DNA from: Methylobacterium ajmalii
GTDB lineage: Bacteria; Pseudomonadota; Alphaproteobacteria; Rhizobiales; Beijerinckiaceae
DNA: 64,000 nucleotides
Direction: 5' to 3'
NCBI RefSeq assembly: GCF_016613415.1
Contig: NZ_JACWCT010000027.1
Location: 1-64,000 of the forward strand
The translations under genes and the position numbers were made by a program. The notes beneath the pieces are model-generated. The model saw only the letters and a program-made list of their open reading frames with translations, searched no databases and had not been told where the DNA came from. Every line of letters starts with the position of its first letter. Position 1 is the first letter of the stretch. Positions 1 to 64,000 of the stretch are shown here, in pieces.

Positions 1-47
1 GCCGCGGCGGGGGCTGCCCGGAGCGGCCGCGTCGAGGGTCTCGCCGC

Positions 48-974
48 TCACCGGGCGGTCGCCGCCGTGACCGCTGGGGCCAGCTCCACCCGGTTGCGGC
101 CGCCGTGCTTGGCGGCGTACAGCGCCGCGTCGGCCCGGCGCATCGCGTCCTGCAGGGTCTCCCCGGGCCCGGCGGCGGCGAGCCCGATGCTGACCGTGAT
201 GCCGATCGGCCCGGCCTCGGCCGCGACCGGCATCGCCGCCACGGCGGCGCGGATCCGCTCGGCCACCGCCGCCCCGTCCTCGATCCCCGTCCCGACGAGC
301 AGCACCGCGAATTCCTCGCCGCCGAGCCGCCCGATCGTGTCGAGGGAGCGCAGGGCCGAGCGGCAGGCGGTGACGAAGGCGATCAGCGCCGCGTCGCCCG
401 CGGCGTGGCCGTGGCTGTCGTTGACGAGCTTGAACCGGTCGAGGTCGAGCATCAGCAGGCAGGCCGCCTGGTCGTCGCGCCGCCGCCAGTCCCGGGCGCA
501 GACCTCGAGGAAGCGCCGGCGGGCCAGGGCCCCGGTCAGCGGGTCGGTATCGGCGAGGCGGCGCAGCTCCGCCTCCAGGCGGGCGCTGGTCTCGATCTCG
601 CCCGACAGCGCGGCGTTCAGGGATTGCAGGTCGCGCTGCTGCTCGGCCAGGCGCTTGTTGGCGTTCTGCAGGTCGGCCTGCATCCGGTCGCTCAGGCGCA
701 CCAGCCGGCGCTGCTCGCGGTAGCCCCGGCGATAGGCCTCGGCCAGCACCTTGACCCCGTCCGCCACCGCGGCGAGCTGGGTCAGCATCACCTCGGTCCG
801 GTCGAGGACGGCCTCCTCGTTGTCGAACAGGCTGAAGACGTTGCCGGCGCGCTTGCGCCCGCGCGGCTCGTCGCGCCCGCCCTCCGGGGGATGCGCCTCG
901 GGCTCCGGGGGGACGTCGCCGTCCGTCATCGCCGCGGGCTCGGGAGCCGGCCTGCCCGTCACGCCTTTGGTCAT
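48..974 (-). CDS. SiaD-like diguanylate cyclase (GGDEF)
   Basis: Makes cyclic di-GMP from two GTP in the cytoplasm. The 308-residue protein has a charged, proline-rich N-terminus (1-45), a heptad-rich coiled coil (about 85-140) and a GGDEF domain (about 143-300). The active-site signature is intact as GGEEF (218-222). An RxxD product-inhibition site (R209-D212) sits five residues before it. There is no membrane segment or signal peptide, so control probably comes through the coiled coil. Its start overlaps the siaC stop by 4 bases (ATGA-type), implying translational coupling. A stalk-plus-GGDEF enzyme directly after siaB and siaC matches SiaD of the Pseudomonas aeruginosa siaABCD operon, where SiaC binds and activates SiaD. 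An internal Met at residue 16 is an alternative start. Enzyme class is certain; the SiaD assignment rests on context. Confidence 0.9.
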   Translation of the reverse strand: MTKGVTGRPAPEPAAMTDGDVPPEPEAHPPEGGRDEPRGRKRAGNVFSLFDNEEAVLDRTEVMLTQLAAVADGVKVLAEAYRRGYREQRRLVRLSDRMQADLQNANKRLAEQQRDLQSLNAALSGEIETSARLEAELRRLADTDPLTGALARRRFLEVCARDWRRRDDQAACLLMLDLDRFKLVNDSHGHAAGDAALIAFVTACRSALRSLDTIGRLGGEEFAVLLVGTGIEDGAAVAERIRAAVAAMPVAAEAGPIGITVSIGLAAAGPGETLQDAMRRADAALYAAKHGGRNRVELAPAVTAATAR

Positions 975-1357
975 GCCGCCGTCTCCTGCACCATCTCGAA
1001 CCGGGCGTGCGAGAAGTCGGCGGCGAAATCCTCGCCGGCCTCCGCGATGGTGTCGTCGCCCTCGGCGTAGAGCCAGCGGACCGTCACGTCGCGGCCCTCC
1101 TCGGCGGCGTCCTCGAGCGGCATGAACAGGTTCATCAAGGCCTTGGCGCTCGACGAGTTGAAGTACGACAGGGCGACCTCGAAGGTCAGCGGGCCGTCGC
1201 CGTCCTCCAGATGGCCGCGCAGGGCCTGGAGCAGCGGGCCGTAGAAGGCGGCGGCGTCCTCGGGATAGGATTCGCCGCGCAAGGTCAGGCGGCCGGCGGG
1301 GAAGTCGAAGTCGACCAGCGGCGAGCGGCTGGTGGCGGGGATCTGGATCCGGTCCAT
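971..1357 (-). CDS. siaC: SiaC-family regulatory phosphoprotein (DUF1987)
   Basis: A 128-residue soluble protein matching the SiaC/DUF1987 family in length and pattern. It starts with the family's MDxIxIPATxxSPxVDFD-like strand and carries the YFNSSSAK motif near residues 64-71. In SiaC a Thr in this region is phosphorylated by SiaB, which stops SiaC from activating the diguanylate cyclase SiaD. Here the motif has Ser in a run of three, so the phosphoacceptor is probably Ser; this is inference. The gene lies 11 bases after siaB and overlaps siaD by 4 bases, as expected for proteins needed in fixed ratio. Little else fits this sequence. Confidence 0.88.
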   Translation of the reverse strand: MDRIQIPATSRSPLVDFDFPAGRLTLRGESYPEDAAAFYGPLLQALRGHLEDGDGPLTFEVALSYFNSSSAKALMNLFMPLEDAAEEGRDVTVRWLYAEGDDTIAEAGEDFAADFSHARFEMVQETAA

Positions 1358-1368
1358 CGTCGGGTGCT

Positions 1369-1923
1369 TCAGATGAAGGCTTTGAGGCAGAAGAAGCTGC
1401 GGTCGTCGCCGCGGGCCTGGAAGTCGTACTCGACCGGGGCGCTCGAGCGCCGGGCGATCTCGATCAGCCCGATGCTGCCGCCGAGGCTGCCCTCGTCGGC
1501 GGGCTGGCGCAGCCGCTCGCGGTAGTAGTGCTTCAGCTCCTCGCCCGACAGCCCGACGATGTGGTCGAGCCGGGCGCGCAGGGCCGGGACGTGCTCGCCC
1601 GGCACCTCGTTGCCGCAGGCGACGAAGAAGCGCCCGCCTTCGACGCCGACCACGATCAGGCCGGCGCTCACCATCCCGCCCTGGGGGGCGCCCGGCGGCA
1701 CGAGCTTGTCGGCGGAGTAGCGGATCACGTTCTGGGCCTGCTCGACGAAGATCGAGAAGACCCGCTTCGACACCGTGGCGTCGGCGGCGCCCTGCTGCAT
1801 GCGCAGCTTCAGCACCTCGCCGAGGGAGAACAGGACGTTCTCGGACAGGTCGCCGCCGAACGACAGGATGATGCCGTTGCGGCGGGACGCCTCGTGGAAG
1901 GCCATGAAGTCTTGAGCAAGCAC
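1369..1923 (-). CDS. siaB: SiaB-family protein kinase
   Basis: A soluble protein of about 184 residues resembling SiaB (DUF6272), the kinase that phosphorylates SiaC. It has a GHKL/anti-sigma-kinase-like look: an N-box-like stretch (EQAQNVIRYS), then a glycine-rich segment (EGSLGGSIGLIEIARR) that could close over ATP. I chose the GTG start at 1923 because GGGAGAG lies directly upstream and because the family core begins a few residues later. An in-frame ATG at 1974 would add 17 residues but has no ribosome site. It is the first gene of siaB-siaC-siaD. The SiaA-type PP2C phosphatase that reverses the kinase in Pseudomonas is not adjacent. Confidence 0.82.
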   Translation of the reverse strand: MLAQDFMAFHEASRRNGIILSFGGDLSENVLFSLGEVLKLRMQQGAADATVSKRVFSIFVEQAQNVIRYSADKLVPPGAPQGGMVSAGLIVVGVEGGRFFVACGNEVPGEHVPALRARLDHIVGLSGEELKHYYRERLRQPADEGSLGGSIGLIEIARRSSAPVEYDFQARGDDRSFFCLKAFI

Positions 1924-2385
1924 CAATCTCTCCCGCCCGGGCACCGCCGGCCTAGGCCATTCGTCCAACGTCATGGGTCCGGCAGCAGGCCGGTCGGACG
2001 ATAGGCTACGACACCGAAGCTCACCAGAGCGTTACATCGTTCTTCGGCGGAAGTCTCTTGCAACCGTGAGTAAAAATCAGCCTCTGGTTCCGCGGGCGAC
2101 GAATTGACATCGAAGTCGTGCCGAAAATGCTCGCGGGATGCCTGCCCCATGTGCAATCGATCACGCGAACGGGTGCGATCTGTCTCTCGGACAATTCAAT
2201 CGCGTCGGCATCGTGTCCGAAATGGTTCCGGGGCCTGCCTGCGGTATCGCGTCGCATTCGGATGGTTCGGTCGGGTGCGCGCATCCCGGGTCGCACCGGG
2301 CCCCGGTTCGCCGGGCGTCCGCGCGGGGCGGCTTGCGGCCGGCGCACGGCGCGGGCAGCATCGGTCGGTGGGAGCGCGTCCGGAC
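1924..2385. other. Divergent intergenic region between siaB and usp
   Basis: About 460 bases with visibly lower G+C than the flanking genes, between the minus-strand sia operon and the plus-strand universal stress gene. It must hold both promoters. A TTGACA hexamer lies at 2105-2110 on the plus strand, but it is far from the usp start and has no convincing -10. One 61-codon minus-strand frame (1971-2156) lacks a ribosome site and was not accepted. No RNA gene was recognised. Confidence 0.5.
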
Positions 2386-2889
2386 ATGGTCGAGATCAAG
2401 CGGCGGCAATCCTTCGAGGCCGGGCATCGGCTCAAGTTCATGGTGCTGGTCGACGAGACGCCGGAATGCGACCGGGCGGTGCATTTCGCGGTGCGGCGGG
2501 CCGCCCGGCTCGGCGCCCGGGTGGTGATGCTGGCGGTGGCCGAGCCGCCCGAGACGATGGAGTGGCTCGGGGTCGGCGACGCGATGCGGGCCGAGGCCGA
2601 GGCCGAGACCCGGGCCCGTCTGGAGGTCCTGGCGGCCTCGGCGCGCCAGGCCGCGGGCGTCGATCCCGAACTCGTGGTGCGCACCGGCGAGCGCGCGGAC
2701 GCGATCCTGCGACAGATCGAGGCCGACGAGGACATCGCCTTCCTGGTGCTGGGTGCCGCCGCCGGCACCGACGGGCCGGGCCCGCTGGTCACCTCGATCG
2801 CCGGGCGCAGCGCCGGCAGCTTCCCGGTGCCGGTGGTGATCGTGCCGGGCGCGCTCAGCGAGGCGGAAATCACGGCGCTCGCCGGATGA
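2386..2889 (+). CDS. Universal stress protein (UspA family)
   Basis: A 167-residue single-domain Usp protein. After a short charged leader it runs KFMVLVDETPECDRAV, the first strand and helix of the fold, and ends in FPVPVVIVP, the typical last strand. The nucleotide loop between (about 122-150, LGAAAGTDGPGP...) is glycine-rich but not a clean GxxGxxxxxxxxxG(S/T), so ATP binding is uncertain. The start is the ATG after GGTGGGAGCG. It is probably transcribed alone, 125 bases before nfuA. Usp proteins act in the cytoplasm in starvation and stress survival; the specific role here is unknown. Confidence 0.88.
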   Translation: MVEIKRRQSFEAGHRLKFMVLVDETPECDRAVHFAVRRAARLGARVVMLAVAEPPETMEWLGVGDAMRAEAEAETRARLEVLAASARQAAGVDPELVVRTGERADAILRQIEADEDIAFLVLGAAAGTDGPGPLVTSIAGRSAGSFPVPVVIVPGALSEAEITALAG

Positions 2890-3014
2890 GGCCCCTCCAT
2901 TGAGCTTTGGCGCGTTCGGGTCCACATCTGCCGGCAGGCGAGGGGGCGCCCGACCGCCCCGCGCCGTTCCCGGCCGGCCTTGAACCGGCGCAGAGAACTT
3001 TTCGAGGATCACCG

Positions 3015-3581
3015 ATGTTCATCCAGACCGAAGCCACCCCCAACCCCGCCACCCTGAAGTTCCTGCCCGGCAAGGTCGTGCTGCAAGAGGGGACCTTCGA
3101 GGCCCGGGACGAGGGTGCCGCGGCCCGCTCGCCCCTCGCCCGCGCGCTGTTCGGCGTCGAGGGCGTGTCCGGCGTCTATCTCGGCCACGACTTCATCTCG
3201 GTGACGAAGGCCGAGGGCGAGCCCGGCTGGCCGCAGGTCAAGCCCGCGGTGCTCGGCGCCATCATGGAGCACTTCATGTCGGGCGCTCCGGTCATGGAGG
3301 CCGGCCACGCCCCCGAGGAGGCGGCGGAGGAGTTCTACGACGAGGCCGACGCCGACACGGTCGTGACCATCAAGGACCTGCTCGAGACCCGGGTGCGCCC
3401 GGCGGTGGCGGGCGACGGCGGCGACATCACCTTCCGGGGCTTTCGCGACGGCGTGGTCTACCTTGAGATGAAGGGCGCATGCTCGGGCTGCCCGTCCTCC
3501 ACCGCCACCCTGCGCCAGGGCGTGCAGAACCTCTTCCGCCACTTCCTGCCCGACGTGCGCGAGGTTCAGGCCGTCTCCTGA
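3015..3581 (+). CDS. nfuA: Fe-S cluster carrier/scaffold protein, NfuA type
   Basis: A 188-residue protein with the two-domain layout of alphaproteobacterial Nfu. An N-terminal Nfu domain starts MFIQTEATPNPATLKFLPG. A C-terminal NifU-like domain (about 110-186) carries the cluster-binding CSGC pair at C156 and C159. It accepts and passes 4Fe-4S clusters to client enzymes in the cytoplasm; the radical-SAM protein MiaB encoded 3 kb downstream is such a client class. The start follows GAGGATCACC. A good intrinsic terminator follows before tsaB, so it is a separate unit. Assignment is secure. Confidence 0.95.
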   Translation: MFIQTEATPNPATLKFLPGKVVLQEGTFEARDEGAAARSPLARALFGVEGVSGVYLGHDFISVTKAEGEPGWPQVKPAVLGAIMEHFMSGAPVMEAGHAPEEAAEEFYDEADADTVVTIKDLLETRVRPAVAGDGGDITFRGFRDGVVYLEMKGACSGCPSSTATLRQGVQNLFRHFLPDVREVQAVS

Positions 3582-3688
3582 AGCGGGTGCGGTCCGCCGG
3601 GGGAGGCGAGGGTATCTCCGCGCGGCGCATTTGCGCCGCCCGGACGGTTCCTCGGGCCCCCCGGATGATCTAAAGGCTGAACCGGACC

Positions 3689-3725
3689 GGGCCGCCCCGC
3701 CTGACGCGGGGCGGTCCTTCTTGTG
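3689..3725 (+). terminator. Rho-independent terminator after nfuA
   Basis: A 12-bp G+C-rich stem (3689-3700 pairing with 3706-3717, one G-U pair) with a five-base loop, followed by a T-rich run TTCTTGTGTT. It lies 108 bases after the nfuA stop and before tsaB. Confidence 0.75.
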
Positions 3726-3851
3726 TTAACCTGTCCGTGCCAGGCTGGGACTGAAGCGGCGGGCCGACGACCGGCCCGGCGCGGCCGGCGGTACGGGCCC
3801 GGCCGCGACGACGGAACCGCGGGCGGGAACGAGGGCGGAGCCTGAAGAGAC

Positions 3852-4550
3852 GTGCGGATCCTGGCGATCGATACGGCGCTCGAGCGCTGCGCCGCCTGCA
3901 TCATGGCGGACGACGCTCCCGAGCCCCTGGCCCAGGAGAGCATGGATCTCGCGCGCGGCCATGCTGAGGCGCTCCTGCCCCTGGTCGAGCGGGTGACGGC
4001 CCGGGTCGAGGGCGGGTTCGAGAGCCTGGACCGGGTCGCCGTCACGGTGGGCCCTGGCTCCTATACCGGCCTGCGCGTCGGCCTGTCGGCGGCGCGCGCC
4101 GTGGGGCTGGCCTGCGGCATCCCGGTCGTCGGCGTCACCACCCTGTCGGCGCTGCTGGCGCCGCTGCTCGCCGCGGACGAGGATTACCTCGGCCGGGGCT
4201 ACCTGCTCGCCGCCGCCATCGATGCGCGGCACGGCCACGTCTATTTCCAGGCTCTGAGCCAGGACGGCGGCATCGCGGTGCCTCCGAGCCTGCTGCCGCT
4301 GTCCGAGGCGCTGCGCCTCCTCGGATCCGGTCCCGCGGCGCTCGCCGGCTCGGCCGGCCCGGCGCTCGCGGCCGCCGCCGCCGCGCAGGGTCAGCGCGCC
4401 GTCGTGCCCGAGGGCCACACCGCCCCGCAGATCGCCTGGGTGGCGTCGCTGGGCCTCGTCGCCGACCCTGCCCACGCCCTTGCCCGCCCCCTCTACCTGC
4501 GGGGGCCGGACGCCCAGCCCCAGGACCACATGCGGCTTCCCCGCCGCTGA
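3852..4550 (+). CDS. tsaB: tRNA threonylcarbamoyladenosine biosynthesis protein TsaB
   Basis: A 232-residue ASKHA-fold protein. The N-terminus RILAIDTALERCAAC and the GPGSYTGLRVGLSAARAVG block (about 61-79) are diagnostic of TsaB. It is the scaffold partner of TsaD and TsaE in adding the t6A modification to tRNAs reading ANN codons. The start is GTG at 3852 after GAAGAGAC. rimI follows 13 bases later, the usual bacterial pairing tsaB-rimI, so the two are probably co-transcribed. TsaD is not in the window. Confidence 0.94.
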   Translation: MRILAIDTALERCAACIMADDAPEPLAQESMDLARGHAEALLPLVERVTARVEGGFESLDRVAVTVGPGSYTGLRVGLSAARAVGLACGIPVVGVTTLSALLAPLLAADEDYLGRGYLLAAAIDARHGHVYFQALSQDGGIAVPPSLLPLSEALRLLGSGPAALAGSAGPALAAAAAAQGQRAVVPEGHTAPQIAWVASLGLVADPAHALARPLYLRGPDAQPQDHMRLPRR

Positions 4551-4563
4551 CGGAGTTTTTCCG

Positions 4564-5046
4564 ATGAAGTGGATGCCGTTCCGCTCCCCCCCGACCGCCC
4601 ATGTCGCGCCCCTGACTTCGGCCGACCGGGCCGGGGAGCTGGCGGCGCTCCACGCCACCGCCTTCGCGCGGCCCTGGGAGGCGGACGAGTTCGAGCGCAT
4701 GCTGTGCGAGCGCGGCCACGTCGCCCACGCCCTGATGCTCGGCACGGTGCTCGGCGGCTTCGTCCTCTCGCGCCAGGTGCTCGACGAGGCCGAGATCCTC
4801 ACCGTCGTCCTCGGGCCGGCCTCCCGCGGCGCCGGCCTGAGCCGCCAGCTCCTGCGCGCCCACCTCGTCGCCCTGGAGGATTTGGGCGTGCGCCGGGTCC
4901 ACCTCGAGGTCGACGACGGCAACGCCCCGGCGCTCGCCCTCTACCGCCGCCACGGCTTTGCCGAGACCGGCCGCCGGGCGAGCTACTACGCCCGGCCCGA
5001 CGGCGGGCGCGCCAACGCGATCATGATGCAGGCGGCGCTGGGGTAG
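4564..5046 (+). CDS. rimI: Ribosomal protein S18-alanine N-acetyltransferase RimI (GNAT)
   Basis: A 160-residue GNAT acetyltransferase. It has [14 protein letters not shown] near the N-terminus, the acetyl-CoA loop in motif A ([14 protein letters not shown], a variant of RxxGxG/A), then [20 protein letters not shown], the classic RimI motif B. It acetylates the N-terminal alanine of ribosomal protein S18. In motif A the usual RGxGxG is slightly degenerate (RGAGLSR). It lies 13 bases after tsaB and is followed by the inverted-repeat element, not by a further gene of the operon. Confidence 0.9.
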
Positions 5047-5079
5047 GGGCTGCGGGTCGACGCGCGATCCGGGAAAAGA

Positions 5080-5272
5080 ATGGCGCGGGTTTTCCCTCTG
5101 CCCGCGGGCGGCTATCCGGATACACGCATCTCCTCGGAGCCAACCCTTCGTGAATGTTCGCGCCTTCCCCTCCCCACAAGGGGGAGGGGCGGGACCTCCG
5201 ACGGGGGCATCGCTCGGACCGAGACCTGTGGATGCGATAGCCGTGGGCGGGGAGAGGGAATACCCGCGCCAT
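5080..5272. repeat. Inverted-repeat intergenic element
   Basis: The outer 20 bases (5080-5099) match the reverse complement of 5253-5272 with one mismatch. Similarity continues inward imperfectly for about 50 bases per arm (CGGCTATC is shared). The middle contains a perfect small palindrome, CCCCTCCCC...GGGGGAGGGG, near 5168-5188. Both strands can be read as a short peptide beginning MARVFPLPA, a by-product of the symmetry. No transposase or recognisable insertion-sequence end is present. It could be a MITE-like or REP-like dispersed element lying between rimI and the acyltransferase gene. Confidence 0.7.
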
Positions 5273-5402
5273 CTCCTTCCCCGGTCAGCCCTGCCGGCGG
5301 CGGAGCAGCCCGGGCGGTGGACGCTCCCGGCCGGACTTGATATGCGGCTCGAACCTCACCGCAAGACGTTTCCCCCGTGCCGAGCGCCCCGCCGTCGAAC
5401 CC

Positions 5403-6275
5403 ATGACGTATCTCGTCGCCGGCCTGCGGCTCCTCGCCTACGCCCTCGTCTTCGCGCTCCTCGCCGGGCCGCACTGGCTGGCCCTGAAGCTCGGGCGGGG
5501 GCGGTTCGCCGGCCACGCACCGGTCTGGCTGCACCGGGCCTTCCTCCGCCTGTTCCAGGTGCGCCTGACCGTGACCGGCACGCCGCCGGCGCCGGGCGAG
5601 GCGGCGCTCGTCATCGCCAACCACATCTCCTGGCTCGACATTCCGGTGCTCGGGGCGGTGCGGCCGCTCTCCTTCGTGGCGAAGTCCGAGATCGCCGGCT
5701 GGCCGGTGATCGGCACGCTCGCCCGGCTGCAGCGCACGGTGTTCATCGATCGCGCCCGCAAGCGCCATACGGCGGTGGTCAACACCGAGATGAGCCGGCG
5801 GCTGCGCGCCGGCGACCTGATCGTCCTGTTTGCCGAGGGCACCACCGGCGACGGCACACGGCTCCTGCCGTTCCGCACCTCGCTCGTCGGCGCGGCGCGG
5901 GCGGCGATCACCGAGGGCGGCCTCGACCGGGTGCGGCTCCAGCCCCTGTGCATCGCCTATACGCGCCGCCACGGCCTGCCGCTGACCCGGGCCGAGCGGC
6001 CGGACATCGCCTGGTACGGCGACATGGAGCTCGGCCCCAGCGTCAAGCTGTTCTTCGAACGCGGCCCGATCGACGTGTCGGTCACCTGGGGCGAGCCGGT
6101 CGCGTTCGCGGCCGGCACCGACCGCAAGGCCGCGACGGCGCTCGCCGAGGCCTCGGTGCGACGCGCCCTCCAGGAGGCGGTGACCGGCCGCCCGCCGGTT
6201 CCAGAAACTCCGCGCGCCGATGCCCCGCCCGTCGCGGCCGCGCCGCCTATTCTCATTCCGGCCGCGACGGCTTAA
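5403..6275 (+). CDS. Lysophospholipid acyltransferase (PlsC family)
   Basis: A 290-residue membrane-associated 1-acyl-glycerol-3-phosphate acyltransferase-type protein. A hydrophobic N-terminal segment (about 1-35) is followed by the catalytic HX4D motif NHISWLD (about 72-78). The FAEGTTGDG motif (about 142-150) binds the phosphate of the acceptor. It uses an acyl donor to make phosphatidic acid or a related lipid at the inner membrane. I chose the ATG at 5403; an upstream in-frame TTG would add a non-hydrophobic leader. It lies just upstream of miaB, a common arrangement in Hyphomicrobiales. Whether it is the main PlsC or an ornithine-lipid OlsA cannot be told. Confidence 0.88.
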
Positions 6276-6352
6276 ATGACGGAGGACGGCCCGCAGTGGG
6301 CGGCCGCCGCGTCCGATCATCCACTCGATCTTTTCCTGGCAGGGCCGGTTCG

Positions 6353-7705
6353 TTGAAGAAAGCGTTCGTCAAATCCTACGGCTGCCAGATGAACGTCTAC
6401 GACGCCTCGCGGATGGTCGACCTGCTCGGCCGCGAGGGCTTCGTCGAGACCGGCACCGTCGAGGAGGCCGACGTCGTCGTCCTCAACACCTGCCACATCC
6501 GCGAGAAGGCGGCGGAGAAGGTCTATTCCGAGCTCGGCCGCCTGCGGGTGCTGAAGGGCGAGCGGGCGGAGGCCGGCCAGGACACCACGGTGGTGGTGGC
6601 GGGCTGCGTCGCGCAGGCCGAGGGGCGCGAGATCCTGAACCGCGCGCCCGGCGTCGACGTGGTGGTGGGCCCCCAGAGCTACCACCGCCTGCCGCAACTG
6701 CTCGCCGCCTCGAAGGCCAGCCGCGTCGTCGACACCGAATTCCCGGTCGAGGACAAGTTCGACCATCTGCCGGCGCGCCGCACCCCCGGCGTCTCGGCCT
6801 TCCTCACGGTGCAGGAGGGCTGCGACAAGTTCTGCGCCTTCTGCGTCGTGCCCTATACCCGCGGGGCCGAGGTCTCGCGCGCGGTCGACAAGATCGTGGC
6901 CGAGGCCGAGCGGCTGGCGGCGGCGGGCGCCCGCGAGCTGACCCTGATCGGCCAGAACGTCAACGCCTTCCACGGGCCGGGGCCCGACGGGCGCGACTGG
7001 ACGCTCGGCGAGTTGCTCCGCCGCGTCGCCGCGATTCCCGGCGTCCTGCGCCTGCGCTACACCACGAGCCATCCGCGCGACATGGACGAGGCGCTGATCG
7101 CGGCCCATCGCGACCTGCCGGCCCTGATGCCCTACCTGCACCTGCCGGTGCAGTCGGGCTCCGACCGGATCCTCGCGGCGATGAACCGCAAGCACGACGC
7201 CGACACCTACCGCCGCCTGATAGACCGGGTGCGGACGGCGCGGCCCGACATCGCGCTCTCCTCCGACTTCATCGTCGGCTTCCCGGGCGAGACCGATGCC
7301 GACCACGCCGAGACGATGCGGCTCATCGCCGATATCGGTTTCGCCAGCGCCTTCTCGTTCAAGTACAGCCCGCGCCCCGGCACGCCGGCGGCCGAGAGCG
7401 AGGACGCGGTGCCGGAGGCGGTGAAGAGCGAGCGCCTGGCCGAGCTGCAGGCCTTGCTCGAGCGCCAGCGCCAGGACTTCAACCACGCCACGGTGGGCCG
7501 GACCGTGCCGGTGCTGCTCGAGAAGCCCGGGCGCCATCCGGGCCAGGTCGCCGGCAAGTCGCCCTACCTCCAGGCGGTGCAGATCGACGGCGACGTCGCG
7601 GCGATCGGCACGGTGGTGCCGGTGCGGATCACCCGGGCCGGCTCGAACAGCCTGTTCGGCGAGGCGATCGGCGAAGCTGCCGCGGCCGCGACGGCCGCCG
7701 CGTGA
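6353..7705 (+). CDS. miaB: tRNA-2-methylthio-N6-dimethylallyladenosine synthase MiaB
   Basis: A 450-residue radical-SAM methylthiotransferase. The N-terminal UPF0004 domain holds the three cysteines of the auxiliary 4Fe-4S cluster (GCQMN, NTCHIRE, AGCVAQ). The radical-SAM core has CDKFCAFC (CxxxCxxC), and a C-terminal TRAM domain runs from about 375. It adds a methylthio group to i6A37 in tRNA. The start is TTG at 6353, giving [14 protein letters not shown], the family's usual N-terminus. A GTG at 6296 is an alternative with a better purine-rich site but a non-homologous leader. Its stop overlaps the start of phoH (GTGA), so miaB-phoH-ybeY form one translationally coupled unit. Confidence 0.95.
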
Positions 7706-8847
7706 GGAACGACAGAATGGCGACCGGAGAGGCGGGCGGGCGCGGCCCGAAGGGGCGCGATCCCGCGCGCGAGCGCGAGATCCCCCCGCGGGCGGTGGCG
7801 GGCCTGAGCGAGGCGGCCGAGATCGCCCTGACCTTCGACGACAACCGCCTGGCGAGCCTGGTCTTCGGCCAGTTCGACCAGAACGTCGCCCATCTGGAGC
7901 GGCGCCTCGGCGTGGTGGCGACCGCGCTCGGCAACCACGTCGTGGTCAAGGGCCCGCCGGATTCGGCCGAGCGCGCGCGCCGGGTGCTGGAACTGCTCTA
8001 CGCCCGCGTCCGCGACGGAGGCGGGGCGCCGCTCAGCCTCGGCGACGTCGACGGGGTGATCCAGGAATCCTCGCTCCAGGGCAACCTGTTCTCGCCCGCC
8101 GAGGCGCCGGCGAACGGCGAGCGCCCGTCCTTCGACCAGATCGCCACCCGCCGCCGCGGCGGCGTGCGGGCCCGCAACGCCGCGCAGGACGCCTACATCA
8201 AGGCGTTGCGCGCCCACGAGCTGGTCTTCGCGGAAGGCCCGGCCGGCACCGGCAAGACCTGGCTCGCGGTCGGCTACGCGGTCTCGCTCCTCGAGCAGGG
8301 CCATGCCGAGCGGCTGATCCTGTCGCGCCCTGCGGTCGAGGCCGGCGAGCGGCTGGGCTTCCTGCCCGGCGACATGCGCGAGAAGGTCGATCCCTACTTG
8401 CGGCCGATCTACGACGCCCTCTACGACTTCATGGAGGCGCGCCACGTCGATCGCGGCTTGCAGACCGGCATGATCGAGATCGCGCCGCTCGCCTTCATGC
8501 GCGGGCGGACCCTCACCAACGCGGTGGTGCTCCTCGACGAGGCGCAGAACACCACCTCGATGCAGATGAAGATGTTCCTGACCCGGCTCGGCGAGAATTC
8601 CCGGATGATCGTCACCGGCGATCCGAGCCAGATCGACCTGCCGCCGGGCCAGAAATCCGGCCTCGTCGAGGCGGTGCGGATCCTCGACGGCGTCGAGGGC
8701 GTCGGCCGGGTCACCTTCCGCGACGTCGACGTGGTGCGGCACGACCTCGTGCGCCGGATCGTCACGGCCTACGAGACCGATGCCCGGGAGAACCCGGAGG
8801 TCGCGCCCCAGCGGCCGAGCCCCTCGCGCCGGGGGCCGCTGCCGTGA
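7702..8847 (+). CDS. ybeZ: PhoH-family ATPase (YbeZ)
   Basis: A 381-residue protein. A PhoH-type N-terminal region is followed by a P-loop NTPase core with Walker A GPAGTGKT (about 182-189) and Walker [10 protein letters not shown] (about 275-283). It partners with the endoribonuclease YbeY in 16S rRNA maturation and RNA metabolism. It starts with GTG at 7702, overlapping the miaB stop by 4 bases, and its own stop overlaps the ybeY start in the same way. The last 25 residues are proline- and arginine-rich and probably unstructured. An ATG at 7717 is an alternative start. Confidence 0.93.
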
Positions 8848-9326
8848 GCGACAACGAAATCGACGTCTCGGTCGAGGACGAGCGCTGGGAGGCCGTCGCG
8901 CCCGATCTCGAGGCCTTCATCGCCCGTGCGGTGGAAGCGGCGCTCGCCGTCGTGCCGCCCGGCGGCCCGATCGAGATCAGCCTCGTGCTCACCGACGACC
9001 CCTCGGTGCAGGAGCTGAACCGCGCCTGGCGGGGCAAGGACAAGCCGACCAACGTGCTGTCCTTCCCCAACGAGCAGCCGCATGGCGGCGGCCCGCGCCT
9101 CCTCGGCGACGTGGTTCTTGCGTATGACACAATGCTGCGCGAGAGTGGGGAGCAGTCGAAGCCCCTCGGCCACCACCTCGCCCACCTCGTGGTTCATGGC
9201 ACGCTGCACCTCCTCGGTCACGACCACGAGCTCGGCGATGCCGAGGCCGACGCCATGGAGGCGTTGGAGGTCGAGGCCCTGCGGCGCCTCGGCGTGCCGG
9301 ACCCGTACGGCGATGCGGCCGAGTGA
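8844..9326 (+). CDS. ybeY: Endoribonuclease YbeY (rRNA maturation)
   Basis: A 160-residue UPF0054 protein with the zinc motif HGTLHLLGHDH (HxxxHxxxxxH, about residues 113-123). It is a metal-dependent single-strand endoribonuclease that acts in 16S rRNA 3' maturation and in quality control of 70S ribosomes. GTG start at 8844 overlaps the phoH stop. Length, motif and the phoH-ybeY-corC order are all standard. Confidence 0.95.
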   Translation: MSDNEIDVSVEDERWEAVAPDLEAFIARAVEAALAVVPPGGPIEISLVLTDDPSVQELNRAWRGKDKPTNVLSFPNEQPHGGGPRLLGDVVLAYDTMLRESGEQSKPLGHHLAHLVVHGTLHLLGHDHELGDAEADAMEALEVEALRRLGVPDPYGDAAE

Positions 9327-9356
9327 GCCGCCGCTCCCATCCCAGACGCGAGAGAC

Positions 9357-10397
9357 ATGAGCAACGATCGAAGTCGCAGCGCCGCCGCGACCGCGCAGGC
9401 GATCCCGGAGGATGACAGTCCGGGGCGCGAACCCTGGTATGATCGCCTCCTCAACATCTTCCACCTGAAGGCCCGCGACGCCCAGCGCGACGGCCTCTCG
9501 GACGCCCTCGACGAGGTGCGGAACGGCGACCACGCCGTCTCCCCGGTCGAGCAGGCGATGCTCAAGAACGTGCTGAGCCTCCACCGGGTGCGGGTCGACG
9601 ACGTGATGATCCCCCGGTCCGAGGTGGTGGCGGTCTCGATCGACACCGCGCTCGGCACCCTGCTCAAGGTGTTCCGCTCGGCCGGCCATTCCCGCCTGCC
9701 GGTCTACGGCGAGAGCATGGACGACCCCCGCGGCATGGTCCACATCCGAGACTTCGTCGACTACATGGCGAGCCGGGCCGAAGCCGAGGGCGACCGCCTG
9801 CCCGACCTCGCCGGGGTCGACCTCGCGGCGACGCTCGCCACCACCCGCATCCTGCGCCCGGTGCTGTTCGTGCCGCCGTCCATGCCGGCGATCGACCTGC
9901 TCGCCCGGATGCAGGCGAGCCGCACCCACATGGCGCTCGTCATCGACGAGTACGGCGGCACCGACGGCCTGATCTCGATCGAGGACCTGATCGAGGTCGT
10001 GGTCGGCGACATCGAGGACGAGCACGACGTCGCCGAGGGCCACCGCGTCCTCAAGGTCGACGGCGAGAGCGAGATCTTCGTCGCCGACGCCCGCGCCAGC
10101 CTCGACGACGTCGCCGAGGCGACCGGCGTCGACCTCGCGGCGGCGGTGGGCGAGGCGGCCGACGAGGTCGATACGCTGGGCGGCCTGATCGTCACCCTGG
10201 CGGGCCGCGTGCCCGCGAGGGGCGAGGTCATCGCCATGCCGGGCGATTTCGAGGTCGAGGTGCTGGACGCCGACCCGCGGCGGATCAAGCGCCTGCGCAT
10301 GCATCGCGGCCTCGCCCGGCTCGAGGGACCGGAGGCGCCGCTCGCCCTGCCGCCCCCCGGCGCCGAGGCCGGCCTCCGGGCGGATTCCGCCGCCTGA
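9357..10397 (+). CDS. corC: CorC/HlyC-family protein with CBS pair
   Basis: A 346-residue soluble protein of the hemolysin/CorC family. Two CBS domains (about 80-210; VDDVMIPRSEVVAV starts the first and DEYGGTDGLISIEDLIEVVVGDI ends the second) are followed by a CorC_HlyC transporter-associated domain (about 225-320). It lacks the DUF21 membrane domain found in CNNM/CorB proteins, so it would act as a cytosolic or peripheral partner, classically in Mg2+/Co2+ efflux. It lies 30 bases after ybeY and upstream of lnt, the usual alphaproteobacterial order. Hemolysin activity should not be assumed. Confidence 0.92.
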   Translation: MSNDRSRSAAATAQAIPEDDSPGREPWYDRLLNIFHLKARDAQRDGLSDALDEVRNGDHAVSPVEQAMLKNVLSLHRVRVDDVMIPRSEVVAVSIDTALGTLLKVFRSAGHSRLPVYGESMDDPRGMVHIRDFVDYMASRAEAEGDRLPDLAGVDLAATLATTRILRPVLFVPPSMPAIDLLARMQASRTHMALVIDEYGGTDGLISIEDLIEVVVGDIEDEHDVAEGHRVLKVDGESEIFVADARASLDDVAEATGVDLAAAVGEAADEVDTLGGLIVTLAGRVPARGEVIAMPGDFEVEVLDADPRRIKRLRMHRGLARLEGPEAPLALPPPGAEAGLRADSAA

Positions 10398-10449
10398 CCC
10401 TCTCCCGCGGCGCCCGTGCGGCGCCGCGCGCGCCCTCGCGAGCCCGCCG

Positions 10450-12162
10450 ATGCAGCACACCGACACGAACGGGGCGGCCCGCGCCGTCCCGGCGACGCCC
10501 TTCGGCCTCACGCCGCTCGCCCACCGCGTCGCCCTGACCTCCGGCTGGGTGCGGCTCGGCCTCGCCTGGCTCGCGGGGGCCTGCGGCGCCCTGGCGATGC
10601 CGCCCTTCGGGTTCCTGCCCGCCCTCTGCCTCGCGCTCGTCCCGGCGGTCTGGCTCCTCGACGGAGCCGCCACCGCCTCCTCGCGCCTCGGCAGGCGGGC
10701 TGGCACGGCGCTCGCCGCGGGCGTGATCGGCTGGGCCTGGGGCTTCGGCTACCTCACGGCCGGGCTGTGGTGGCTCGGCGCCGCCTTCCTGGTCGAGGCC
10801 GACCAGTTCGCCTACCTGATGCCGCTCGGCGTGCTCGGCCTGCCGGCGGCGCTGGGACTGTTCTACGGCGCGGGGTTCGCCGTCGCGCGCCTGCTCTGGT
10901 CGCCGGGGCCCGCCCGCATCGCCGCGCTCGCCTTCGGCATCGGTGGCGCCGAGTGGCTGCGCGGGCACCTGTTCACCGGGTTTCCGTGGAACACCCTCGG
11001 CATGGCGCTCGGCCAGAACCTCTGGCTGATGCAGGCCGCCTCGGTCGTCGGCCTCTACGGGCTCACCGTTCTGGCGGTGCTGATCTGCGCCGCGCCCGCC
11101 ACGCTGGCCGATCCGGGCGGTCCGGGGCGCGCGGCGCTGCGGCGGCTCGGGCCGCCCGGCGCCGCGCTCCTGCTGCTCGCAGGCCTCGCCCTCGGGGGCG
11201 CGCTGCGGCTGCCCTCCGGCCCGATGCCGGAGGTGCCTGGCGTGCGCCTGCGCCTCGTCCAGGCCGCCATCCCGCAGGATGCCCGCTTCAACCCGCGCAA
11301 CCGCGAGGGCATCCTCGAGCGCTATCTGGGCTTGAGCGACAGCGCCACCGCGCCGGACCGCCAGGGCCTGCGCGACGTCACCCACGTGATCTGGCCCGAA
11401 TCCTCGTTCCCGTTCCTGATCCAGCGCGATCCCCAGGCGCTGCGCCGGATCGGGAGCGCGCTGCCGCCCGGGACGCTCCTCGTCACCGGCGCGGCCCGGG
11501 CCGACGAGCCGCTGCCGGGCGAACGCCTGCGCTTCTACAACTCCATCCTGATGATCGGGCAGGACGGGATCGTCGGCGGGGGCTACGACAAGCTCCACCT
11601 CGTGCCCTTCGGCGAGTATCTGCCGGACCCGGTCGACGGCCTGTTGCGGGCTTTGGGCCTCAAGCAGTTCGTCGCGGTGCCGGGCGGCTTCACCCCGGGC
11701 GAGGCGCAGGAGCGCCTCCCCCTCGCCGTGCCGGGGCTGCCGCCGGTGGCGCCCTCGATCTGCTACGAGGCGATCTTTCCCGGAGCGGTCGCGCCGCACC
11801 GCGAGCGTCCGGGGTTGCTCCTCAACGTCACCAATGACGGCTGGTTCGGCGACACGCCGGGTCCGCGCCAGCACTTCGCCCAGGCGCGGCTGCGCGCGGT
11901 AGAGGAGGGTATTCCTCTCGTGCGGGCCGCGAACACCGGCATCAGCGCGGTCGTGGACCCGTATGGCCGGGTGACCGGCATGTTGTCGGTCGGGACCGAG
12001 GGCGTGCTCGACCGGCCGCTGCCCAGGAACCTTAGGGAAAGCCCGCCATACGGACGATTCGGTGATGTTCTTTTCTGTGCCATGCTCCTAGGGTGCCTGT
12101 CGCTGGCCGTCGTGGCGCGGGTCCGCCGCGCATCCGGCCAGTCCCGCGGAGCGTTATTGTGA
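10450..12162 (+). CDS. lnt: Apolipoprotein N-acyltransferase Lnt
   Basis: A 570-residue inner-membrane enzyme. About six to eight hydrophobic segments fill residues 30-250. A periplasmic nitrilase-like domain follows, with the catalytic triad visible as Glu in WPESSFPF, Lys in YDKLHLVPFGEYLP and Cys in PSICYEAIFPG. A last membrane helix lies near the C-terminus (VLFCAMLLGCLSLAVVARV). It adds the third acyl chain to lipoproteins. Its stop overlaps the start of the HTH regulator by 4 bases. In Sinorhizobium the homologue is ActA, needed for acid tolerance, and it also lies next to an HTH gene. Confidence 0.95.
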   Translation: MQHTDTNGAARAVPATPFGLTPLAHRVALTSGWVRLGLAWLAGACGALAMPPFGFLPALCLALVPAVWLLDGAATASSRLGRRAGTALAAGVIGWAWGFGYLTAGLWWLGAAFLVEADQFAYLMPLGVLGLPAALGLFYGAGFAVARLLWSPGPARIAALAFGIGGAEWLRGHLFTGFPWNTLGMALGQNLWLMQAASVVGLYGLTVLAVLICAAPATLADPGGPGRAALRRLGPPGAALLLLAGLALGGALRLPSGPMPEVPGVRLRLVQAAIPQDARFNPRNREGILERYLGLSDSATAPDRQGLRDVTHVIWPESSFPFLIQRDPQALRRIGSALPPGTLLVTGAARADEPLPGERLRFYNSILMIGQDGIVGGGYDKLHLVPFGEYLPDPVDGLLRALGLKQFVAVPGGFTPGEAQERLPLAVPGLPPVAPSICYEAIFPGAVAPHRERPGLLLNVTNDGWFGDTPGPRQHFAQARLRAVEEGIPLVRAANTGISAVVDPYGRVTGMLSVGTEGVLDRPLPRNLRESPPYGRFGDVLFCAMLLGCLSLAVVARVRRASGQSRGALL

Positions 12163-12584
12163 AGAAGGCACCGGATCCGGTCGATCGGCATGTCGGGCAT
12201 CGTGTACGTGTTCGGCGGCTCCTGATTGGCGTGAGCCAGGAACGGCTCGGCGACGCCCTCGGGGTGACGTTCCAGCAGATCCAGAAATACGAGAAGGGCG
12301 CCAACCGTATCAGCGCCAGCCGGTTGAACCAGATCTCCGAGATGCTGGGCGTGCCGGTGAGCTTCTTCTACGAGGGCGCGCCGCGCCAGGACGGCATGCG
12401 GAGCGAGGAGGGCGGGGCCGAGGCCGCGGCCGATCCCGTCGCCCACGACGTGCTCTGGACCAGCCAGGACCTGCAGCTCGTGCGCGCCTTCCAGCGCATC
12501 GGCGACAACCAGGTCCGCCGCCGCATCATCAGCCTGGTCGAGGCGATCGGCGCCGGCGAGGCGCCGCCCGACGACGCGCCGTGA
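12159..12584 (+). CDS. XRE-family HTH regulator, PhrR/PraR-like
   Basis: A 141-residue DNA-binding protein with a Cro/CI-type helix-turn-helix at about 15-70 (VGHRVRVRRLLIGVSQERLG ... QQIQKYEKGANRIS) and a C-terminal helical segment. GTG start at 12159 overlaps the lnt stop. In rhizobia the gene in this slot is phrR/praR, an acid-inducible regulator in Sinorhizobium and a quorum-sensing and biofilm repressor in Rhizobium. The similarity in place and domain is clear; the regulon here is unknown. In rhizobia metK usually follows, but here a convergent esterase gene follows instead. Confidence 0.88.
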   Translation: MKKAPDPVDRHVGHRVRVRRLLIGVSQERLGDALGVTFQQIQKYEKGANRISASRLNQISEMLGVPVSFFYEGAPRQDGMRSEEGGAEAAADPVAHDVLWTSQDLQLVRAFQRIGDNQVRRRIISLVEAIGAGEAPPDDAP

Positions 12585-12596
12585 CCATCCCGACGC

Positions 12597-12616
12597 CCGG
12601 CCGGTGATCCGGCCGG
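12597..12616. terminator. Hairpin between convergent genes
   Basis: A perfect 8-bp inverted repeat (CCGGCCGG, loop TGAT) lies 13 bases after the HTH stop and 40 bases from the end of the convergent esterase gene. It has no T-run, so it may be a bidirectional transcription barrier or only a chance G+C palindrome. Confidence 0.35.
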
Positions 12617-12656
12617 CGGGCGGGCCCTGCCTGTGCGGGCCGCGGGTGCGCGCCCG

Positions 12657-13625
12657 TCAGCGCGCCCCGCGGCCGCCCTCCAGGCTCCAGCGCTCCAGCA
12701 GGGCCTCGGCCACGAAGCTCAGGATCGTCGCCGAGGTCCGCACCAGCCGGCTCATGGTCAGGATGCCGTGGGTCTGGTCGGAGAGGTGCAGCGCCGTGAC
12801 CGGCACGCCGTCGCGCTCGAGGCGGTGGGCGTAGGCCCGCGCCTCCTCGCAGAGCGGGTCGTGGCCGCAGGTCAGCACCAGGGCCGGCGCCGTCCCGGCG
12901 AGGCTGGCGGCGCGGGCCGGCGAGGCGCGCCAGTCGGTGCGGTCGCGGATCTCCGGCACGTAATGGTCGACGAAGTAGCGCATCGTGCCGGCCGTCAGGG
13001 GCTGGCCCGCGACGATGCGCTCGTAGCCCTCGCTGGTCATCGCGAGATCGACGGCGGGGTAGAGCAGCACCTGCATCGCGGTGCGCGGCAGGGCGCCGTC
13101 GCGGCCCATCAGGGCCAGCACCGCCGCGAGGTTGCCCCCGGCGCTGTCGCCGCCCACCGCCAGCCGGGCCGGATCGACGCCGAGCCCCTCCGCCCGCTCG
13201 ACCACGAAGGCGAGCGCCGCCGCCGCGTCCTCGACCGCCGCCGGGAAGGGATGCTCGGGGGCGAGCCGGTAATCGACCGAGATCACGCTGGCGCGCGTCA
13301 GGTTGGCGAGCCGCCGGCAGACCCAGTCGTGCGATTCGACGTTGCCGAGCACCCAGCCGCCGCCGTGCAGGTAGACGAGGCAGGGCAGCCGCTCCTCCGG
13401 CGCCGTGCCCTCGCCGCGATAGAGCCGCAGCGGCACCGGCCCGGCCGGGGAGGGCGCGGCGAGGTCGCGGATCTGCGCCACCTCGTCCGGTGGCGGCTGC
13501 AGGGCCCGGCGCCCGGCGAGATAGCTGCGCCGCGCCGCCTCGGGTGGCAGCGATTCGAGGGGCTGCGCGTCGGCAGCGCGCAGCATCGCCAGCAGGGCCT
13601 GGACGTCGGGATGGAGGGCGGGCAT
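12657..13625 (-). CDS. Alpha/beta hydrolase, hormone-sensitive-lipase family esterase
   Basis: A 322-residue cytosolic carboxylesterase. The oxyanion-hole motif HGGGWVLGN (about 83-91), the nucleophile elbow GDSAGGN (about 156-162) and the late Asp and His (CGHDPLCEEA; SDQTHG) make a complete catalytic set of family IV. There is no signal peptide. It probably hydrolyses short-chain esters. It is convergent with the PhrR-like gene and lies 75 bases beyond the acyl-CoA dehydrogenase gene on the same strand, so the two may be co-transcribed. The natural substrate is unknown. Confidence 0.9.
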   Translation of the reverse strand: MPALHPDVQALLAMLRAADAQPLESLPPEAARRSYLAGRRALQPPPDEVAQIRDLAAPSPAGPVPLRLYRGEGTAPEERLPCLVYLHGGGWVLGNVESHDWVCRRLANLTRASVISVDYRLAPEHPFPAAVEDAAAALAFVVERAEGLGVDPARLAVGGDSAGGNLAAVLALMGRDGALPRTAMQVLLYPAVDLAMTSEGYERIVAGQPLTAGTMRYFVDHYVPEIRDRTDWRASPARAASLAGTAPALVLTCGHDPLCEEARAYAHRLERDGVPVTALHLSDQTHGILTMSRLVRTSATILSFVAEALLERWSLEGGRGAR

Positions 13626-13700
13626 CGGGCGGCTCGAACGGGACCGGGGGCGGAGACCCTTAGCAGACCTCCGCCCGAAGGGAGTCTCAGACCTTGGACC

Positions 13701-14912
13701 TCACGCCTCCCCAGTCGGCCAGGCGAAGAAGCCGCGGCCCTCCGATTCGAGGTGCCGGTTCAGCACCATGCGGTGGACCTCGTCGGCGCCGTCCACCAGC
13801 CGGGCCTGGCGGGCGTAGCGGTAGATCCACTCCAGCACCGTGTCCTTCGAGTAGCCGCGGGCGCCGTTGATCTGGATGCCGATATCGGCCGCCCGGTGCA
13901 GGGTGTTGGCGACGTGCACCTTCGCCATCGACACCTCTTTGCGGGCGAACCGGCCCTGGTCGAGCTCCCAGGCGGCGCGCATCACCAGGAGCCGGCCGAT
14001 CTCGATATCCATGGCGAGGCCGCCGAGCATCAGCTGCACGCTCTCGCGCTCGGCGAGGCGCACGCCGAAGCCCTCGCGGGTGGCGGCATATTCTTGCGCG
14101 ATCTCGACGCAGCGGCCGGCGAGCCCGAGCCAGCGCATGCAGTGGGTGAGGCGGGCGGGCCCCAAGCGGACCTGCGTCACCTTCAGGCCCTTGCCCTCGC
14201 CGCCGAGCACGTCCTCGGGCTTGATGGTCAAGCCGTCGAAGGCGAGCTCGCAATGGCCGCCATGCTCCTCCGGCCCCATGATCGGGATGCGGCGGACGAT
14301 CTCCCAGCCCGGCTGGTCGCGGTGGAACAGGAAGGCGGTGAGCCCGTAGCGCGGATCGTCGGAGGTCCGGGCGATCAGGATGAAGTGGGCCGCGTCCTCG
14401 GCGCCGGTGATGTACCACTTGCGGCCCGAGATCCGCCACGAGCCGTCCGGCTGGCGCTCGGCGCGGGTCTTGATCATCGACGGGTCGGAGCCGCCGCCGG
14501 GATGCGGCTCGGTCATCGCGAAGGCCGAGCGCACCTCCCCGGAGACGATGGGCGCGAGCCAGCGCGCCTTCTGCTCGGGCGTGCCCAGCGCTTCCAGCAC
14601 CATCATGTTGCCGTCGTCGGGGGCGGCGGAGTTGAACACCACAGGCCCGAAGATCGAGCGGTTCATCTCGGTGTAGCAGGCCGCCATGCCGACCTTGCCG
14701 AGCCCCTGGCCGCCGGTCTCGGGCTTGAGCTGCAGGCACCACAGGCCGGCGGCCTTGGCCTTGGCGCGTAAACGCGCCAGGGCCTCGGGTCCGATATTCT
14801 CGTGCTCGTCCCAGGTGCTCCGGTCGGCCTCGACGGGCAGGATCTCGCTCTCGACGAAGGCCGCGATGCGGGCGCGGTACTCCTCGATGCGGGGAGAGAG
14901 CGTGAAGTCCAT
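13701..14912 (-). CDS. Acyl-CoA dehydrogenase family protein
   Basis: A 403-residue flavoenzyme of the acyl-CoA dehydrogenase fold. It has an N-terminal helical domain, a middle beta domain with FAMTEPHPGGGSD (about 136-148) and WYITGAEDAAHF, and a C-terminal helical domain with ARGYSKDTVLEWIYRYAR (about 360-377), which resembles the FAD-binding Gly-rich loop. It resembles the large long-chain or CaiA-like group rather than short-chain enzymes. The substrate is not determinable. A structured palindromic repeat lies upstream. Confidence 0.9.
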   Translation of the reverse strand: MDFTLSPRIEEYRARIAAFVESEILPVEADRSTWDEHENIGPEALARLRAKAKAAGLWCLQLKPETGGQGLGKVGMAACYTEMNRSIFGPVVFNSAAPDDGNMMVLEALGTPEQKARWLAPIVSGEVRSAFAMTEPHPGGGSDPSMIKTRAERQPDGSWRISGRKWYITGAEDAAHFILIARTSDDPRYGLTAFLFHRDQPGWEIVRRIPIMGPEEHGGHCELAFDGLTIKPEDVLGGEGKGLKVTQVRLGPARLTHCMRWLGLAGRCVEIAQEYAATREGFGVRLAERESVQLMLGGLAMDIEIGRLLVMRAAWELDQGRFARKEVSMAKVHVANTLHRAADIGIQINGARGYSKDTVLEWIYRYARQARLVDGADEVHRMVLNRHLESEGRGFFAWPTGEA

Positions 14913-15073
14913 GGCCGAATCCCTCGGGCGGTGGAATTATAATTCCAAACGCTTGCGCCACCCGGGGGCTGGGGTCAAGCGTGGACATTTTCCGGGCAGC
15001 CCGGAGCATGCGTTTGAAGGCACGCTGCACGACAGGAGCGCGAAAATCGCGGTGATGGTTGTCCCACCTGCGG

Positions 15074-15195
15074 CCTCATCCTGAGGTGCTGCCGCTTGCG
15101 GCAGCCTCGAAGGAGGGTTCCAGGTCTCGCCGAGACTTCTGGAGCCCTCCTTCAAGGTCAGTCGATCTTCAATCGACTGACACCTCAGGATGAGG
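15074..15195. repeat. Cloverleaf-like palindromic repeat element
   Basis: An outer perfect 15-bp inverted repeat (CCTCATCCTGAGGTG at 15074-15088, its complement at 15181-15195) encloses three further hairpins. The first is GCTGCCGC/GCGGCAGC just inside the left arm. The second is a long stem with ends GAAGGAGGG (from 15109) and CCCTCCTTC. The third is GTCAGTCGAT/ATCGACTGAC just inside the right arm. There is no open frame. The fold is cloverleaf-like, but no tRNA features exist. It fills most of the 384-base gap upstream of the acyl-CoA dehydrogenase gene and shares its core with the hairpin at 20057-20099. Confidence 0.75.
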
Positions 15196-15250
15196 TCGGG
15201 AGTGGGAAGCGCCGCACGTGAAATGTCATGCCGTGTGCTCTGCGGCCTGT

Positions 15251-15306
15251 AAGATCATTTGCCCAAGATCATTTGCCCAAGATCATTTGCCCAAGATCAT
15301 TTGCCC
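15251..15306. repeat. 14-bp tandem repeat, four copies, overlapping a gene end
   Basis: AAGATCATTTGCCC occurs four times head to tail without mismatch (15251, 15265, 15279, 15293). The last copy contains the final codons and the stop of the minus-strand exported protein gene (GGG CAA A TGA). Each upstream copy is therefore a duplicate of that gene's 3' end. Slipped-strand expansion is the likely origin. Confidence 0.9.
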
Positions 15307-15803
15307 CTCGGCGGCCCGGTCGGAACCAGGAGGGCGATCCGGTAGGTCCCGCCCTCGCGGCCGACCAGGAACACGCTGGTGGGGGCGGCGTCGCCCTCGA
15401 CCGGCGGCTCGTCGAACACCACCCGCAGCCGCTCGGTCACGGGCATGTTGGCCTTGAGCGTGCCGCGGGCGGTCGCCTCGGCGAGGCCGTCCTCCGGCAT
15501 CGGCTCCAGGGCCGCGGCCTTGATCGGCCGGCCGAAGCCGGAGCGGATCTGGTAGAGCGTCAGGCGCTTGCGCTGCGCCCTTGTGCCGGTCCAGTTCACC
15601 AGCCGCTCGAAGGCGGCGATGTCGTGGTCGGTCATGGCCTTCGTCACGTAGGCGACGAGGGCGTCGGGTCGGGCGGGGAGGGGAGCGCCGCTCCCGGCCG
15701 TCGCCTCCGGTGCGGGCTGCGCCGCGGCCGGCCCCGCGAAGAGGCCGGCCACGAGCGCCAGGGCGGCGAGACGCAGCCCCGGCTTCGCCGAGCGGCGGGT
15801 CAC
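15297..15803 (-). CDS. Small exported protein of unknown function, coupled to PQQ dehydrogenase
   Basis: A 168-residue protein with a Sec-type signal peptide (about 1-28: LRLAALALVAGLFAGPAAAQ). A mature helical segment, DALVAYVTKAMTDHDIAAFERLVNW, leads into a strand-rich part ending VFLVGREGGTYRIALLVPTGPP. I do not recognise the family; the shape is compatible with a small alpha+beta periplasmic protein. Its GTG start overlaps the dehydrogenase stop by 4 bases, so it is translationally coupled and probably acts with it. It is not homologous to XoxJ or MxaJ by length (those are near 280 residues). The 3' end lies in the tandem repeat. Confidence 0.75.
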   Translation of the reverse strand: MTRRSAKPGLRLAALALVAGLFAGPAAAQPAPEATAGSGAPLPARPDALVAYVTKAMTDHDIAAFERLVNWTGTRAQRKRLTLYQIRSGFGRPIKAAALEPMPEDGLAEATARGTLKANMPVTERLRVVFDEPPVEGDAAPTSVFLVGREGGTYRIALLVPTGPPRGK

Positions 15804-17602
15804 TTGGCCGTCGCCTCCTCGCCCATCACCCGGAAGACCCAGATCACCCCGCCCTGCGGCAGGACGCTGACCCGGCGCTCCTCGGGGATGAGCGCGTTGA
15901 TGCCGGTCAGCATCCGCTCGGCGTCGACGCCCCAGCCGGCCTGGACCGCGACGTACTGGATCCCGTCGACCATGTAGCTCGACGGCACGCCGGTGACTCC
16001 GGAATTGAGCCGCGTCTCCCACAGCACCTTGCCGGTGGTGCCGTCGAGCGCCCGGAACTTCCGGTCGCTGGTGCCGCCGGCGAAGATCAGCCCGCTGCCG
16101 GTGGTGAGCAGCGGCCCCCAGTTCGCCGAATCCTGGAAGTCGTGCTGCCAGGCCTTCTTGCCGGTCTTCGGATCCCAGGCCTGGATCGCCCCGATGGCGA
16201 AGGGCTTCGACTTGTCGACCCCGTCGCGCAGGCGCAGCGAGTTCAGCACCTCGTCGATCGGGATGCCGATATAAAGTTCGCCCGGCTTGCGTGTGCCGGC
16301 CTGGGCGCCGGCCAGCTCCGAGCACAGGTTGTCGTTGGACGGGATGTAGAACAGCCCGGTCTTCGGGTTGTAGGCCTCCGGTGGCCAGTCCTTCCCGCCC
16401 CACAGGCCGGGGCAGAAGGCGGCGCGCCGGTTGATGCCCGGGATCTTGGACTGGTCGTAGGTCGGCCGGCCGGTCTTCGGATCGAGCGAGGCGAAGACGT
16501 CCTGGTGCACGAACGGCTTGCCGTCGACGAAGCTCAACGGCCCGTCCTTGCTGCGCTCGAGCGTCCAGAGGTAGCCGTTGCGGCCGGCATGGATCGCGGC
16601 GGGGATCTTCCTGCCGTCGCGCTCGATGTCGATCAGCACCGGCGCCGAGACCTCGTCCCAGTCCCAGGCGTCGTTCCAGTGATACTGGTGGTGGCCCTTG
16701 ATCTTGCCGCTGTCGAGGTCGAGCGCGACGACCGACGAGGTGTAGAGGTTGTCGCCCGGCCGCGCGTCCGGCGTCCAGGGCCCGCCGTTGCCGGTGCCGA
16801 AATAGGCGAGGTTGGCGGCCGGGTCGTAGCTGCCCTGGATCCAGACCGAGCCGCCGCCGGTCTTCCAGGAATCGCCCTTCCAGGTGTCGGCCGCCGGGTC
16901 GCCGGGGCCGGCGACCGTGTAGGTCTTCCAGGCCTCGTGGCCGGTCTCGGCGTCGAGCGCCGTGATGAAGCCGCGCACGCCGTACTCGCCGCCGGAGACG
17001 CCGACGACGACCTTGCCCTTGGCCACCAGCGGCGAGAGCGTCATGTAGTAGCCGTCCTGCCAGGGGGCGACGCACTTCTCCCACTTCACCTTGCCGGTGG
17101 TGGCGCCGAGCGCGACCACGCAGGCATCGGTGGTGGTCATGTAGACGCTGTCGCCGTAGAGCCCGACGCCGCGGTTGGTCGGATGGAGCTGGGACAGCTC
17201 CGGCGGCAGCTCCTTCTGGTAGCGCCACAGGATCTCGCCGGTGCGGGCGTTGATCGCCATCACCTGGGCCTGCGGGGTTGTGACGAACATCACCCCGTTG
17301 TTGACGATCGGCGGGGCCTGGTGGCCTTCGCTGACGCCGGTCGACAGGCTCCAGGCCGGGACGAGCTTGGTGACGTTCTTGGCGGTGATCTGGTCGAGCG
17401 GGGAATAGCCCCAGCTCTGGTAGTTGCCTCGGTATTGCAGCCAGTTCTCCGGCTCGGGATTCGCGAGCCGCTGGTCGGTGACCGGCTTGTAGTCGACCTT
17501 GTCGGCCGGGCCGGCCTTGGCCGGCGCACCGGCGAGCGCGAGGGCCACCGCACAGGGCGCGACCGCGGTGAGCCAGTGCCTGGCCCGAACGAGACGTGAC
17601 AT
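15800..17602 (-). CDS. PQQ-dependent alcohol dehydrogenase, lanthanide-type motif
   Basis: A 600-residue periplasmic quinoprotein with a signal peptide (1-30, ends APAKA) and an eight-bladed propeller of tryptophan-docking repeats such as ALDAETGHEAWK and ALDGTTGKVLWE. Metal-site residues of the methanol dehydrogenase group can be placed: Glu206 in GGEYGVRG, Asn272 in GTGNGGPW and catalytic Asp314 in AWDWDE. Asp316, two residues on, is the extra acidic residue typical of lanthanide enzymes (XoxF, ExaF). The vicinal Cys pair normally before the NRG motif is absent (LHPTNRG, 139-145). No CxxCH haem site exists. ATG at 17602 follows AGGAG. It is flanked by a Rieske gene and an exported-protein gene; substrate unknown. 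Confidence 0.88.
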   Translation of the reverse strand: MSRLVRARHWLTAVAPCAVALALAGAPAKAGPADKVDYKPVTDQRLANPEPENWLQYRGNYQSWGYSPLDQITAKNVTKLVPAWSLSTGVSEGHQAPPIVNNGVMFVTTPQAQVMAINARTGEILWRYQKELPPELSQLHPTNRGVGLYGDSVYMTTTDACVVALGATTGKVKWEKCVAPWQDGYYMTLSPLVAKGKVVVGVSGGEYGVRGFITALDAETGHEAWKTYTVAGPGDPAADTWKGDSWKTGGGSVWIQGSYDPAANLAYFGTGNGGPWTPDARPGDNLYTSSVVALDLDSGKIKGHHQYHWNDAWDWDEVSAPVLIDIERDGRKIPAAIHAGRNGYLWTLERSKDGPLSFVDGKPFVHQDVFASLDPKTGRPTYDQSKIPGINRRAAFCPGLWGGKDWPPEAYNPKTGLFYIPSNDNLCSELAGAQAGTRKPGELYIGIPIDEVLNSLRLRDGVDKSKPFAIGAIQAWDPKTGKKAWQHDFQDSANWGPLLTTGSGLIFAGGTSDRKFRALDGTTGKVLWETRLNSGVTGVPSSYMVDGIQYVAVQAGWGVDAERMLTGINALIPEERRVSVLPQGGVIWVFRVMGEEATAK

Positions 17603-17823
17603 GCTGCTCTCCTGACAGACGGGGACGGGCAGGGGCCGGCCCGGCATTTCCTCGATCTCGGTGCTTTTGCCCGATTGATTGTCCGGACCCGCGTCGTTGC
17701 TGCGCGAGCCCCGGTCTCTCCTCGGCGAGGACCGACAGGGTTGCCGTCCTCGTCTAGGGTCGGACAGCGCGGCGGCGCTGCCGTTCTCATCGCGAGGCGG
17801 CGCGGGCGCCGCCTCGAACCCGC

Positions 17824-18393
17824 TCAGGCGGCGCCCGGCCCCGGCTTGCCGATGAAGCCGCCGGCCACCATGAGCGCGCCGCCCTCGCCCCTGGCCAGCG
17901 GCAGGACCGGCAGGCGCTTGCGCGCCGGCCCCTTGGCGACCCGTCCGCCCTCGGCGGGCAGGAACTCGGAATGGTGGCAGAAGCAGCTCAGGCGCTTCGT
18001 CTCGTGGTTCCAGCCCGAGATGGTGCAGCCCTGGTGCGTGCAGACGCCAGAGAGCGCCACGACGCCCTCGACCGCGTGGGCGCGCTGGTCCTCGGCGACC
18101 TGATCGGGGGCGACCCGCACCAGGATGATCTTGGAAAAGCGCGAGCCCTCGCGCCGGACGCCCTGCGGATCGACCGCCACCGCCTCGATGAGTTCGCCGC
18201 CGACCGGCAGGCCGTCGAGCGTCACGGCCTGCCCCGCCTTCGCCCCGTCGGCCAGCACCAGCCGGTCGCCCTTCTGCGGCAGCGTGTCCTCCGGCCCCGC
18301 GAAGGCGGCGCCCCCGGCCGCGCAGCAGGCAACGGCTCCCATCACGACGCTGCGCCGGTCGAGACCGGGCGCGCGCTGCCCCTCACGAGCCAT
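17824..18393 (-). CDS. Rieske [2Fe-2S] protein with Tat-type leader
   Basis: A 189-residue protein with a leader containing RR (LDRRSVVMGAVACCAAGG, about 11-28), the pattern of a Tat signal or anchor as in other exported Rieske proteins. Cluster ligands are in CTHQGC (118-123) and CFCHHSEF (137-144); Pro of the usual CPCH is Phe and Gly is His. It would carry electrons on the periplasmic side. No cytochrome b or c1 gene is nearby, so it is not the bc1 subunit. It lies about 220 bases upstream of the quinoprotein gene on the same strand, after GGGAGG. A role as electron acceptor of that dehydrogenase is my inference. Confidence 0.88.
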   Translation of the reverse strand: MAREGQRAPGLDRRSVVMGAVACCAAGGAAFAGPEDTLPQKGDRLVLADGAKAGQAVTLDGLPVGGELIEAVAVDPQGVRREGSRFSKIILVRVAPDQVAEDQRAHAVEGVVALSGVCTHQGCTISGWNHETKRLSCFCHHSEFLPAEGGRVAKGPARKRLPVLPLARGEGGALMVAGGFIGKPGPGAA

Positions 18394-18437
18394 CTTTCCT
18401 CCCGTTACACGTTCTTATGTTTTTCTAATTTCACCTA

Positions 18438-18465
18438 TGAGTAGCCGACAGGGTGCGGGCGTCAA
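18438..18465 (-). promoter_or_regulatory. Candidate promoter of the Rieske-PQQ dehydrogenase unit
   Basis: On the minus strand TTGACG (18465-18460) is followed after 16 bases by TACTCA (18443-18438), about 45 bases before the Rieske start, in a locally A+T-rich stretch. The -35 is good and the -10 is weak. No operator was recognised. Confidence 0.35.
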
Positions 18466-18561
18466 CCCGCTTCGTGTCGGGATGTCGTCGTTTCGACGTG
18501 GCGCGACGCACGCTCTACTTGGTGCGACGCGAGAGCGACTTGTGCAATGCAATAGAGCGCG

Positions 18562-19143
18562 TCAGCGGGCCAGGGCCGCCCGGAGCGTCGCGGCCAGGGC
18601 GTCCGGGTCGATCCCGTTCGGCAGCCGCGCCATCACGTCGCCCGCCGGGCCGACGAGGAAGAGGTCGCCCGGATGGTCCACCACCCCGTCGTGACGCCGG
18701 ATCGGGGCCGCGACCGCGGCCGCGAGGGCGTCGATCACCGCGACAGGGCCGGTCACCGCCACGATGGCGGGATGGAAGGTGTCGAGGTAGCGGGCGAGCG
18801 CCGCGGGACCGTCGCGCTCGGGATCGGCCGCGACCAGCACCGGCACCAACCGGGCCAGCAGGGCGGGGGGCAACTCGTCGAGGGCCTGGGTCACGGTCAT
18901 CAGCGCGGTCGGGCACAGGTCCGGGCAGCGCGTGTAGCCGAAATAGACCAGGCGCAGGCGCCCGGCGAAGCGGGCCTCGTCGAGCACGGCGCCGGTCTGG
19001 TCGACGAGACCGTGCCCGGCCGGCCAGGCCAGGGAGCCGGAGGCGGGACGCGCGGCGGGCGCGCCGACGGCCCCGCCCGCAAGGAGCAGCGCCAGCGAGA
19101 GCACCCGGGCCACCGGCCGCACCCTTGCCGAGACGGAAAACAT
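18562..19143 (-). CDS. SCO1/SenC-family copper/thiol protein
   Basis: A 193-residue thioredoxin-fold protein with a hydrophobic leader (about 10-28). The SCO motif CPDLCP has Cys73 and Cys77, and the distant copper-ligand His157 lies in DHPGDLFLVG. Family members deliver copper to the CuA site of cytochrome oxidase or keep its cysteines reduced, on the outer face of the inner membrane. I chose the Met at 19143; one eight codons upstream is possible. It is encoded upstream of the Rieske and quinoprotein genes on the same strand, separated by 168 bases, suggesting a respiratory theme for the locus. Confidence 0.88.
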   Translation of the reverse strand: MFSVSARVRPVARVLSLALLLAGGAVGAPAARPASGSLAWPAGHGLVDQTGAVLDEARFAGRLRLVYFGYTRCPDLCPTALMTVTQALDELPPALLARLVPVLVAADPERDGPAALARYLDTFHPAIVAVTGPVAVIDALAAAVAAPIRRHDGVVDHPGDLFLVGPAGDVMARLPNGIDPDALAATLRAALAR

Positions 19144-19424
19144 GGCTTCGACCCTGCACCCCGCCATGACTTAAAGCGTCTCCGCGGGCCGGCGCCAGCG
19201 ACCGGCAGACGATGTCGCGGGGTTATTCCCGCACCTCGCAGGGTCGTGATGGCGCGATGTGAGCCGGGAGACGACACGCGATGCCACGCTGATCGCGAAA
19301 GGACTTCCTTAACCGCTCCATGCCGCCCCGGCGGCATTCGGGCGGATTCGCACGATCGTCGCAGGTCGCCGTTAAGGCTGCCTGGCCCAATGTTGCTGGA
19401 GCGGAAACAATCGGCGGCGAGGCC

Positions 19425-19904
19425 ATGGCGATCATCAAGCAGCTCATCACCACCTCCGGGCCGCTCCTGGCCTATCTCGGTGCGATGCCGCTCGCGCGGA
19501 TGATCCCGTTCCGATCGCGCTCCGCCCCGCCGCTCCTCGACGGCCCGGTGCAGCGCACCGTCGACTTCCCGGCGGTGCAGCCGCCGGCCGAGCCCTATGC
19601 CTGGCCGCGCTCGCACATCCTGTCGGGCGATCCGGTCCAGACCGCGACCTATATCTACACCAGCCCCGACGGCCTGTTCGCCGCCGGCATCTGGACCTGC
19701 GCGATCGGCAAGTTCCGCATCGATTTCGGCCGGGCCGAGTTCATCCAGATCCTGGAGGGCGAGGTGATCGTCACCGACGCCGAGGGCACCGCCCGCACCT
19801 ACCGGGCCGGCGACGCCTTCGTCACGCCGAAGGGCTTCTCCGGAACCTGGGACGTGATCGCACCGATCAAGAAGCACTTCACCTGGTACGGCTCTGGGGA
19901 GTGA
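19425..19904 (+). CDS. Cupin-domain protein (DUF861-like)
   Basis: A 159-residue protein with a single cupin barrel in its C-terminal half. The string YIYTSPDGLFAAGIWTC ... RAEFIQILEGEVIVTD ... YRAGDAFVTPKGFSGTW ... KKHFTWYG is typical of the DUF861/EutQ-like cupin_3 group. The usual metal-binding His residues are largely missing, so catalysis is doubtful. ATG at 19425 was chosen over an upstream frame opening at 19320. It is convergent with the SDR gene, with a strong hairpin between them. Function unknown. Confidence 0.78.
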   Translation: MAIIKQLITTSGPLLAYLGAMPLARMIPFRSRSAPPLLDGPVQRTVDFPAVQPPAEPYAWPRSHILSGDPVQTATYIYTSPDGLFAAGIWTCAIGKFRIDFGRAEFIQILEGEVIVTDAEGTARTYRAGDAFVTPKGFSGTWDVIAPIKKHFTWYGSGE

Positions 19905-20207
19905 GTCAGCGTTGCCGGACGGGCGCGATACCGCTTCGGGAGACAAACGGCCGATCCGGTTCGGCATCCCAGGGTGAGGCTGCCGAATGGGTATAACGTT
20001 CCGGCGATGAGAAAAATATCAGAGCCTGTTTGAGAAAAAATTGATGTAACTGAGACTATCCTACCCTGCCACCTCAGGATGAGGTGATAGGGTAGGATAT
20101 CTGAAGATCGCTGTCGGCGTTGGCCAGTCACAATCAAACAGACAGGCTCGCAGCTGACTAGCTTCGCACAGCAATCGGCAAGTGCGGCCCCAACCCCGGG
20201 GCGGCGA
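19905..20207. other. Intergenic region between convergent genes
   Basis: About 300 bases holding the hairpin at 20057-20099 and a lower-G+C stretch (19995-20055). No reading frame or RNA gene is evident. A weak 112-codon minus-strand frame is a shadow of the cupin gene. Confidence 0.5.
20057..20099. repeat. Long hairpin with shared CCTCAGGATGAGG core
   Basis: The outer arms TATCCTACCCT/AGGGTAGGATA (11 bp) and inner arms CACCTCA/TGAGGTG (7 bp) form one 43-base hairpin with small internal loops. The core is the same 13-base motif that ends the palindromic element at 15074-15195. It sits between the convergent cupin and SDR genes and may act as a terminator as well as being a dispersed repeat. 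Confidence 0.75.
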
Positions 20208-20936
20208 TCACAGATCGAAGTTCGTCGGCAGCATCACCACGTCGCGGATGGTCATGCCGCGCGGGCGCGTCAGCATGAACATCACCACGTTCGCCACCTC
20301 CTCTGGCTCAAGCAGGCTGCCGGAGGCGCGGGCCTCCGCCAGCTTCTCGGGCGGCCAGTCGGCGAGGAGCGCGGTGACGACCGGGCCGGGCGAGATCGCG
20401 CCGACGCGGATGCCGTGCTTGAACACCTGCCGGCGGGTCGTCTGGACGAAGCAGTTGATCGCCCATTTCGACGAGGCGTAGACCGGCTCCCACGGCGTCG
20501 GGTAGTGGGCGGCGAGCGAACTCGTCAAGATGATGTCGCCCGAGCCGCGCGCGATCATGTGCGGCAGCACGTCGTGGACGTTCTTCATCACGACGTTGAC
20601 GTTGAGATTCAGCATCCGGTCGATCGCCGCCGACTCGTTGTCCACGAGGTCGCCGCCGACGTACGTGCCCGCGTTGGCGTGCAGGATGTCGAGCCGGCCG
20701 GCGGCGTCCAGGATCCGCGGCAGCAGACCGGCGCAGGCGGCGGGATCGAGGAGGTCGAGGGGCAGCGCGAGCGCCGCCGCGCCGTGCCGGGCGCACAGGC
20801 CGGCGAGCGCCGCCTCGTCCCGGTCGACGAGGACCACGCGGGCACCCGCCGCCAGCATCGCCTCGGCGCTCGCGAGCCCGATGCCCGACGCCGCGCCGGT
20901 GACCGCCGCGACCTTGCCGTCCAGTTCGCCCGCCAC
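20208..20936 (-). CDS. Short-chain dehydrogenase/reductase (SDR)
   Basis: A 242-residue classical SDR. It has the cofactor motif TGAASGIG (about 13-20), NAG in the third strand region, a catalytic Ser in LTSSLAAHYPTP and YASSK as the YxxxK pair. An acidic residue (VLVDRD) at the end of the second strand suggests NAD(H) preference. GTG start at 20936 has GGGGGGAG upstream. Substrate unknown; a sugar-alcohol or similar polyol is typical of this subgroup. The adjacent patatin-like gene on the same strand ends 24 bases upstream and may be co-transcribed. Confidence 0.9.
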   Translation of the reverse strand: MAGELDGKVAAVTGAASGIGLASAEAMLAAGARVVLVDRDEAALAGLCARHGAAALALPLDLLDPAACAGLLPRILDAAGRLDILHANAGTYVGGDLVDNESAAIDRMLNLNVNVVMKNVHDVLPHMIARGSGDIILTSSLAAHYPTPWEPVYASSKWAINCFVQTTRRQVFKHGIRVGAISPGPVVTALLADWPPEKLAEARASGSLLEPEEVANVVMFMLTRPRGMTIRDVVMLPTNFDL

Positions 20937-20959
20937 GGTAACTCCCCCCGTCGTTCGCG

Positions 20960-22156
20960 TTACCGCAGCGCCAGCGCGGGCACCGCCGGCTCGCCGTCGC
21001 GCGGCAGGTTCGTCTGCCACACCGTGCCGCTGCTGCCCTTCTGGTATCCGTCGTCGTAGAGCTTGCGCATGTAGGCGGTGTCGAAGCCCTGCGAGGCCGG
21101 GACCTCCGGAATGCGCCGGTCGATGTAGGTCAGGTTGAAGCCCATGCCGTTGCGGCGGGCGAAGGCGTAGGTGCTGGCGAGTGTGGCCCGTGCGCGGGAG
21201 CGCCCGACGGTCGAGAGCGAGCGCACGGCGATCGGCAGGGTGCCGTTCTGGACGAGGTCGAAGCTCGGCTCGATGCGGCCGTTGATGACGACGTAGATGT
21301 TGGGCTTGCCGCGGCTCTCGGCGATGCGCCCATCCTGGGTCAGGAAGGCCTCCGGCAGGGTGAAGACCGGGGTCACCACCGAGCCGTCGACATGCATCTC
21401 CTGGAAGGCGTGGTTGCCGGCCTGGGCGTCGATCAGCATCGGCGGGAAGACCGCCGGCACGCTGGCCGAGGCGGTCAGCACGTCGCGGAAGAGGTCGCGG
21501 GCGTTGGGCTGGCCGCTCGCCGCGATGGCGCCCATGTCCCAGATCACGGCGCGCTGCGAATCGAGGTTGGTGGTGACGACGAGGAGGCGCCGTCCCTTGT
21601 TATGCTCCTCGGCCACCGCCGCGATCAGGTCCGGGGTGACGTAGCGCCCGACGAGGTCGCGCAGGCGCGCGTCGCCGAACAGGCCGTCGCCGGTCAGCAC
21701 GTTGAGGGGGTTGGGCGAGCGAACGAGCGTAGCGGCCTCGCCGCTGGTGTAGATCTCGCGCAGGTACCCGTCATAGGCGGGGCCCAGGAAGGCGAAGGGC
21801 GCGATGAGCGCGCCGGTCGAGACGCCCGAGACCATGGTGAAGTTCGGCCGCCGGCCGGTCTGGCTCCAGCCGTTGAGCACGCCGGCGCCGTAGGCCCCGT
21901 CGCCGCCGCCGCCCGAGAGGGCGAGGTAGCTGAACGGCTCGCGCGAGCCCTTCACCTGGTCGGCGACCGCGGCGAAGCTGCGGGCCGAGCCGTCGGCCCA
22001 GAACCGCACCTCGGGGGCCTGGCCCGGCACGGTGGCGATGGCGGCCTCCGCGGCCGTGTAGGGCGCGCGCGGCAGCGACGCGCAGGCGGCGGCCTGCGCC
22101 CCGATCAGGGCGACCGCGAGGCCGCGCATCCAGGTCGATCGATGGGACACGATCAT
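20960..22156 (-). CDS. Patatin-like phospholipase, exported
   Basis: A 398-residue protein. A signal peptide or possible lipoprotein leader (RGLAVALIGAQAAACASL, with a weak lipobox) precedes a patatin domain. The Gly-rich oxyanion loop is SGGGGDGAYGAG, the nucleophile elbow GVSTG holds the catalytic Ser, and the catalytic Asp lies in HVDGSVV (DG motif). It would hydrolyse phospholipids or acyl esters in the periplasm or outer membrane. The C-terminal third (from about 290) is less typical. It lies between the SDR gene and tyrA; the 108-base gap from tyrA makes an operon with tyrA uncertain. Confidence 0.88.
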   Translation of the reverse strand: MIVSHRSTWMRGLAVALIGAQAAACASLPRAPYTAAEAAIATVPGQAPEVRFWADGSARSFAAVADQVKGSREPFSYLALSGGGGDGAYGAGVLNGWSQTGRRPNFTMVSGVSTGALIAPFAFLGPAYDGYLREIYTSGEAATLVRSPNPLNVLTGDGLFGDARLRDLVGRYVTPDLIAAVAEEHNKGRRLLVVTTNLDSQRAVIWDMGAIAASGQPNARDLFRDVLTASASVPAVFPPMLIDAQAGNHAFQEMHVDGSVVTPVFTLPEAFLTQDGRIAESRGKPNIYVVINGRIEPSFDLVQNGTLPIAVRSLSTVGRSRARATLASTYAFARRNGMGFNLTYIDRRIPEVPASQGFDTAYMRKLYDDGYQKGSSGTVWQTNLPRDGEPAVPALALR

Positions 22157-22263
22157 TGCACCACGAGTTTCACCACGCCGCCCTCGCCGGGGAGTATCCG
22201 ACGAAGACGACGAAACGGCAACGCTTATGGCAAAGCTCGAGCGGTGGAACGGTTCCGCCGTCT

Positions 22264-23196
22264 CTATTCCGCCGCCTTGGGTCCACCGCCGCGGCGGCCG
22301 AAATCCGGCTCGGCGGTCTCCTGGCCCATGGCGACGATGCCGCGGCGGATGGCGCGGGTGCGGGTGAACAGGGCGTGCAGCGCCTCGCCGTCGTCCCAGC
22401 GGATGGCGCGGGCGAGCGCCGACAGGTCCTCGTTGAAGCGTCCCAGCATCTCCAGCACCGCCTCCTTGTTGGTGAGGAAGATGTCGCGCCACATCGTCGG
22501 GTCGGAGGCGGCGATGCGGGTGAAGTCGCGAAAGCCGCCGGCCGAGAACTTGATCACCTCGGACTGGGTCACGGTCTCGAGGTCGGCGGCGGTACCGACG
22601 ATGTTGTAGGCGATGAGGTGCGGGACGTGGCTGGTGATCGCCAGCACCAGGTCGTGATGGGCCGGCGTCATCGTCTCGACGACCGAACCCAGCCCCTCCC
22701 AGAAGCCGCGCACTCGCGCCACCGCCGCCGGGTCCGTGCCCTCCGGCGGGGTGAGGATGCACCAGCGGCCGTGGAACAGGGCGGCGAAGCCCGCATCCGG
22801 CCCCGAATGCTCGGTGCCGGCGACCGGGTGGGCGGGCACGAAGCTCACGCCCTCGGGCAGATGCGGGGTGGCGGCCGCCACCACCGCGGCCTTGACCGAG
22901 CCGACGTCGGACAGGATCGCGCCGGGCGCGAGCGCCCCGGCGATCTCGGCGGCCACCGCCCCGATGGCGCCGACCGGCACGCACAGGATCACGAGGTCGG
23001 CCCCCGCCACCCCGGCGGCGAGGTCGGTCGTCACGGTGTCGGCGAGGCCGAGCGCCCGCACGCGGTCGATCACGCCCTCGTCGCGGTCGACCGCGACGAT
23101 CTCGCGGGCGAGCCCGCCCGCCCGGGCGCCCCGGGCGAGCGAGGAGCCGATCAGCCCGAGGCCGACGAGCGCCAGGCGCCGGAACGGCTCAGCCAC
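22264..23196 (-). CDS. tyrA: Prephenate/arogenate dehydrogenase (TyrA)
   Basis: A 310-residue NAD(P)-dependent enzyme. The Rossmann motif [12 protein letters not shown] is at the N-terminus and an Asp-containing VAVDRD ends the second strand. The substrate-binding [10 protein letters not shown] block (about 122-131) is diagnostic of the TyrA family. It converts prephenate or arogenate towards tyrosine. There is no fused chorismate mutase or ACT domain. It overlaps the end of hisC by 8 bases. This hisC-tyrA pair is usual in Hyphomicrobiales and implies the aminotransferase supplies the last step of tyrosine and phenylalanine synthesis. The last 12 residues are Gly/Lys-rich. Confidence 0.93.
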
Positions 23197-24301
23197 GCGG
23201 CTCGCCCTTCATGAAGGCGGTGAGGGCCGCCACCAGGGCCTCGTTGGATTCGGCGGCGCCGATCGTCAGGCGCAGCGCGTTCGGCAGGCCGTAGGCCGCC
23301 ACCCGGCGCAGGATCATCCCGCGGGCGGTGAGGTAGGCGTCGGCGTCGGCCGCGGTGCGGCCGGCCTCCTCGGGGAAGTGGATCAGCACGAAGTTGCCGA
23401 CGCTTGGCGTCACGGTCAGGCCGAGGCCTTCCAGCGCCTGCGTCACCTTCGGCAGCCAGGCGTCGTTGTGGGCGACCGCGGCGGCGATGTGAGCGTCGTC
23501 GGCCATCGCGGCGGCGCCGGCGGTGATCGCCGCGGCGCCGAGGTTGAACGGGCCGCGGATGCGGTTGACCGCGTCGACGATGGCGGCGGGCGCCACCATC
23601 CAGCCGATGCGGAGCGCGGCGAGCCCGTACGCCTTCGAGAAGGTGCGGGTCATCACGACGTTCTCGGATTCGGAGACCAGCTCCAGGCCGGCCGCGTAGT
23701 CGTTGCGCCGGACGTACTCGGCATAGGCCGCGTCGAGCACCAGCAGCACCGACTTCGGCAGGCCGGCATGGAGGCGGCGCACTTCGTCGAACGGCAGGTA
23801 GGTGCCGGTCGGGTTGTTGGGGTTGGCGAGGTAGACGATGCGGGTCTTGTCGGTCACCGCCGCCAGGATCGCGTCGACGTCGGCCGTATGGTCGCGCTCG
23901 GGCACCACCACCGGCGTGCCGCCCGCCGCCAGGATGGCGATGCGGTACACCAGGAAGCCGTACTGCGAATAAACGCCCTCGTCGCCCGGGCCCATATAGG
24001 CGTAGGTCAGGAGAGACAGCAGCTCGTCCGAGCCGGCGCCGCAGACGATGCGCTCCGGATCGAGGCCGTATTTCTGGGCGATGGCCTGGCGCAGCTTGGT
24101 CGCCGAGCCGTCGGGATAGAGCTCCAGGTGCCCGGCCGTCTCCTGCATCGCCGCGATCGCCGCCGGGCTCGGGCCCATCGGGTTCTCGTTCGAGGACAGC
24201 TTGTGGAGCTTCACGCCGGCCGGCGCCGCGCTCTTGCCCGGGACATAGGCCTCGATCGCGAGGACACCGGGGCGCGGGACGGGGCGAAGGGCGGCGGACA
24301 T
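23189..24301 (-). CDS. hisC: Histidinol-phosphate/aromatic aminotransferase (HisC family)
   Basis: A 370-residue PLP enzyme of fold type [14 protein letters not shown] near the N-terminus binds the substrate phosphate in His[12 protein letters not shown] (about 156-166) is the PLP/substrate strand. The Schiff-base Lys lies in [17 protein letters not shown]. The start is Met at 24301; a longer frame to 24397 is proline-rich and unlikely. Coupled to tyrA, so in vivo it may act mainly on phenylpyruvate or arogenate, as do other HisC2-type enzymes; a dual role is possible. Confidence 0.92.
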
Positions 24302-24582
24302 GGGCGGACCTGGGTTCGGGGGAGGATGGGGAACCTGAAGCCGTCTAGAACAAGTCGGCGGTTTGGGAAACGGCGCCGGAGCGGGGGAGGGCTGCATGCG
24401 CGCACGCTTCCGCGGACGGGGCTGTGCGCTCCCGCCCGTTTCGCCGGCCAGCCGCCGGGCGCCCGGTAGCGCGGGCGGCCGGGGAGCGATAAACCGGGCC
24501 TCAGCGATGCCGCCCGCCCCGGCGCGGCCGAGACCCGCCGGATCATGCGCCGCCAGCCCCCCCGCTCCCTCCGCTATCCGAC

Positions 24583-25362
24583 ATGCGCCGCCTGATCCTC
24601 GAGGAGCCCGTCACCCGGGCGGCGCCGTGGTCGCTGCGCCTCGCCTGGTTCTCCCTCGCGGTAGTCGCCATCGCCCTCGTGCTGGTGCGCGACCCGCGGG
24701 CCGAGACCGACGCGGCGATGACGGTGCTGGTCTCCGGGGTCGGGCTCGCGGCGCTCGCGGTCCTGCTCGCGCTGGCGGCCTTCGTGCGGATCTGGCGCGA
24801 GGGCGCGCAGGGCCTGCGCACCGCGGTGGGCGGGCTGCTGCTCGCCGCCCTGGTCCTGGCCTATCCGGCCTACATGACCGCGCGCGGCGTGATGCTGCCC
24901 CCGCTCACCGATGTCTCGACCGACATCGAGAATCCTCCGGCCTTCTCGCGTTCGCGCGCCGCCTGGGAGGCCCGGAACTGGCGCCTGCCGCGGGATTCGA
25001 GCCCCGCCGCCCGTGCGCTCCAGCGCGAGGCCTACCCGCAGATCGCCCCCCTGACCCTCGATCTCGGCCCCGACGAGGCCTTCGCGCTCGCCCTCAAGGC
25101 GGCGCAGAACCGCAAGTGGCAGGTGGTGGAATCCTACCGGCCCGGCGGCCGGGTGGGGAACGGCCGCATCGAGGCGGTGGTGCGCTCGCGCCTGCTCGGC
25201 CTGCCCTACGACGTGACGGTGCGGCTGCATCCGCGGGCCGACGGCACCCGCATCGACGCGCGCTCCTCGACCCGCTTCGGCGACCGCGACTACGGCCAGA
25301 ACGCCGACCACATCCGCGCCTATCTCGACGAGATCGGCAACCTCGCCCTCGCTGTGAAGTGA
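24583..25362 (+). CDS. DUF1499 membrane protein
   Basis: A 259-residue protein with three hydrophobic segments in the first 105 residues ([51 protein letters not shown]). A soluble DUF1499 domain follows (about 113-255, with [13 protein letters not shown] at its start and [23 protein letters not shown] near its end). The family has no established biochemical role. It is divergent from hisC and convergent with the aldo/keto reductase gene 14 bases away. Confidence 0.85.
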
Positions 25363-25376
25363 GGCGCCGGACCTGC

Positions 25377-26369
25377 CTATCCGGCCGCGCTCTCGATGCC
25401 CGCCATCCCGCCCTCGGGGTAGCGCGCCCCGGCCGCTGCACCGGGCGCGAACAGGGCGTCGAGCGCCGCGATGTCGGCCGGGGTCAGCGTCAGGTCGGCC
25501 GCGCCGGCGTTCTCGGCCAGGCGCTCGGGCCGGCGCGTGCCGGGGATCGGGATGACGTGCGGGGCCCGGGCCATCAGCCAGGCGAGCGCGACCTGGCCGG
25601 CCGTGGCGCCGTGCGCGCCGGCGAAGGCGCACAGCGCCTCGGCGAGGAGGCGGTTGCGGTCGAGCGCCTCGCCCTGGAAGCGCGGGTTGCTGCGGCGGAA
25701 ATCGTCCGGCGCGAGCGCCGCGACGTCGACTTGGCCCGTCAGGAAGCCGCGGCCGAGCGGCGAATAGGCGACGAGCGCGACACCGAGCTCCCGGCAGGTC
25801 TCGATCAGGCCGCATTCCGGCTCCCGGCTCCACAGCGAGTATTCGGTCTGCACCGCGGCGATCGGGTGGACCGCGTGGGCGGCCCGCAGGGTCTCGGGCG
25901 AGACCTCCGACAGGCCGAGCGCCCGCACCTTTCCGGCCTCGACGAGGCGCGCCATGGTGCCGATCATCTCGGCCACCGGCACCGCCGGGTCGCGGCGGTG
26001 GCAGTAGTAGAGGTCGATGATCTCGACGCCGAGGCGGCGCAGGGATCCCTTGCAGGCCGCCGTGAGGTAGGCCGGGCTGTTGTCGATCCGTCGCGCGCCC
26101 GAGCCCGGCTCGCGCACGATGCCGAACTTCGTCGCGACGACCACCCGGTCGCGGCGGCCCCGCAGCACGCCGCCGATCAGGGTCTCGTTGCGGCCGTGGC
26201 CGTACATGTCGGCGGTGTCGAGGAAATCGTAGCCGAGGTCGAGGGCGGCCGCGAGGGCGTCCGGCGCCGCCGCCGCGTCGGTCGGGCCGTAGAATTCCGA
26301 GAAGCCCATGCACCCGAGGCCGGGGGCGGAGACGGTGAGGCCGGAGCGGCCGAGGGAACGTCGCAGCAT
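25377..26369 (-). CDS. Aldo/keto reductase
   Basis: A 330-residue TIM-barrel NADPH oxidoreductase. The catalytic tetrad is visible: Asp in FLDTADMYGHGRNE, Tyr in the same block, Lys in VVATKFG, and His in the YYCHRRDP segment. The resemblance is to the YakC/pyridoxal-reductase-like AKR13 group. The start is the Met after AGGAGG (26369). It is transcribed away from a LysR-type regulator gene across a 96-base gap, the usual sign that the regulator controls it. Substrate unknown. Confidence 0.92.
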   Translation of the reverse strand: MLRRSLGRSGLTVSAPGLGCMGFSEFYGPTDAAAAPDALAAALDLGYDFLDTADMYGHGRNETLIGGVLRGRRDRVVVATKFGIVREPGSGARRIDNSPAYLTAACKGSLRRLGVEIIDLYYCHRRDPAVPVAEMIGTMARLVEAGKVRALGLSEVSPETLRAAHAVHPIAAVQTEYSLWSREPECGLIETCRELGVALVAYSPLGRGFLTGQVDVAALAPDDFRRSNPRFQGEALDRNRLLAEALCAFAGAHGATAGQVALAWLMARAPHVIPIPGTRRPERLAENAGAADLTLTPADIAALDALFAPGAAAGARYPEGGMAGIESAAG

Positions 26370-26465
26370 GAATGGATCCTCCTGTCGGACCGCCCCGATC
26401 TGGCGTTCCGGCACCCGGCGGATAAGCTGCGCCGCTCCGCATGAGCCGATGAGCCAGGCTCACCA

Positions 26466-27359
26466 ATGGTCCGCGCCGACCTCTCCGACCTCGCGGCCTT
26501 CGCGGCGGTGGCCCATCACCGCAGCTTCCGGCGTGCGGCGGCCGCGCTCGGCCTGTCGCCCTCGGCCCTGAGCCACGCCCTGCGGGGCCTGGAGGAGCGG
26601 ATGGGCGTGCGCCTCCTCAACCGGACCACCCGCAGCCTCGCCCCGACCGAGGCCGGCGCCGCCCTGCTGGCGCGGCTCGGTCCCGCCCTCGACGAGATCG
26701 CGCAGGCGGTTGCGGCGGCCTCCGCGTCGGCCGGGCGGCCCGCCGGGACCCTGCGGCTCAACGCGCCGCACAGCGCCTGCCGGCTGGTGCTGCGGCCGCT
26801 GCTCGCTCGCTTTCTCGCGGCGCATCCGGATGTCCGGGTCGAGATGGCGAGCGACGACGCGCTCAGCGACATCGTCGGGGAGGGGTTCGATGCCGGGGTG
26901 CGGTTCGGCGAGTGCCTGGCCCTCGACATGGTGGCGGTGCCGCTCGGCGGGCCGCAGCGCTTCGCCGTCGTCGCGGCGCCGGCCTACCTGGCGGCACGCG
27001 GCACGCCGCGGGAGCCGGAGGACCTCGCCGGCCATGCCTGCCTGCGCCAGCGTTTTCCCGGCGGCGGCCTGTTCGCGTGGGAGCTGGAGCGCGACGGCGT
27101 CGTGCCGGTGCTCGACCTCGACGGACCGCTGATCCTCGGGAGCCAAGACCTCATCCGGCTCGCTGCCCTCGACGGGATCGGCAACGGGTTCGTCTTCGAG
27201 GCCGAGGTCGCCGCCGACCTCGCAGCCGGCCGCCTGGTGCAACTCCTGGAAGCGTGGTGTCCGCCCTTTCCGGGCTTCCACCTCTACTATCCGGGGCGCC
27301 GGCAGGTGCCGGCGCCGCTCAGGGCTTTCCTCGACCTGGTGCGGCGGGCGGAGCCGTGA
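26466..27359 (+). CDS. LysR-family transcriptional regulator
   Basis: A 297-residue LTTR. The N-terminal winged helix-turn-helix (DLAAFAAVAHHRSFRRAAAALGLSPSALSHALR) and a periplasmic-binding-protein-like effector domain (about 92-295) are both complete. It is divergent from the aldo/keto reductase gene and most likely controls it through sites in the 96-base gap. The effector is unknown. Confidence 0.93.
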   Translation: MVRADLSDLAAFAAVAHHRSFRRAAAALGLSPSALSHALRGLEERMGVRLLNRTTRSLAPTEAGAALLARLGPALDEIAQAVAAASASAGRPAGTLRLNAPHSACRLVLRPLLARFLAAHPDVRVEMASDDALSDIVGEGFDAGVRFGECLALDMVAVPLGGPQRFAVVAAPAYLAARGTPREPEDLAGHACLRQRFPGGGLFAWELERDGVVPVLDLDGPLILGSQDLIRLAALDGIGNGFVFEAEVAADLAAGRLVQLLEAWCPPFPGFHLYYPGRRQVPAPLRAFLDLVRRAEP

Positions 27360-27381
27360 CGGACGCGCCCGCGCGCAGGAT

Positions 27382-27642
27382 CTAGTCGGCGTCCTTCTCG
27401 GCGTTCTCCGCGCCCTCGCCCTCGGCGGAGGCCTCCGAGGTGTCGTCCGTCTCGGACGGCTCCTGCGCGTCGGCCGTGTCCTGGGGGAACGACTTGCCGA
27501 AGCCGGGCTTGGCGGGGCGGTTCTTGCGGGCATTGGCCGGCGAGGCGGTGTGGGCCGGCATCGCCGAGAGCCGCGCGATCCGCGCCTTGAACTCCTCGGT
27601 CGAGGGGCTCTGGGCGGAGCCGGTGATGAACATCTTGGCCAC
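27382..27642 (-). CDS. Small acidic-tailed hypothetical protein
   Basis: An 86-residue protein with a basic middle (NARKNRPAKPGFGKSF) and a strongly acidic, low-complexity C-terminus (EPSETDDTSEASAEGEGAENAEKDAD). No signal peptide or membrane segment. The start follows GGAGGACCCACC. I do not recognise a family. An operator-like dyad with a candidate promoter lies about 165-195 bases upstream. Confidence 0.65.
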   Translation of the reverse strand: MAKMFITGSAQSPSTEEFKARIARLSAMPAHTASPANARKNRPAKPGFGKSFPQDTADAQEPSETDDTSEASAEGEGAENAEKDAD

Positions 27643-27806
27643 GGTGGGTCCTCCGGTGGCGGAAATGCGGACCCGCCCGGGGGCGCTCTGCCCGCGATCG
27701 GTGCCGCTGGACAGATTTCGCGATCACGTCGGAAGGATGTTTCGGAGCAGGCGCCCCGTCGTCGGGGCGATGAGATCCAAGAAAACCCGGACACGTATCG
27801 TCAGGT

Positions 27807-27836
27807 TGATCATGACCGATGTCATGATCATTGACA
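27807..27836 (-). promoter_or_regulatory. Perfect operator-like dyad overlapping a candidate promoter
   Basis: TGATCATGAC-CGAT-GTCATGATCA (27807-27830) is a perfect inverted repeat with 10-base arms and a 4-base spacer. On the minus strand TTGTCA (27836-27831) is followed after 17 bases by CATGAT, a plausible -35/-10 pair whose spacer is the dyad. It would drive the 86-residue protein gene. A repressor bound at the dyad would block it. Confidence 0.5.
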
Positions 27837-27915
27837 AGGTGAAACTCTTTGTCTCGCGAGCGGCGGGTCCGGCCGCGCGGCTCGCCCTCCTCGCGCGGCG
27901 AGCGTGCGCGCGGCC

Positions 27916-28119
27916 TCAGCGGCGGCGCGGATCGGCCGGCCGGAAGGCGCGCTCCACGGCGGCGGTGGCGCTGGCATAGGCCCGCTCCTCGCTGTCGTGC
28001 GGGCGGTCGGACCGCTCCAGCAGCTTGCCGTGCTTGCGGATCGCCCAGCCGAACTTTCCTTTCGGGCTGGTCAGCGGGGCCACCTCGATGGTGAAGGGAT
28101 AGAATTCGTTCTCGCTCAT
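27916..28119 (-). CDS. Small hypothetical protein
   Basis: A 67-residue soluble protein. It starts MSENEFYPFTIEVAPL, continues PKGKFGWAIRKHGKLLERSDR and ends with an alanine-rich helix and a basic tail. I chose the Met at 28119; the frame upstream of it is arginine/proline-rich and non-protein-like. It resembles small conserved proteins with a strand-turn-strand-helix layout, but I cannot name the family. Monocistronic. Confidence 0.65.
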   Translation of the reverse strand: MSENEFYPFTIEVAPLTSPKGKFGWAIRKHGKLLERSDRPHDSEERAYASATAAVERAFRPADPRRR

Positions 28120-28368
28120 CTCGCGGTTTATGGCACGGAACCGCGGCCGAGGACACACCTTCGCGGGACAGAATGCGGGAGGAACCCGCCGCTCGACGGG
28201 GCGGGGCGCGCCGTGCGATAGCCGGCCCGGTCCCGCTGCTCCGCCCGCACTGCGTTGGCGGCCGTGAGCCGACGATCCGGCGCGGCTGCCCGCGCGGTTC
28301 TTCTCCACGTTTCCCCGCCTTTACCGCCGCCCGATCGCCCCCCTGCGCGGTCCCGATGGAGTCCGACC

Positions 28369-29043
28369 TTGATTCCCTGGGTTCACCTCGACACCAGCCC
28401 GATCCCCGGCGAGACCGCATCGCTGCGCCTGATGCGGCGCGGCGACGAGTTCGCGATCGTGGTCGATTCGATCGAGCTGATGAACAGCCGCCGCAGCGGC
28501 TCGGAGCGGGCGCTCGCCTCCCTGGCCTGCGGGCGCCTGCGCGAGTGCCGGCGTCCCCGGGTGCTGATCGGGGGGCTCGGCATGGGCTTCACCCTGCGGG
28601 CGGCGCTGGACGAACTGGCTCCGGACGCGGAGGTCGTCGTCGCCGAGCTGGTCCCCGCCGTCGTCGCCTGGGCGCGGGGCCCGCTCGCGCATCTCTTCGC
28701 CGGCAGCCTCGACGATCCCCGCGTCACCCTGCGGGAGACCGACGTCCACCACGTGATCGATCGCGGACCGGGCGCCTACGACGCCATCCTGCTCGACGTG
28801 GACAACGGTCCCGAGGGGCTGGTGCAGCAGACCAACGACCGCCTCTACGACGTCGCCGGCCTCGGCCGGGCGCACCGGGCCCTCAAGCCGGGTGGCCTCC
28901 TCGGAGTCTGGTCGGAGCGCCCCGACCGCAAGTTCAAGTCCCGGCTCCAGCGCGGCGGCTTCACGGTCGAGGAGCACAAGGTCCGCTCGGCCGGCAGCGG
29001 CGGCCGGCACGTGGTCTGGATCGGCGAGAAGACAGCCGCGTAG
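28369..29043 (+). CDS. Spermidine synthase-like / class I methyltransferase-fold protein
   Basis: A 224-residue protein with a Rossmann-like nucleotide motif VLIGGLGMGFTLRAAL (about 63-78), an acidic second strand (VVVAELVPAVV) and YDAILLDVDNGPEG, all as in spermidine synthase-type folds. The aminopropyltransferase DxxD gate is not clear, so the true substrate is open. It starts at TTG 28369 with GGAG eight bases upstream. No polyamine gene is next to it. A second, distinct protein of the same fold lies at 44879-45697. Confidence 0.78.
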   Translation: MIPWVHLDTSPIPGETASLRLMRRGDEFAIVVDSIELMNSRRSGSERALASLACGRLRECRRPRVLIGGLGMGFTLRAALDELAPDAEVVVAELVPAVVAWARGPLAHLFAGSLDDPRVTLRETDVHHVIDRGPGAYDAILLDVDNGPEGLVQQTNDRLYDVAGLGRAHRALKPGGLLGVWSERPDRKFKSRLQRGGFTVEEHKVRSAGSGGRHVVWIGEKTAA

Positions 29044-29141
29044 CGATAGGGAATGAGACCCGGCGCGTCCAAGCGCGCCGGGACCTCCAATTCCGGCGGA
29101 CGGGGCCGGGCCGCGAGCGACCGGCTTCGTCCCGACAGCCG

Positions 29142-30125
29142 TCAGGCGGCGATCCAGGCGAAGCGCTCGGCCTCGTCCCAGGCACAAGCCTCGCCGAGGC
29201 TGTGGGCGAACACCCCCGAGAGCCGCGCCCGCTCGGCCTCGACCACCGGCCCATCGACCGCGACCGGACGGCAGCGGGCGGAGAGCCCCGGCACGACGAA
29301 GTCGGGATTGTGCAGGGCGTGGTCGGAGCCTTCCGTGAAGAACGGCCGGTCGCCCCAGTCGAGGTAGCTCTCGGCCGCCAGGCCCTCGGCGAGCAGGATG
29401 TCGTGGGCGTCGAGCTCGACGTGCCAGTAGGTCACGGAAGCGGCCGGCTCGCGCGCGATGGTGGTGCCGTTGATCAGGCACATCACCGGGACGAGGTGAC
29501 CGCCCGCGCCGTTCGCGTCGGCACCGACCAGCACCGGGTGGCCGGGCGAGAGCGAGAGGTCGCGGGTGGGCAGCCCGCCGCCGAAGGCGCCGGCGCGGAT
29601 GCGGACGGGCTGCTGGTCGTGGGGCAGGCTCCCGCCCGCGCCGTCGAGGGTGCGGTGCCCGATCCAGATCACCGGTCGCAGGGCGCCGGAGGCGGTCACT
29701 GCCCGATCGCCGACCTGCAAATCCTCGACCGCGACCTCGCCGCGATCCGTGCGGATCAGCGTGCCGGTGGTGAAGCAGACCGGCGCGTAGTCGGTCGGGG
29801 TGTTGTTGCCGTCGAAGGTGACGCGCTGGCGCGGCGCGAGCGTGGTGTTCGACAGGACGTAGCGGGTGGTCGGGTTGGCCGGATCGTTCGTGAACTGGAT
29901 CATGTTCGACGAGTCGTACTGCGTCGCGTACAGCGTCTTCGTCGTGGAGGCCGTCTCGGCCGGGAAGATGCCCGTGGCCTGGACCGTGTCGCCGACCTTG
30001 TTGACCGTGCCGGTCACCGTGATGCTCGACGTCGAGACGTCGTCGATGCCGAAGCCCGCCGACGGGGCGCCGTCGTCCGAGCCGACGAAACCGGCGCCGT
30101 ACACTGTATTGTTGAAGGTCGGCAT
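29142..30125 (-). CDS. Hint (hedgehog/intein)-domain protein
   Basis: A 327-residue protein. An N-terminal beta-rich segment of about 115 residues (MPTFNNTVYGAGFVGSDDG...) precedes a Hint domain. That domain starts at VCFTTGTLIRTDRG (nucleophile-position Cys117), continues VAVEDLQVGD and has the block LSPGHPVLV (His196). No signal peptide is present. Hint domains of this group occur in large secreted alphaproteobacterial proteins and may self-cleave. Here no C-extein Ser/Thr/Cys nucleophile follows an HN pair, so splicing is unlikely and autocleavage is possible. The N-terminal part may be the released product. Function unknown. Confidence 0.82.
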   Translation of the reverse strand: MPTFNNTVYGAGFVGSDDGAPSAGFGIDDVSTSSITVTGTVNKVGDTVQATGIFPAETASTTKTLYATQYDSSNMIQFTNDPANPTTRYVLSNTTLAPRQRVTFDGNNTPTDYAPVCFTTGTLIRTDRGEVAVEDLQVGDRAVTASGALRPVIWIGHRTLDGAGGSLPHDQQPVRIRAGAFGGGLPTRDLSLSPGHPVLVGADANGAGGHLVPVMCLINGTTIAREPAASVTYWHVELDAHDILLAEGLAAESYLDWGDRPFFTEGSDHALHNPDFVVPGLSARCRPVAVDGPVVEAERARLSGVFAHSLGEACAWDEAERFAWIAA

Positions 30126-30718
30126 GGCAGTGCGCTCCCCGTTTTATTGGTATGGTCGAAATCGATCTCAGGCATCGCGAAGGGGCGCGCATCCGCGGGG
30201 CGGTGCGTGGTCCCTCTCTCTCTCTGCATCGTGGCAGCCGTGGCGGCGACGGGAGCAGGATATGCACGCCGCATGGCGTCGCGACAGCCGGTCGTGAGAA
30301 CAATCCCGGCGTATTTGCGGGCGATGTTGCTTTGCGATGACAGGATCTTGGCATCCTGTCGGCCAGGTACCATCGCTTTCTCGGGGTTAGGAAGGGATTT
30401 TGCCTGATTATCCCGAAGGGGATTGCCTATTTTTCCCGTCTCTTCGTCTTTCGATGCCCGATCAGGCGTATCGCGGCAGCGTCGGGAGAGCGTCGGCAGG
30501 ATCTGGTGGGGGCGCTTGCCCGATGGCAAGCATCGGCTTCTTCATCGCCCATCGGACGGGCCGCCATCGCTCGACAGGGGATCGCGGAGCGACGCCGGAA
30601 CCGGCGTCGCTCCCGCATCCGGGGCATCTCTCGCCGCTCCGGCCTCCGCCCCGCCGCGGCAGGTCTGCCACCTTGGGAGGAATGAGAACCGCGCTCCATC
30701 CCGGACACGCCCGCCGGC
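30126..30718. other. 593-base gap between Hint and A2M genes
   Basis: Upstream of the Hint gene and downstream of the A2M gene, both on the minus strand. It must carry the Hint promoter. Its first part (30126-30450) is lower in G+C. Several frames of 60-150 codons cross it on both strands but none shows a ribosome site or protein-like composition. No repeat or RNA gene was seen. Confidence 0.5.
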
Positions 30719-33700
30719 CTACCGCGCCGCGCCGACCTCCAGCGTCCCGAAGGCCGTGCGGCCGTAGCGCTCGGGCCGGTACATGTCCTCGATCGTCGCC
30801 GCCGGGTGGACGTAGCGGCCCGGCGTCACCGCCCGCACCGTGTAGGCGACGCTGAAGAACGCGGACTGGCTCGGGTCGCGGTCGTAGGCCGCGACGAAGC
30901 GGTCGTCGCGGAACTCGGTGTGGGTGGGCTTCACGTCGGATTTCGCCCAGGCGAGGCCGGCGGTGGCGTCGGCGTCGAGGAGCTTCGGGTTGTCGATCTC
31001 GAGGCCCGCCGGCAGGCGGTCGACGAGGAGGAGGCGCCCGGCGCTGGCCTTGGCCTCGGTCACCTTCAGCACCACCACCAGCCGGTCGTTCTGGCGCAGC
31101 TGGGCGAGGTCGGCCGGGCTGCCGTCGAGGCGGTGGTAGCTGCGCTCGACCGTGTAGCCCTTGGCGGCAGCGGGCTCCGGTACCGCCGGATTGCCGGAAA
31201 TGCCGAGGCTGATCGGAACCGGGGTGCTGCCGCGGTTCGTCACCGTCACGGGCCTGGTGTCCAGCGCCGCCCCCGGGAAGGTGCGGTAGAGCGCGCCCGC
31301 CACCGGCGCGCCGTCGAGGGCGAGGGCGGGTGTCTCCTTCGCGTCCGTCGCCGTGTCCTTGGCGAGCTCGGCGGCTGCCAGCACCATCCAGGCCTGTTCC
31401 TGGGTGCTGGTCGCCCGGCCGGAAGTCCGCTCCTCGCCGACCACGGTGCCGAGCGGCCCGATCGCGTCGCGGGCGATGCCGGTCTCGGCGGCGAGCGCGA
31501 TCAGCCCGGCGCCGTCGCGCAGGCGCGAGCCGTAATCGGCCCGGTAGGTGCCGGCATCGCGCTCGGCCTTGAGCGCCGCCACAGCGGCCTCGAAGGCGGT
31601 GCGGGCCCGGGTCCGGTCGCCGAGCAGCGCCAGCGCCGCGGCGATCTGGCCGCGGGCGAGCGGGGTCGAGAAGGCGGCGAGCTTGGTGTCGGCGAGGTAG
31701 CGCAGGTCCCCCATCACCGGGCGGCCGTTGCGGGCGAGCACGTAGGCCGCGTAGGCGAGATCGAGGCCGCCCTCGGTGACGTCGTTGGCGTTCGCCACCG
31801 TGTTGCGCAGCCGGTCGAGCGCGAGGATCAGCGCCGGCGGCGGCACCGCGAAACCCTTCTCCTTCGCCCGGGTCAGGAAGTCGGTGGCGTAGGCGGTGAG
31901 CCAGAGGTCCTCGGCATTCCCCGCCGACCACAGCCCGAAGGCGCCGCTCGCATCCTGGCGCGACAGCACCCGGTCGATCGCGCTCCGCACCCGCTCGTCG
32001 GCGGTGCCGTCGAGGCCGAGTTGCGAGAGCGCCGCCAGGCGGTTGACCGAGAGGAGCGGCAGGGCCCGGCTCACCACCTGCTCGGTGCAGCCGTAGGGGT
32101 AGCGGTCGAGGGCCAGGAGCAGGGCCGGTACGTCGATGCCCGACAGGGGCGAGGCGGCGAGCGTCACCGCGCCGGTGCCGGGGATCACCTCGGCGAGGAG
32201 GTCGCCCGAGAGGGTCAGGCTGGCGCCGGGCTCCAGGGTGCGGACCTCCCGGCGCAGCAGCGTCCCGGTCCCGGGCTGGATCGCGAGGGTGAAGCTCTGG
32301 CCGGCGGGTTCGGTCAGCCCCGGTCCGGTCAGCCGCAGGTCGACCCGGGCGAGGCCCGGCCCGGCGGCGGTGAGCGGGATCTCGACGCTGGTGCGCCCGC
32401 CCGCCGCGAGGGGCAGGGAGCGGGTCAGCGCGCCTGCCGGCGCGATGGCCGGGCCGGCGAGGTCGACGTCGACCGCGTAGTCGCCCGCCGCCCCCTCGAC
32501 GTTGTCGAGGGCGACGTGGAGGCGCGAGCGGTCGCCGACGGCGAGGAAGCGCGGCAGGGTGCCGCTCGCCACCACGGGATCGCGGATCACCACGTCGGCG
32601 GAGGCCGCGCCGACGCGCGCGGCGCTCCAGGCCGTCGCCATCACCCGGGCGGTGCCGTTGAAGGCCGGCAGGGGGAAGCTCACCTCGGCCCGCCCGTCCG
32701 GGCCGACCGTGACGACGCCCGAGTAGCGGGCGAGCGGCGCCTGGGCGGGCGGCGCGCCGTCGAGCTCGGCGCCGCCGGCATCGCCGCCGGAGCGGATCGC
32801 GCCGAGCGTGCCCTGCATCCCGTCGATCAGGTAGCCGTAGAGGTCGCGGATCTCGGCCGAGAGCGCCTTCTGGCCGAAGAAGAACCCGAACGGGTCGGGG
32901 GTCGCGTAGCGGGTGAGGTTGAGGATGCCGACATCGACCGCCGCCACGACCACCCGGGCCTCCTCGCCGGCTTTCAGTCCGGTGAGCCGGATCGGCAGGC
33001 GCAGCTCGCCCCGGGGCCGCACCTTCTCGGGCGCTTCGAGGGCCACCCCGAGGGTGCGGGCGTCCCGGTCGATCCCGAACCAGGCCAGTCCCATCGCCCG
33101 GCCGGGCAGGCGCTTGGCCGCCTGGTCGAGGGGCCGGTAGGCGGTGGCGACGAGGTAGGCGCCCGCGCCCCATTCGGGCTTCACCGGAATCTCGACGGTG
33201 GCGCCGGTGGCCGGCAGGTCGAGGGTGCGGATCTCCTGCACCTTGTCGCTCACCACCGCGACGGTGGCGGTGCCGGCAAAGCGCGGCCGCAGCTGCGCCT
33301 TCAGGGTGGTGCCGGAGGCGTAGGACTCGCTGTCGAGGGTGAGGTCGAGGAGGTCGGGCGCGTCGGCGCTCTCGCCCCCGCTCCAGCCGACGCCGAACGA
33401 CAGGCTTGCAGCCTCGAATCCGGGCGCCCGCACCTCCAGCCGGTAGGTGCCGAGATCGACCGGCATCGCGAGCTTTGCCGGCGTGCCGCTCTCCAGGGCC
33501 GCGCGGCCGCTGGCGACCTTGGTGGTGGTCTTCACCGGCTCGTAGGCCCAGCGCCCGTCGGCCCGGTACCATTGGTAGCGCCGCTCGACCCGCAGCAGGG
33601 TCCAGGTCGCCTCGGCCTGGAGCCGGGTCCCGTCGGGCCGGGCGGCGGCGACCTCGAAGGTCGCGCTCGCGCCCTCCCGCAAGGCGCCGAAGGTCTTCCT

Positions 33701-36031
33701 GATGCCGAGCACCGGGCCCGCCGGCAGGATCGGCAGGGTCACGCTGCGCTGCACCGCCCGGCCGCCGGGCTCGCCGACCTGGAGCGATACCTTGGCCTCG
33801 AACGGCCGCGGCCCGCCGATTGCCGGCACCGGCGCCCGCACGGTGGCGCGCCCCTGCGGGTCGGTGGCGACGGGCGCGTCGAGCTCCGCCGTCACCGGCT
33901 CGATGCGCTCGTCGTCGAGGCCGGTCGAGAAATCCTCGAAGCCCTTGATGCCGGTGCGGGCGGCCGGCTGTACCGCGACCGCGCCGGTGACGGAGAGGCC
34001 GGCCCCGGGCGCGCCGTAGAGGTAGCGCGCGCTCACCGCCACCGTCGCGGGCTCGCCCGGGCGCAGCGCCGCCTCGGCGGGGGTGAGCGTCACGTCGAGG
34101 CGCTCGGGCACGTAATCCTCGACCAGGAAGCTCGCCTCGCCGACCGGCGCCGCCTTCGGGTCGGTATAGGCCGCGACCCGCCAGGTGCCGGCCTGCGCCC
34201 CGGGGAGCAGCGGCAACGAGACCGCGCGGCCGCCCAGGCCGCCATCCGCCGCCTGGACCCGGCGGTACTCGACCCCGTCCGGGCGCTTGGCCACCAGGGT
34301 GAGCGGCAGGGCCGGGATCGCCGCGCCCTTGGCGTCGCGCAAGAGCGCGGTGAGCTGCACCGTCTCGCCGGAGCGGTAGACCCCGCGCTCGGGGTAGAGG
34401 TAGGCCTCGGCCGCGCCCGGCGCCGGCCGGCCCTTCACGCCGCGATCGGCGAGGTCGAAGGCGCTCAGCGACAGATCGAGGAAGCCGTAATCCTCGCCGA
34501 GCCGCGCCACGACGAGGCTCGGACTGGCCCCGCCCTCGCCGCGGGACAGCCCCGGATCGAAGGCGGCATGGCCTTGCGCGTCGGTCGCGCGGGTCGCCAG
34601 CACCTCGTTGTTGCGGGCGACGAGGCGGATCTCGGCCCCCTTCAGCACCCCGGCCGAGGCCAGCGAGCGGGCGAGCACATGGATCCCGTCCGGGCCCTTG
34701 AAGGCGGTGAGGCCGAGATCCGAGACCACGAACCACTGCGTCGCCTCGGTCTCGTAGCCGCCCTCCTCGTCGGCGAGCGCCGCGGTGCCGCTCGGGCGCG
34801 CCGACATCACGTAGAGGCCGGGCTCGATCCTGCCGACCGCCTGCAGGACCGGGAAGGCGGTCACCGCCTCGCGGTTCACCTCCGCGGGCGCGGTGTCGAG
34901 CGTGCCCTTCCAGACCCGCTGGCCACGCTCGCGGGCGATGGTGCGCAGGCCGCTGCCCGAGAGCTGCGATAAAAATTCGTCGGTGCGAAGCGCCGGCAGG
35001 AGGCCGCGGTCGCCTATCCGCACCACCTCGACGTCGAGCTTCGGCGCGTTGACCGAGATGAGTGGCACCCCGGCCTGGCCGGTGCGGGGCAGCACGTAGT
35101 TGCGCCCGGTGAAGCGGGCCTGCGGGCTGCGGTCGCGGACGTAGAGGTCGTAATCGGCGGCCTTGCGCAGGCTCTCGCCGACGCTCGACGGCAGGCCCTG
35201 GCGCAGCACCACCCCGTAGCGCTCGCCGTGGCGCAAGCCGTCGACGCAGACTTGCTGCCCCTGCGCCGTCACGGCGGCGTCGCCGGTTCCCGACACGGCG
35301 ACGAAGGGGGCGATCTCGGTCTTCGGGTCGAGGGCCTCCGAGAAGGTGAAGCAGGCCCGCGGCGCGGCGGCGTCGGAATCGACCTTGTAGTCGAGCACCC
35401 GGAAGCCGTGGGCGTCGCGCAGGGCCTCGTAGGTCTTGGCGGTCTCCGCGTCGCGGGCGAGCGCCAGGCTCGCCGCATAGGCCTCGAGCGCCGGACGCCA
35501 GCTCTCCTGCTTGGCCTGGGCGGCGCCGAGCAGAGCGAGCGCCCTGGCCTCGTCGGCCGGCGAGGTCGCGCGCTGGTAGGCCAGGTAGGCGCCGGCCCGG
35601 GCCTCGGTCTTCAGCGTCTGGTTGGTCTCGTAATCGTCGTTCTCGGCGCCGTTGGCGGCCTCCGCGAGGGCGTACCAGTTGCGCCAGTCGGCCGGCTCGG
35701 CCACGGCGGCGCGGCGGAAGGCGACGAGCGCCCCGTCGAGGTCGTCCTTGGTGCGCGCGGTCTCCGCCTCGCGGCGCCACTGCGCCGCGGTCTTGGCCCC
35801 CGCTCCGCCCTCGCCCTGCAGCCGGGCTTCGAGGCGAACCGCGTCGCTGGCGAGGGCGGGGCGGACGTAGCTCTTGGGGACCTGGCTCTTGGGCGCCGAC
35901 TGGACCAGGGCGGCGCGGCGGGGGGCCGGGCCCGCCGGCTGCTGGGCCGCGGCCGGACCGAACGCCAGGACCGTGGCCGAGAGACCCGCCAGGAAGCCGG
36001 CGACGTGCCCGACCCGGGTGATGATCGTCAT
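30719..36031 (-). CDS. Alpha-2-macroglobulin family protein with thioester motif
   Basis: A 1770-residue periplasmic protein of bacterial alpha-2-macroglobulin type. A signal peptide (about 1-30, ends GPAAAQQ) has no lipobox Cys. Repeated MG (macroglobulin) beta domains follow, including segments such as PERGVYRSGETVQLTALLRD. The thioester motif YPYGCTEQ has Cys1315, Glu1317 and Gln1318, and the alpha-helical thioester domain and a C-terminal receptor-like domain come after it. Such proteins trap invading proteases by cleavage of a bait region and covalent thioester attachment. The E. coli homologue pairs with penicillin-binding protein PbpC; no pbpC is near here. It is divergent from the gene at 36269. 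Confidence 0.93.
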   Translation of the reverse strand: MTIITRVGHVAGFLAGLSATVLAFGPAAAQQPAGPAPRRAALVQSAPKSQVPKSYVRPALASDAVRLEARLQGEGGAGAKTAAQWRREAETARTKDDLDGALVAFRRAAVAEPADWRNWYALAEAANGAENDDYETNQTLKTEARAGAYLAYQRATSPADEARALALLGAAQAKQESWRPALEAYAASLALARDAETAKTYEALRDAHGFRVLDYKVDSDAAAPRACFTFSEALDPKTEIAPFVAVSGTGDAAVTAQGQQVCVDGLRHGERYGVVLRQGLPSSVGESLRKAADYDLYVRDRSPQARFTGRNYVLPRTGQAGVPLISVNAPKLDVEVVRIGDRGLLPALRTDEFLSQLSGSGLRTIARERGQRVWKGTLDTAPAEVNREAVTAFPVLQAVGRIEPGLYVMSARPSGTAALADEEGGYETEATQWFVVSDLGLTAFKGPDGIHVLARSLASAGVLKGAEIRLVARNNEVLATRATDAQGHAAFDPGLSRGEGGASPSLVVARLGEDYGFLDLSLSAFDLADRGVKGRPAPGAAEAYLYPERGVYRSGETVQLTALLRDAKGAAIPALPLTLVAKRPDGVEYRRVQAADGGLGGRAVSLPLLPGAQAGTWRVAAYTDPKAAPVGEASFLVEDYVPERLDVTLTPAEAALRPGEPATVAVSARYLYGAPGAGLSVTGAVAVQPAARTGIKGFEDFSTGLDDERIEPVTAELDAPVATDPQGRATVRAPVPAIGGPRPFEAKVSLQVGEPGGRAVQRSVTLPILPAGPVLGIRKTFGALREGASATFEVAAARPDGTRLQAEATWTLLRVERRYQWYRADGRWAYEPVKTTTKVASGRAALESGTPAKLAMPVDLGTYRLEVRAPGFEAASLSFGVGWSGGESADAPDLLDLTLDSESYASGTTLKAQLRPRFAGTATVAVVSDKVQEIRTLDLPATGATVEIPVKPEWGAGAYLVATAYRPLDQAAKRLPGRAMGLAWFGIDRDARTLGVALEAPEKVRPRGELRLPIRLTGLKAGEEARVVVAAVDVGILNLTRYATPDPFGFFFGQKALSAEIRDLYGYLIDGMQGTLGAIRSGGDAGGAELDGAPPAQAPLARYSGVVTVGPDGRAEVSFPLPAFNGTARVMATAWSAARVGAASADVVIRDPVVASGTLPRFLAVGDRSRLHVALDNVEGAAGDYAVDVDLAGPAIAPAGALTRSLPLAAGGRTSVEIPLTAAGPGLARVDLRLTGPGLTEPAGQSFTLAIQPGTGTLLRREVRTLEPGASLTLSGDLLAEVIPGTGAVTLAASPLSGIDVPALLLALDRYPYGCTEQVVSRALPLLSVNRLAALSQLGLDGTADERVRSAIDRVLSRQDASGAFGLWSAGNAEDLWLTAYATDFLTRAKEKGFAVPPPALILALDRLRNTVANANDVTEGGLDLAYAAYVLARNGRPVMGDLRYLADTKLAAFSTPLARGQIAAALALLGDRTRARTAFEAAVAALKAERDAGTYRADYGSRLRDGAGLIALAAETGIARDAIGPLGTVVGEERTSGRATSTQEQAWMVLAAAELAKDTATDAKETPALALDGAPVAGALYRTFPGAALDTRPVTVTNRGSTPVPISLGISGNPAVPEPAAAKGYTVERSYHRLDGSPADLAQLRQNDRLVVVLKVTEAKASAGRLLLVDRLPAGLEIDNPKLLDADATAGLAWAKSDVKPTHTEFRDDRFVAAYDRDPSQSAFFSVAYTVRAVTPGRYVHPAATIEDMYRPERYGRTAFGTLEVGAAR

Positions 36032-36268
36032 GACCGGCCTGTCCCCATTTCCTCGCCCGGCCGGAGCCTAGTGCAGCGTGCGGCCGCGGTGCAATCCGAC
36101 CTCGCGCCGGTTCGGATGGAATTCGCGGGCTTTCGCGGTGGCGCGAGATCTTGCGCCGACCACGCTTTGCTTTTCTCGAGCCTGCCGGCCGGTCCGCGAC
36201 GCCGGCGGGACCCTGGAAGTCCGGCGCCGCCTCTGCCAAGGTCGGGCATCGATCTTCCGGAGAGCCCG

Positions 36269-37738
36269 ATGCCGCGCCCCGCCCGCCTGCTCGCCGCCGG
36301 TCTGCTGCCGCTCCTCGCCGGCGGGATCTCCATCGCCCACGCGCAGGCGCCGCTACCGGGCGGCGCGCCCGCCGCGACTGTACCCGCCGCGGGTGCGCCC
36401 GCCGCCAAGGCCCCTGCGCCGCGTCCCGCCGGGCCGACGGCGCCCGATCCGGCCTTCGAGGCGGCCCGCGCCGCCTTCGAGGCCCGGCCCGAGGCCGAGC
36501 GGCGGGCGGTGCAGGACGCCCTGGTCTGGGCCGGCAGCTACAACAGCGTCGTCACCGGCACCTTCGGCCGGCGCACCTACGAGGCGATCGGGGCCTGGCA
36601 GTCCCGGGGCGGCGCTGCCTCTGCGACCGGCGTCTTGGACGAGGCTGGCCGCGGAGCCCTGCTGGCGGCCGGGGAGGCCGCCCGCAAGGCGGCGCGCTTC
36701 ACCGTCGCGGCCGATCCCGCGACCGGCCTCGTCCTCGGGATACCGGAGCGGCTGCTGTCGAAGCGCAGCCGCATCGCCGGCGGCACCCGCTGGCAGAGCC
36801 CGGACGGGCGCGTCACCCTCGACACCCGGGCCTACGCTCCCGGCGAGGCCGACCTCGACACCCTCCACGCCCAGGCCGCCGCGGCGACGCCCGAGCGCAA
36901 GGTGACCTACAGCCTCAAGCGCCCGGACTTCACCGTGGTCACCGGCGAGACGCCGACGGGCAAGTTCTACATCCGCACCGCCGCCGGGGCCGCCGGCCTG
37001 CGCGGCTTCACCCTCTCGTACGACAAGGGCTCGGCCCGGGAGATGGACCGGCTGGTGATCGCCATCGCCAACAGCTTCGTGCCGTTTCCGGGCGAGTCCG
37101 CGCCGCCCCCGCCGCGCCCGATGGCCGCCACGGCGCCGGATCCTGGCGCCAAGGGGCCGGCACCGGCCGGCCTAGCCGCACCCGTAGCCGGGCCTGTCGC
37201 CGCCACCGGGATCGTCGTCGGCCCCCGCCGGGTCGTCGCGGTGCTGCCGGCCGCCTGTTCGGCGCCGCGGATCGCCGGCGAGCCGGCCCGGATCCTGCGG
37301 CGCGACGAGGCCGCCGGCCTCGTGCTCCTCGAAGGACAAGCTCCGGCGGGCGCCGCCCTCGCCCTCGCGGCCGCGCCGCCGAGGCCCGAGGAGGCCGTGG
37401 TCGTGGTCGCCGCGGGGGCGGAGGGACCGACCGTGACGACCGGAGAGATCGCGGCCGGCGGCGTGCTCGCCCCGCTCCAGCCGGGGGCGGCCGGCGCGCC
37501 GGTCCTCGACCGGGCGGGACGCCTCCTCGGCCTCGTCGCCCGCCTGCCGGCCCAGCCGCGCCTCGTCGCCGGCATCGTGCCGCCGCTCACCCATCCGCTC
37601 GTCGGGGCGGCGGCGCTGAAGGCGCTGCTCGGCGCGGAGGCCCCGGCCTCGCCCGCGAGCGAGGCAAAGCCGCTCACCGCCGGGGCGATCGCGGGCCGCG
37701 TCGCCGGGGCGGTGGTGGCCCTGCGCTGCGGGCCGTGA
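36269..37738 (+). CDS. Exported protein with degenerate trypsin-like domain
   Basis: A 489-residue protein. It has a signal peptide (1-26, ends AHAQA), a Pro/Ala-rich linker (about 27-60), a helical segment resembling a peptidoglycan-binding domain (about 65-130; GTFGRRTYEAIGAWQ is typical) and a middle domain (to about 285). The C-terminal domain (about 310-470) has the shape of a DegP/trypsin-like protease: RRDEAAGLVLLEG and GAPVLDRAGRLLGLVAR. The catalytic GNSGGP is replaced by GAAGAP, and the expected His and Asp are not found, so it is probably inactive. Divergent from the alpha-2-macroglobulin gene across 237 bases. Confidence 0.75.
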   Translation: MPRPARLLAAGLLPLLAGGISIAHAQAPLPGGAPAATVPAAGAPAAKAPAPRPAGPTAPDPAFEAARAAFEARPEAERRAVQDALVWAGSYNSVVTGTFGRRTYEAIGAWQSRGGAASATGVLDEAGRGALLAAGEAARKAARFTVAADPATGLVLGIPERLLSKRSRIAGGTRWQSPDGRVTLDTRAYAPGEADLDTLHAQAAAATPERKVTYSLKRPDFTVVTGETPTGKFYIRTAAGAAGLRGFTLSYDKGSAREMDRLVIAIANSFVPFPGESAPPPPRPMAATAPDPGAKGPAPAGLAAPVAGPVAATGIVVGPRRVVAVLPAACSAPRIAGEPARILRRDEAAGLVLLEGQAPAGAALALAAAPPRPEEAVVVVAAGAEGPTVTTGEIAAGGVLAPLQPGAAGAPVLDRAGRLLGLVARLPAQPRLVAGIVPPLTHPLVGAAALKALLGAEAPASPASEAKPLTAGAIAGRVAGAVVALRCGP

Positions 37739-37750
37739 GCCCGTTCGCGG

Positions 37751-38545
37751 TCAGCCGGCGCGCCTGTCCCGGGCGCGGGCGACGATCCGGCGCTCGTAGT
37801 GCTTGGCGACCCGCAGGTGGCGCGAGATCGCGTAGTTCATCGCCAGCAGGAAGCCGTAGGCGCCGCGCAGGCAGTGGCGTCGGCCGAGATAGGCCTTGAG
37901 GAAGTTGCCCGGCAATTCGACGAAGAGCCGCCAGGTCGGCAGGCGCACGCCGCGGGCCTCGAGGTCGTCGGCCTGCTGGTCGGAATAGCGGTTGAGCTTG
38001 GCGAGCTGGTCGCCGAGCGAGCGGACCGAGAAGTGGTGGATCACCCCGCGCAGCCGCCCGGTCGTGACGCCCGCCTCGAGGTCGACCCGGTCGTGCACCG
38101 GCGAGGGCGAGTAGCGGCCGCGATCCCGGCGGTAGAGCCGCACCGGCCACAGCGTGTAGGCGAAGCGGTGTGGCCTGACCTCGCCGGGAAACACCTCGGC
38201 GATGCCGACCGCGTAGGCCGGATGCGGCGGCTCGCCCGCGGCGAAGAGCCGGCGGATCTCGGCGCCGAGTTCGGGCGGCACCACCTCGTCGGCGTCGAGG
38301 TTCAGCATCCAGACGTGGCGGCACTGCTCCTCGGCGAAGCGCTTCTGCGGCCCGTAGCCGGGCCAGTCGCGGGCGATCACCCGGGCGCCGTAGGAGGCGG
38401 CCAGCGCCTGCGTGCCGTCGGTCGAGCCCGAATCGACCACGATCAGGTCGTCGGTCAGGTCGCGCACCGCCGCCAGGGTGGCGCCGAGGCGGTCGGCCTC
38501 GTTGCGGGCGATGAGGAAGATCGAGAGGGGGAGGGGGGCGACCAT
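37751..38545 (-). CDS. Family 2 glycosyltransferase (WaaE/KdtX-like)
   Basis: A 264-residue GT-A enzyme. LSIFLIARNEADRLGATLAAV starts the nucleotide-sugar fold. DLIVVDSGSTDGT and the metal-binding DAD in LNLDADEVVP follow. The length and the C-terminal region (YLGRRHCLRGAYGFLLAMNYAISRHL) match lipopolysaccharide-core or heptose-related glycosyltransferases of the WaaE type. It is probably membrane-associated on the cytoplasmic side. It ends 13 bases from the end of the convergent exported-protein gene. No other envelope-sugar genes are adjacent. Confidence 0.88.
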   Translation of the reverse strand: MVAPLPLSIFLIARNEADRLGATLAAVRDLTDDLIVVDSGSTDGTQALAASYGARVIARDWPGYGPQKRFAEEQCRHVWMLNLDADEVVPPELGAEIRRLFAAGEPPHPAYAVGIAEVFPGEVRPHRFAYTLWPVRLYRRDRGRYSPSPVHDRVDLEAGVTTGRLRGVIHHFSVRSLGDQLAKLNRYSDQQADDLEARGVRLPTWRLFVELPGNFLKAYLGRRHCLRGAYGFLLAMNYAISRHLRVAKHYERRIVARARDRRAG

Positions 38546-38830
38546 GGACCGATGCGGGGAGGGCCCGTCCTCGCGGGAAGCGCCGGGGAGCCGTCGCCGG
38601 CTCTAGAGCACATCGCGGCGCTTCGGATAAGCGGTCCGGGACCCGAGCCCGGCCGGCCGCTGCGCATCCCGCCTGTACCGTGCCCTGGCGGCAACGGGTG
38701 GGACACAATCGGCCGGTTGCGCCCGGTGCCGCATTGGCGCCGCACGGAATTGGCTCATCCTTAAGAAGCGCCCGCGAGAATCGGGCACGAGCGAATCGGC
38801 CGGGGGTTCCGGCGGGCGGGGGAGCGGGTC

Positions 38831-40120
38831 GTGGTGATGGGGGTTCTCGTGCGGGGCCGGGTCGTGGCCGGCCTGCTCGTCCTCGCGGCCGGGCTCGGCG
38901 CCTGCGCGGGCGCGCCGAAGGGCGTACTGGCGCCGGTCGCCGCCACGGTGCCGGGCGCCTCGACCGTCGACATGCTGGTCGCCACCACCCGCAAGACCGC
39001 CGCCAACCCGGGCGAGATGTATTCCGGCGACCGCGGGCCGGAGCTGTCCTACGCCGACATCACCGTCTCGATCCCGCCGGACGCGGTGCGCACCCCCGGC
39101 ACCGTGCAGTGGCCCAAGGAACTGCCCGGCAACCCCGCCACCGATTTCGTGACCCTCAAGGCCGAGACCCTGGACCGGCCCGAGGCGGCGGCGCGCCTGC
39201 GCCGCAACGCGGCCCGCACGGGCAAGCGCAACGTGCTGGTGTTCGTCCACGGCTTCAACAACCGCTTCGAGGACGCGGTCTACCGCTTCGCCCAGATCGT
39301 GCACGACACCCGGGCCGACGTGGTGCCGGTGCTGTTCACCTGGCCGTCCCGCGGCAGCGTGCTCGCCTACGGCTACGACCGGGAGAGCACCAACTATTCC
39401 CGCAACGCGCTCGAGGGCGTGCTGCGCCGCCTCGCCCAGAACCCGGAGGTCGGCGAGGTCACGGTGCTGGCCCACTCGATGGGCAACTGGCTGGTGCTCG
39501 AATCCCTGCGACAGATGGCGATCCGCGACGGGCGGGTGGCCCCGAAGATCCGCGACGTGGTGCTGGCCGCCCCCGATGTCGACGTCGATCTCGCCCGCGA
39601 GGCGTTCCGCGACATGGGCCCGGGCCGGCCGCGCCTGAGCCTGTTCGTGTCGCAGGACGACAACGCGCTCGCGGTCTCGCGCCTGGTCTGGGGCGGGGCC
39701 GGCGCGCGGCTCGGGGCCATCGACCCGACGGCCGAGCCCTACCGCACCGAGCTCGCCCGCGAGAACATCGCGGTCCTCAACCTCACCGCGATGAAGGGCA
39801 GCGATGCCCTCAACCACGGCAAGTTCGCCGGCAGCCCGCAGCTCGTGGCGCTCCTCGGCAACCGCCTGGCGCAGGGGCAGACGATCACCGATTCCCGCGT
39901 CGGCCTCTCCGACCGCATCGTCCAGATCACCGCGGGCGCCGCCGCCACGGTCGGCACCGCCGCGGGCCTCGCGGTCTCGGCCCCGGTCGCGGTGGTGGAC
40001 GCCCAGAGCCGCGAGACCTACGGCGAGCACCTGCGCTCCCTCGGCCAGGGCCTCGGCGACACCGCGGAGGGCGCGGTGGACCTCGCGACGGCGCCGGCCC
40101 GGGCGCTCGGGGGGCGGTGA
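38831..40120 (+). CDS. Alpha/beta-hydrolase lipoprotein (DUF900)
   Basis: A 429-residue protein with a lipoprotein leader (VAGLLVLAAGLGAC, lipid Cys at about 25). A DUF900-type hydrolase domain follows: VFVHGFNNRFEDAV carries the oxyanion region, VLAHSMGNW the nucleophile Ser elbow, and a late Asp sits in LSLFVSQDDNAL. It lacks a clear final catalytic His by eye. The C-terminal region (from about 350) is Ala-rich with a hydrophobic stretch. GTG at 38831 has GGAG at good spacing; an in-frame ATG six bases on is possible. Probably anchored in the outer or inner membrane, substrate unknown. Confidence 0.85.
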   Translation: MVMGVLVRGRVVAGLLVLAAGLGACAGAPKGVLAPVAATVPGASTVDMLVATTRKTAANPGEMYSGDRGPELSYADITVSIPPDAVRTPGTVQWPKELPGNPATDFVTLKAETLDRPEAAARLRRNAARTGKRNVLVFVHGFNNRFEDAVYRFAQIVHDTRADVVPVLFTWPSRGSVLAYGYDRESTNYSRNALEGVLRRLAQNPEVGEVTVLAHSMGNWLVLESLRQMAIRDGRVAPKIRDVVLAAPDVDVDLAREAFRDMGPGRPRLSLFVSQDDNALAVSRLVWGGAGARLGAIDPTAEPYRTELARENIAVLNLTAMKGSDALNHGKFAGSPQLVALLGNRLAQGQTITDSRVGLSDRIVQITAGAAATVGTAAGLAVSAPVAVVDAQSRETYGEHLRSLGQGLGDTAEGAVDLATAPARALGGR

Positions 40121-40227
40121 GGGCGGTGGCAGCCCGCGCCGACTCGGCGTAACCAGGGCGGCAGACGAGATCCGGCCCTCCGGCGCACCCGCGCCGGGGC
40201 AGCCGGACACCCGGGAGGCCGACCCCC

Positions 40228-41235
40228 ATGCTTCATCTCACGCGCCGCAGCCTCATGGCGGGCGCCGCCGCCACGGTCGTCGCGGCACCCCACGTTCGGG
40301 CGCAGGGCGGAGGCTTGCGGCTCAAATGCGGGGTCGTCACGCCCGACGCCCATCCGGCGACGATCCGCCTGCGCGAGGCGGCCGAGAAGGTCGCCAAGGA
40401 GACGAGCGGCGCCGTCGAGGTCGCGATCTTCCCCAACGGGCAGCTCGGCTCGGATGCCGACATGCTGAGCCAGCTGCGTTCCGGCGCGCTGGAGATGTTC
40501 GCGCAATCCTCCTCCAACCTCGCGACGCTGGTGCCCCGCGCCTCGCTCATCAATGTCGCCTTCGCGTGGAGCGGCTACGACAAGGTCTGGCCGGCCCTCG
40601 ACGGCGAACTCGGCGCCTACATCCGGGGCGAGATCGCCAAGGCCAGCCTCGTGCCGTTCGAGCGGATGTGGGACAACGGCTTCCGCCAGACAACGACCAG
40701 CACCCGGCCGATCGCGAGCCCGGCCGATTTCGACGGCCTGAAGCTCCGGGTGCCGAACAGCGCGCTGTTCACCTCGGCGTTCCGGGCGCTCGGCGCCGCG
40801 CCGGTGGCGCTGAACTTCTCGGAGGCCTACTCGGCGCTCCAGACCAAGGTGGTGGACGGGCAGGAGAACCCGCTCGCCATCATCACGAGCTTCAAGCTCG
40901 CCGAGGTGCAGAAGTACCTCTCCTTCACCAACCACATCTGGGACGGGTTCTGGCTGATGTCCGGCCAGCGGACCTGGTCGCGCCTGCCCGGCGACGTGAA
41001 GGTGGTGCTGGCCCGCCACTTCGACGCCGCCGCCCTCGACCAGCGCCGCGACATCGCGAGCCAGGGCGACACCATGCGCGCGGCACTCGGCAAGGCGGGT
41101 TTCGCGATCAACGACGCTCCGCCCGCGCCCTTCCAGGACCGGCTGCGGGCTGCCGGGTTCTACGCCGAGTGGAAGGGGAAGTACGGGGCCGAGGCCTGGG
41201 GCCACCTGGAGAAGTTCGCCGGGGCGGTGTCGTAG
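40228..41235 (+). CDS. TRAP transporter solute-binding protein (DctP-like)
   Basis: A 335-residue periplasmic binding protein with a Tat-like leader (LTRRSLMAGAAATVVAAP). Two lobes of the DctP family follow, containing FPNGQLGSDADMLSQLRSGAL, LRVPNSALFTSAFRALGAAPV and TKVVDGQENPLAI. The conserved Arg in LKLRVPN is the carboxylate ligand of the family, so a carboxylic acid is the likely cargo. No DctQ or DctM membrane subunit is nearby, so it is an orphan in this window. The tartrate dehydratase gene 500 bases away raises the idea of tartrate or a related acid, but the strands differ. Confidence 0.9.
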   Translation: MLHLTRRSLMAGAAATVVAAPHVRAQGGGLRLKCGVVTPDAHPATIRLREAAEKVAKETSGAVEVAIFPNGQLGSDADMLSQLRSGALEMFAQSSSNLATLVPRASLINVAFAWSGYDKVWPALDGELGAYIRGEIAKASLVPFERMWDNGFRQTTTSTRPIASPADFDGLKLRVPNSALFTSAFRALGAAPVALNFSEAYSALQTKVVDGQENPLAIITSFKLAEVQKYLSFTNHIWDGFWLMSGQRTWSRLPGDVKVVLARHFDAAALDQRRDIASQGDTMRAALGKAGFAINDAPPAPFQDRLRAAGFYAEWKGKYGAEAWGHLEKFAGAVS

Positions 41236-41246
41236 CAGGCGCGCGA

Positions 41247-41738
41247 TCAGGAGGCCGGGTCGTCCGGGCGCATCGCCACGTAGGCCGTCCGGCGGCCCGG
41301 CACGAAGCCGACCCCCTCGTAGAACGCGTGGACCCGCGGGTCGGCGCGCCCGCTCTGCATCAGGACGTGGTGGCAGCCCCGCGCCCAGGCCTCGGCGAGG
41401 GCTGCCCGGACAACGGCCCGGTCGTGCCCGCGCCCGCGATGCGCGGGGTGGGTCACGACGTTCTCCAGGAAGCCGTGGGCGCGTCCGCCGCGCAGGAGAT
41501 TCGGTGCGCTGACGAACATGCAGGTCGCCGCGAGACCTCCGCCGGTGTCCGCGTCGGAGACGAAGATCGCGACGCCGGGATGCGTTAGGCTTTCCCGCCA
41601 CAGGCGTCCGGCCGATTCCGCGGGCGCGGCGGCGCTGACCTCGGACGCGGCAAACAGTGCCAGGAGCGCCGGCAGGTCAGCCAGGCGGGCGGGCCGGGCG
41701 GCGATCGTCCTCGCGCGCCCGGACCCACCCGGCGTCAC
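41247..41738 (-). CDS. GNAT-family N-acetyltransferase
   Basis: A 163-residue acetyltransferase. ENVVTHPAHRGRGHDRAVV (about 91-109) is motif A with RGRG, the acetyl-CoA loop. ARGCHHVLMQSGRADPRVHAFYEGVGFV is motif B. It is coupled to the tartrate dehydratase gene by a 4-base overlap (ATGA), so it may modify a compound of that pathway or be incidental. It is convergent with the TRAP binding protein, 11 bases apart. Confidence 0.88.
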   Translation of the reverse strand: MTPGGSGRARTIAARPARLADLPALLALFAASEVSAAAPAESAGRLWRESLTHPGVAIFVSDADTGGGLAATCMFVSAPNLLRGGRAHGFLENVVTHPAHRGRGHDRAVVRAALAEAWARGCHHVLMQSGRADPRVHAFYEGVGFVPGRRTAYVAMRPDDPAS

Positions 41739-42904
41739 GCCCGCTCCAGCGGCCGCATCACCGCGTAGAGCGCGTTCTTCGCCTCGAAGCCGATGCCGGG
41801 CACGTCCGGCATCGCGACCCGGCTGTCCTCGACCGGCACCGCGTCGGCGAAGCCCCCGAAGGGCGCGAAGACGTCCGGGTAGCTCTCGTTGCCGCCGAGC
41901 CCGAGGCCCACCGCGATGTTGAGGGCGAACTGGTGCCCGCCATGCGGCACGCAGCGGCGCGGCGACCAGCCGTGGGCGCGCAGCACGTCGAGGGTGCGCA
42001 GGTACTCGACGAGGCCGTAGGACAGGGCGGGATCGAATTGCAGGATGTCGCGGTCGGGACGCAGGCCGCCGTGGCGGATCAGGTTGCGGGCGTCCTGGTG
42101 CGAAAACAGGTTCTCGCCGGTGGCGAGCGGCCCGTCATAGGTCGTGGCGAGCGCCGCGTGGGCGAGGTAGTCGAGGGGATCGACCGGCTCCTCGTACCAG
42201 CGCAGGCCGTAGGGCGCGACCGCGCGGCCGAAGCGGATCGCCTCCTCGAGGGTGAAGCGGCCGTTGACGTCGACGCAGAGGCGCGAGCCGTCGCCGCCCA
42301 GCACCGCGAGCACCGCCTCGATCCGGGCGACGTCCTCCGCGAGCGGCACCAGCCCGACCTTCATCTTCACCGTACTGTAGCCGCGGTCGAGGTAGGAGCG
42401 CATCTCGTCCTGAAGCGCGTCGAGGCCCTTGCCCGGATAGTAGTAGCCGCCCGCGGCGTAGACCCAGGCGGTCGGATCGGCCTCGCCGCCGCGGTAGCGG
42501 TCGGCGAGCAGCCGCCAGAGCGGCACGCCCTTGGCCTTGGCGAGCGCATCCCACAAGGCCATGTCGAGCACGCCCACCGCCACCGAGCGCTCGCCGTGGC
42601 CGCCGGGCTTCTCGTTCTTCATCATCGCCGCCCAGGCCCGGTGCGGGTCGAGGACCCCGTCCTCGTCCTGGAGCTCCTCGGGCGCGGCCGCGAGCAGGCG
42701 CGGGATGAAGCGCTCGCGCAGGAGACCCTGCGGGGCGTAGCGGCCGTTCGAGTTGAAGCCGAAGCCGACGACCGGGCGGCCGTCGACCACCGCGTCGGTC
42801 ACCACCGCGACCACGCTCGCCGTCATGGTCGAGAAGTCGATCCAGGCGTTGGCGATGTCCGACTTGATCGGCGCGACGATGTCGCGGATGGCGGTGATGC
42901 GCAT
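41735..42904 (-). CDS. tarD: D(-)-tartrate dehydratase-like enolase-superfamily enzyme
   Basis: A 389-residue mandelate racemase/muconate lactonizing enzyme superfamily member that follows the Bradyrhizobium D-tartrate dehydratase (TarD) pattern closely from end to end. The KxK base is in STVKMKVG. Metal ligands are Asp in LCVDVNGRF, Glu in WYEEPVD and Glu in ATGENLF. The general acid His lies in CVPHGGHQFALN. Blocks such as NEKPGGHGERSVAVG and YAAGGYYYPGKGL are family-specific. It would dehydrate D-tartrate to oxaloacetate using Mg2+. GNAT overlaps its end. The symbol is by family resemblance. Confidence 0.88.
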   Translation of the reverse strand: MRITAIRDIVAPIKSDIANAWIDFSTMTASVVAVVTDAVVDGRPVVGFGFNSNGRYAPQGLLRERFIPRLLAAAPEELQDEDGVLDPHRAWAAMMKNEKPGGHGERSVAVGVLDMALWDALAKAKGVPLWRLLADRYRGGEADPTAWVYAAGGYYYPGKGLDALQDEMRSYLDRGYSTVKMKVGLVPLAEDVARIEAVLAVLGGDGSRLCVDVNGRFTLEEAIRFGRAVAPYGLRWYEEPVDPLDYLAHAALATTYDGPLATGENLFSHQDARNLIRHGGLRPDRDILQFDPALSYGLVEYLRTLDVLRAHGWSPRRCVPHGGHQFALNIAVGLGLGGNESYPDVFAPFGGFADAVPVEDSRVAMPDVPGIGFEAKNALYAVMRPLERA

Positions 42905-42984
42905 GGGTGGTCCCCTACGAGGTCGCTGTTGCGTCTCGTAGGGGGCCGCGCGGGCGCTGACAAATGCGCCGGGCGCGTGGACCG

Positions 42985-43296
42985 TCAGCGCGCGGTGCCG
43001 TTCTTCTGCGAGCCCGGGCCGGTGCCGGGCGCGCCGCTGCCGGTCGGGCCCTCGCGCGTCACCGTGGGACCGGGGCCCATGTTGCCGCCGCTCGACCCCT
43101 GCGCGCCGGTCGAGCCCATGCTGCCCGGGTTGTTGCCGCCGATGCCGGTGCCCGGCGGCTGGCTCGACATGCCCGAGCCGGTATTGCCGGTCGAGGGCTT
43201 GGCCGTGCCGGCGCCGTTGTCGATGCCCTGGGCGGCGGCGGAGCCCGCCAGCCCTGCGACGAGGGCGGCGGCGAGGAGGGGGGTGCGGAGCGGCAT
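42985..43296 (-). CDS. Small Gly/Pro-rich exported protein
   Basis: A 103-residue protein with a Sec signal peptide (MPLRTPLLAAALVAGLAGSAAAQ) and a mature region of low complexity made almost entirely of Gly, Ser, Pro, Thr and Asn (SGMSSQPPGTGIGGNN and similar). No cysteines or charged clusters. Secreted, probably disordered; no family recognised. I chose the Met that begins the signal peptide, at 43296. Confidence 0.7.
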   Translation of the reverse strand: MPLRTPLLAAALVAGLAGSAAAQGIDNGAGTAKPSTGNTGSGMSSQPPGTGIGGNNPGSMGSTGAQGSSGGNMGPGPTVTREGPTGSGAPGTGPGSQKNGTAR

Positions 43297-43582
43297 GGAG
43301 GGGTCCGGTCTGTCGGGTGCGTCGGACCGGGGCAACGGCAGGACCCGCGCGGCGTTCCCGGCGCGGCGACCGGACCCGGCCGATCGTCCGATCGAGAATC
43401 CTGAACGAATCTCGTGCGACGCGAGCCCCCCTGGCATCGCGGCAGGGTTGCAGGCAGAGTGCGACGTCTGTCGTCCCTTCGTCATGGGGCGGGAGCTATG
43501 GCCACCCGGCAGAAGGTGGCGCGGATCTTGTTAGGGAGCGTGCGGGGTTCGGTCGCGAGCCGTCCTGCGCGAAGGAGTTGAT

Positions 43583-43696
43583 ATGCAGGTTTTCCTGATC
43601 GCCCTGGGGCTCGTCGCCGTCCTGGTCGCCGTCGGCGTGTTCGGTCACCATCCCGATCACCGCGACGAGGCCCCGGTCCGCCGGCCGCGCGCCTGA
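43583..43696 (+). CDS. 37-residue membrane peptide
   Basis: ATG at 43583 follows an excellent ribosome site (GAAGGAGTTGAT). The product is one hydrophobic helix (MQVFLIALGLVAVLVAVGVFG) with a His/Asp/Arg-rich tail (HHPDHRDEAPVRRPRA). It is a typical single-pass small protein, positive tail probably cytoplasmic. It could be a small regulator of a membrane complex, but I know of no family for it. Confidence 0.6.
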   Translation: MQVFLIALGLVAVLVAVGVFGHHPDHRDEAPVRRPRA

Positions 43697-43803
43697 GGCG
43701 CGAACAACCCGGTGCAACGGCGCCTGACCTGCCGCGTTGAGAGGCGTGTGCGGCCCGTCCGGGGCCGCCGGACCCCGGATGCCCAACGCGACAGGAGCCG
43801 GTC

Positions 43804-44091
43804 ATGCCCGCATCGCGCGCGTTCACCCGTCGATGGCTCGCCGGGACGGTGCTGGCGGGCGCGCTCGCCGCGTCCGGGGCCGCGCAGTCCCGCGACCTGC
43901 CCGACGAGACCGGCACCGGAGGCGGGCCGCGCTCAACCGTCACGGCACCCAACACCAGCGCGGTCGGCCGGGTGATGCCGCATCCGGGCGGGGCCGATGC
44001 GCGGCTGGAACGACGGATCGACGCGCGCACCCGCCTGGAGCGGGCCGAAGACCGGATCGAGGACGGAATCTGCGTCGGCTGCGGCCGGTGA
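43804..44091 (+). CDS. Small exported protein with C-terminal CxxC
   Basis: A 95-residue protein with a signal peptide (SRAFTRRWLAGTVLAGALAASGAAQS, with twin arginine). A Thr/Gly-rich middle is followed by a charged helix (ARLERRIDARTRLERAEDRIED) ending GICVGCGR. The terminal CxGC motif might bind a metal or form a disulfide. It starts with a GGAGCCGGTC site. It is convergent with the ECF sigma gene 18 bases away. Family not recognised. Confidence 0.7.
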   Translation: MPASRAFTRRWLAGTVLAGALAASGAAQSRDLPDETGTGGGPRSTVTAPNTSAVGRVMPHPGGADARLERRIDARTRLERAEDRIEDGICVGCGR

Positions 44092-44109
44092 GGGTGGCGT
44101 CCGCCGGGG

Positions 44110-44769
44110 TCAGCCCAGCATCTCCGCCAGCCGGGCCCGGGCACGGTTGATCCGGCTCTTCACGGTGCCGACCCGGCACTCCATCGCGACGGCGATGTCC
44201 TCGTAGGACAGGTCGTGCACCGCCGAGAGCAGCAGCGCCTCGCGCTGGTCCGGCACCAGGCGGTCGAGGGCGGATTGGACGTCGCGCAGATCGAGGTTGC
44301 CGTGCTGGGCCGGCAGGGAGACGAGGCGCCCGGCGAAGACCCCGTCGGGATCGCCGATCTCGCGGGCGCGCTTCTGGTGCTCGGAGTAGAAGCTGTTGCG
44401 CAGGATGGTGTAGAGCCAGGCGCCGAGCTGCGTGCCGGGGGTGAACCGGTCCTGCGCCGCCCAGGCCTTGAGCAGGGTCTCCTGCACCAGGTCGTCGGCG
44501 CGGGTGCGGTCGTTGCACAGGGTCACGGCGCGGCGCCGCAGCCGGGGCACCTCCGCCAGCATGTCGCGCCGGAACGCCTCCGCGGGCGCGGCGTCGAGGC
44601 CGGCGAGCGCCGCGGCGAGGCGGGCGACCAGGGCCTCCAACCGGTCGCAGGGCGGGGCCGCGACGTCGTCGTAGGCGGCGCGCAGGGCGGCCCCGAGATG
44701 GGCCTGGATGCCCGCCGGCAAAGCCGGCGCCTCGGCGGAATCCGGATCGGTCGTGGTCGGCGGCGGCAT
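44110..44769 (-). CDS. ECF sigma factor, EcfG-like
   Basis: A 219-residue sigma factor. An atypical N-terminal extension of about 70 residues (Pro/Ala-rich, then helical) precedes sigma region 2 (RAVTLCNDRTRADDLVQETLLKAW, about 96-119) and region 4 (LVPDQREALLLSAVHDLSYE, then VGTVKSRINRARARL). Signature and length suggest the ECF15/EcfG group of the alphaproteobacterial general stress response. No NepR anti-sigma or PhyR gene flanks it; Methylobacterium species carry several ecfG paralogues and this may be one. A short dyad (44812-44825) lies upstream. Confidence 0.85.
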   Translation of the reverse strand: MPPPTTTDPDSAEAPALPAGIQAHLGAALRAAYDDVAAPPCDRLEALVARLAAALAGLDAAPAEAFRRDMLAEVPRLRRRAVTLCNDRTRADDLVQETLLKAWAAQDRFTPGTQLGAWLYTILRNSFYSEHQKRAREIGDPDGVFAGRLVSLPAQHGNLDLRDVQSALDRLVPDQREALLLSAVHDLSYEDIAVAMECRVGTVKSRINRARARLAEMLG

Positions 44770-44811
44770 CGAGGGTCTCCGGCGGCCGCCGCTTAAGCCA
44801 TGCTCTCACGT

Positions 44812-44825
44812 ACCATTACAATGGT
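44812..44825. promoter_or_regulatory. Short dyad upstream of the sigma factor gene
   Basis: ACCATT-AC-AATGGT, a perfect 6-base dyad with a 2-base spacer, 43-56 bases before the ECF sigma start in a locally A+T-rich stretch. It may be a regulator site; chance is possible. Confidence 0.25.
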
Positions 44826-44878
44826 CCTGGCGTACTAGTTCGAACGACCGGTCCGACGAGGTTCGACGGGGCGTCGCG

Positions 44879-45697
44879 TCAGGATGCGGCCGCCACCGGA
44901 GCGGGACCGGCCGTGCCCGGCAGCCAGCGGCCGCGCATGTGCCGCGTCGTCGCCTGGCGGATCTTCTCGGGGTAATCGGGGAGCGCCGGCCCGACCAGGG
45001 GCAACTCGAAGGCCGCGATCGTGTCGCGGATGCCGCCCTCGTCGAGGGCGCGTCCCGCCGCCGCGGCGTGGCGGGCGATCTCGAGCTCCTGGCCCCAGAA
45101 ATAGAGGTTCGCGGCCTGGACGTTCGCCTGCATGCGGCGCACCTCCGCCACCCGGTCGTCGGAGACCAGCGGCAACCAGATGTCCGGCATCAGCAGGTCG
45201 ACGGGCTGTTCGGGGCGCCACGCCATGGCGTCGCCCTCGACGATGCGGATCTTGGCGCGGGCCTCCGGCGGCAGCTGGGCGGCGAGGTCGAGCTCCCGGT
45301 GCAGCGCGATCACCTCGGGATCGATCTCGACCACGGTGACGGCGGTGACCTCCGGCCGCAGGGCGCTCGCCACCGCCGACCAGCCCATCCCGAGGCCGAA
45401 CACCACGACGTGGCCGGCGGACAGGCGTACGCCGATCTCCTGGCTCTCCAGCTCGATCGGCGTCGTCGACATCCAGGTGTGGTCGCCGCGGACCAGGGCG
45501 GTGACGCGCGGCACCAGCCGCGCCGGGCTCCAGTAGCCCTGGGCGAGCAGGTTCCGCCCGTGATGGATGCGCCAGGCGCCCGATTGCAGCGGCCGGTACT
45601 CCGGCACGAACAGGTCGAAGACGAACGGGTCCAGCCCCGGGGGGATCGCGGTGAGCGGGAGCGCCCCGGGCGGACAGGCCGTGGAAGAGAGCGTCAT
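44879..45697 (-). CDS. Spermidine synthase-like methyltransferase-fold protein
   Basis: A 272-residue protein with a class I methyltransferase-like core. VVVFGLGMGWSAVA (about 97-110) is the cofactor loop, followed by an acidic strand (VTVVEIDPEVIAL) and IRIVEGDAMAW. It is like the N-methyltransferase and spermidine synthase group. The C-terminal part after 170 is not typical, and the polyamine-binding Asp pair is unclear. It begins at the Met after GCGAGGATGACGGC. Separate from the protein at 28369. Substrate unknown. Confidence 0.78.
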   Translation of the reverse strand: MTLSSTACPPGALPLTAIPPGLDPFVFDLFVPEYRPLQSGAWRIHHGRNLLAQGYWSPARLVPRVTALVRGDHTWMSTTPIELESQEIGVRLSAGHVVVFGLGMGWSAVASALRPEVTAVTVVEIDPEVIALHRELDLAAQLPPEARAKIRIVEGDAMAWRPEQPVDLLMPDIWLPLVSDDRVAEVRRMQANVQAANLYFWGQELEIARHAAAAGRALDEGGIRDTIAAFELPLVGPALPDYPEKIRQATTRHMRGRWLPGTAGPAPVAAAS

Positions 45698-45768
45698 GCC
45701 GTCATCCTCGCGGCAGGGGGAGCGGCGCGATTGGCGCCGATTCGCGCGGCGCGTGCAAGCGGCTTCGG

Positions 45769-46938
45769 CTAGGCTGTATCCTGCCGTGCGACGGTTCGTG
45801 TGCCCACGCCCCGCACCAGCGGCAGCGCCGCCGCGCACAGCGCCGCCATGACCCAGAAGGCGCCGGGGCCCAGCCGGGCCCAGAGCGGCCCGGCCGCGAG
45901 GGTCGCCAGGGTGGTGGCGAGCCCGAGGCCGAGGGTGCCGTAGAGGGTCTGGGCCGTCGCCGCGAGGGCGGGCGGCACCGTCCGGGCGAGGACCTGCATC
46001 GCCGCGAGGTGCAGGAGCGCGAAGGTCAGCCCGTGCAGGGCCTGGATCGCCGCGAGCGCCGGCAGCGCGACGGTGAGCGCCGCCACCGACCAGCGCAGGA
46101 TCCCCGCCCCGGCCGCGAGCGCCAGCGCCCCGCCGGGTCCGAGGCGGCCGAGCAGCCGGGGGCCGACCACCAGGAAGACCAGCACCTCGGCGCCCACCGC
46201 CTCGGCCCAGAGCAGGCTCGCGGTGCCGGGAGACAGGCCGGCCTCGCCCCAGCGGATCACCGCGAAGGCGTCGTGCACCGCGTGGCTGGCGATCACCAGG
46301 GCGGCGACCGCGAGGAGGCGGCGGAAGGCGGGGGCGCCCAGGAAAGCTCGCAGCTCGGCGAGGCCGGGTCGCGCGGTCCGCGTTTCCGGGCCGGCGGGAC
46401 CGGCCGGCAGGGCGAGCGTCGCGGCGGCGAGCAGCGCGAAAGCGGCGGCGCCCGCCACCGGCAGGGCCGACAGGCCGAGAAGCCCCGTCAGCTGGCCGGC
46501 GACCAGCGTACCGGCGATGAAGGCGGCCGAGCCGGCGCCCCGCACGGTGCCGTAGGCGAAGCGGGAGGCCGCGGCGGCCGGCAGCGCCAGGGCGTCGGCG
46601 AGCGGAGCGAGCGGCGCCGTCGCGGCGGCATGCGCCAGGCCGGCGAGCATCAGCCCGGCAAAGCCGTGGCCGGCGAGGACGAGGAGGGCGCTCGACCCCG
46701 CGAGGAGCCCGCAGGCGGCGAGCACGCCGCGGCCGGCGTGCAGCCGGTCGGCGATCGCGCCCGCCAGCGGGCCGGCGGCGAGCCGGATCGCGGTGCCGGC
46801 GGCGAGCACCAGTCCGACCTGCGTCGGCGACAGCCCGCGCTCTGACAGGAGCGCGGGCAGGAACGGCGTAGTCAGGCCGTAACCGGCATAGAGCGCGGCG
46901 TAGACGAGGACGAAGCGTGGCAGCGCGCCTGCGGGCAT
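45769..46938 (-). CDS. MFS transporter (HcaT/nucleoside-symporter-like)
   Basis: A 389-residue membrane protein with about 12 hydrophobic segments. The N-terminus YAGYGLTTPFLPALLSERGLSPTQVG resembles the MFS_1-like, HcaT-type group, and the TMS2-3 loop has GAIADRLHAG. Substrate not determinable. A 39-residue membrane peptide gene lies 27 bases upstream on the same strand and may form one transcript. Confidence 0.88.
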   Translation of the reverse strand: MPAGALPRFVLVYAALYAGYGLTTPFLPALLSERGLSPTQVGLVLAAGTAIRLAAGPLAGAIADRLHAGRGVLAACGLLAGSSALLVLAGHGFAGLMLAGLAHAAATAPLAPLADALALPAAAASRFAYGTVRGAGSAAFIAGTLVAGQLTGLLGLSALPVAGAAAFALLAAATLALPAGPAGPETRTARPGLAELRAFLGAPAFRRLLAVAALVIASHAVHDAFAVIRWGEAGLSPGTASLLWAEAVGAEVLVFLVVGPRLLGRLGPGGALALAAGAGILRWSVAALTVALPALAAIQALHGLTFALLHLAAMQVLARTVPPALAATAQTLYGTLGLGLATTLATLAAGPLWARLGPGAFWVMAALCAAALPLVRGVGTRTVARQDTA

Positions 46939-46965
46939 CGGACCGGGCCCGCGGGCGCGCCGCCC

Positions 46966-47085
46966 TCAGATCAGGCCGGCGCCGTGGGGATGGTCCCGCG
47001 GCGGCTCGACGGTGACGATGGTCCCCAGACCGAGGACGAGGGCGCCGGCGGCGCAGAAGGCGAGGGAGAGGGCTGCGATGATCAT
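46966..47085 (-). CDS. 39-residue membrane peptide
   Basis: MIIAALSLAFCAAGALVLGLGTIVTV is one hydrophobic helix followed by a short tail with His-Pro-His (EPPRDHPHGAGLI). ATG at 47085 has no strong ribosome site, and an upstream reading frame exists but looks non-protein-like. The shape is similar to the peptide at 43583. It lies upstream of the MFS gene on the same strand. Confidence 0.5.
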   Translation of the reverse strand: MIIAALSLAFCAAGALVLGLGTIVTVEPPRDHPHGAGLI

Positions 47086-47236
47086 GGGCGAAAGCTTTGC
47101 GGTCCCGTGCTTAACGCGACCTTGCCGAACGGGATGAAGAAGGGGAAAACCCCAGCATCCACAACGCGGATGCGGGCCGGCGCGAAGACGCAGCCGGCGC
47201 CACGCAAACGCCATTTTCGGGATCGGGGAACGCCCA

Positions 47237-48256
47237 ATGGAGTACCGCACGCTCGGCCGGTCCGGCCTGAAGGTCTCGCCGCTCTGCCTCGGCACGATGA
47301 TGTTCGGCGGACCCACCCCCGACGACGAGGCGATCCGCATCGTGGCGGATGCCCGCGCGCAGGGGATCAACTTCATCGATACGGCGAACGCCTACACCGA
47401 GGGGCGCTCCGAGGAGGTGGTCGGCCGGGCCATCGCGCAGGACCGCGACGCCTGGGTGCTCGCCACCAAGGTGGCGAACCCGATGGGGAAGGGCCCGAAC
47501 GACCGCGGCCTGTCGCGCGCCCACATCGTCCAGGCCTGCGAGGCCAGCCTCAAGCGGCTCAACACCGACCGGATCGACCTCTACTACCTCCACAAGGAGG
47601 ATCACGACACGCCGCTGTCCGAGACCGTGCGGGCGATGGCCGACCTGATCCGGGCCGGCAAGGTGCGCTACTTCGGGGTGTCGAACCACCGGGCCTGGCG
47701 GGTCGCCGAGATCTGCCGGCTGTGCGACGAGCACGGCATCGACCGGCCCGCGGCGAGCCAGCCCTACTACAACGCCCTCAACCGGATGCCGGAGGTCGAG
47801 CACCTGCCGGCCTGCGCCCATTACGGGCTCGGCGTCGTGCCCTACTCGCCGCTCGCCCGCGGCGTGCTGACCGCCAAGTACCGCCCCGGCGAGGCGCCGC
47901 CCGAGGGCACCCGCGCCGGGCGCGGCGACACCCGGATGATGCAGACCGAGTGGCGGCCCGAGAGCCTGCGCATCGCCGAGGAGCTCAAACGCCATGCGGA
48001 GGGCAAGGGCGCCACGGTGATCGACTTCGCGGTGGGCTGGGTGCTCAACAACCGCGCCGTCACCGCGGTGATCGCCGGGCCGCGGACCTTCGAGCAGTGG
48101 CGCTCCTACGCCAAGGCCCTCGACTATCGCTTTACCCCGGAGGACGAGGCCCTGGTCGACGGCCTGGTGCCGGCCGGTCATCCCTCGACCCCGGGCTACA
48201 CCGATCCGGCCTATCCGCTCGAGGGGCGGACCACCTGGACGGAGGCTCGCACCTGA
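47237..48256 (+). CDS. Aldo/keto reductase
   Basis: A 339-residue AKR. MEYRTLGRSGLKVSPLCLGTMMFGG starts the barrel, and FIDTANAYTEGRSEEVVG holds Asp and Tyr of the tetrad. Lys is in LATKVANP and His in YLHKEDHD. It reads like the YghZ/AKR14 or Tas group. It has GGGGAAC before the start. Not next to a regulator and separate from the AKR at 25377. Substrate unknown. Confidence 0.92.
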   Translation: MEYRTLGRSGLKVSPLCLGTMMFGGPTPDDEAIRIVADARAQGINFIDTANAYTEGRSEEVVGRAIAQDRDAWVLATKVANPMGKGPNDRGLSRAHIVQACEASLKRLNTDRIDLYYLHKEDHDTPLSETVRAMADLIRAGKVRYFGVSNHRAWRVAEICRLCDEHGIDRPAASQPYYNALNRMPEVEHLPACAHYGLGVVPYSPLARGVLTAKYRPGEAPPEGTRAGRGDTRMMQTEWRPESLRIAEELKRHAEGKGATVIDFAVGWVLNNRAVTAVIAGPRTFEQWRSYAKALDYRFTPEDEALVDGLVPAGHPSTPGYTDPAYPLEGRTTWTEART

Positions 48257-48329
48257 GCCCCGCTCCCCCACGGCGGGCTCGCGGCGTGATCCGATGTGGA
48301 TGACTCCGGTTCGACGGCGATTTCCTCTT

Positions 48330-48354
48330 GGAACGCGCCGACCACGGCTTAGTT
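48330..48354 (+). promoter_or_regulatory. Candidate EcfG-type promoter upstream of the SWIB gene
   Basis: GGAAC at 48330-48334 is followed, 17 bases on, by GTT (48352-48354), fitting the alphaproteobacterial stress-sigma consensus GGAAC-N16/17-cGTT except for A instead of C before GTT. It lies 70 bases before the SWIB start. It is a short motif and could arise by chance. Confidence 0.35.
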
Positions 48355-48424
48355 GTTGACGCTATGTGCCCAGGCATGTCCACTCTTCGACCCTGGGAGA
48401 CGGGTTGCAGACCGGAGGAGACCG

Positions 48425-48841
48425 ATGGCGATCAAGACCACCAAGAAGGCCGAGACCAAGGCCGAACCCGAAGCCGCCCCGAAGGCCGCTCCCAAGGCCA
48501 CGAAGGCGGCCGCCAAGGACACGGCGAAGGACGACGCCGCCGACGAGGCGAAGGGTGCGGCCAAGGGCAAGAAGGTCGCGGCGCCGAAATCCGGCGACAA
48601 GCCCAACGCCCTGCAGAAGCCCCTGCAGCCGACGCCCGAGCTCGCCGCCATCGTCGGCGACAGCCCGATCCCGCGCGGCGAGGTGGTGAGCAAGGTGTGG
48701 GAGTACATCCGCAAGCACTCGCTCCAGAACCCCGAGAACAAGCGCGAGATCCTCGCTGACGACAAGCTGAAGAAGGTCTTTGGCAAGGACAAGGCGACGA
48801 TGTTCGAGATGAACAAGTACTTCTCGCAGCACCTGAAGTAG
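48425..48841 (+). CDS. SWIB/MDM2-domain protein with histone-like tail
   Basis: A 138-residue protein. The N-terminal half is Lys/Ala/Pro-rich and low complexity (KAAPKATKAAAKDTAK), like the tails of bacterial histone-H1-type proteins. A SWIB domain runs from about 60 to 136 (LAAIVGDSPIPRGEVVSKVW, YIRKHSLQNPENKREILAD, FEMNKYFSQHLK). SWIB domains are mostly eukaryotic chromatin parts; in bacteria they occur in Chlamydia and some alphaproteobacteria, where a DNA-topology role is suggested. The start follows CCGGAGGAGACCG. A terminator-like hairpin follows. Confidence 0.9.
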   Translation: MAIKTTKKAETKAEPEAAPKAAPKATKAAAKDTAKDDAADEAKGAAKGKKVAAPKSGDKPNALQKPLQPTPELAAIVGDSPIPRGEVVSKVWEYIRKHSLQNPENKREILADDKLKKVFGKDKATMFEMNKYFSQHLK

Positions 48842-48883
48842 TATTGCCCGGCCGCCGGCTTCCTCCGGTCCGTCGCTCCTCCC

Positions 48884-48908
48884 GGATGGCCGCTCAAAGC
48901 GGCCATCC
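48884..48908. terminator. Hairpin after the SWIB gene
   Basis: GGATGGCCGCT-CAA-AGCGGCCATCC forms a perfect 11-bp stem with a 3-base loop. It sits 43 bases after the SWIB stop. There is no T-run, so termination would rely on other signals. Confidence 0.5.
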
Positions 48909-48950
48909 GCGCTTCCGGCCGGCCGATCGCCCGGGCCCGCGCGCGCGCCG

Positions 48951-49124
48951 ATGATTAGGCCTCCCGATCCCGGCCGCGGCCGCGCCCTCGCCGCCCTCGT
49001 CTTCCTGGCCGCCCTCGTGGTCGCCTGCGTCTGGCTCGCCGGCGTCCTGCGCCGGGAATCGATCCGCGAGGACTGCATGGCGAGCGGCCGGCGCGATTGC
49101 GAGGCCGCTACATCCTCTCCCTGA
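48951..49124 (+). CDS. 57-residue single-pass membrane protein
   Basis: MIRPPDPGRGRALAALVFLA begins a hydrophobic helix (about 12-34), followed by a short charged tail with two Cys (EDCMASGRRDCEAA). It follows the SWIB gene hairpin. No strong ribosome site is seen. The Cys pair spaced seven residues apart recalls small envelope proteins. Function unknown. Confidence 0.5.
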   Translation: MIRPPDPGRGRALAALVFLAALVVACVWLAGVLRRESIREDCMASGRRDCEAATSSP

Positions 49125-49300
49125 TCCGCCACGGCCTTCCGCGCGATGGTGAGCGCTGCCGACAGGTGACGGACATAGGCATCGAGTGGTCCTTCGCGCC
49201 GCCCGGATGAATTCTCAGGGATGTTCGTCCACGGCCGGTCGGGGAGCCCGATACGAGACTATCCCTCGATCCATTCCACCCGCCCACTCTCCCTGCGCCT

Positions 49301-49666
49301 TCAGGCGGCGAGGGCCGAGACCGGATACGGCCCGGCGATGCTGCCACCCCGCTGCTCGAAGCCGGCGCGCTCGTTCCGCGGATTGTCCCTGCACGGCCCG
49401 ATCGGACGGAAACCCTCGGTGCTCAAACCCGCCGCAACGGTATTCGCGTCACTTCCTCTGGGGAAGGCGGCGTTCAGGCGGGCGGTGAACTCGGGCGATG
49501 CGGCCTCGCGCCCGGAGATGGGCGTCGTCGGTCGCGGCGTGGCCGACACGAGGGGCACGCCACGCGAGACCGCGACGTGCCAGGCATAGAACGGCCCGCC
49601 GACGAGAGCCGCCAGCGTCAACAGGATGCCTCCGCCGAGCAGGAGCACGATCGTTCGACCGGTCAT
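49301..49666 (-). CDS. Small membrane-anchored hypothetical protein
   Basis: A 121-residue protein with an N-terminal hydrophobic helix (MTGRTIVLLLGGGILLTLAAL, about 1-30) and a soluble tail containing FTARLNAAFPRGSDANTVAA, LSTEGFR and CRDNPRNERAGFEQRGG. The tail reads as a folded domain that could be cut short at the C-terminus. I chose the Met at 49666; the frame starts five codons earlier. Family not recognised. Confidence 0.55.
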   Translation of the reverse strand: MTGRTIVLLLGGGILLTLAALVGGPFYAWHVAVSRGVPLVSATPRPTTPISGREAASPEFTARLNAAFPRGSDANTVAAGLSTEGFRPIGPCRDNPRNERAGFEQRGGSIAGPYPVSALAA

Positions 49667-50052
49667 GTCGGCAGCATGCAACCGTTCTCGCCGTGGTGCC
49701 AGCGGCTTTCGCCTTATCCGAGATAGGACCGGGCGAGACGCTCACGACCTCTCGATCGGTATCGGAACGGCTTGATACCGGCGGAGACGGCGTCGGGCTC
49801 TGCCCGTGATGCATCGACGACGGTCGCGAGGCGAGTCGAGGTTCCCCAGGCGTCGTGCAACGAGCCGGATCGTGCCATGCGGCTTTTCCTCGGGGGAGGC
49901 GCACAGCCTGCACCGGGGCTTCGAGGCCGTCCACCCTAGGCCGCCCCTCGCGCAGGTCGCGCCGCCCCGCTGGCGCCGAGCCTTGGATTGTGCTCGATTG
50001 CCGAACCTTGGGTCATGAGTAGCCAATGGCGCGTGCACGCACAGGAAATACG
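49667..50052. other. Gap upstream of the chorismate mutase gene
   Basis: About 385 bases without an accepted gene. It should hold the promoters of the divergent small membrane protein (minus) and the chorismate mutase (plus). Its last 100 bases and the following gene are visibly lower in G+C than the region. No repeat was seen. Confidence 0.45.
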
Positions 50053-50364
50053 ATGAAATTGGCAGACGAAGTGGTGGACACCCTGAATGATCTGAGGCAA
50101 AGCATAGACAATATCGATTCCGCCATGATTCATATGTTGTCTGAGCGATTTCGCTGCACCAAGCGCGTCGGAACCTTGAAGGCGGCACACGGCCTTCCTC
50201 CAGCCGACCCCGACCGCGAGGCGTACCAAATTGACCGGCTGCGGAAACTCGCGGACCAAGCCCGGCTCGATCCCGATTTTGCCGAAAAATATCTCGCGTT
50301 CATCGTTCGCGAGGTCATCCGCCACCACGAGGCCGTCGGGCGATCGACCGCCATCCAGGGGTGA
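50053..50364 (+). CDS. Chorismate mutase, AroQ type
   Basis: A 103-residue all-helical protein of the AroQ fold (LNDLRQSIDNIDSAMIHMLS ... RFRCTKRVGTLKAAHGLPPA ... FAEKYLAFIVREVIRHHEAV). The Arg and Lys residues that hold chorismate can be placed (R in DLRQ, R and K in FRCTKRVG). It converts chorismate to prephenate, feeding the TyrA and HisC steps, unless it is the isochorismate-pyruvate lyase (PchB) variant. Lower G+C than its neighbours suggests foreign origin. The ATG at 50053 follows AGGAAATACG. The MFS gene follows after 164 bases. Confidence 0.85.
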   Translation: MKLADEVVDTLNDLRQSIDNIDSAMIHMLSERFRCTKRVGTLKAAHGLPPADPDREAYQIDRLRKLADQARLDPDFAEKYLAFIVREVIRHHEAVGRSTAIQG

Positions 50365-50528
50365 CGGCAGCATCCGCGACCTGATCGAGTGAAGACGCCT
50401 GCAGACGATCGATTGCCGACCGACTGCAGTGTCCTCCAGCCCGAATGCCGCGTGAGGGACGAGATGCCGGGTGGGTGCGCACATCCGTGCTGCGCCGCGC
50501 GGCTAATACCCAGGAGGATTACTCCTTC

Positions 50529-51917
50529 ATGATATCACCATCCCCGATGCCGGATCCTTCCGGGCCCGACGGCATACCGCCCGCCCAGCGGCGGGGCGCC
50601 ATGGCGGCCATCCTCGCGGGCATCGGGCTCGCCTGTCTCGACACGGCGATCGCCAACACGGCGCTGCCCACCATCGCGGCCGATCTCGGAATCGATTCCG
50701 CGGCCTCGATCTGGATTGTCAGCGCCTATCAGCTCGCCGTGGTGGCGACGCTGCTGCCGGTCGCAGCGCTCGGCGAGATCGTCGGGCAGCAGCGGGTGTT
50801 CACGGCCGGCATCGCCCTGTTCACCGGGTCCTCTCTCGCCTGCGCGCTCGCCTGGTCTCTTCCGGCGCTCATCGCTGCGCGCCTGCTCCAGGGCATCGGT
50901 GCCGGCGCGGTGATGTCGGTCAACATCGCGCTCGTCCGCTTCATCACCCCCGCCGACCGGCTCGGACGCGGCGTCGGGCTCAACGCCTTCGTCGGCAGCG
51001 TCTGCTTCGTGGCGGGGCCGCCGGTCGCCTCGCTGATCCTGCTCGTCCTGCCGTGGCCGTGGCTGTTCGCGCTCAACCTGCCGATCGGGCTTGCCGCCTT
51101 GGTGCTGGCCCTCGCCGCCCTGCCCGACACCGGGCGCGCCGCGCACGCCTTCGACGGGCCCGGAGCGGTCCTCGCCGTCGTCGCCGTCGCCCTTCTCGTG
51201 CTGGGGCTCGGCGAGATCGCCCACGAGGGGCCGGGCTGGCGCAACGGTGCCGAACTCGGCGGCGCGGTGGTCCTCGGCCTTCTGCTCCTGCGGCGGCAGG
51301 CCGGCCATCCGGCGCCGATGCTGCCCGTCGACCTGCTGACGCGCCCGCTCTTCGCTCTCTCGGCGGCCGCCGCCGCGGGTGCCTTCGTGGCGCAGGGCCT
51401 CGCTTTCGTGTCCCTGCCGTTCCTGTTTCAGCAGGCGCTCGGGCGCTCCCAGTTCGAGGCCGGCTTCCTGATGGTACCCTGGACCATCGCGGTCGCCCTC
51501 GTGGCGCCCCTGGCCGGGCGCCTGTCGGACCGCTACCCCTCGGGCCTGCTCGGCGGGATCGGGCTCATGGGGCTCGGTCTCGGCCTGGGTCTGGTCGCCG
51601 CGCTTCCGTCCAACCCGAGCCTCGGCGACGTCGCGTGGCGGATGGCGGCGTGCGGAGCCGGCTTCGGCGTCTTCCAGGCGCCCAACCTTCGCGCGCTCAT
51701 GACGAGCGCGCCACCCGCGCGCGCGGGTGGCGCGAGCGCCATGGCGGCCACCGCCCGGCTGCTCGGCCAGACCATCGGCGCTGCCCTGGTGGCAGCCTGC
51801 TTCGCCCTGGCGAATGGCCGGGGCCCCACGCTCGCCCTGGGACTCGGCAGCATCGTCGCGGGGGCGGCCAGCCTCGTGAGCTTTGCGCGCCTCGCCGTCC
51901 GGGCCGAGCGCCTGTGA
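50529..51917 (+). CDS. MFS drug transporter (DHA2/EmrB-QacA-like)
   Basis: A 462-residue membrane protein with about 14 hydrophobic segments. It has motif D1-type LDTAIANTALPTIAADLG, SAYQLAVVATLLPVAAL and a motif-A-type loop. It has SAPPARAGGASAMAATARL near the end. A paralogue (53808-55181) shares the same closing motif (SAPRERSGGASGMQSTARL). It has AGGAGG 11 bases before the ATG. A 28-bp perfect palindrome lies inside the gene at 51707-51734. Proton-driven efflux is the class role; the substrate is unknown. Confidence 0.88.
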   Translation: MISPSPMPDPSGPDGIPPAQRRGAMAAILAGIGLACLDTAIANTALPTIAADLGIDSAASIWIVSAYQLAVVATLLPVAALGEIVGQQRVFTAGIALFTGSSLACALAWSLPALIAARLLQGIGAGAVMSVNIALVRFITPADRLGRGVGLNAFVGSVCFVAGPPVASLILLVLPWPWLFALNLPIGLAALVLALAALPDTGRAAHAFDGPGAVLAVVAVALLVLGLGEIAHEGPGWRNGAELGGAVVLGLLLLRRQAGHPAPMLPVDLLTRPLFALSAAAAAGAFVAQGLAFVSLPFLFQQALGRSQFEAGFLMVPWTIAVALVAPLAGRLSDRYPSGLLGGIGLMGLGLGLGLVAALPSNPSLGDVAWRMAACGAGFGVFQAPNLRALMTSAPPARAGGASAMAATARLLGQTIGAALVAACFALANGRGPTLALGLGSIVAGAASLVSFARLAVRAERL

Positions 51918-51994
51918 CGAGCGGGGCCCGGCCCCCGCGCGAGTCGCCGCACGTTCGTCGCGCCGCCGCGCCTCACGCGTGGCGGGCCGCTCCG

Positions 51995-53644
51995 TCAGCG
52001 AAACAGGATCAGCGCCTTCGACAGGGTGATCCACACGCCCCAGAGAATCGGCAGGCCGACGGCCGCCCAGGCGAGGAGGGCTACCGGCGTCGGGCCGCCG
52101 CGGCCGATCCCGAACGAGCCGGATGGATCGGCCGCGACCGCGCCGCCGGACCGGGCGTCCGCCGGGCGCATGAACCAGCGCTCGGCGAGCGGCCGCACCA
52201 GGAGGTTCGCCACGAACCCGGCCGCCAGGAAGCCCGCGAGGATCAGGAGCGTGCGGCCGTAGAGGGCGCCGCCCTGCACGCCGGCATCGACCTGTGCCTG
52301 CCGGATCGCCGTGACCACGAACGGGCCGACGACGCCCGCCGTCGACCAGGCGGTGAGGAGCCTGCCGTGGATCGCGCCGACGAACTGGGTGCCGAACACG
52401 TCGGCGAGGTAGGCGGGGATCGTCGCGAAGCCGCCGCCGTACATCGACAGGATCACGCAGAAGAACAGCACGAACAGGGCCTGCGAGCCGATGCCGGCGG
52501 CCCAGGGCGCGGCGGCGTAGAGGACGCAGCCGAGCGCGAAGAAGGTGGCGTAGGTCAGCTTGCGGCCGATGCGGTCGGACAGCGTGGCCCAGAAGAACCG
52601 GCCCAGGATGTTGAACAGCGAGAGCAGGCCGACGAAGCCGGCCGCGATGGCGGCGACCTGGGCCTTCTGGCCGGCATCGAGCTGCGCCAGGCCGAGGTCG
52701 GGCCGGCCGATCAGCGCGCCGCCGAAGATCTCCTGGAGCATCGGCGAGGCGAGTGCCAGCACGCCGATCCCGGCCGAGACGTTCAGGCACAGCATCGCCC
52801 AGAGCAGCCAGAACTGCGCGGTCTTGTGGGCGTCGCGCAGGTGGACGTGGCCGCTGGTGATCATCCGGTTGCCCGCCGCCGGCGGGGTCCAGCCGTCCGG
52901 CCGCCAGCCGGCGGGCGGCACCCGGTAGCCGAAGGCGACGCAGAGCATCACCACGAGGTAGCCCGCGCCCATCAGCGCAAGGGTCTGCCACACGCCGGCG
53001 CCGTCCGGGCCCTTGAAGCGGGTGATGAGCATGTCGGCGAGGGGGGAACCGATCATCGCGCCGCCGCCGAACCCCATGATCGCCATGCCGGTCGCCATGC
53101 CGCGCCGGTCCGGGAACCACTTCACCAGGGTCGAGACCGGCGAGATGTAGCCGAGCCCGAGCCCGATGCCGCCGATCAGCCCCATGCCGAGCCAGATCAG
53201 CCAGAGCTGGTGCAGGAAGACGCCGAGCGCCGCGACGAGGAAGCCGCCGCCCCAGCACAAGGCGGCGGCGAGCCCGGCCTTGCGCGGGCCGGCGCGCTCG
53301 AGCCAGCCGCCGAACAGGGCCGCCGAGAGGCCGAGCATCACGATGCCGATCGAGAAGGTCAGGACGAGGTCGCTGACGCGCCAGTCGCAGGTCGTGGTGA
53401 CGAGCGCGGTCAGGAAACCCATCTCCGGGCAGGCCGCCGGGGCCGGCTGGCCGAGGCTGAGGGCCCGCGACAGCGGCAGCCAGAACACCGACAGGCCGTA
53501 GGACATGCCGATGCACAGGTGAATCGCGAGCGCCGCCGGCGGCACGAGCCAGCGGTTGAATCCCGCGCGGGCGACGATGCGTTCGCGGTCGAGGAGGCCG
53601 GGCGCGCCCGGCGAGCGATCGACGACGCGTGCATCCATGACCAT
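51995..53644 (-). CDS. OFA-family MFS transporter with fused C-terminal helix
   Basis: A 549-residue transporter with about 12 hydrophobic segments typical of the oxalate/formate antiporter (OFA) family: IHLCIGMSYGLSVFWLPLSRAL, GMATGMAIMGFGGGAMIGSPLA, LSDRIGRKLTYATFFALGC. The C-terminus has an extra segment (about 515-549: VALLAWAAVGLPILWGVWITL, then SKALILF). It resembles the separate small-subunit peptide that usually lies next to OFA-type transporters. Its start is the ATG after GGGAGGATGGTC (53644). It is convergent with the DHA2 gene and follows a second DHA2 gene. Cargo not determinable; a carboxylate is likely. Confidence 0.85.
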   Translation of the reverse strand: MVMDARVVDRSPGAPGLLDRERIVARAGFNRWLVPPAALAIHLCIGMSYGLSVFWLPLSRALSLGQPAPAACPEMGFLTALVTTTCDWRVSDLVLTFSIGIVMLGLSAALFGGWLERAGPRKAGLAAALCWGGGFLVAALGVFLHQLWLIWLGMGLIGGIGLGLGYISPVSTLVKWFPDRRGMATGMAIMGFGGGAMIGSPLADMLITRFKGPDGAGVWQTLALMGAGYLVVMLCVAFGYRVPPAGWRPDGWTPPAAGNRMITSGHVHLRDAHKTAQFWLLWAMLCLNVSAGIGVLALASPMLQEIFGGALIGRPDLGLAQLDAGQKAQVAAIAAGFVGLLSLFNILGRFFWATLSDRIGRKLTYATFFALGCVLYAAAPWAAGIGSQALFVLFFCVILSMYGGGFATIPAYLADVFGTQFVGAIHGRLLTAWSTAGVVGPFVVTAIRQAQVDAGVQGGALYGRTLLILAGFLAAGFVANLLVRPLAERWFMRPADARSGGAVAADPSGSFGIGRGGPTPVALLAWAAVGLPILWGVWITLSKALILFR

Positions 53645-53807
53645 CCTCCCGTTCCGGCCCCGTGTCGGGCCGTTGGCGTTGCACGTTTAGGACAGGATCT
53701 TCATCCCGGATAGTCGTTGCGTCCGGCGCGGCGCGTCCGCCCACATCGTTGCGTCGTCTGTGCGGAGGGACGGGATTGCGATCGGGCGGTGCGCGACGAC
53801 GCTGGTC

Positions 53808-55181
53808 TCAGCGCCGGATTCGCAATCCGCTGGCGAGCGCGCCGGTGAGCGCGAGCGCGCTCGACAGCCACAGCACCGTCGCGGTGCCGCCGGCATGCAG
53901 GTGCCCGAAGATCACCGCGACGACCGCGGCGCCGAGGGACTGGCCGAGCAGCCGGGCGGTCGATTGCATCCCGCTCGCGCCGCCGCTGCGTTCGCGCGGT
54001 GCGCTGGTGATGATCACCTTGTTGTTGGGCGACTGAAACAGCCCGAAGCCCAGGCCGCACAGCGTCAGCCGCCAGGCGATCGCGAGCGGCGAGGCGTCGG
54101 CCGGCAGGGCGGCCATCAGGGCGAGCCCCGCCGAGAGGGCGACGAGTCCGATGGCGCCGAGAAGGCCCGGCGGGTAGCGGTCGGCGAGCCGGCCGGCGAA
54201 GGGGGCGATCACCGCGATGGCGATCGGCCAGGGCGTCATCAGCAGACCGGTCTGGGTGCTCGAGAGATGGAGCACGTCCTGGAAGTAGAAGGGCAGGGCG
54301 ACATAGGCCATCATCTGGGCCGAGAACGAGCAGACCGAGCTCACCATCGACAGCGCGAAGACCGGGATGCGCAGGAGGTCGATCGGCAGGAGCGGGGCCG
54401 GCAGGCGGGCCTGCATCCACACGAAGGCGATCCCGACGAGGCCGGCCGCCGCGAGCAGGCCGAGCGCCGTGCCGCCCCGTCCCGCCTCGCCGAGCCCGTC
54501 GACGCCGGTGATCAGCAGGCAGAAGAACAGCGCGTTGAGGAGTGCGCTCAAGGCATCGAACCGGGCGCCGCTGCGGGGCGTGACCGGCAGCATCCGGGTG
54601 GCGAGCGTCAGGGCCGCGAGGCCGAGCGGCACGTTGACGAGGAAGAGCCAGGGCCAGCTCGTCAGCGACAGTACGGCCGCCGCCACGCTCGGGCCCGCCG
54701 CCGAGGCGATCGCCACGATGAGCGCCATGGTGCCGACGCCGCGCCCGATCATCCGGTGAGGGTAGACGAAGCGCACGAGCGCGATGTTGACGCTCATGAT
54801 GCCGGCCGCGCCCAGCCCCTGGACGATGCGGGCGGCGACGAGCACCGGCAGCGAGCCGGCGAGCGCGCAGGCGAGCGAGGCCGCGGTGAACAGCGCGAGG
54901 CCGGTGCAGTAGACGCGCTTGTAGCCGAGGATGTCGCCGAGCGAGGCCAGCGGCAGCAGGGCGGCGGTGACCGCGAGCTGGTAGCCGTTGGTGATGAAGA
55001 TCGCGGCGCCCGGCGAGACCTGCAGGTCCTTGGCCATCACCGGCAGGGCGACGTTGACGATGGCGCCGTCGAGCACCGCCATCGACATGGCGATGCCGAT
55101 CGCCAGCATCGCCCACAGCCTCGCCCGGGTCGGCAGGCCGTCGGCCACCTCCGCCGTCATCGGCCCCGCCGCGCCCGTCAT
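53808..55181 (-). CDS. MFS drug transporter (DHA2/EmrB-QacA-like)
   Basis: A 457-residue transporter with about 14 hydrophobic segments, the DHA2 signature ITNGYQLAVTAALLPLASLGD and the motif SAPRERSGGASGMQSTARL near its end. It is similar in layout to the gene at 50529, so the two are likely paralogues. It lies 163 bases upstream of the OFA-family gene on the same strand. Substrate unknown. Confidence 0.9.
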   Translation of the reverse strand: MTGAAGPMTAEVADGLPTRARLWAMLAIGIAMSMAVLDGAIVNVALPVMAKDLQVSPGAAIFITNGYQLAVTAALLPLASLGDILGYKRVYCTGLALFTAASLACALAGSLPVLVAARIVQGLGAAGIMSVNIALVRFVYPHRMIGRGVGTMALIVAIASAAGPSVAAAVLSLTSWPWLFLVNVPLGLAALTLATRMLPVTPRSGARFDALSALLNALFFCLLITGVDGLGEAGRGGTALGLLAAAGLVGIAFVWMQARLPAPLLPIDLLRIPVFALSMVSSVCSFSAQMMAYVALPFYFQDVLHLSSTQTGLLMTPWPIAIAVIAPFAGRLADRYPPGLLGAIGLVALSAGLALMAALPADASPLAIAWRLTLCGLGFGLFQSPNNKVIITSAPRERSGGASGMQSTARLLGQSLGAAVVAVIFGHLHAGGTATVLWLSSALALTGALASGLRIRR

Positions 55182-55543
55182 CCGTGCCGCCTCCCTGGCG
55201 GGAGCCTCCGAGCCCCCGCCGCACCGCGCGTAGGCCTAACGCAAAGCCGGTGCCGCCGCACCACGTTCGGCCTCATCCCCGCCCTGCACGGTGGGCGGAG
55301 ATGCTGCACATCGGGTGCCGGCAAACCCGTTGACACGCCGGCCCACGGGTGTAGGGAGCCCGCGTGGCGACGGGCGCGTCGTCGCCCCGCCACGCCCATC
55401 CAGGAACCATCAACCCCATGCCGAGCGACAGTCACAGTCGATCGACCGCGCCGTTCGTGCCGGCCGCTTCTCGCAGGGACGCCTGATCGGGCGCTCTCTC
55501 GTGGGCGCCGGCCGCGCGGACGGCCGCCCCCGAGAGGTGCATC
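55182..55543. other. Gap between DHA2 transporter and small protein genes
   Basis: 362 bases. Contains the promoters of the divergent genes; TTGACA occurs at 55332-55337 on the plus strand, with a weak -10 (TAGGGA) after 16 bases. No repeat, RNA or protein-coding frame was accepted. Confidence 0.4.
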
Positions 55544-55744
55544 ATGACCACCACCATCCTGCCCTTCGCGCCGAAGGGCGCGCTTCCCATGCGCCTGCCC
55601 GCGGCTCCCGCCGTGCCGGCGAATGCCGTCCTGCGCGCCACCTGGTCCCTCGATCCCGAGACCGGCCGTCCGGTCTGCCGCTGGACCACGGACGACGAGG
55701 GGGGCCCGGCCCGCTGCCCCGTGGCGGATCGCCGGGCGGCGTGA
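55544..55744 (+). CDS. 66-residue hypothetical protein
   Basis: A small protein with a Pro/Ala-rich start (MTTTILPFAPKGALPMRLPA) followed by a compact C-terminal block (LRATWSLDPETGRPVCRWTT) that looks like one strand-turn-strand unit. No signal or membrane segment. The start is preceded by CCCCGAGAGGTGCATC. Family not recognised; protein-like composition of the second half supports coding. Confidence 0.55.
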   Translation: MTTTILPFAPKGALPMRLPAAPAVPANAVLRATWSLDPETGRPVCRWTTDDEGGPARCPVADRRAA

Positions 55745-55836
55745 GCTGCCTCGCAGGACCCGCGTCTCAAATCCCTCTCGCCTCTGCAGGGGACGGGGGC
55801 TCGAACGGCTGCCGCAGGAAGCTCCACGAACGATGA

Positions 55837-55860
55837 CGGGCGCGGCTCGCGCCGCGCCCG
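55837..55860. terminator. Hairpin beyond the autotransporter gene
   Basis: CGGGCGCGGC-TCGC-GCCGCGCCCG, a perfect 10-bp stem with a four-base loop, 22 bases after the minus-strand autotransporter stop. A weak T-rich stretch follows on that strand. Plausible terminator. Confidence 0.45.
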
Positions 55861-55881
55861 CCACCGGGTCCGTCCTCGGGC

Positions 55882-58800
55882 TCAGAACCGGTAGGTGAAG
55901 CTGCCCTTCACCGCGTGATCCTCCGCCCGCGATCCGACCTGGCCGGTGTACGACACGCCGAGCGTCGCCGCCGCCGACACCCGCAGGTCCACCCCCGCCG
56001 AGGCCACCAGCGCGTCCCGGGTGATCGGGATCCCCGCCGTCACGAAGCTCGGGCCGGTCCCGAAGGCCAGCAAAGCCGTCGGGATCACGTCCCCGAAGGC
56101 GCGCCGGTAGCCCACCAGACCGTGCAGCGACACCGGGGCGCCGAGGCCCGGATCCACCTCGGTCTGCCCGCGCACGCCCGCCGTCAGGGTCGGGATCTCG
56201 GACAGGCGCGAGGCGCCGCTCAGCGCCGCGACGCCGCCGGTCTCGGCGAACCGGTCGCGGTCGATGCCGACATAGGCCCCGCCCACGAACGGCTCGATAT
56301 ATGAGAGCGGCGCGGACCGGCCGGGCAGGCCGGCGCCGAGCGCGATCCGGTAGCCGATCTCGCCGAAACCCTGCACCGTCGAGCCGCCGTAGCGGGCGCT
56401 CTCGGTCTCGGAGATGCCCGGGACGATGACCGAGCGGCGCAGGCGCAGGCCGTTGTCGGCGTAGACCGCGCCGAGCCGCAGGGCGAAGGGACCGGCCTCG
56501 GACCCGCCGTAGACGCCGCCGAACCCGCTCTCGATCGATCCGCTCGCCGTCTGGCCGGGCGCATCGAGGTTGGTGCGGGTGTAGCCGCCGGCCACGCCGA
56601 GCCGGATGCCGCTCTCGAGCCGGACATCGGCGCCGAGCACGAAGCCGGCGGTGTCGCGGTTGAGGGTGACGGCATTCCCGTCGGTCCGGGCCTGGCCGAA
56701 GCTGCCGAAGCCCTGGCCCCACAGGCCGAACACCCGGGGATCGAGGACGCGCACCGGCACCGGGGCGGCGCGCCCGGGCAGGTCGGCGGTGTAGGTGGCC
56801 GGCAGGCTGCCGTAGTCGCGGGTGGCCGCGCCCGACCAGCGCAGCCGGTCGAGGATGGCTTCGCGCACGAAGAACGCGGTCTCGTAGGCGGCCGAGACGG
56901 AGCTGGCGTGGATGTCGCCGGTGAGCGCCTGGAAGGCGGCGACGGCCTCCGGGGTGGTGAGCCCGACCGTGCGGTCGTAGAGGCCCGCGCCCGCGCCGGC
57001 CCCCTGGATGGCGGTGGCGACGGCGGCCTGGTCGCGGGATTGGGCGATGGTGGCGAAGGCGACGTCGTTGCGGGTCAGCGTCAGGTCGACTTGCGCCGGC
57101 TGGTAGCGCAGCGTCGGGGTGAGGAAGGCGAGGTTGGAGGAGACGCCCGCGAAGGTGCCGGAGACGCCGCCCGCGGCCGACAGGATGGTGTAGCCGGTGC
57201 GGGGGGCGTAGGTGCCGTTTTGCGCCAGCACCCGGACGGTGCCGCCCTGGATGGTGGCGGTGCCGGTGGCGGCGAGGCGGTCGGACTGGCCGCCCGCGTC
57301 GGTCTCGACCTGGAAGGTCGAGCCGGCGGCGAAGCTGGCGTTGCCGGCGACCGTGAGGGTGCCGAGGGAGTTGCCGGGGGCGATCGTGGCGCCGGATTGC
57401 GCCGCCACCCCGCCGACCGTGCCGGTGCCGCCGAGCAGGCCGCCCGCGCCGACCGTGACGGTCGAGCCGGCGAGCGAGCCGTTCACCGCCAGGGCGCCAC
57501 CGAGAACCGCGGTCGCGCCGGTGAAGCCGCTCTGGCCGGTCAGGGTCAGGGTGCCGGCATTGATCTTGGCGAGCGTCCCGGTGCCCGAGACGGCGTTCGC
57601 CATCGTGGCGTCGCCGGCCTGGTCGAGAACCAGGCTGGCATCGTTGCGGATCGCACCCGAGCCGAAGGCCCCGGCGTGGCCCACCAGCGTGCCGCCCGCG
57701 ACGGTGGTGCCACCCGCATACGAGTTGGTGCCGGTCAGCACCAGGGTGCCGCTGCCGGCCTTGGTGAGCGAGCCCTGGCCGGAGATGTCGTTGCGCCAGG
57801 TGTCGAAGGCCGGGGTGCCGCCCTGGGCGGTGTCCATCGTCACGGTGACGGCGCGGGTGAAGGCGCCGTAGCCGTCGAAGGCGGCGTAGAGGTTCAGCCG
57901 GCCCCAGCCGTCATAGGTGTTGCCGCTCAGGAGCGGAGTGCCGGAGGGCAGGCCGGTGCTCGCCAGCACCTCCGTGCGCTGGGCGTCGGTGAGGTAGGGG
58001 AAGCGGGTGAGCAGCAGCACCTGCGCCTGAAGCGGCACGTCGGCGGTCGTCATCGGCACGACCGGGCCGGTGGGCTGGAAGCCGTAGGTCAGCCGGGCCG
58101 TGTAGTCCGCCTTGTTCTGCGCCGCATTGCCGAAGGCGTCCTGGCTGCCGGAGGCGGCGTTGAGACAGGCGGCGACGCTCGACGCGCCGCAGGCCGAAGC
58201 GAGGTAGGACTGCGTCTGGCGGTAGGCCTGGTAGACGCCGTAGGCGGTCGTGTTCGCCGGGTTGGTCCAGTCGACCCGGTTGCCGCTCGCGTCGTAGAGC
58301 GCGCCGTAGATGTTGGTGGCGACGATCGCCGTCGATTCCATCCGGCCGCCGATCACGTCGGCGGGCGAGTGCATGCCGGCGAGGATGCGGTTGTAGCCGA
58401 GCTCCGAGGCCCGGGTCAGGAGCTGCTGGGCCCGTTCCGGCACCAGGAAGGCGGTGGCCAGCGCCTGCATCGAGCCGGAATTGGTGTGCCCGCTCGGATA
58501 GGCCCCGTCGGCATAGGGGTTGGTGCTGTTGATGATCGGCTGCAGGAGCGTCGGGACGTTCACGTCGGTCGAGACGCGGTAGGGCCGCGGCGAGGTGCCG
58601 ATGCCCGGCACGTAGTCGCCGACCCCGAAGGTCGCCGCGGTGAAGACGGAACCCGAGAAGGTGCCGACATTCGGCACGGTCAGCGGCCGGCCGCCATTGG
58701 CGTCGATCAATCCTTGCGTCACGGTGAAGCCCCGCACCCACCGATCCGCCGTGCCGTAGACCGCCGGGACGGAAAAATTCGCCAGGTAGGTCGGCACCAC

Positions 58801-59469
58801 CAGGGCCGCGGTATCGCGGGTCGAGAGGCCGGCCTTGTTCGTCGTCGCGCTGTAGTTGCCGAAGCGGGGATCGAGCGGGTCGATGGCCGGATTGGCGCCC
58901 TGGTAGCGGGCGAAGATGCGCTTGGCCGGCTCGGTCGAGCCGCTGGCGCGGGCGACATCGTCGATGAAGGCGACGGCCGCCGCGAGCGGCGTCGCCGTCC
59001 CGTTGCCGAAGGTCCGCGACCCGGCATTGGCATCGTTGCCGGTGCGGATGTTGGCGGCGTAGTCGGCGAGCGTCGTGGCGACGTAGGTGGTCGGCGTCAG
59101 GCTCGTCGGCGTGGTGCCGGAAAACGAGGCGCCGGCGCCGGTGAGATAGGCCGATGTCAGCGGCCCGAGGCCGTTGAGGATGCTGTAGGCCTGGCCGGTG
59201 CGGTCGTCGTGGATCGCCGCCAGGGTCTGCGCGTCGGTGCGCGACCGCGTCATCGCGACGACGGTCTGGTAGTTCTGGGTCAGCACCGCCGGGTTGCCGG
59301 TCACGAGCCCGGTATACGAGTCGAGCACGCGGTTCATCACCGTGCCCGGATTGACCGAGGTGCTGTTGGCAAAGCCCACCGGCGGCGAGGTCGGAACCCC
59401 TTGTGCCCATGCGTCGATCGGAAACAGGCATGTCGCCGCCAGAAGTGCGGCGTTGAGCGTCGGACGCAT
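55882..59469 (-). CDS. Autotransporter with PAP2-type phosphatase passenger
   Basis: A 1195-residue secreted protein. A signal peptide (1-23, ends DAWAQ) is followed by an N-terminal domain with all three acid-phosphatase motifs: an RP-type first motif (TSPRPYRV), PSGH at 325-328 with His328, and R361-x5-H367-x3-D371 (NRILAGMHSPAD). A passenger-associated repeat (about 575-610, SGTLVLTGTNSYAGGTT) links to a long beta-helix-like region. The C-terminal 300 residues are an outer-membrane beta-barrel ending in SFTYRF. It is type Va secretion of an extracellular phosphatase. No partner gene is needed. The signal-peptide gene start follows GAGGGGTCC. Confidence 0.93.
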   Translation of the reverse strand: MRPTLNAALLAATCLFPIDAWAQGVPTSPPVGFANSTSVNPGTVMNRVLDSYTGLVTGNPAVLTQNYQTVVAMTRSRTDAQTLAAIHDDRTGQAYSILNGLGPLTSAYLTGAGASFSGTTPTSLTPTTYVATTLADYAANIRTGNDANAGSRTFGNGTATPLAAAVAFIDDVARASGSTEPAKRIFARYQGANPAIDPLDPRFGNYSATTNKAGLSTRDTAALVVPTYLANFSVPAVYGTADRWVRGFTVTQGLIDANGGRPLTVPNVGTFSGSVFTAATFGVGDYVPGIGTSPRPYRVSTDVNVPTLLQPIINSTNPYADGAYPSGHTNSGSMQALATAFLVPERAQQLLTRASELGYNRILAGMHSPADVIGGRMESTAIVATNIYGALYDASGNRVDWTNPANTTAYGVYQAYRQTQSYLASACGASSVAACLNAASGSQDAFGNAAQNKADYTARLTYGFQPTGPVVPMTTADVPLQAQVLLLTRFPYLTDAQRTEVLASTGLPSGTPLLSGNTYDGWGRLNLYAAFDGYGAFTRAVTVTMDTAQGGTPAFDTWRNDISGQGSLTKAGSGTLVLTGTNSYAGGTTVAGGTLVGHAGAFGSGAIRNDASLVLDQAGDATMANAVSGTGTLAKINAGTLTLTGQSGFTGATAVLGGALAVNGSLAGSTVTVGAGGLLGGTGTVGGVAAQSGATIAPGNSLGTLTVAGNASFAAGSTFQVETDAGGQSDRLAATGTATIQGGTVRVLAQNGTYAPRTGYTILSAAGGVSGTFAGVSSNLAFLTPTLRYQPAQVDLTLTRNDVAFATIAQSRDQAAVATAIQGAGAGAGLYDRTVGLTTPEAVAAFQALTGDIHASSVSAAYETAFFVREAILDRLRWSGAATRDYGSLPATYTADLPGRAAPVPVRVLDPRVFGLWGQGFGSFGQARTDGNAVTLNRDTAGFVLGADVRLESGIRLGVAGGYTRTNLDAPGQTASGSIESGFGGVYGGSEAGPFALRLGAVYADNGLRLRRSVIVPGISETESARYGGSTVQGFGEIGYRIALGAGLPGRSAPLSYIEPFVGGAYVGIDRDRFAETGGVAALSGASRLSEIPTLTAGVRGQTEVDPGLGAPVSLHGLVGYRRAFGDVIPTALLAFGTGPSFVTAGIPITRDALVASAGVDLRVSAAATLGVSYTGQVGSRAEDHAVKGSFTYRF

Positions 59470-60096
59470 GGACCCCTCGAGAGATTTTTCTCTATCGCGG
59501 GCCGGCGCCTAGCGTGGCCATATGAAGTCCCGATGACGATGTGCCGACGGAAATATCAGGAAACATCAAGTTTGACATCGAGGATCAGCGATCCGTTTCG
59601 TCGGCAGCGTTGCGCCGATGCTTTGGATGGGCTTTTCGAAGATTTTACGACATGACTTTACGTCATTAGGGCATGTGAAGCGGCTCGCTTTGCCTGTTGC
59701 CAGCCGTCGGACGTCGCTGTCCGGGCAGTCCGGACCTCCGGCGCCGTGGGGAGCGGCGTCTGGTGGGGCCGAATTGAAAATCTCGTCTCACGCTCGCATT
59801 CATTCTGAGATGCTGACCGATCCCAGATCGACCGATCTCAAAGGATTTTAAAAAAACTATCGGAAAATACCCGAATGTATTGTTCGCGGTCATGTGATAA
59901 TTGATGGGAAAAACTAACGGATCAGGTCGTCGATCGGTATAAAATATCTTCGTGATCACCAGTAATTATGTCGAGAAAACCCTCGAAAGGTCCGGAGGCG
60001 TCGGCGATGCACGCAGCCCGCTCCCGGCCGAAGCGCGCGGGACGGCTTCCCTGGGGATGCCGCCCGATCGCCGGAAAACTCTTCTGCGGTCTCGCC
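59470..60096. other. A+T-rich 627-base gap
   Basis: The stretch 59520-59960 is much lower in G+C than any neighbouring region (runs such as GGATTTTAAAAAAACTATC). It contains the autotransporter promoter and separates it from the chemoreceptor gene's 3' end. No gene, tRNA or repeat was found. It may be a regulatory region or relic of foreign DNA. Confidence 0.5.
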
Positions 60097-61773
60097 TCAC
60101 GCCGCCCTGACCGAGGCGAGGAAGCGCGCGACCTCGCCGCCGAGATGCTCCGACTGGTGCGACAGGGCGGAGGAGGCCGAGAGCACCTGGCTCGCCGAGA
60201 GGCCGGACTGCTCGGCGGCACCGGCCACCGCCGCGACGTTGCCGGTGACCGATTCGGTGCCGAGCGCCGCCTGGGCGATGTTGCGCACGATCTCGCGGGT
60301 CGCCGCGCCCTGCTCCTCGACCGCCGCGGCGATCGCGGTGGCGACGCCTGCGATCTCCTCGATCCGCGTGGTGATCCCGCCGATCGCCCCGGCCGCCAGA
60401 CCGGTGGAGGCCTGGATCGCGGCGATCTGCGAGGTGATCTCCTCGGTGGCGCGTGCCGTCTGGCCGGCCAGTTCCTTCACTTCCGCCGCCACAACCGCGA
60501 AACCGCGGCCGGCCGCACCCGCGCGCGCCGCCTCGATGGTGGCGTTGAGCGCCAGGAGGTTGGTCTGGGCGGCGATCGACGAGATGAGCCCGACCACGTC
60601 GCCGATGCGATGGGTCGCCTCGGTCAGGGTGCGGACCTGGTCGGCGGTCCGGCCGGCTTCCGCCACCGCGGCCTGGGCGAGCTGGGCCGAGCCGTCGACC
60701 TGGCGGCCGATCTCGCCCACCGAGGCACCGAGTTCCTCGGCTGCCGCCGCCACCGTGCCGACGTTGGAGGAGGCTTCCTCGGCCGCCGCCGCCACGCTGG
60801 TCGATTGCGCGGCGGTCTCCCGCGCCGCCGCGGTCATCGCCTCCGCAGTCGCCTGCAACTCGGTCGCGGAGGCCGAGACCTGGCCGACGATGCCGCCGAC
60901 CGCCGTCTCGAAGGCGTCCGCCATCTGGCGCATCGCGGCGCGGCGCTGCTCCTCGGCCGAGGCCCTGGCGAGCGCGGTCTCCTCCTCCAGGGCGCGAGCC
61001 CGCTGCATGCTCTCCTTGAACACCTGCACGGCGCCCGCCATCGCGCCGATCTCGTCGCTCCGGCCGACCGCCGGCACCGGCTCGTCGAGCCGGCCGCGCG
61101 CCAGCGCCGCCATGCTGCCCGACAGCGCCGTGAGCGGCCGGGCGATGCCGCGCCCGATCAGCGTCGCGACGACGCCGACGACGAGCGCCACGAGGCCGGC
61201 CCCGGCGAAGAGGTTGCGCAGCCAGGCATGGACCTGGGACGCGGTATCGTCGGCGAAGACGCCGGTGCCGACCACCCAGCCCCAGGGCGCGAACAGGCGC
61301 GCGTAGGACAGCTTCTCGACCGGCACGTCGGAGCCGGGCCGGAACCAGGTGTAGGTCTCGAAGGCGGCGCCGTCCGCCTCGACCTTGCGCATCATCTCGG
61401 CGAAGAACCGGCGGCCCGACGGCTCGGTGAAGGTGCTCGCGTCCCGGCCGATCATGCGGGCATCGGCATGCGCGATCATCCGCGACTGCCGGTCGTTGAC
61501 CCAGAAGAACTCCTTGCCGCCGTAGCGCAGGCCGGTGACCGCTGCCGCGGCGGCGGCCTGCGCCGCCTCCCGGGTCATCCGGCCGGCCCGCTCCTCGGCC
61601 TCGAAATGCGCGAGCAGGCTGTGGGCGGTCTCCACCAGGTCCTTCGTCTTGAGGGCGCGAGCCCCGCTCACCGCGCCGGCGAGGTCGTAGGCGGCGAGGC
61701 CCAGGATCAGGGCGAGCCCCACGAGGGCGACGCCCGTCAGGGACTGGATCCGCGCGGCGATCTTGAGCGACAT
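60097..61773 (-). CDS. Methyl-accepting chemotaxis protein with a Cache domain
   Basis: A 558-residue chemoreceptor. Its N-terminal helix (about 8-28) leads to a periplasmic single Cache domain (about 35-185; [17 protein letters not shown], then [14 protein letters not shown]). A second helix (about 190-212), a HAMP domain ([21 protein letters not shown]) and the signalling domain follow ([23 protein letters not shown] is the conserved hairpin tip). No C-terminal CheR-tether motif is visible. Start at the Met after GGAAGCCTGCC (61773). It lies opposite the HD-GYP gene; ligand unknown. Confidence 0.93.
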
Positions 61774-62158
61774 GGCAGGCTTCCGGATGCGACGGGCCAC
61801 GCCCGCTCGCCGGGTGCGGACCGGTGGGCGGGATGGGCGTGGCGTGTCGAAGGGAGGTTCCGATCGGGTCGGCTTGTCCGTTGCGTCTGACGCCTAACAG
61901 TTACGATCGTCATAACGCATGGTCAGGTGCCGCCGTGCAGCCCCCATTCACAGGTTGTATCCATCGGCCGGCGGCAGCTTTGCGTACGGGTGCTCGGGCG
62001 AGGCCGTCGTGCCCGTGCGACGACGCTCCACGGCGTGCCGACGACCCGATCTTTAGCTTGCCGCCCCGCCGCCTCCGCCATCGCCGTAAGCATTTGTTCG
62101 GGACTAAACCTGTAATCGAGGGATGCAGGAGAGCCGTGCGGCTGCCGGGAGGGACGCG
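61774..62158. other. Divergent gap between chemoreceptor and HD-GYP genes
   Basis: 385 bases with both promoters. Region 61890-61920 is A+T-rich and holds the chemoreceptor's likely promoter; no strong -10/-35 pair was found for either gene. No reading frame accepted. Confidence 0.4.
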
Positions 62159-63220
62159 ATGCCCGACGAGAGGACCTTCGTCCTCGTGACAGACAGGCCG
62201 GATCGCAGTGCCGCGATCAGCGCGGCCCTGCGGGGGATCGGCCTCTGCGACGTCGTCGGCCCCGATGAGACGTGGCGGGGCCGCCGGGCGCTCGCCGGGG
62301 TGGTCTCGGACATGACCCTGGCCCGGCCGGAAGCCGACCACTGCCTGCGTACCCTGCAGCGCCGGTTCCCCGACAAGAACCTTCCGGTGATCTGCCTCCT
62401 GCGGAAGGCGACCCAGGACGCGCTGCGCCACGCCAAGACCCTCGGGGCGACGGTGTGCATGCCGGCCTACGTGCCGCCCGAGACCATCGTGGCGGCCCTC
62501 GCCAACCAGGTCGGGATCGTCGCCGAGGGCGAGGCGCAGACGGTGAGCCAGGGCGTGGCCCGGGCCGGCGAGGCGTTGAACGGCCTTCTCGCCGAGGCGC
62601 GGGCCGGTCAGCCGCTGCGCATGGGCGCCGTCGAGGCCGGCCTCGGCCCGATCCTGACGGCGGTGCGCGAGGGCGGCCTCGCCCGCTGGCTCGACACGGT
62701 GTGGACCCACGACGACGCCACCTACCAGCATTGCCTGCTGGTTGCCGGCCATGCCGCGCAGTTCTCGCTGCATCTGGGCTTCCGCCACGAGGACCAGCTC
62801 CGCTTCGTGCGCGCCGCGCTGATCCACGACGTCGGCAAGGCCCGCATCCCTCTCGAGATCCTCAACAAGCCCGGCCGGCTCACGCCGGACGAGATGGTGG
62901 TGATGCGCACCCACGCCGCCATCGGCCACGAGATCCTGGTGGCGGGCGGCGAGCGCGACCCGATCACCCTCGCGGCCGCGCGCCATCACCACGAGATGCT
63001 GGACGGGTCGGGATATCCCGACGGCCTCGTCGGCAGCCAGATCGGCGACATCGTGCGCCTGCTCACCATCTGCGACATCTACGCCGCCCTGACCGAGCGC
63101 CGCCCCTACAAGGCGCCGATGCCGATGGCCGACGCGATGGCGATCCTGTCCGCCATGGACGGCAAGCTCGAAGCCCGCCTGGTGCAGTCCTTCGGCGAGT
63201 CGCTCAAGGCGGCGGGCTGA
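62159..63220 (+). CDS. HD-GYP phosphodiesterase with degenerate receiver
   Basis: A 353-residue soluble protein. Residues 1-118 resemble a receiver domain: VLVTDRPDRS for the first strand, possible phosphoacceptor Asp51 in VVSDMTL, and GATVCMP where the usual Lys is missing, so phosphorylation control is doubtful. A linker to about 185 is followed by HD-GYP: HD at 223-224 (IHDVGKARIP), HHHEMLDGSGYPDGL (276-290) and DIYAALTERRPYK. It hydrolyses cyclic di-GMP. The start was chosen at 62159 because GGGAGGG precedes it; a Met 12 codons upstream lacks a site. Convergent with an EAL gene. Confidence 0.92.
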   Translation: MPDERTFVLVTDRPDRSAAISAALRGIGLCDVVGPDETWRGRRALAGVVSDMTLARPEADHCLRTLQRRFPDKNLPVICLLRKATQDALRHAKTLGATVCMPAYVPPETIVAALANQVGIVAEGEAQTVSQGVARAGEALNGLLAEARAGQPLRMGAVEAGLGPILTAVREGGLARWLDTVWTHDDATYQHCLLVAGHAAQFSLHLGFRHEDQLRFVRAALIHDVGKARIPLEILNKPGRLTPDEMVVMRTHAAIGHEILVAGGERDPITLAAARHHHEMLDGSGYPDGLVGSQIGDIVRLLTICDIYAALTERRPYKAPMPMADAMAILSAMDGKLEARLVQSFGESLKAAG

Positions 63221-63367
63221 GCCGCCTCCGCGCCGCGGAGCGGCCGCCGAACGACCGTCGGGTCGACGGAGACCCGGTCCGCGCGGTCGCATGCCGGCTT
63301 TTCCATCGTGGTATCCCGTCCCGAACCGCCGGTCCGCCTCCCGAACGGCCGTCCTGCGGGGCCCCGC

Positions 63368-64000
63368 TCACGCGGTGTGCCGCTCGCCGGGGCAGGCGAG
63401 GGCGGTGAACGCCTCGGCGGGCATCGGGCGACCGAACAGGTAGCCCTGGGCCTCCGCGCAGCCCTCCGCCCGCAATCCCTCCGCCATCGTCTCGGTCTCG
63501 ACTCCCTCCGCGATGACGTCGAGCCCGAAGCTGCGCCCGAGCGTCAGCACCGACTGCACGATCGCCCGGTCCTGGGACGAGGCCACCATGCCCTGCACGA
63601 ACGAGCGGTCGATCTTCAGCCGGGTGAGCGGGAAGCGCTTGAGCAGGCTCAGCGACGCGTACCCGGTGCCGTAATCGTCGAAGGCGAGGCCGACGCCGAG
63701 GGCGCGCAGCGCCCGCAGCGGGGCGATCAGGGCCTCGTCGTGCTGCAGGATGATGGTCTCGGTGATCTCGAGTTCGAGGGCCGAGGCCGGCAGGCCGGAA
63801 TCGGCCAGCGCGGCCTTCACCTCGTCGACGAGGCTCGCCGAGTGGAACTGCGCCCCGAACAGGTTGACGCCGATCCGGAGGTCGCCCGCTCCGGCCCGGC
63901 GCCACGCGGCGGCCTGGGCGCAGGCCTCCCTCAGCACGAAGCGGCCGACCGGCACGGCGAGCCGGCTCGCCTCGAGGGGAGCCAGGAACTCCGCCGGGGA
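63368..64000 (-). CDS. EAL-domain phosphodiesterase, partial (cut by the window edge)
   Basis: The C-terminal part of an EAL domain. Recognisable pieces include AEFLAPLEASRLAVPVGRFV at the 5' end of the fragment, LELEITET, FDDYGTGYASL (metal and catalytic Asp pair), RLKIDRSFVQGM and VIAEGVET. The EAL signature itself lies outside the window, as does any sensor or GGDEF domain. The stop is at 63368. It degrades cyclic di-GMP. Together with the HD-GYP gene it forms a convergent pair of phosphodiesterase genes. Confidence 0.93.
   Translation of the reverse strand, partial: SPAEFLAPLEASRLAVPVGRFVLREACAQAAAWRRAGAGDLRIGVNLFGAQFHSASLVDEVKAALADSGLPASALELEITETIILQHDEALIAPLRALRALGVGLAFDDYGTGYASLSLLKRFPLTRLKIDRSFVQGMVASSQDRAIVQSVLTLGRSFGLDVIAEGVETETMAEGLRAEGCAEAQGYLFGRPMPAEAFTALACPGERHTA

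Follow-up and report, generated by a model that had tools for sequence, protein, structure and literature searches.

A Tat-exported Rieske protein encoded beside a probable type 6a PQQ-dependent alcohol dehydrogenase: a widespread gene pair and a possible heme-free electron outlet

The gene cluster and its products

The window analysed in this work, the whole 64 kb stretch of Methylobacterium ajmalii DNA, carries the following features:

15297-15803, minus strand: exported accessory protein, 168 aa, with a GTG start overlapping the dehydrogenase stop
15800-17602, minus strand: PQQ-dependent alcohol dehydrogenase, probably type 6a, 600 aa (TIGR03075, 554.8 bits, cut-off 480.05)
17183-17185, minus strand: codon of His140 in the H-x-T-N-R-G motif of the dehydrogenase, from alignments
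17824-18393, minus strand: predicted Tat-exported, AioB-like Rieske [2Fe-2S] protein, 189 aa (PF00355, 37.7 bits, cut-off 20.3)
18562-19143, minus strand: SCO1/SenC protein with a CPDLC motif (PF02630, 103.4 bits, cut-off 22.8)

The four genes lie at the positions given in an earlier note on this DNA, and family profiles and motifs agree with its assignments. Gaps of 168 bp and 221 bp separate the Rieske gene from those for SCO and the dehydrogenase, respectively, and a simple consensus scan, which carries little weight for this genus, found no promoter-like or terminator-like sites in 15000-19500. The GTG start of the exported protein shares bases with the dehydrogenase stop (GTGA), which makes the translational coupling proposed earlier for these two genes plausible. 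A six-frame scan of the whole window returned no CXXCH motif, so that the window is without a c-type cytochrome gene, as the same note had claimed, and the adjacent c-type cytochrome gene that marks a cytochrome-cL-type arrangement is absent from the locus. PqqC is encoded in the same genome.

The Rieske protein bears an RR signal and the motifs C118-T-H120-Q-G-C123 and C137-F-C139-H140; the signal and the PF00355 match uphold the earlier description of a putatively Tat-exported Rieske protein encoded upstream of the dehydrogenase. All six residues of the CxH..C and CxCH box are retained in 23/23 aligned Rieske sequences (one of them AioB), and the Arg pair of the RR signal and Ser142 are equally invariant; the six comprise the four cluster ligands and the two disulfide cysteines. 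The closest solved structure is a soluble Rieske protein from Thermus (1nyk). The three next Rieske relatives (from G011, G660 and G324) adjoin genes passing the AioA model TIGR02693, and the locus resembles AioBA in that a Tat-type Rieske protein is encoded next to a dehydrogenase. Unlike AioA, which is a molybdopterin enzyme, the partner in the window is a PQQ beta-propeller, and whereas the G011 Rieske passes the AioB model TIGR02694 (153.7 bits), the window protein reaches 41.8 bits against a cut-off of 95.65; no AioA-like ORF was found in the window at E 1e-3. Score and neighbours rule out AioB proper and also a cytochrome bc1 subunit (TIGR01416, 29.1 bits, cut-off 97.4); on contig C156 of the same genome, a different Rieske gene precedes one for cytochrome b (PF00033, 247 bits). 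In trees built from a reduced sequence set, the split between the PQQ-linked Rieske clade and AioB has a weak support of 0.66. Gene calling was home-made and missed one Rieske gene, which was recovered afterwards.

In the dehydrogenase, WDWDEV contains the extra Asp of lanthanide-type enzymes, and E206, N272, D314 and R341, which we take to be the active-site Glu and Asn, the catalytic Asp and the PQQ-site Arg, are invariant in 22/22 aligned sequences. The vicinal Cys-Cys that usually lies beside PQQ in other PQQ alcohol dehydrogenases, though it does not strictly define the family, is missing, with a shortened loop in its place, as it is from 49/51 readable proteins of the set. The H140-P-T-N-R-G stretch aligns with H262-V-T-C-R-G (QHVTCRG) of E. 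coli Gcd, a membrane-bound enzyme with ubiquinone as its electron acceptor; the two share the H-x-T motif, which is a mark of the window enzyme's clade, and the lack of Cys-Cys, and differ in their other motifs. XoxF and MxaF have in common with the window enzyme the eight-bladed PQQ fold and the active-site residues (XoxF structures, Z ~47), but these are served by the cytochromes XoxG and MxaG, whereas the window has a Rieske gene instead and an enzyme without the vicinal Cys-Cys. The top structural match is PedH (Z 49.7, 39% identity), which, unlike the window enzyme, keeps the Cys-Cys; the ethanol dehydrogenases PedE, PedH and ExaF use a cytochrome c. As with PedE and PedH, calcium-type and lanthanide-type paralogues occur within one genome, the own-genome paralogue of the window enzyme having the calcium-type residue. 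According to PMC8561711, the vicinal Cys-Cys is found in almost all orthologues, bar some minor members of groups 7-9.

Judged by the plasmid, the Asp/Ala residue and the DNA identity (99.0% between the window gene and pMaq22A_1p), Adh4 of Methylobacterium aquaticum 22A is the most likely identity of the window dehydrogenase, and Adh4 and Adh6 are most likely the same genes as those described here (99.0% and 99.7% DNA identity to pMaq22A_1p). The type 6a label for Adh4 and Adh6, which belongs to the Keltjens scheme, is taken from PMC7356819, the consulted part of which describes type 6a PQQ alcohol dehydrogenases as not characterized, and the 22A studies, as far as their consulted text goes, give these enzymes no role with methanol or ethanol.

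Distribution of the pair and its exceptions

The core unit consists of two genes, those for the Tat-exported AioB-like Rieske protein and the probable type 6a PQQ dehydrogenase. A same-strand Rieske gene lies at most 1.5 kb from the dehydrogenase in 50/52 loci of alpha-, beta- and gammaproteobacteria and a Deinococcus, and at a 51st locus a tandem dehydrogenase copy intervenes between the two; many of these loci are related, so that they do not amount to 50 independent cases. Two of an original 54 loci, L040 (contig end) and L114 (an AioB locus), had been dropped for having no dehydrogenase above 300 bits. The spacing is not tight, the distance between profile matches being mostly 42-272 bp and 923 bp in L132. 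By comparison, a Rieske gene was found beside 0/12 control PQQ dehydrogenases in the flanking DNA examined (1.5 kb flanks for five; C135 lies 526 bp from a contig end, with its upstream side unseen).

Within the order (297 genomes), a search for the Rieske protein found 22 genes, spread over 20 genomes: 21 adjoin a PQQ dehydrogenase (one being a contig-end fragment) and the remaining one adjoins AioA. The reverse search found 21 dehydrogenases of the clade in 19 genomes, with 20/21 linked to a Rieske gene (the exception is G230) and two tandem copies sharing one Rieske. Across 385 genomes of the class, separate searches placed the dehydrogenase in 11 and a Rieske match of at least 173 bits in the identical 11, nine of them new; two weaker Rieske matches (61 and 68 bits) adjoin AioA. 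The phylum sample added only three new genomes to a total of 12/398, every one paired, and plasmid records at E 1e-100 were paired in 9/9 cases, including Azoarcus, Alteromonas and Deinococcus. Tree distances of the partners correlated with r 0.59 (45 pairs) and 0.44 (30 pairs), with 0/2000 permutations each and the species tree ignored; 5/50 pairs were left out, namely the 22A copy, the L054 PQQ fragment, a duplicate P. yeei, the masked L134 and the near-duplicate L129. On the Alteromonas record and at the similar locus L136, a CXXCH protein of ~1,100 aa is encoded nearby.

The earlier note had envisaged a possible route made up of SCO, the Rieske protein, the dehydrogenase and the exported protein, and only its central pair is general. 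SCO occurs in 10/52 loci (the window, eight of the named Methylobacterium loci and the 22A plasmid copy only), so that this order of genes is not one conserved route. The proposed comparison of Methylobacterium neighbourhoods does find SCO in 9/10 named loci, but it is gone from beside the genome's own second Rieske-dehydrogenase pair. It is thus a genus-level neighbour outside the conserved unit, and as part of the electron route it is ruled out. As for the exported protein, homologues are encoded 3' of the dehydrogenase in several families, but it is a dispensable addition to the pair. It contains no cysteine, which excludes a small cytochrome, and it has no Pfam family at E 0.1. Its AF2 model (pLDDT 80.8) gave no Foldseek match at E 0.001 or below; the best VIA-align rows are NTF2/cystatin-like with Z 7.2 or less, too low for a firm claim, and such a fold is perhaps what it has.

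The exception in the reverse search, G230, has a 157-aa cytochrome c (PF13442, 56 bits, cut-off 27) in the Rieske slot and no Rieske-family gene in its genome at E 1e-10, while its dehydrogenase branches within the H-x-T clade in the reduced-set tree, which shows that the clade can manage without the Rieske protein. No further swap of this kind was found in the family of G230, where G230 alone matched (1/15 genomes, E 1e-150). The G230 enzyme lacks the Cys-Cys yet adjoins a cytochrome, and the two proteins that keep it, L058 and L143, have a Rieske neighbour; the disulfide therefore does not track the partner strictly. L058, L143 and L105 rule out a missing disulfide as a strict sign of a Rieske partner.

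A proposed electron route and its alternatives

The sequences themselves show which genes and motifs are present, how the two genes pair and co-occur, and the single swap. From them we infer electron transfer between the partners, its direction and the acceptor downstream, with the Rieske protein as a dedicated electron acceptor or electron-transfer subunit of the dehydrogenase. The earlier suggestion that it may be the acceptor is well supported by comparative evidence, namely the adjacency across classes and a second phylum, the co-presence in the class sample, the G230 swap and the likeness to AioB. Under this proposal, the Rieske protein would have its cluster folded in the cytoplasm before Tat export, and the dehydrogenase would be exported separately, bind PQQ and a metal (the residue being of the lanthanide type in the window enzyme and of the calcium type in its own-genome paralogue) and oxidise some alcohol. 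The two electrons of reduced PQQ would pass one by one to the Rieske cluster, which would replace cytochrome cL, and then to a soluble cytochrome c or copper protein and a terminal oxidase, as from AioB for AioA. In many relatives, the aldehyde could be removed by a molybdenum or NAD-type aldehyde dehydrogenase encoded near the pair. As a whole, these data are probably best explained by a periplasmic quinoprotein dehydrogenase whose electrons leave by a carrier without heme.

A cytochrome c encoded elsewhere could be the real acceptor, with the Rieske protein in an ancillary role, for instance in maturing or protecting the dehydrogenase or as a redox sensor; cytochromes do serve other PQQ alcohol dehydrogenases, the Rieske-dehydrogenase spacing is loose, and the G230 cytochrome adjoins an enzyme of the clade. 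In G230, however, the cytochrome supplants the Rieske protein rather than being added to it, and no gene with CXXCH was called within 5 kb in 49/52 loci, some of them short, nor in the window. The Rieske protein also keeps all ligands and the Ser, and proteins that do so are as a rule electron carriers. We consider this alternative unlikely. Less probable still is that the Rieske protein serves a neighbouring molybdenum aldehyde dehydrogenase in the manner of AioB, with the PQQ enzyme merely in the same pathway: its next relatives are AioB, and Mo-hydroxylase and 2Fe-2S genes occur near 16/52 loci, but the Rieske gene is present at the 36/52 loci without them (some short), including the window, and in 15/16 cases, L052 excepted, the Mo genes sit across the dehydrogenase from it. 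That the protein is a Rieske-type ferredoxin serving an oxygenase or some other enzyme of the cytoplasm, adjacent by chance or hitch-hiking, is very improbable, for although Rieske domains are common and the genome has eight Rieske matches, the RR pair is invariant, the adjacency holds in several classes and in two phyla, and the control dehydrogenases have no such neighbour.

With the heme-free outlet as the preferred reading, a broader one can be considered, to which we give about an even chance. The AioB-type Rieske would be a portable electron-transfer subunit that serves AioA and, in a widespread lineage of its own, PQQ quinoproteins that have lost the cytochrome c and the vicinal disulfide, have a Gcd-like PQQ pocket and use a first carrier without heme; its modularity would be seen in the partner exchange of L058 (ExaF-like and disulfide-bearing) and in the back-replacement by cytochrome c in G230.

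Here and in many other bacteria, an exported Rieske protein is encoded at a position that a cytochrome often takes beside related enzymes, which suggests a so far undescribed first step in the transfer of electrons from alcohols to the respiratory chain. Among the titles and abstract openings of the journal papers searched, none links a Rieske protein to a PQQ alcohol dehydrogenase, and the pairing is not described in the consulted portions of PMC11102522, PMC11996626, PMC12628762, PMC5784242, PMC7356819, PMC10715153, PMC8561711, PMC6028718, PMC5023235, PMC9162365, PMC4013037, PMC11697101, PMC8963497, PMC12314914 and PMC10654088; the word "rieske" has no occurrence in the main text of PMC5784242, PMC7356819, PMC8561711 and PMC6028718. 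No lanthanide-dependent enzymes are known other than PQQ alcohol dehydrogenases (PMC11996626), and electron-transfer components beyond the XoxF-type enzymes are described as poorly understood (PMC6028718). The Rieske protein would offer an assay partner for type 6a enzymes, the clade a natural test of the purpose of the vicinal disulfide, and the heme-free wiring of PQQ enzymes to electrodes may benefit. If true, the link between one uncharacterised branch of these dehydrogenases and respiration would be accounted for by a conserved partner of the Rieske type.

Gene cluster and probable counterparts in strain 22A

From position 19143, the minus strand of the window carries four genes in the following order, after which two further genes are found:

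18562-19143, minus strand: SCO1/SenC protein
17824-18393, minus strand: Rieske protein with an RR (Tat) signal
15800-17602, minus strand: PQQ alcohol dehydrogenase
15297-15803, minus strand: small exported protein
13701-14912, after the cluster: acyl-CoA dehydrogenase (PF00441)
12657-13625, after the cluster: alpha/beta hydrolase (PF07859)

The PQQ dehydrogenase scored 554.8 against TIGR03075 in a profile search, above the curated cut-off of 480.05, and its alignment retains the active-site Glu, Asn, Asp and Arg, together with the extra Asp typical of lanthanide-type enzymes (WDWD). The exported-protein gene has its GTG start within the dehydrogenase stop codon (overlap GTGA). The earlier note's claim that no cytochrome c gene lies at the cluster holds, as a six-frame scan found zero CXXCH motifs in all frames of the 64 kb window. 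Since PqqC is encoded in this genome, PQQ is probably synthesized by it. Beside the cluster, a 14-base unit, AAGATCATTTGCCC, occurs in about four tandem copies (15251-15306) overlapping the 3' end of the exported-protein gene, and an inverted-repeat-like element, CCTCATCCTGAGGTG ... CACCTCAGGATGAGG (15060-15210), which looks like a dispersed palindromic repeat, separates the acyl-CoA dehydrogenase gene from the cluster.

Across 4501 bp spanning the cluster, identity to plasmid pMaq22A_1p from Methylobacterium aquaticum 22A is 99.0%. Contig C151 of the window's own genome bears another Rieske-dehydrogenase pair, whose dehydrogenase gene is 99.7% identical to a different site on pMaq22A_1p. According to PMC5784242, strain 22A has six MDH-like genes, two of them, adh4 and adh6, with plasmid (1p) locus tags. 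Lanthanum represses Adh6, whose metal position is occupied by Ala, and adh4 expression showed no clear pattern. The six TIGR03075 genes of our genome are consistent with that number. Because the metal position is Asp in the window dehydrogenase and Ala in that of C151 (WDWA), the two genes most likely correspond to adh4 and adh6, respectively. PMC7356819 assigns both enzymes to "PQQ-ADH type 6a", which "has not been characterized".

Conservation and surroundings of the pair

The Rieske-dehydrogenase pairing is real, widespread and specific. In the order sample (297 genomes), 22 genes from 20 genomes matched the Rieske query; 21 of these genes are adjoined by a PQQ dehydrogenase (one of the 21 being a contig-end fragment), and the 22nd (genome G011) passes the model for AioB, the Rieske small subunit of arsenite oxidase, next to a gene passing the AioA model. 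The dehydrogenase query returned 21 clade genes in 19 genomes, each with at least 547 bits against 401 for the next match, and 20 of these have a linked Rieske gene, which in one instance serves two tandem copies; the sole exception is in genome G230. The clade enzyme occurs in 11 of the 385 genomes of the class sample (9 of them absent from the order sample), which are exactly those with a Rieske match of at least 173 bits, and two weaker matches (61 and 68 bits) both adjoin AioA genes. In the phylum sample it occurs in 12/398 genomes, only three of them new, with a neighbouring Rieske in all 12. At locus L136 the Rieske gene, overlooked by the gene caller, was recovered by motif scan and profile. 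Nine plasmid records matched at E 1e-100: all eight annotated ones (Roseomonas, Azoarcus, four Paracoccus, Alteromonas and Deinococcus aetherius) have a Rieske adjoining the PQQ gene, and in the ninth, the unannotated 22A plasmid, it was detected by profile.

In a single table of 54 loci, non-independent because several belong to one genus, the dehydrogenase is present in 52, and a same-strand Rieske lies within 1.5 kb in 50 of these; the other two are G230 and L055, where a tandem dehydrogenase copy intervenes. At L055 (5452-9270), an Ala-type and an Asp-type clade dehydrogenase share a single Rieske gene. The Rieske is downstream, not upstream, in Paracoccus, Alteromonas and L136. Among named Methylobacterium loci the full pair is found in 9/10, the tenth meeting a contig end. 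The pair is conserved within Methylobacterium and beyond; SCO, which among the loci compared is found near the pair in Methylobacterium only, is not part of the conserved unit.

Beside 12 further PQQ dehydrogenases (four encoded in the window's own genome, eight in relatives), no Rieske gene occurs in the flanking DNA examined, which was 1.5 kb per side for five and for contig C135 ends at 526 bp; six of the 12 have a CXXCH-bearing gene there. Rieske and dehydrogenase tree distances are correlated (r 0.59, 45 pairs; r 0.44, 30 pairs; 0/2000 permutations for each), a signal that still contains the common ancestry of the genomes.

In 16/52 loci the pair has a Tat-signalled molybdenum hydroxylase and its 2Fe-2S subunit nearby, and several other loci have NAD-type aldehyde dehydrogenases, so the product is likely an aldehyde. 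Relatives of the acyl-CoA dehydrogenase follow in all 10 Methylobacterium loci with sufficient contig, window counted, and of the hydrolase in nine, perhaps hinting at the substrate. Exported-protein homologues occur downstream of the dehydrogenase in several families; the structure model is fairly confident (pLDDT 80.8) and bears a resemblance to NTF2/cystatin folds, with no firm match in structure comparison. Paracoccus yeei pairs adjoin VWA/BatD genes. In one family (L046-L050), perhaps Bradyrhizobium because its gene order matches one in PMC12628762, a few kb separate the pair from a PQQ dehydrogenase/cytochrome c/zinc alcohol dehydrogenase/GFA cluster.

The PQQ pocket

Adjacent cysteines by the cofactor are a feature of other PQQ alcohol dehydrogenases, and they are present in all seven aligned controls, taken from the window's genome and from relatives of the clade (C160, C135, C191, C130, L085, L112a and L113), as well as in L087. 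In 49 of 51 readable loci Cys-Cys is absent and H-x-T-[NS]-R-G is present. The glucose dehydrogenase Gcd of E. coli also lacks it, its H262-V-T-C-R-G aligning at the same site; H262 packs on PQQ, and the electron acceptor of Gcd is ubiquinone. The absence as such is not new, since PMC8561711 already reports that some minor members of groups 7-9 lack the cysteines, and refers to work showing their importance to catalysis in a Methylococcus MDH; what is new, as far as we have seen, is that it goes with a Rieske-linked clade. The tie is imperfect both ways: Cys-Cys is retained at L058, an ExaF-like enzyme with a Rieske, and at L143, and the G230 locus (L105) departs in the other direction. L143, on a Deinococcus aetherius plasmid from another phylum, has its Rieske beside a dehydrogenase branching just outside the H-x-T clade. 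The XoxF-like gene near the end of C135, a contig of the window's own genome (L107, 527-2296), in which the conserved NRG reads HRG, is possibly xoxF2, described as a likely pseudogene in PMC5784242.

Apparent partner exchange and proposed electron transfer

In G230, a 157-aa c-type cytochrome (56 bits against PF13442) stands directly upstream of the clade dehydrogenase, in the usual Rieske position; a motif scan found no Rieske within the 16 kb examined, and the genome has no match to the family at E 1e-10. The tree places this dehydrogenase inside the H-x-T clade (clade support 0.82). This replacement is one case, and 14 other genomes of the G230 family lack the clade dehydrogenase at E 1e-150. 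In genome G202, a Rieske-bearing dehydrogenase clusters with the ExaF-like C130 gene (support 1.00), and its Rieske has as nearest kin those of type-6a-like pairs from G202 itself and a family member (support 0.99), a combination that looks like partner exchange.

The window Rieske scores under the cut-offs of both the AioB and bc1 models, and a different Rieske gene of this genome precedes a cytochrome b gene. In all 23 aligned Rieske sequences, one AioB included, the four residues that bind the cluster, the two disulfide-forming cysteines, the RR pair and Ser142 are invariant; the bc1 Tyr position is Phe in 21 and Tyr in two. Judged by known bc1 mutants, with Ser kept and Tyr lost, the potential should be somewhat below that of bc1, fitting between PQQ and cytochrome c. 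Given the analogy with arsenite oxidase (AioBA) and the cytochrome swap, the most economical reading, which we consider quite probable, is that the Rieske protein would take electrons from reduced PQQ.
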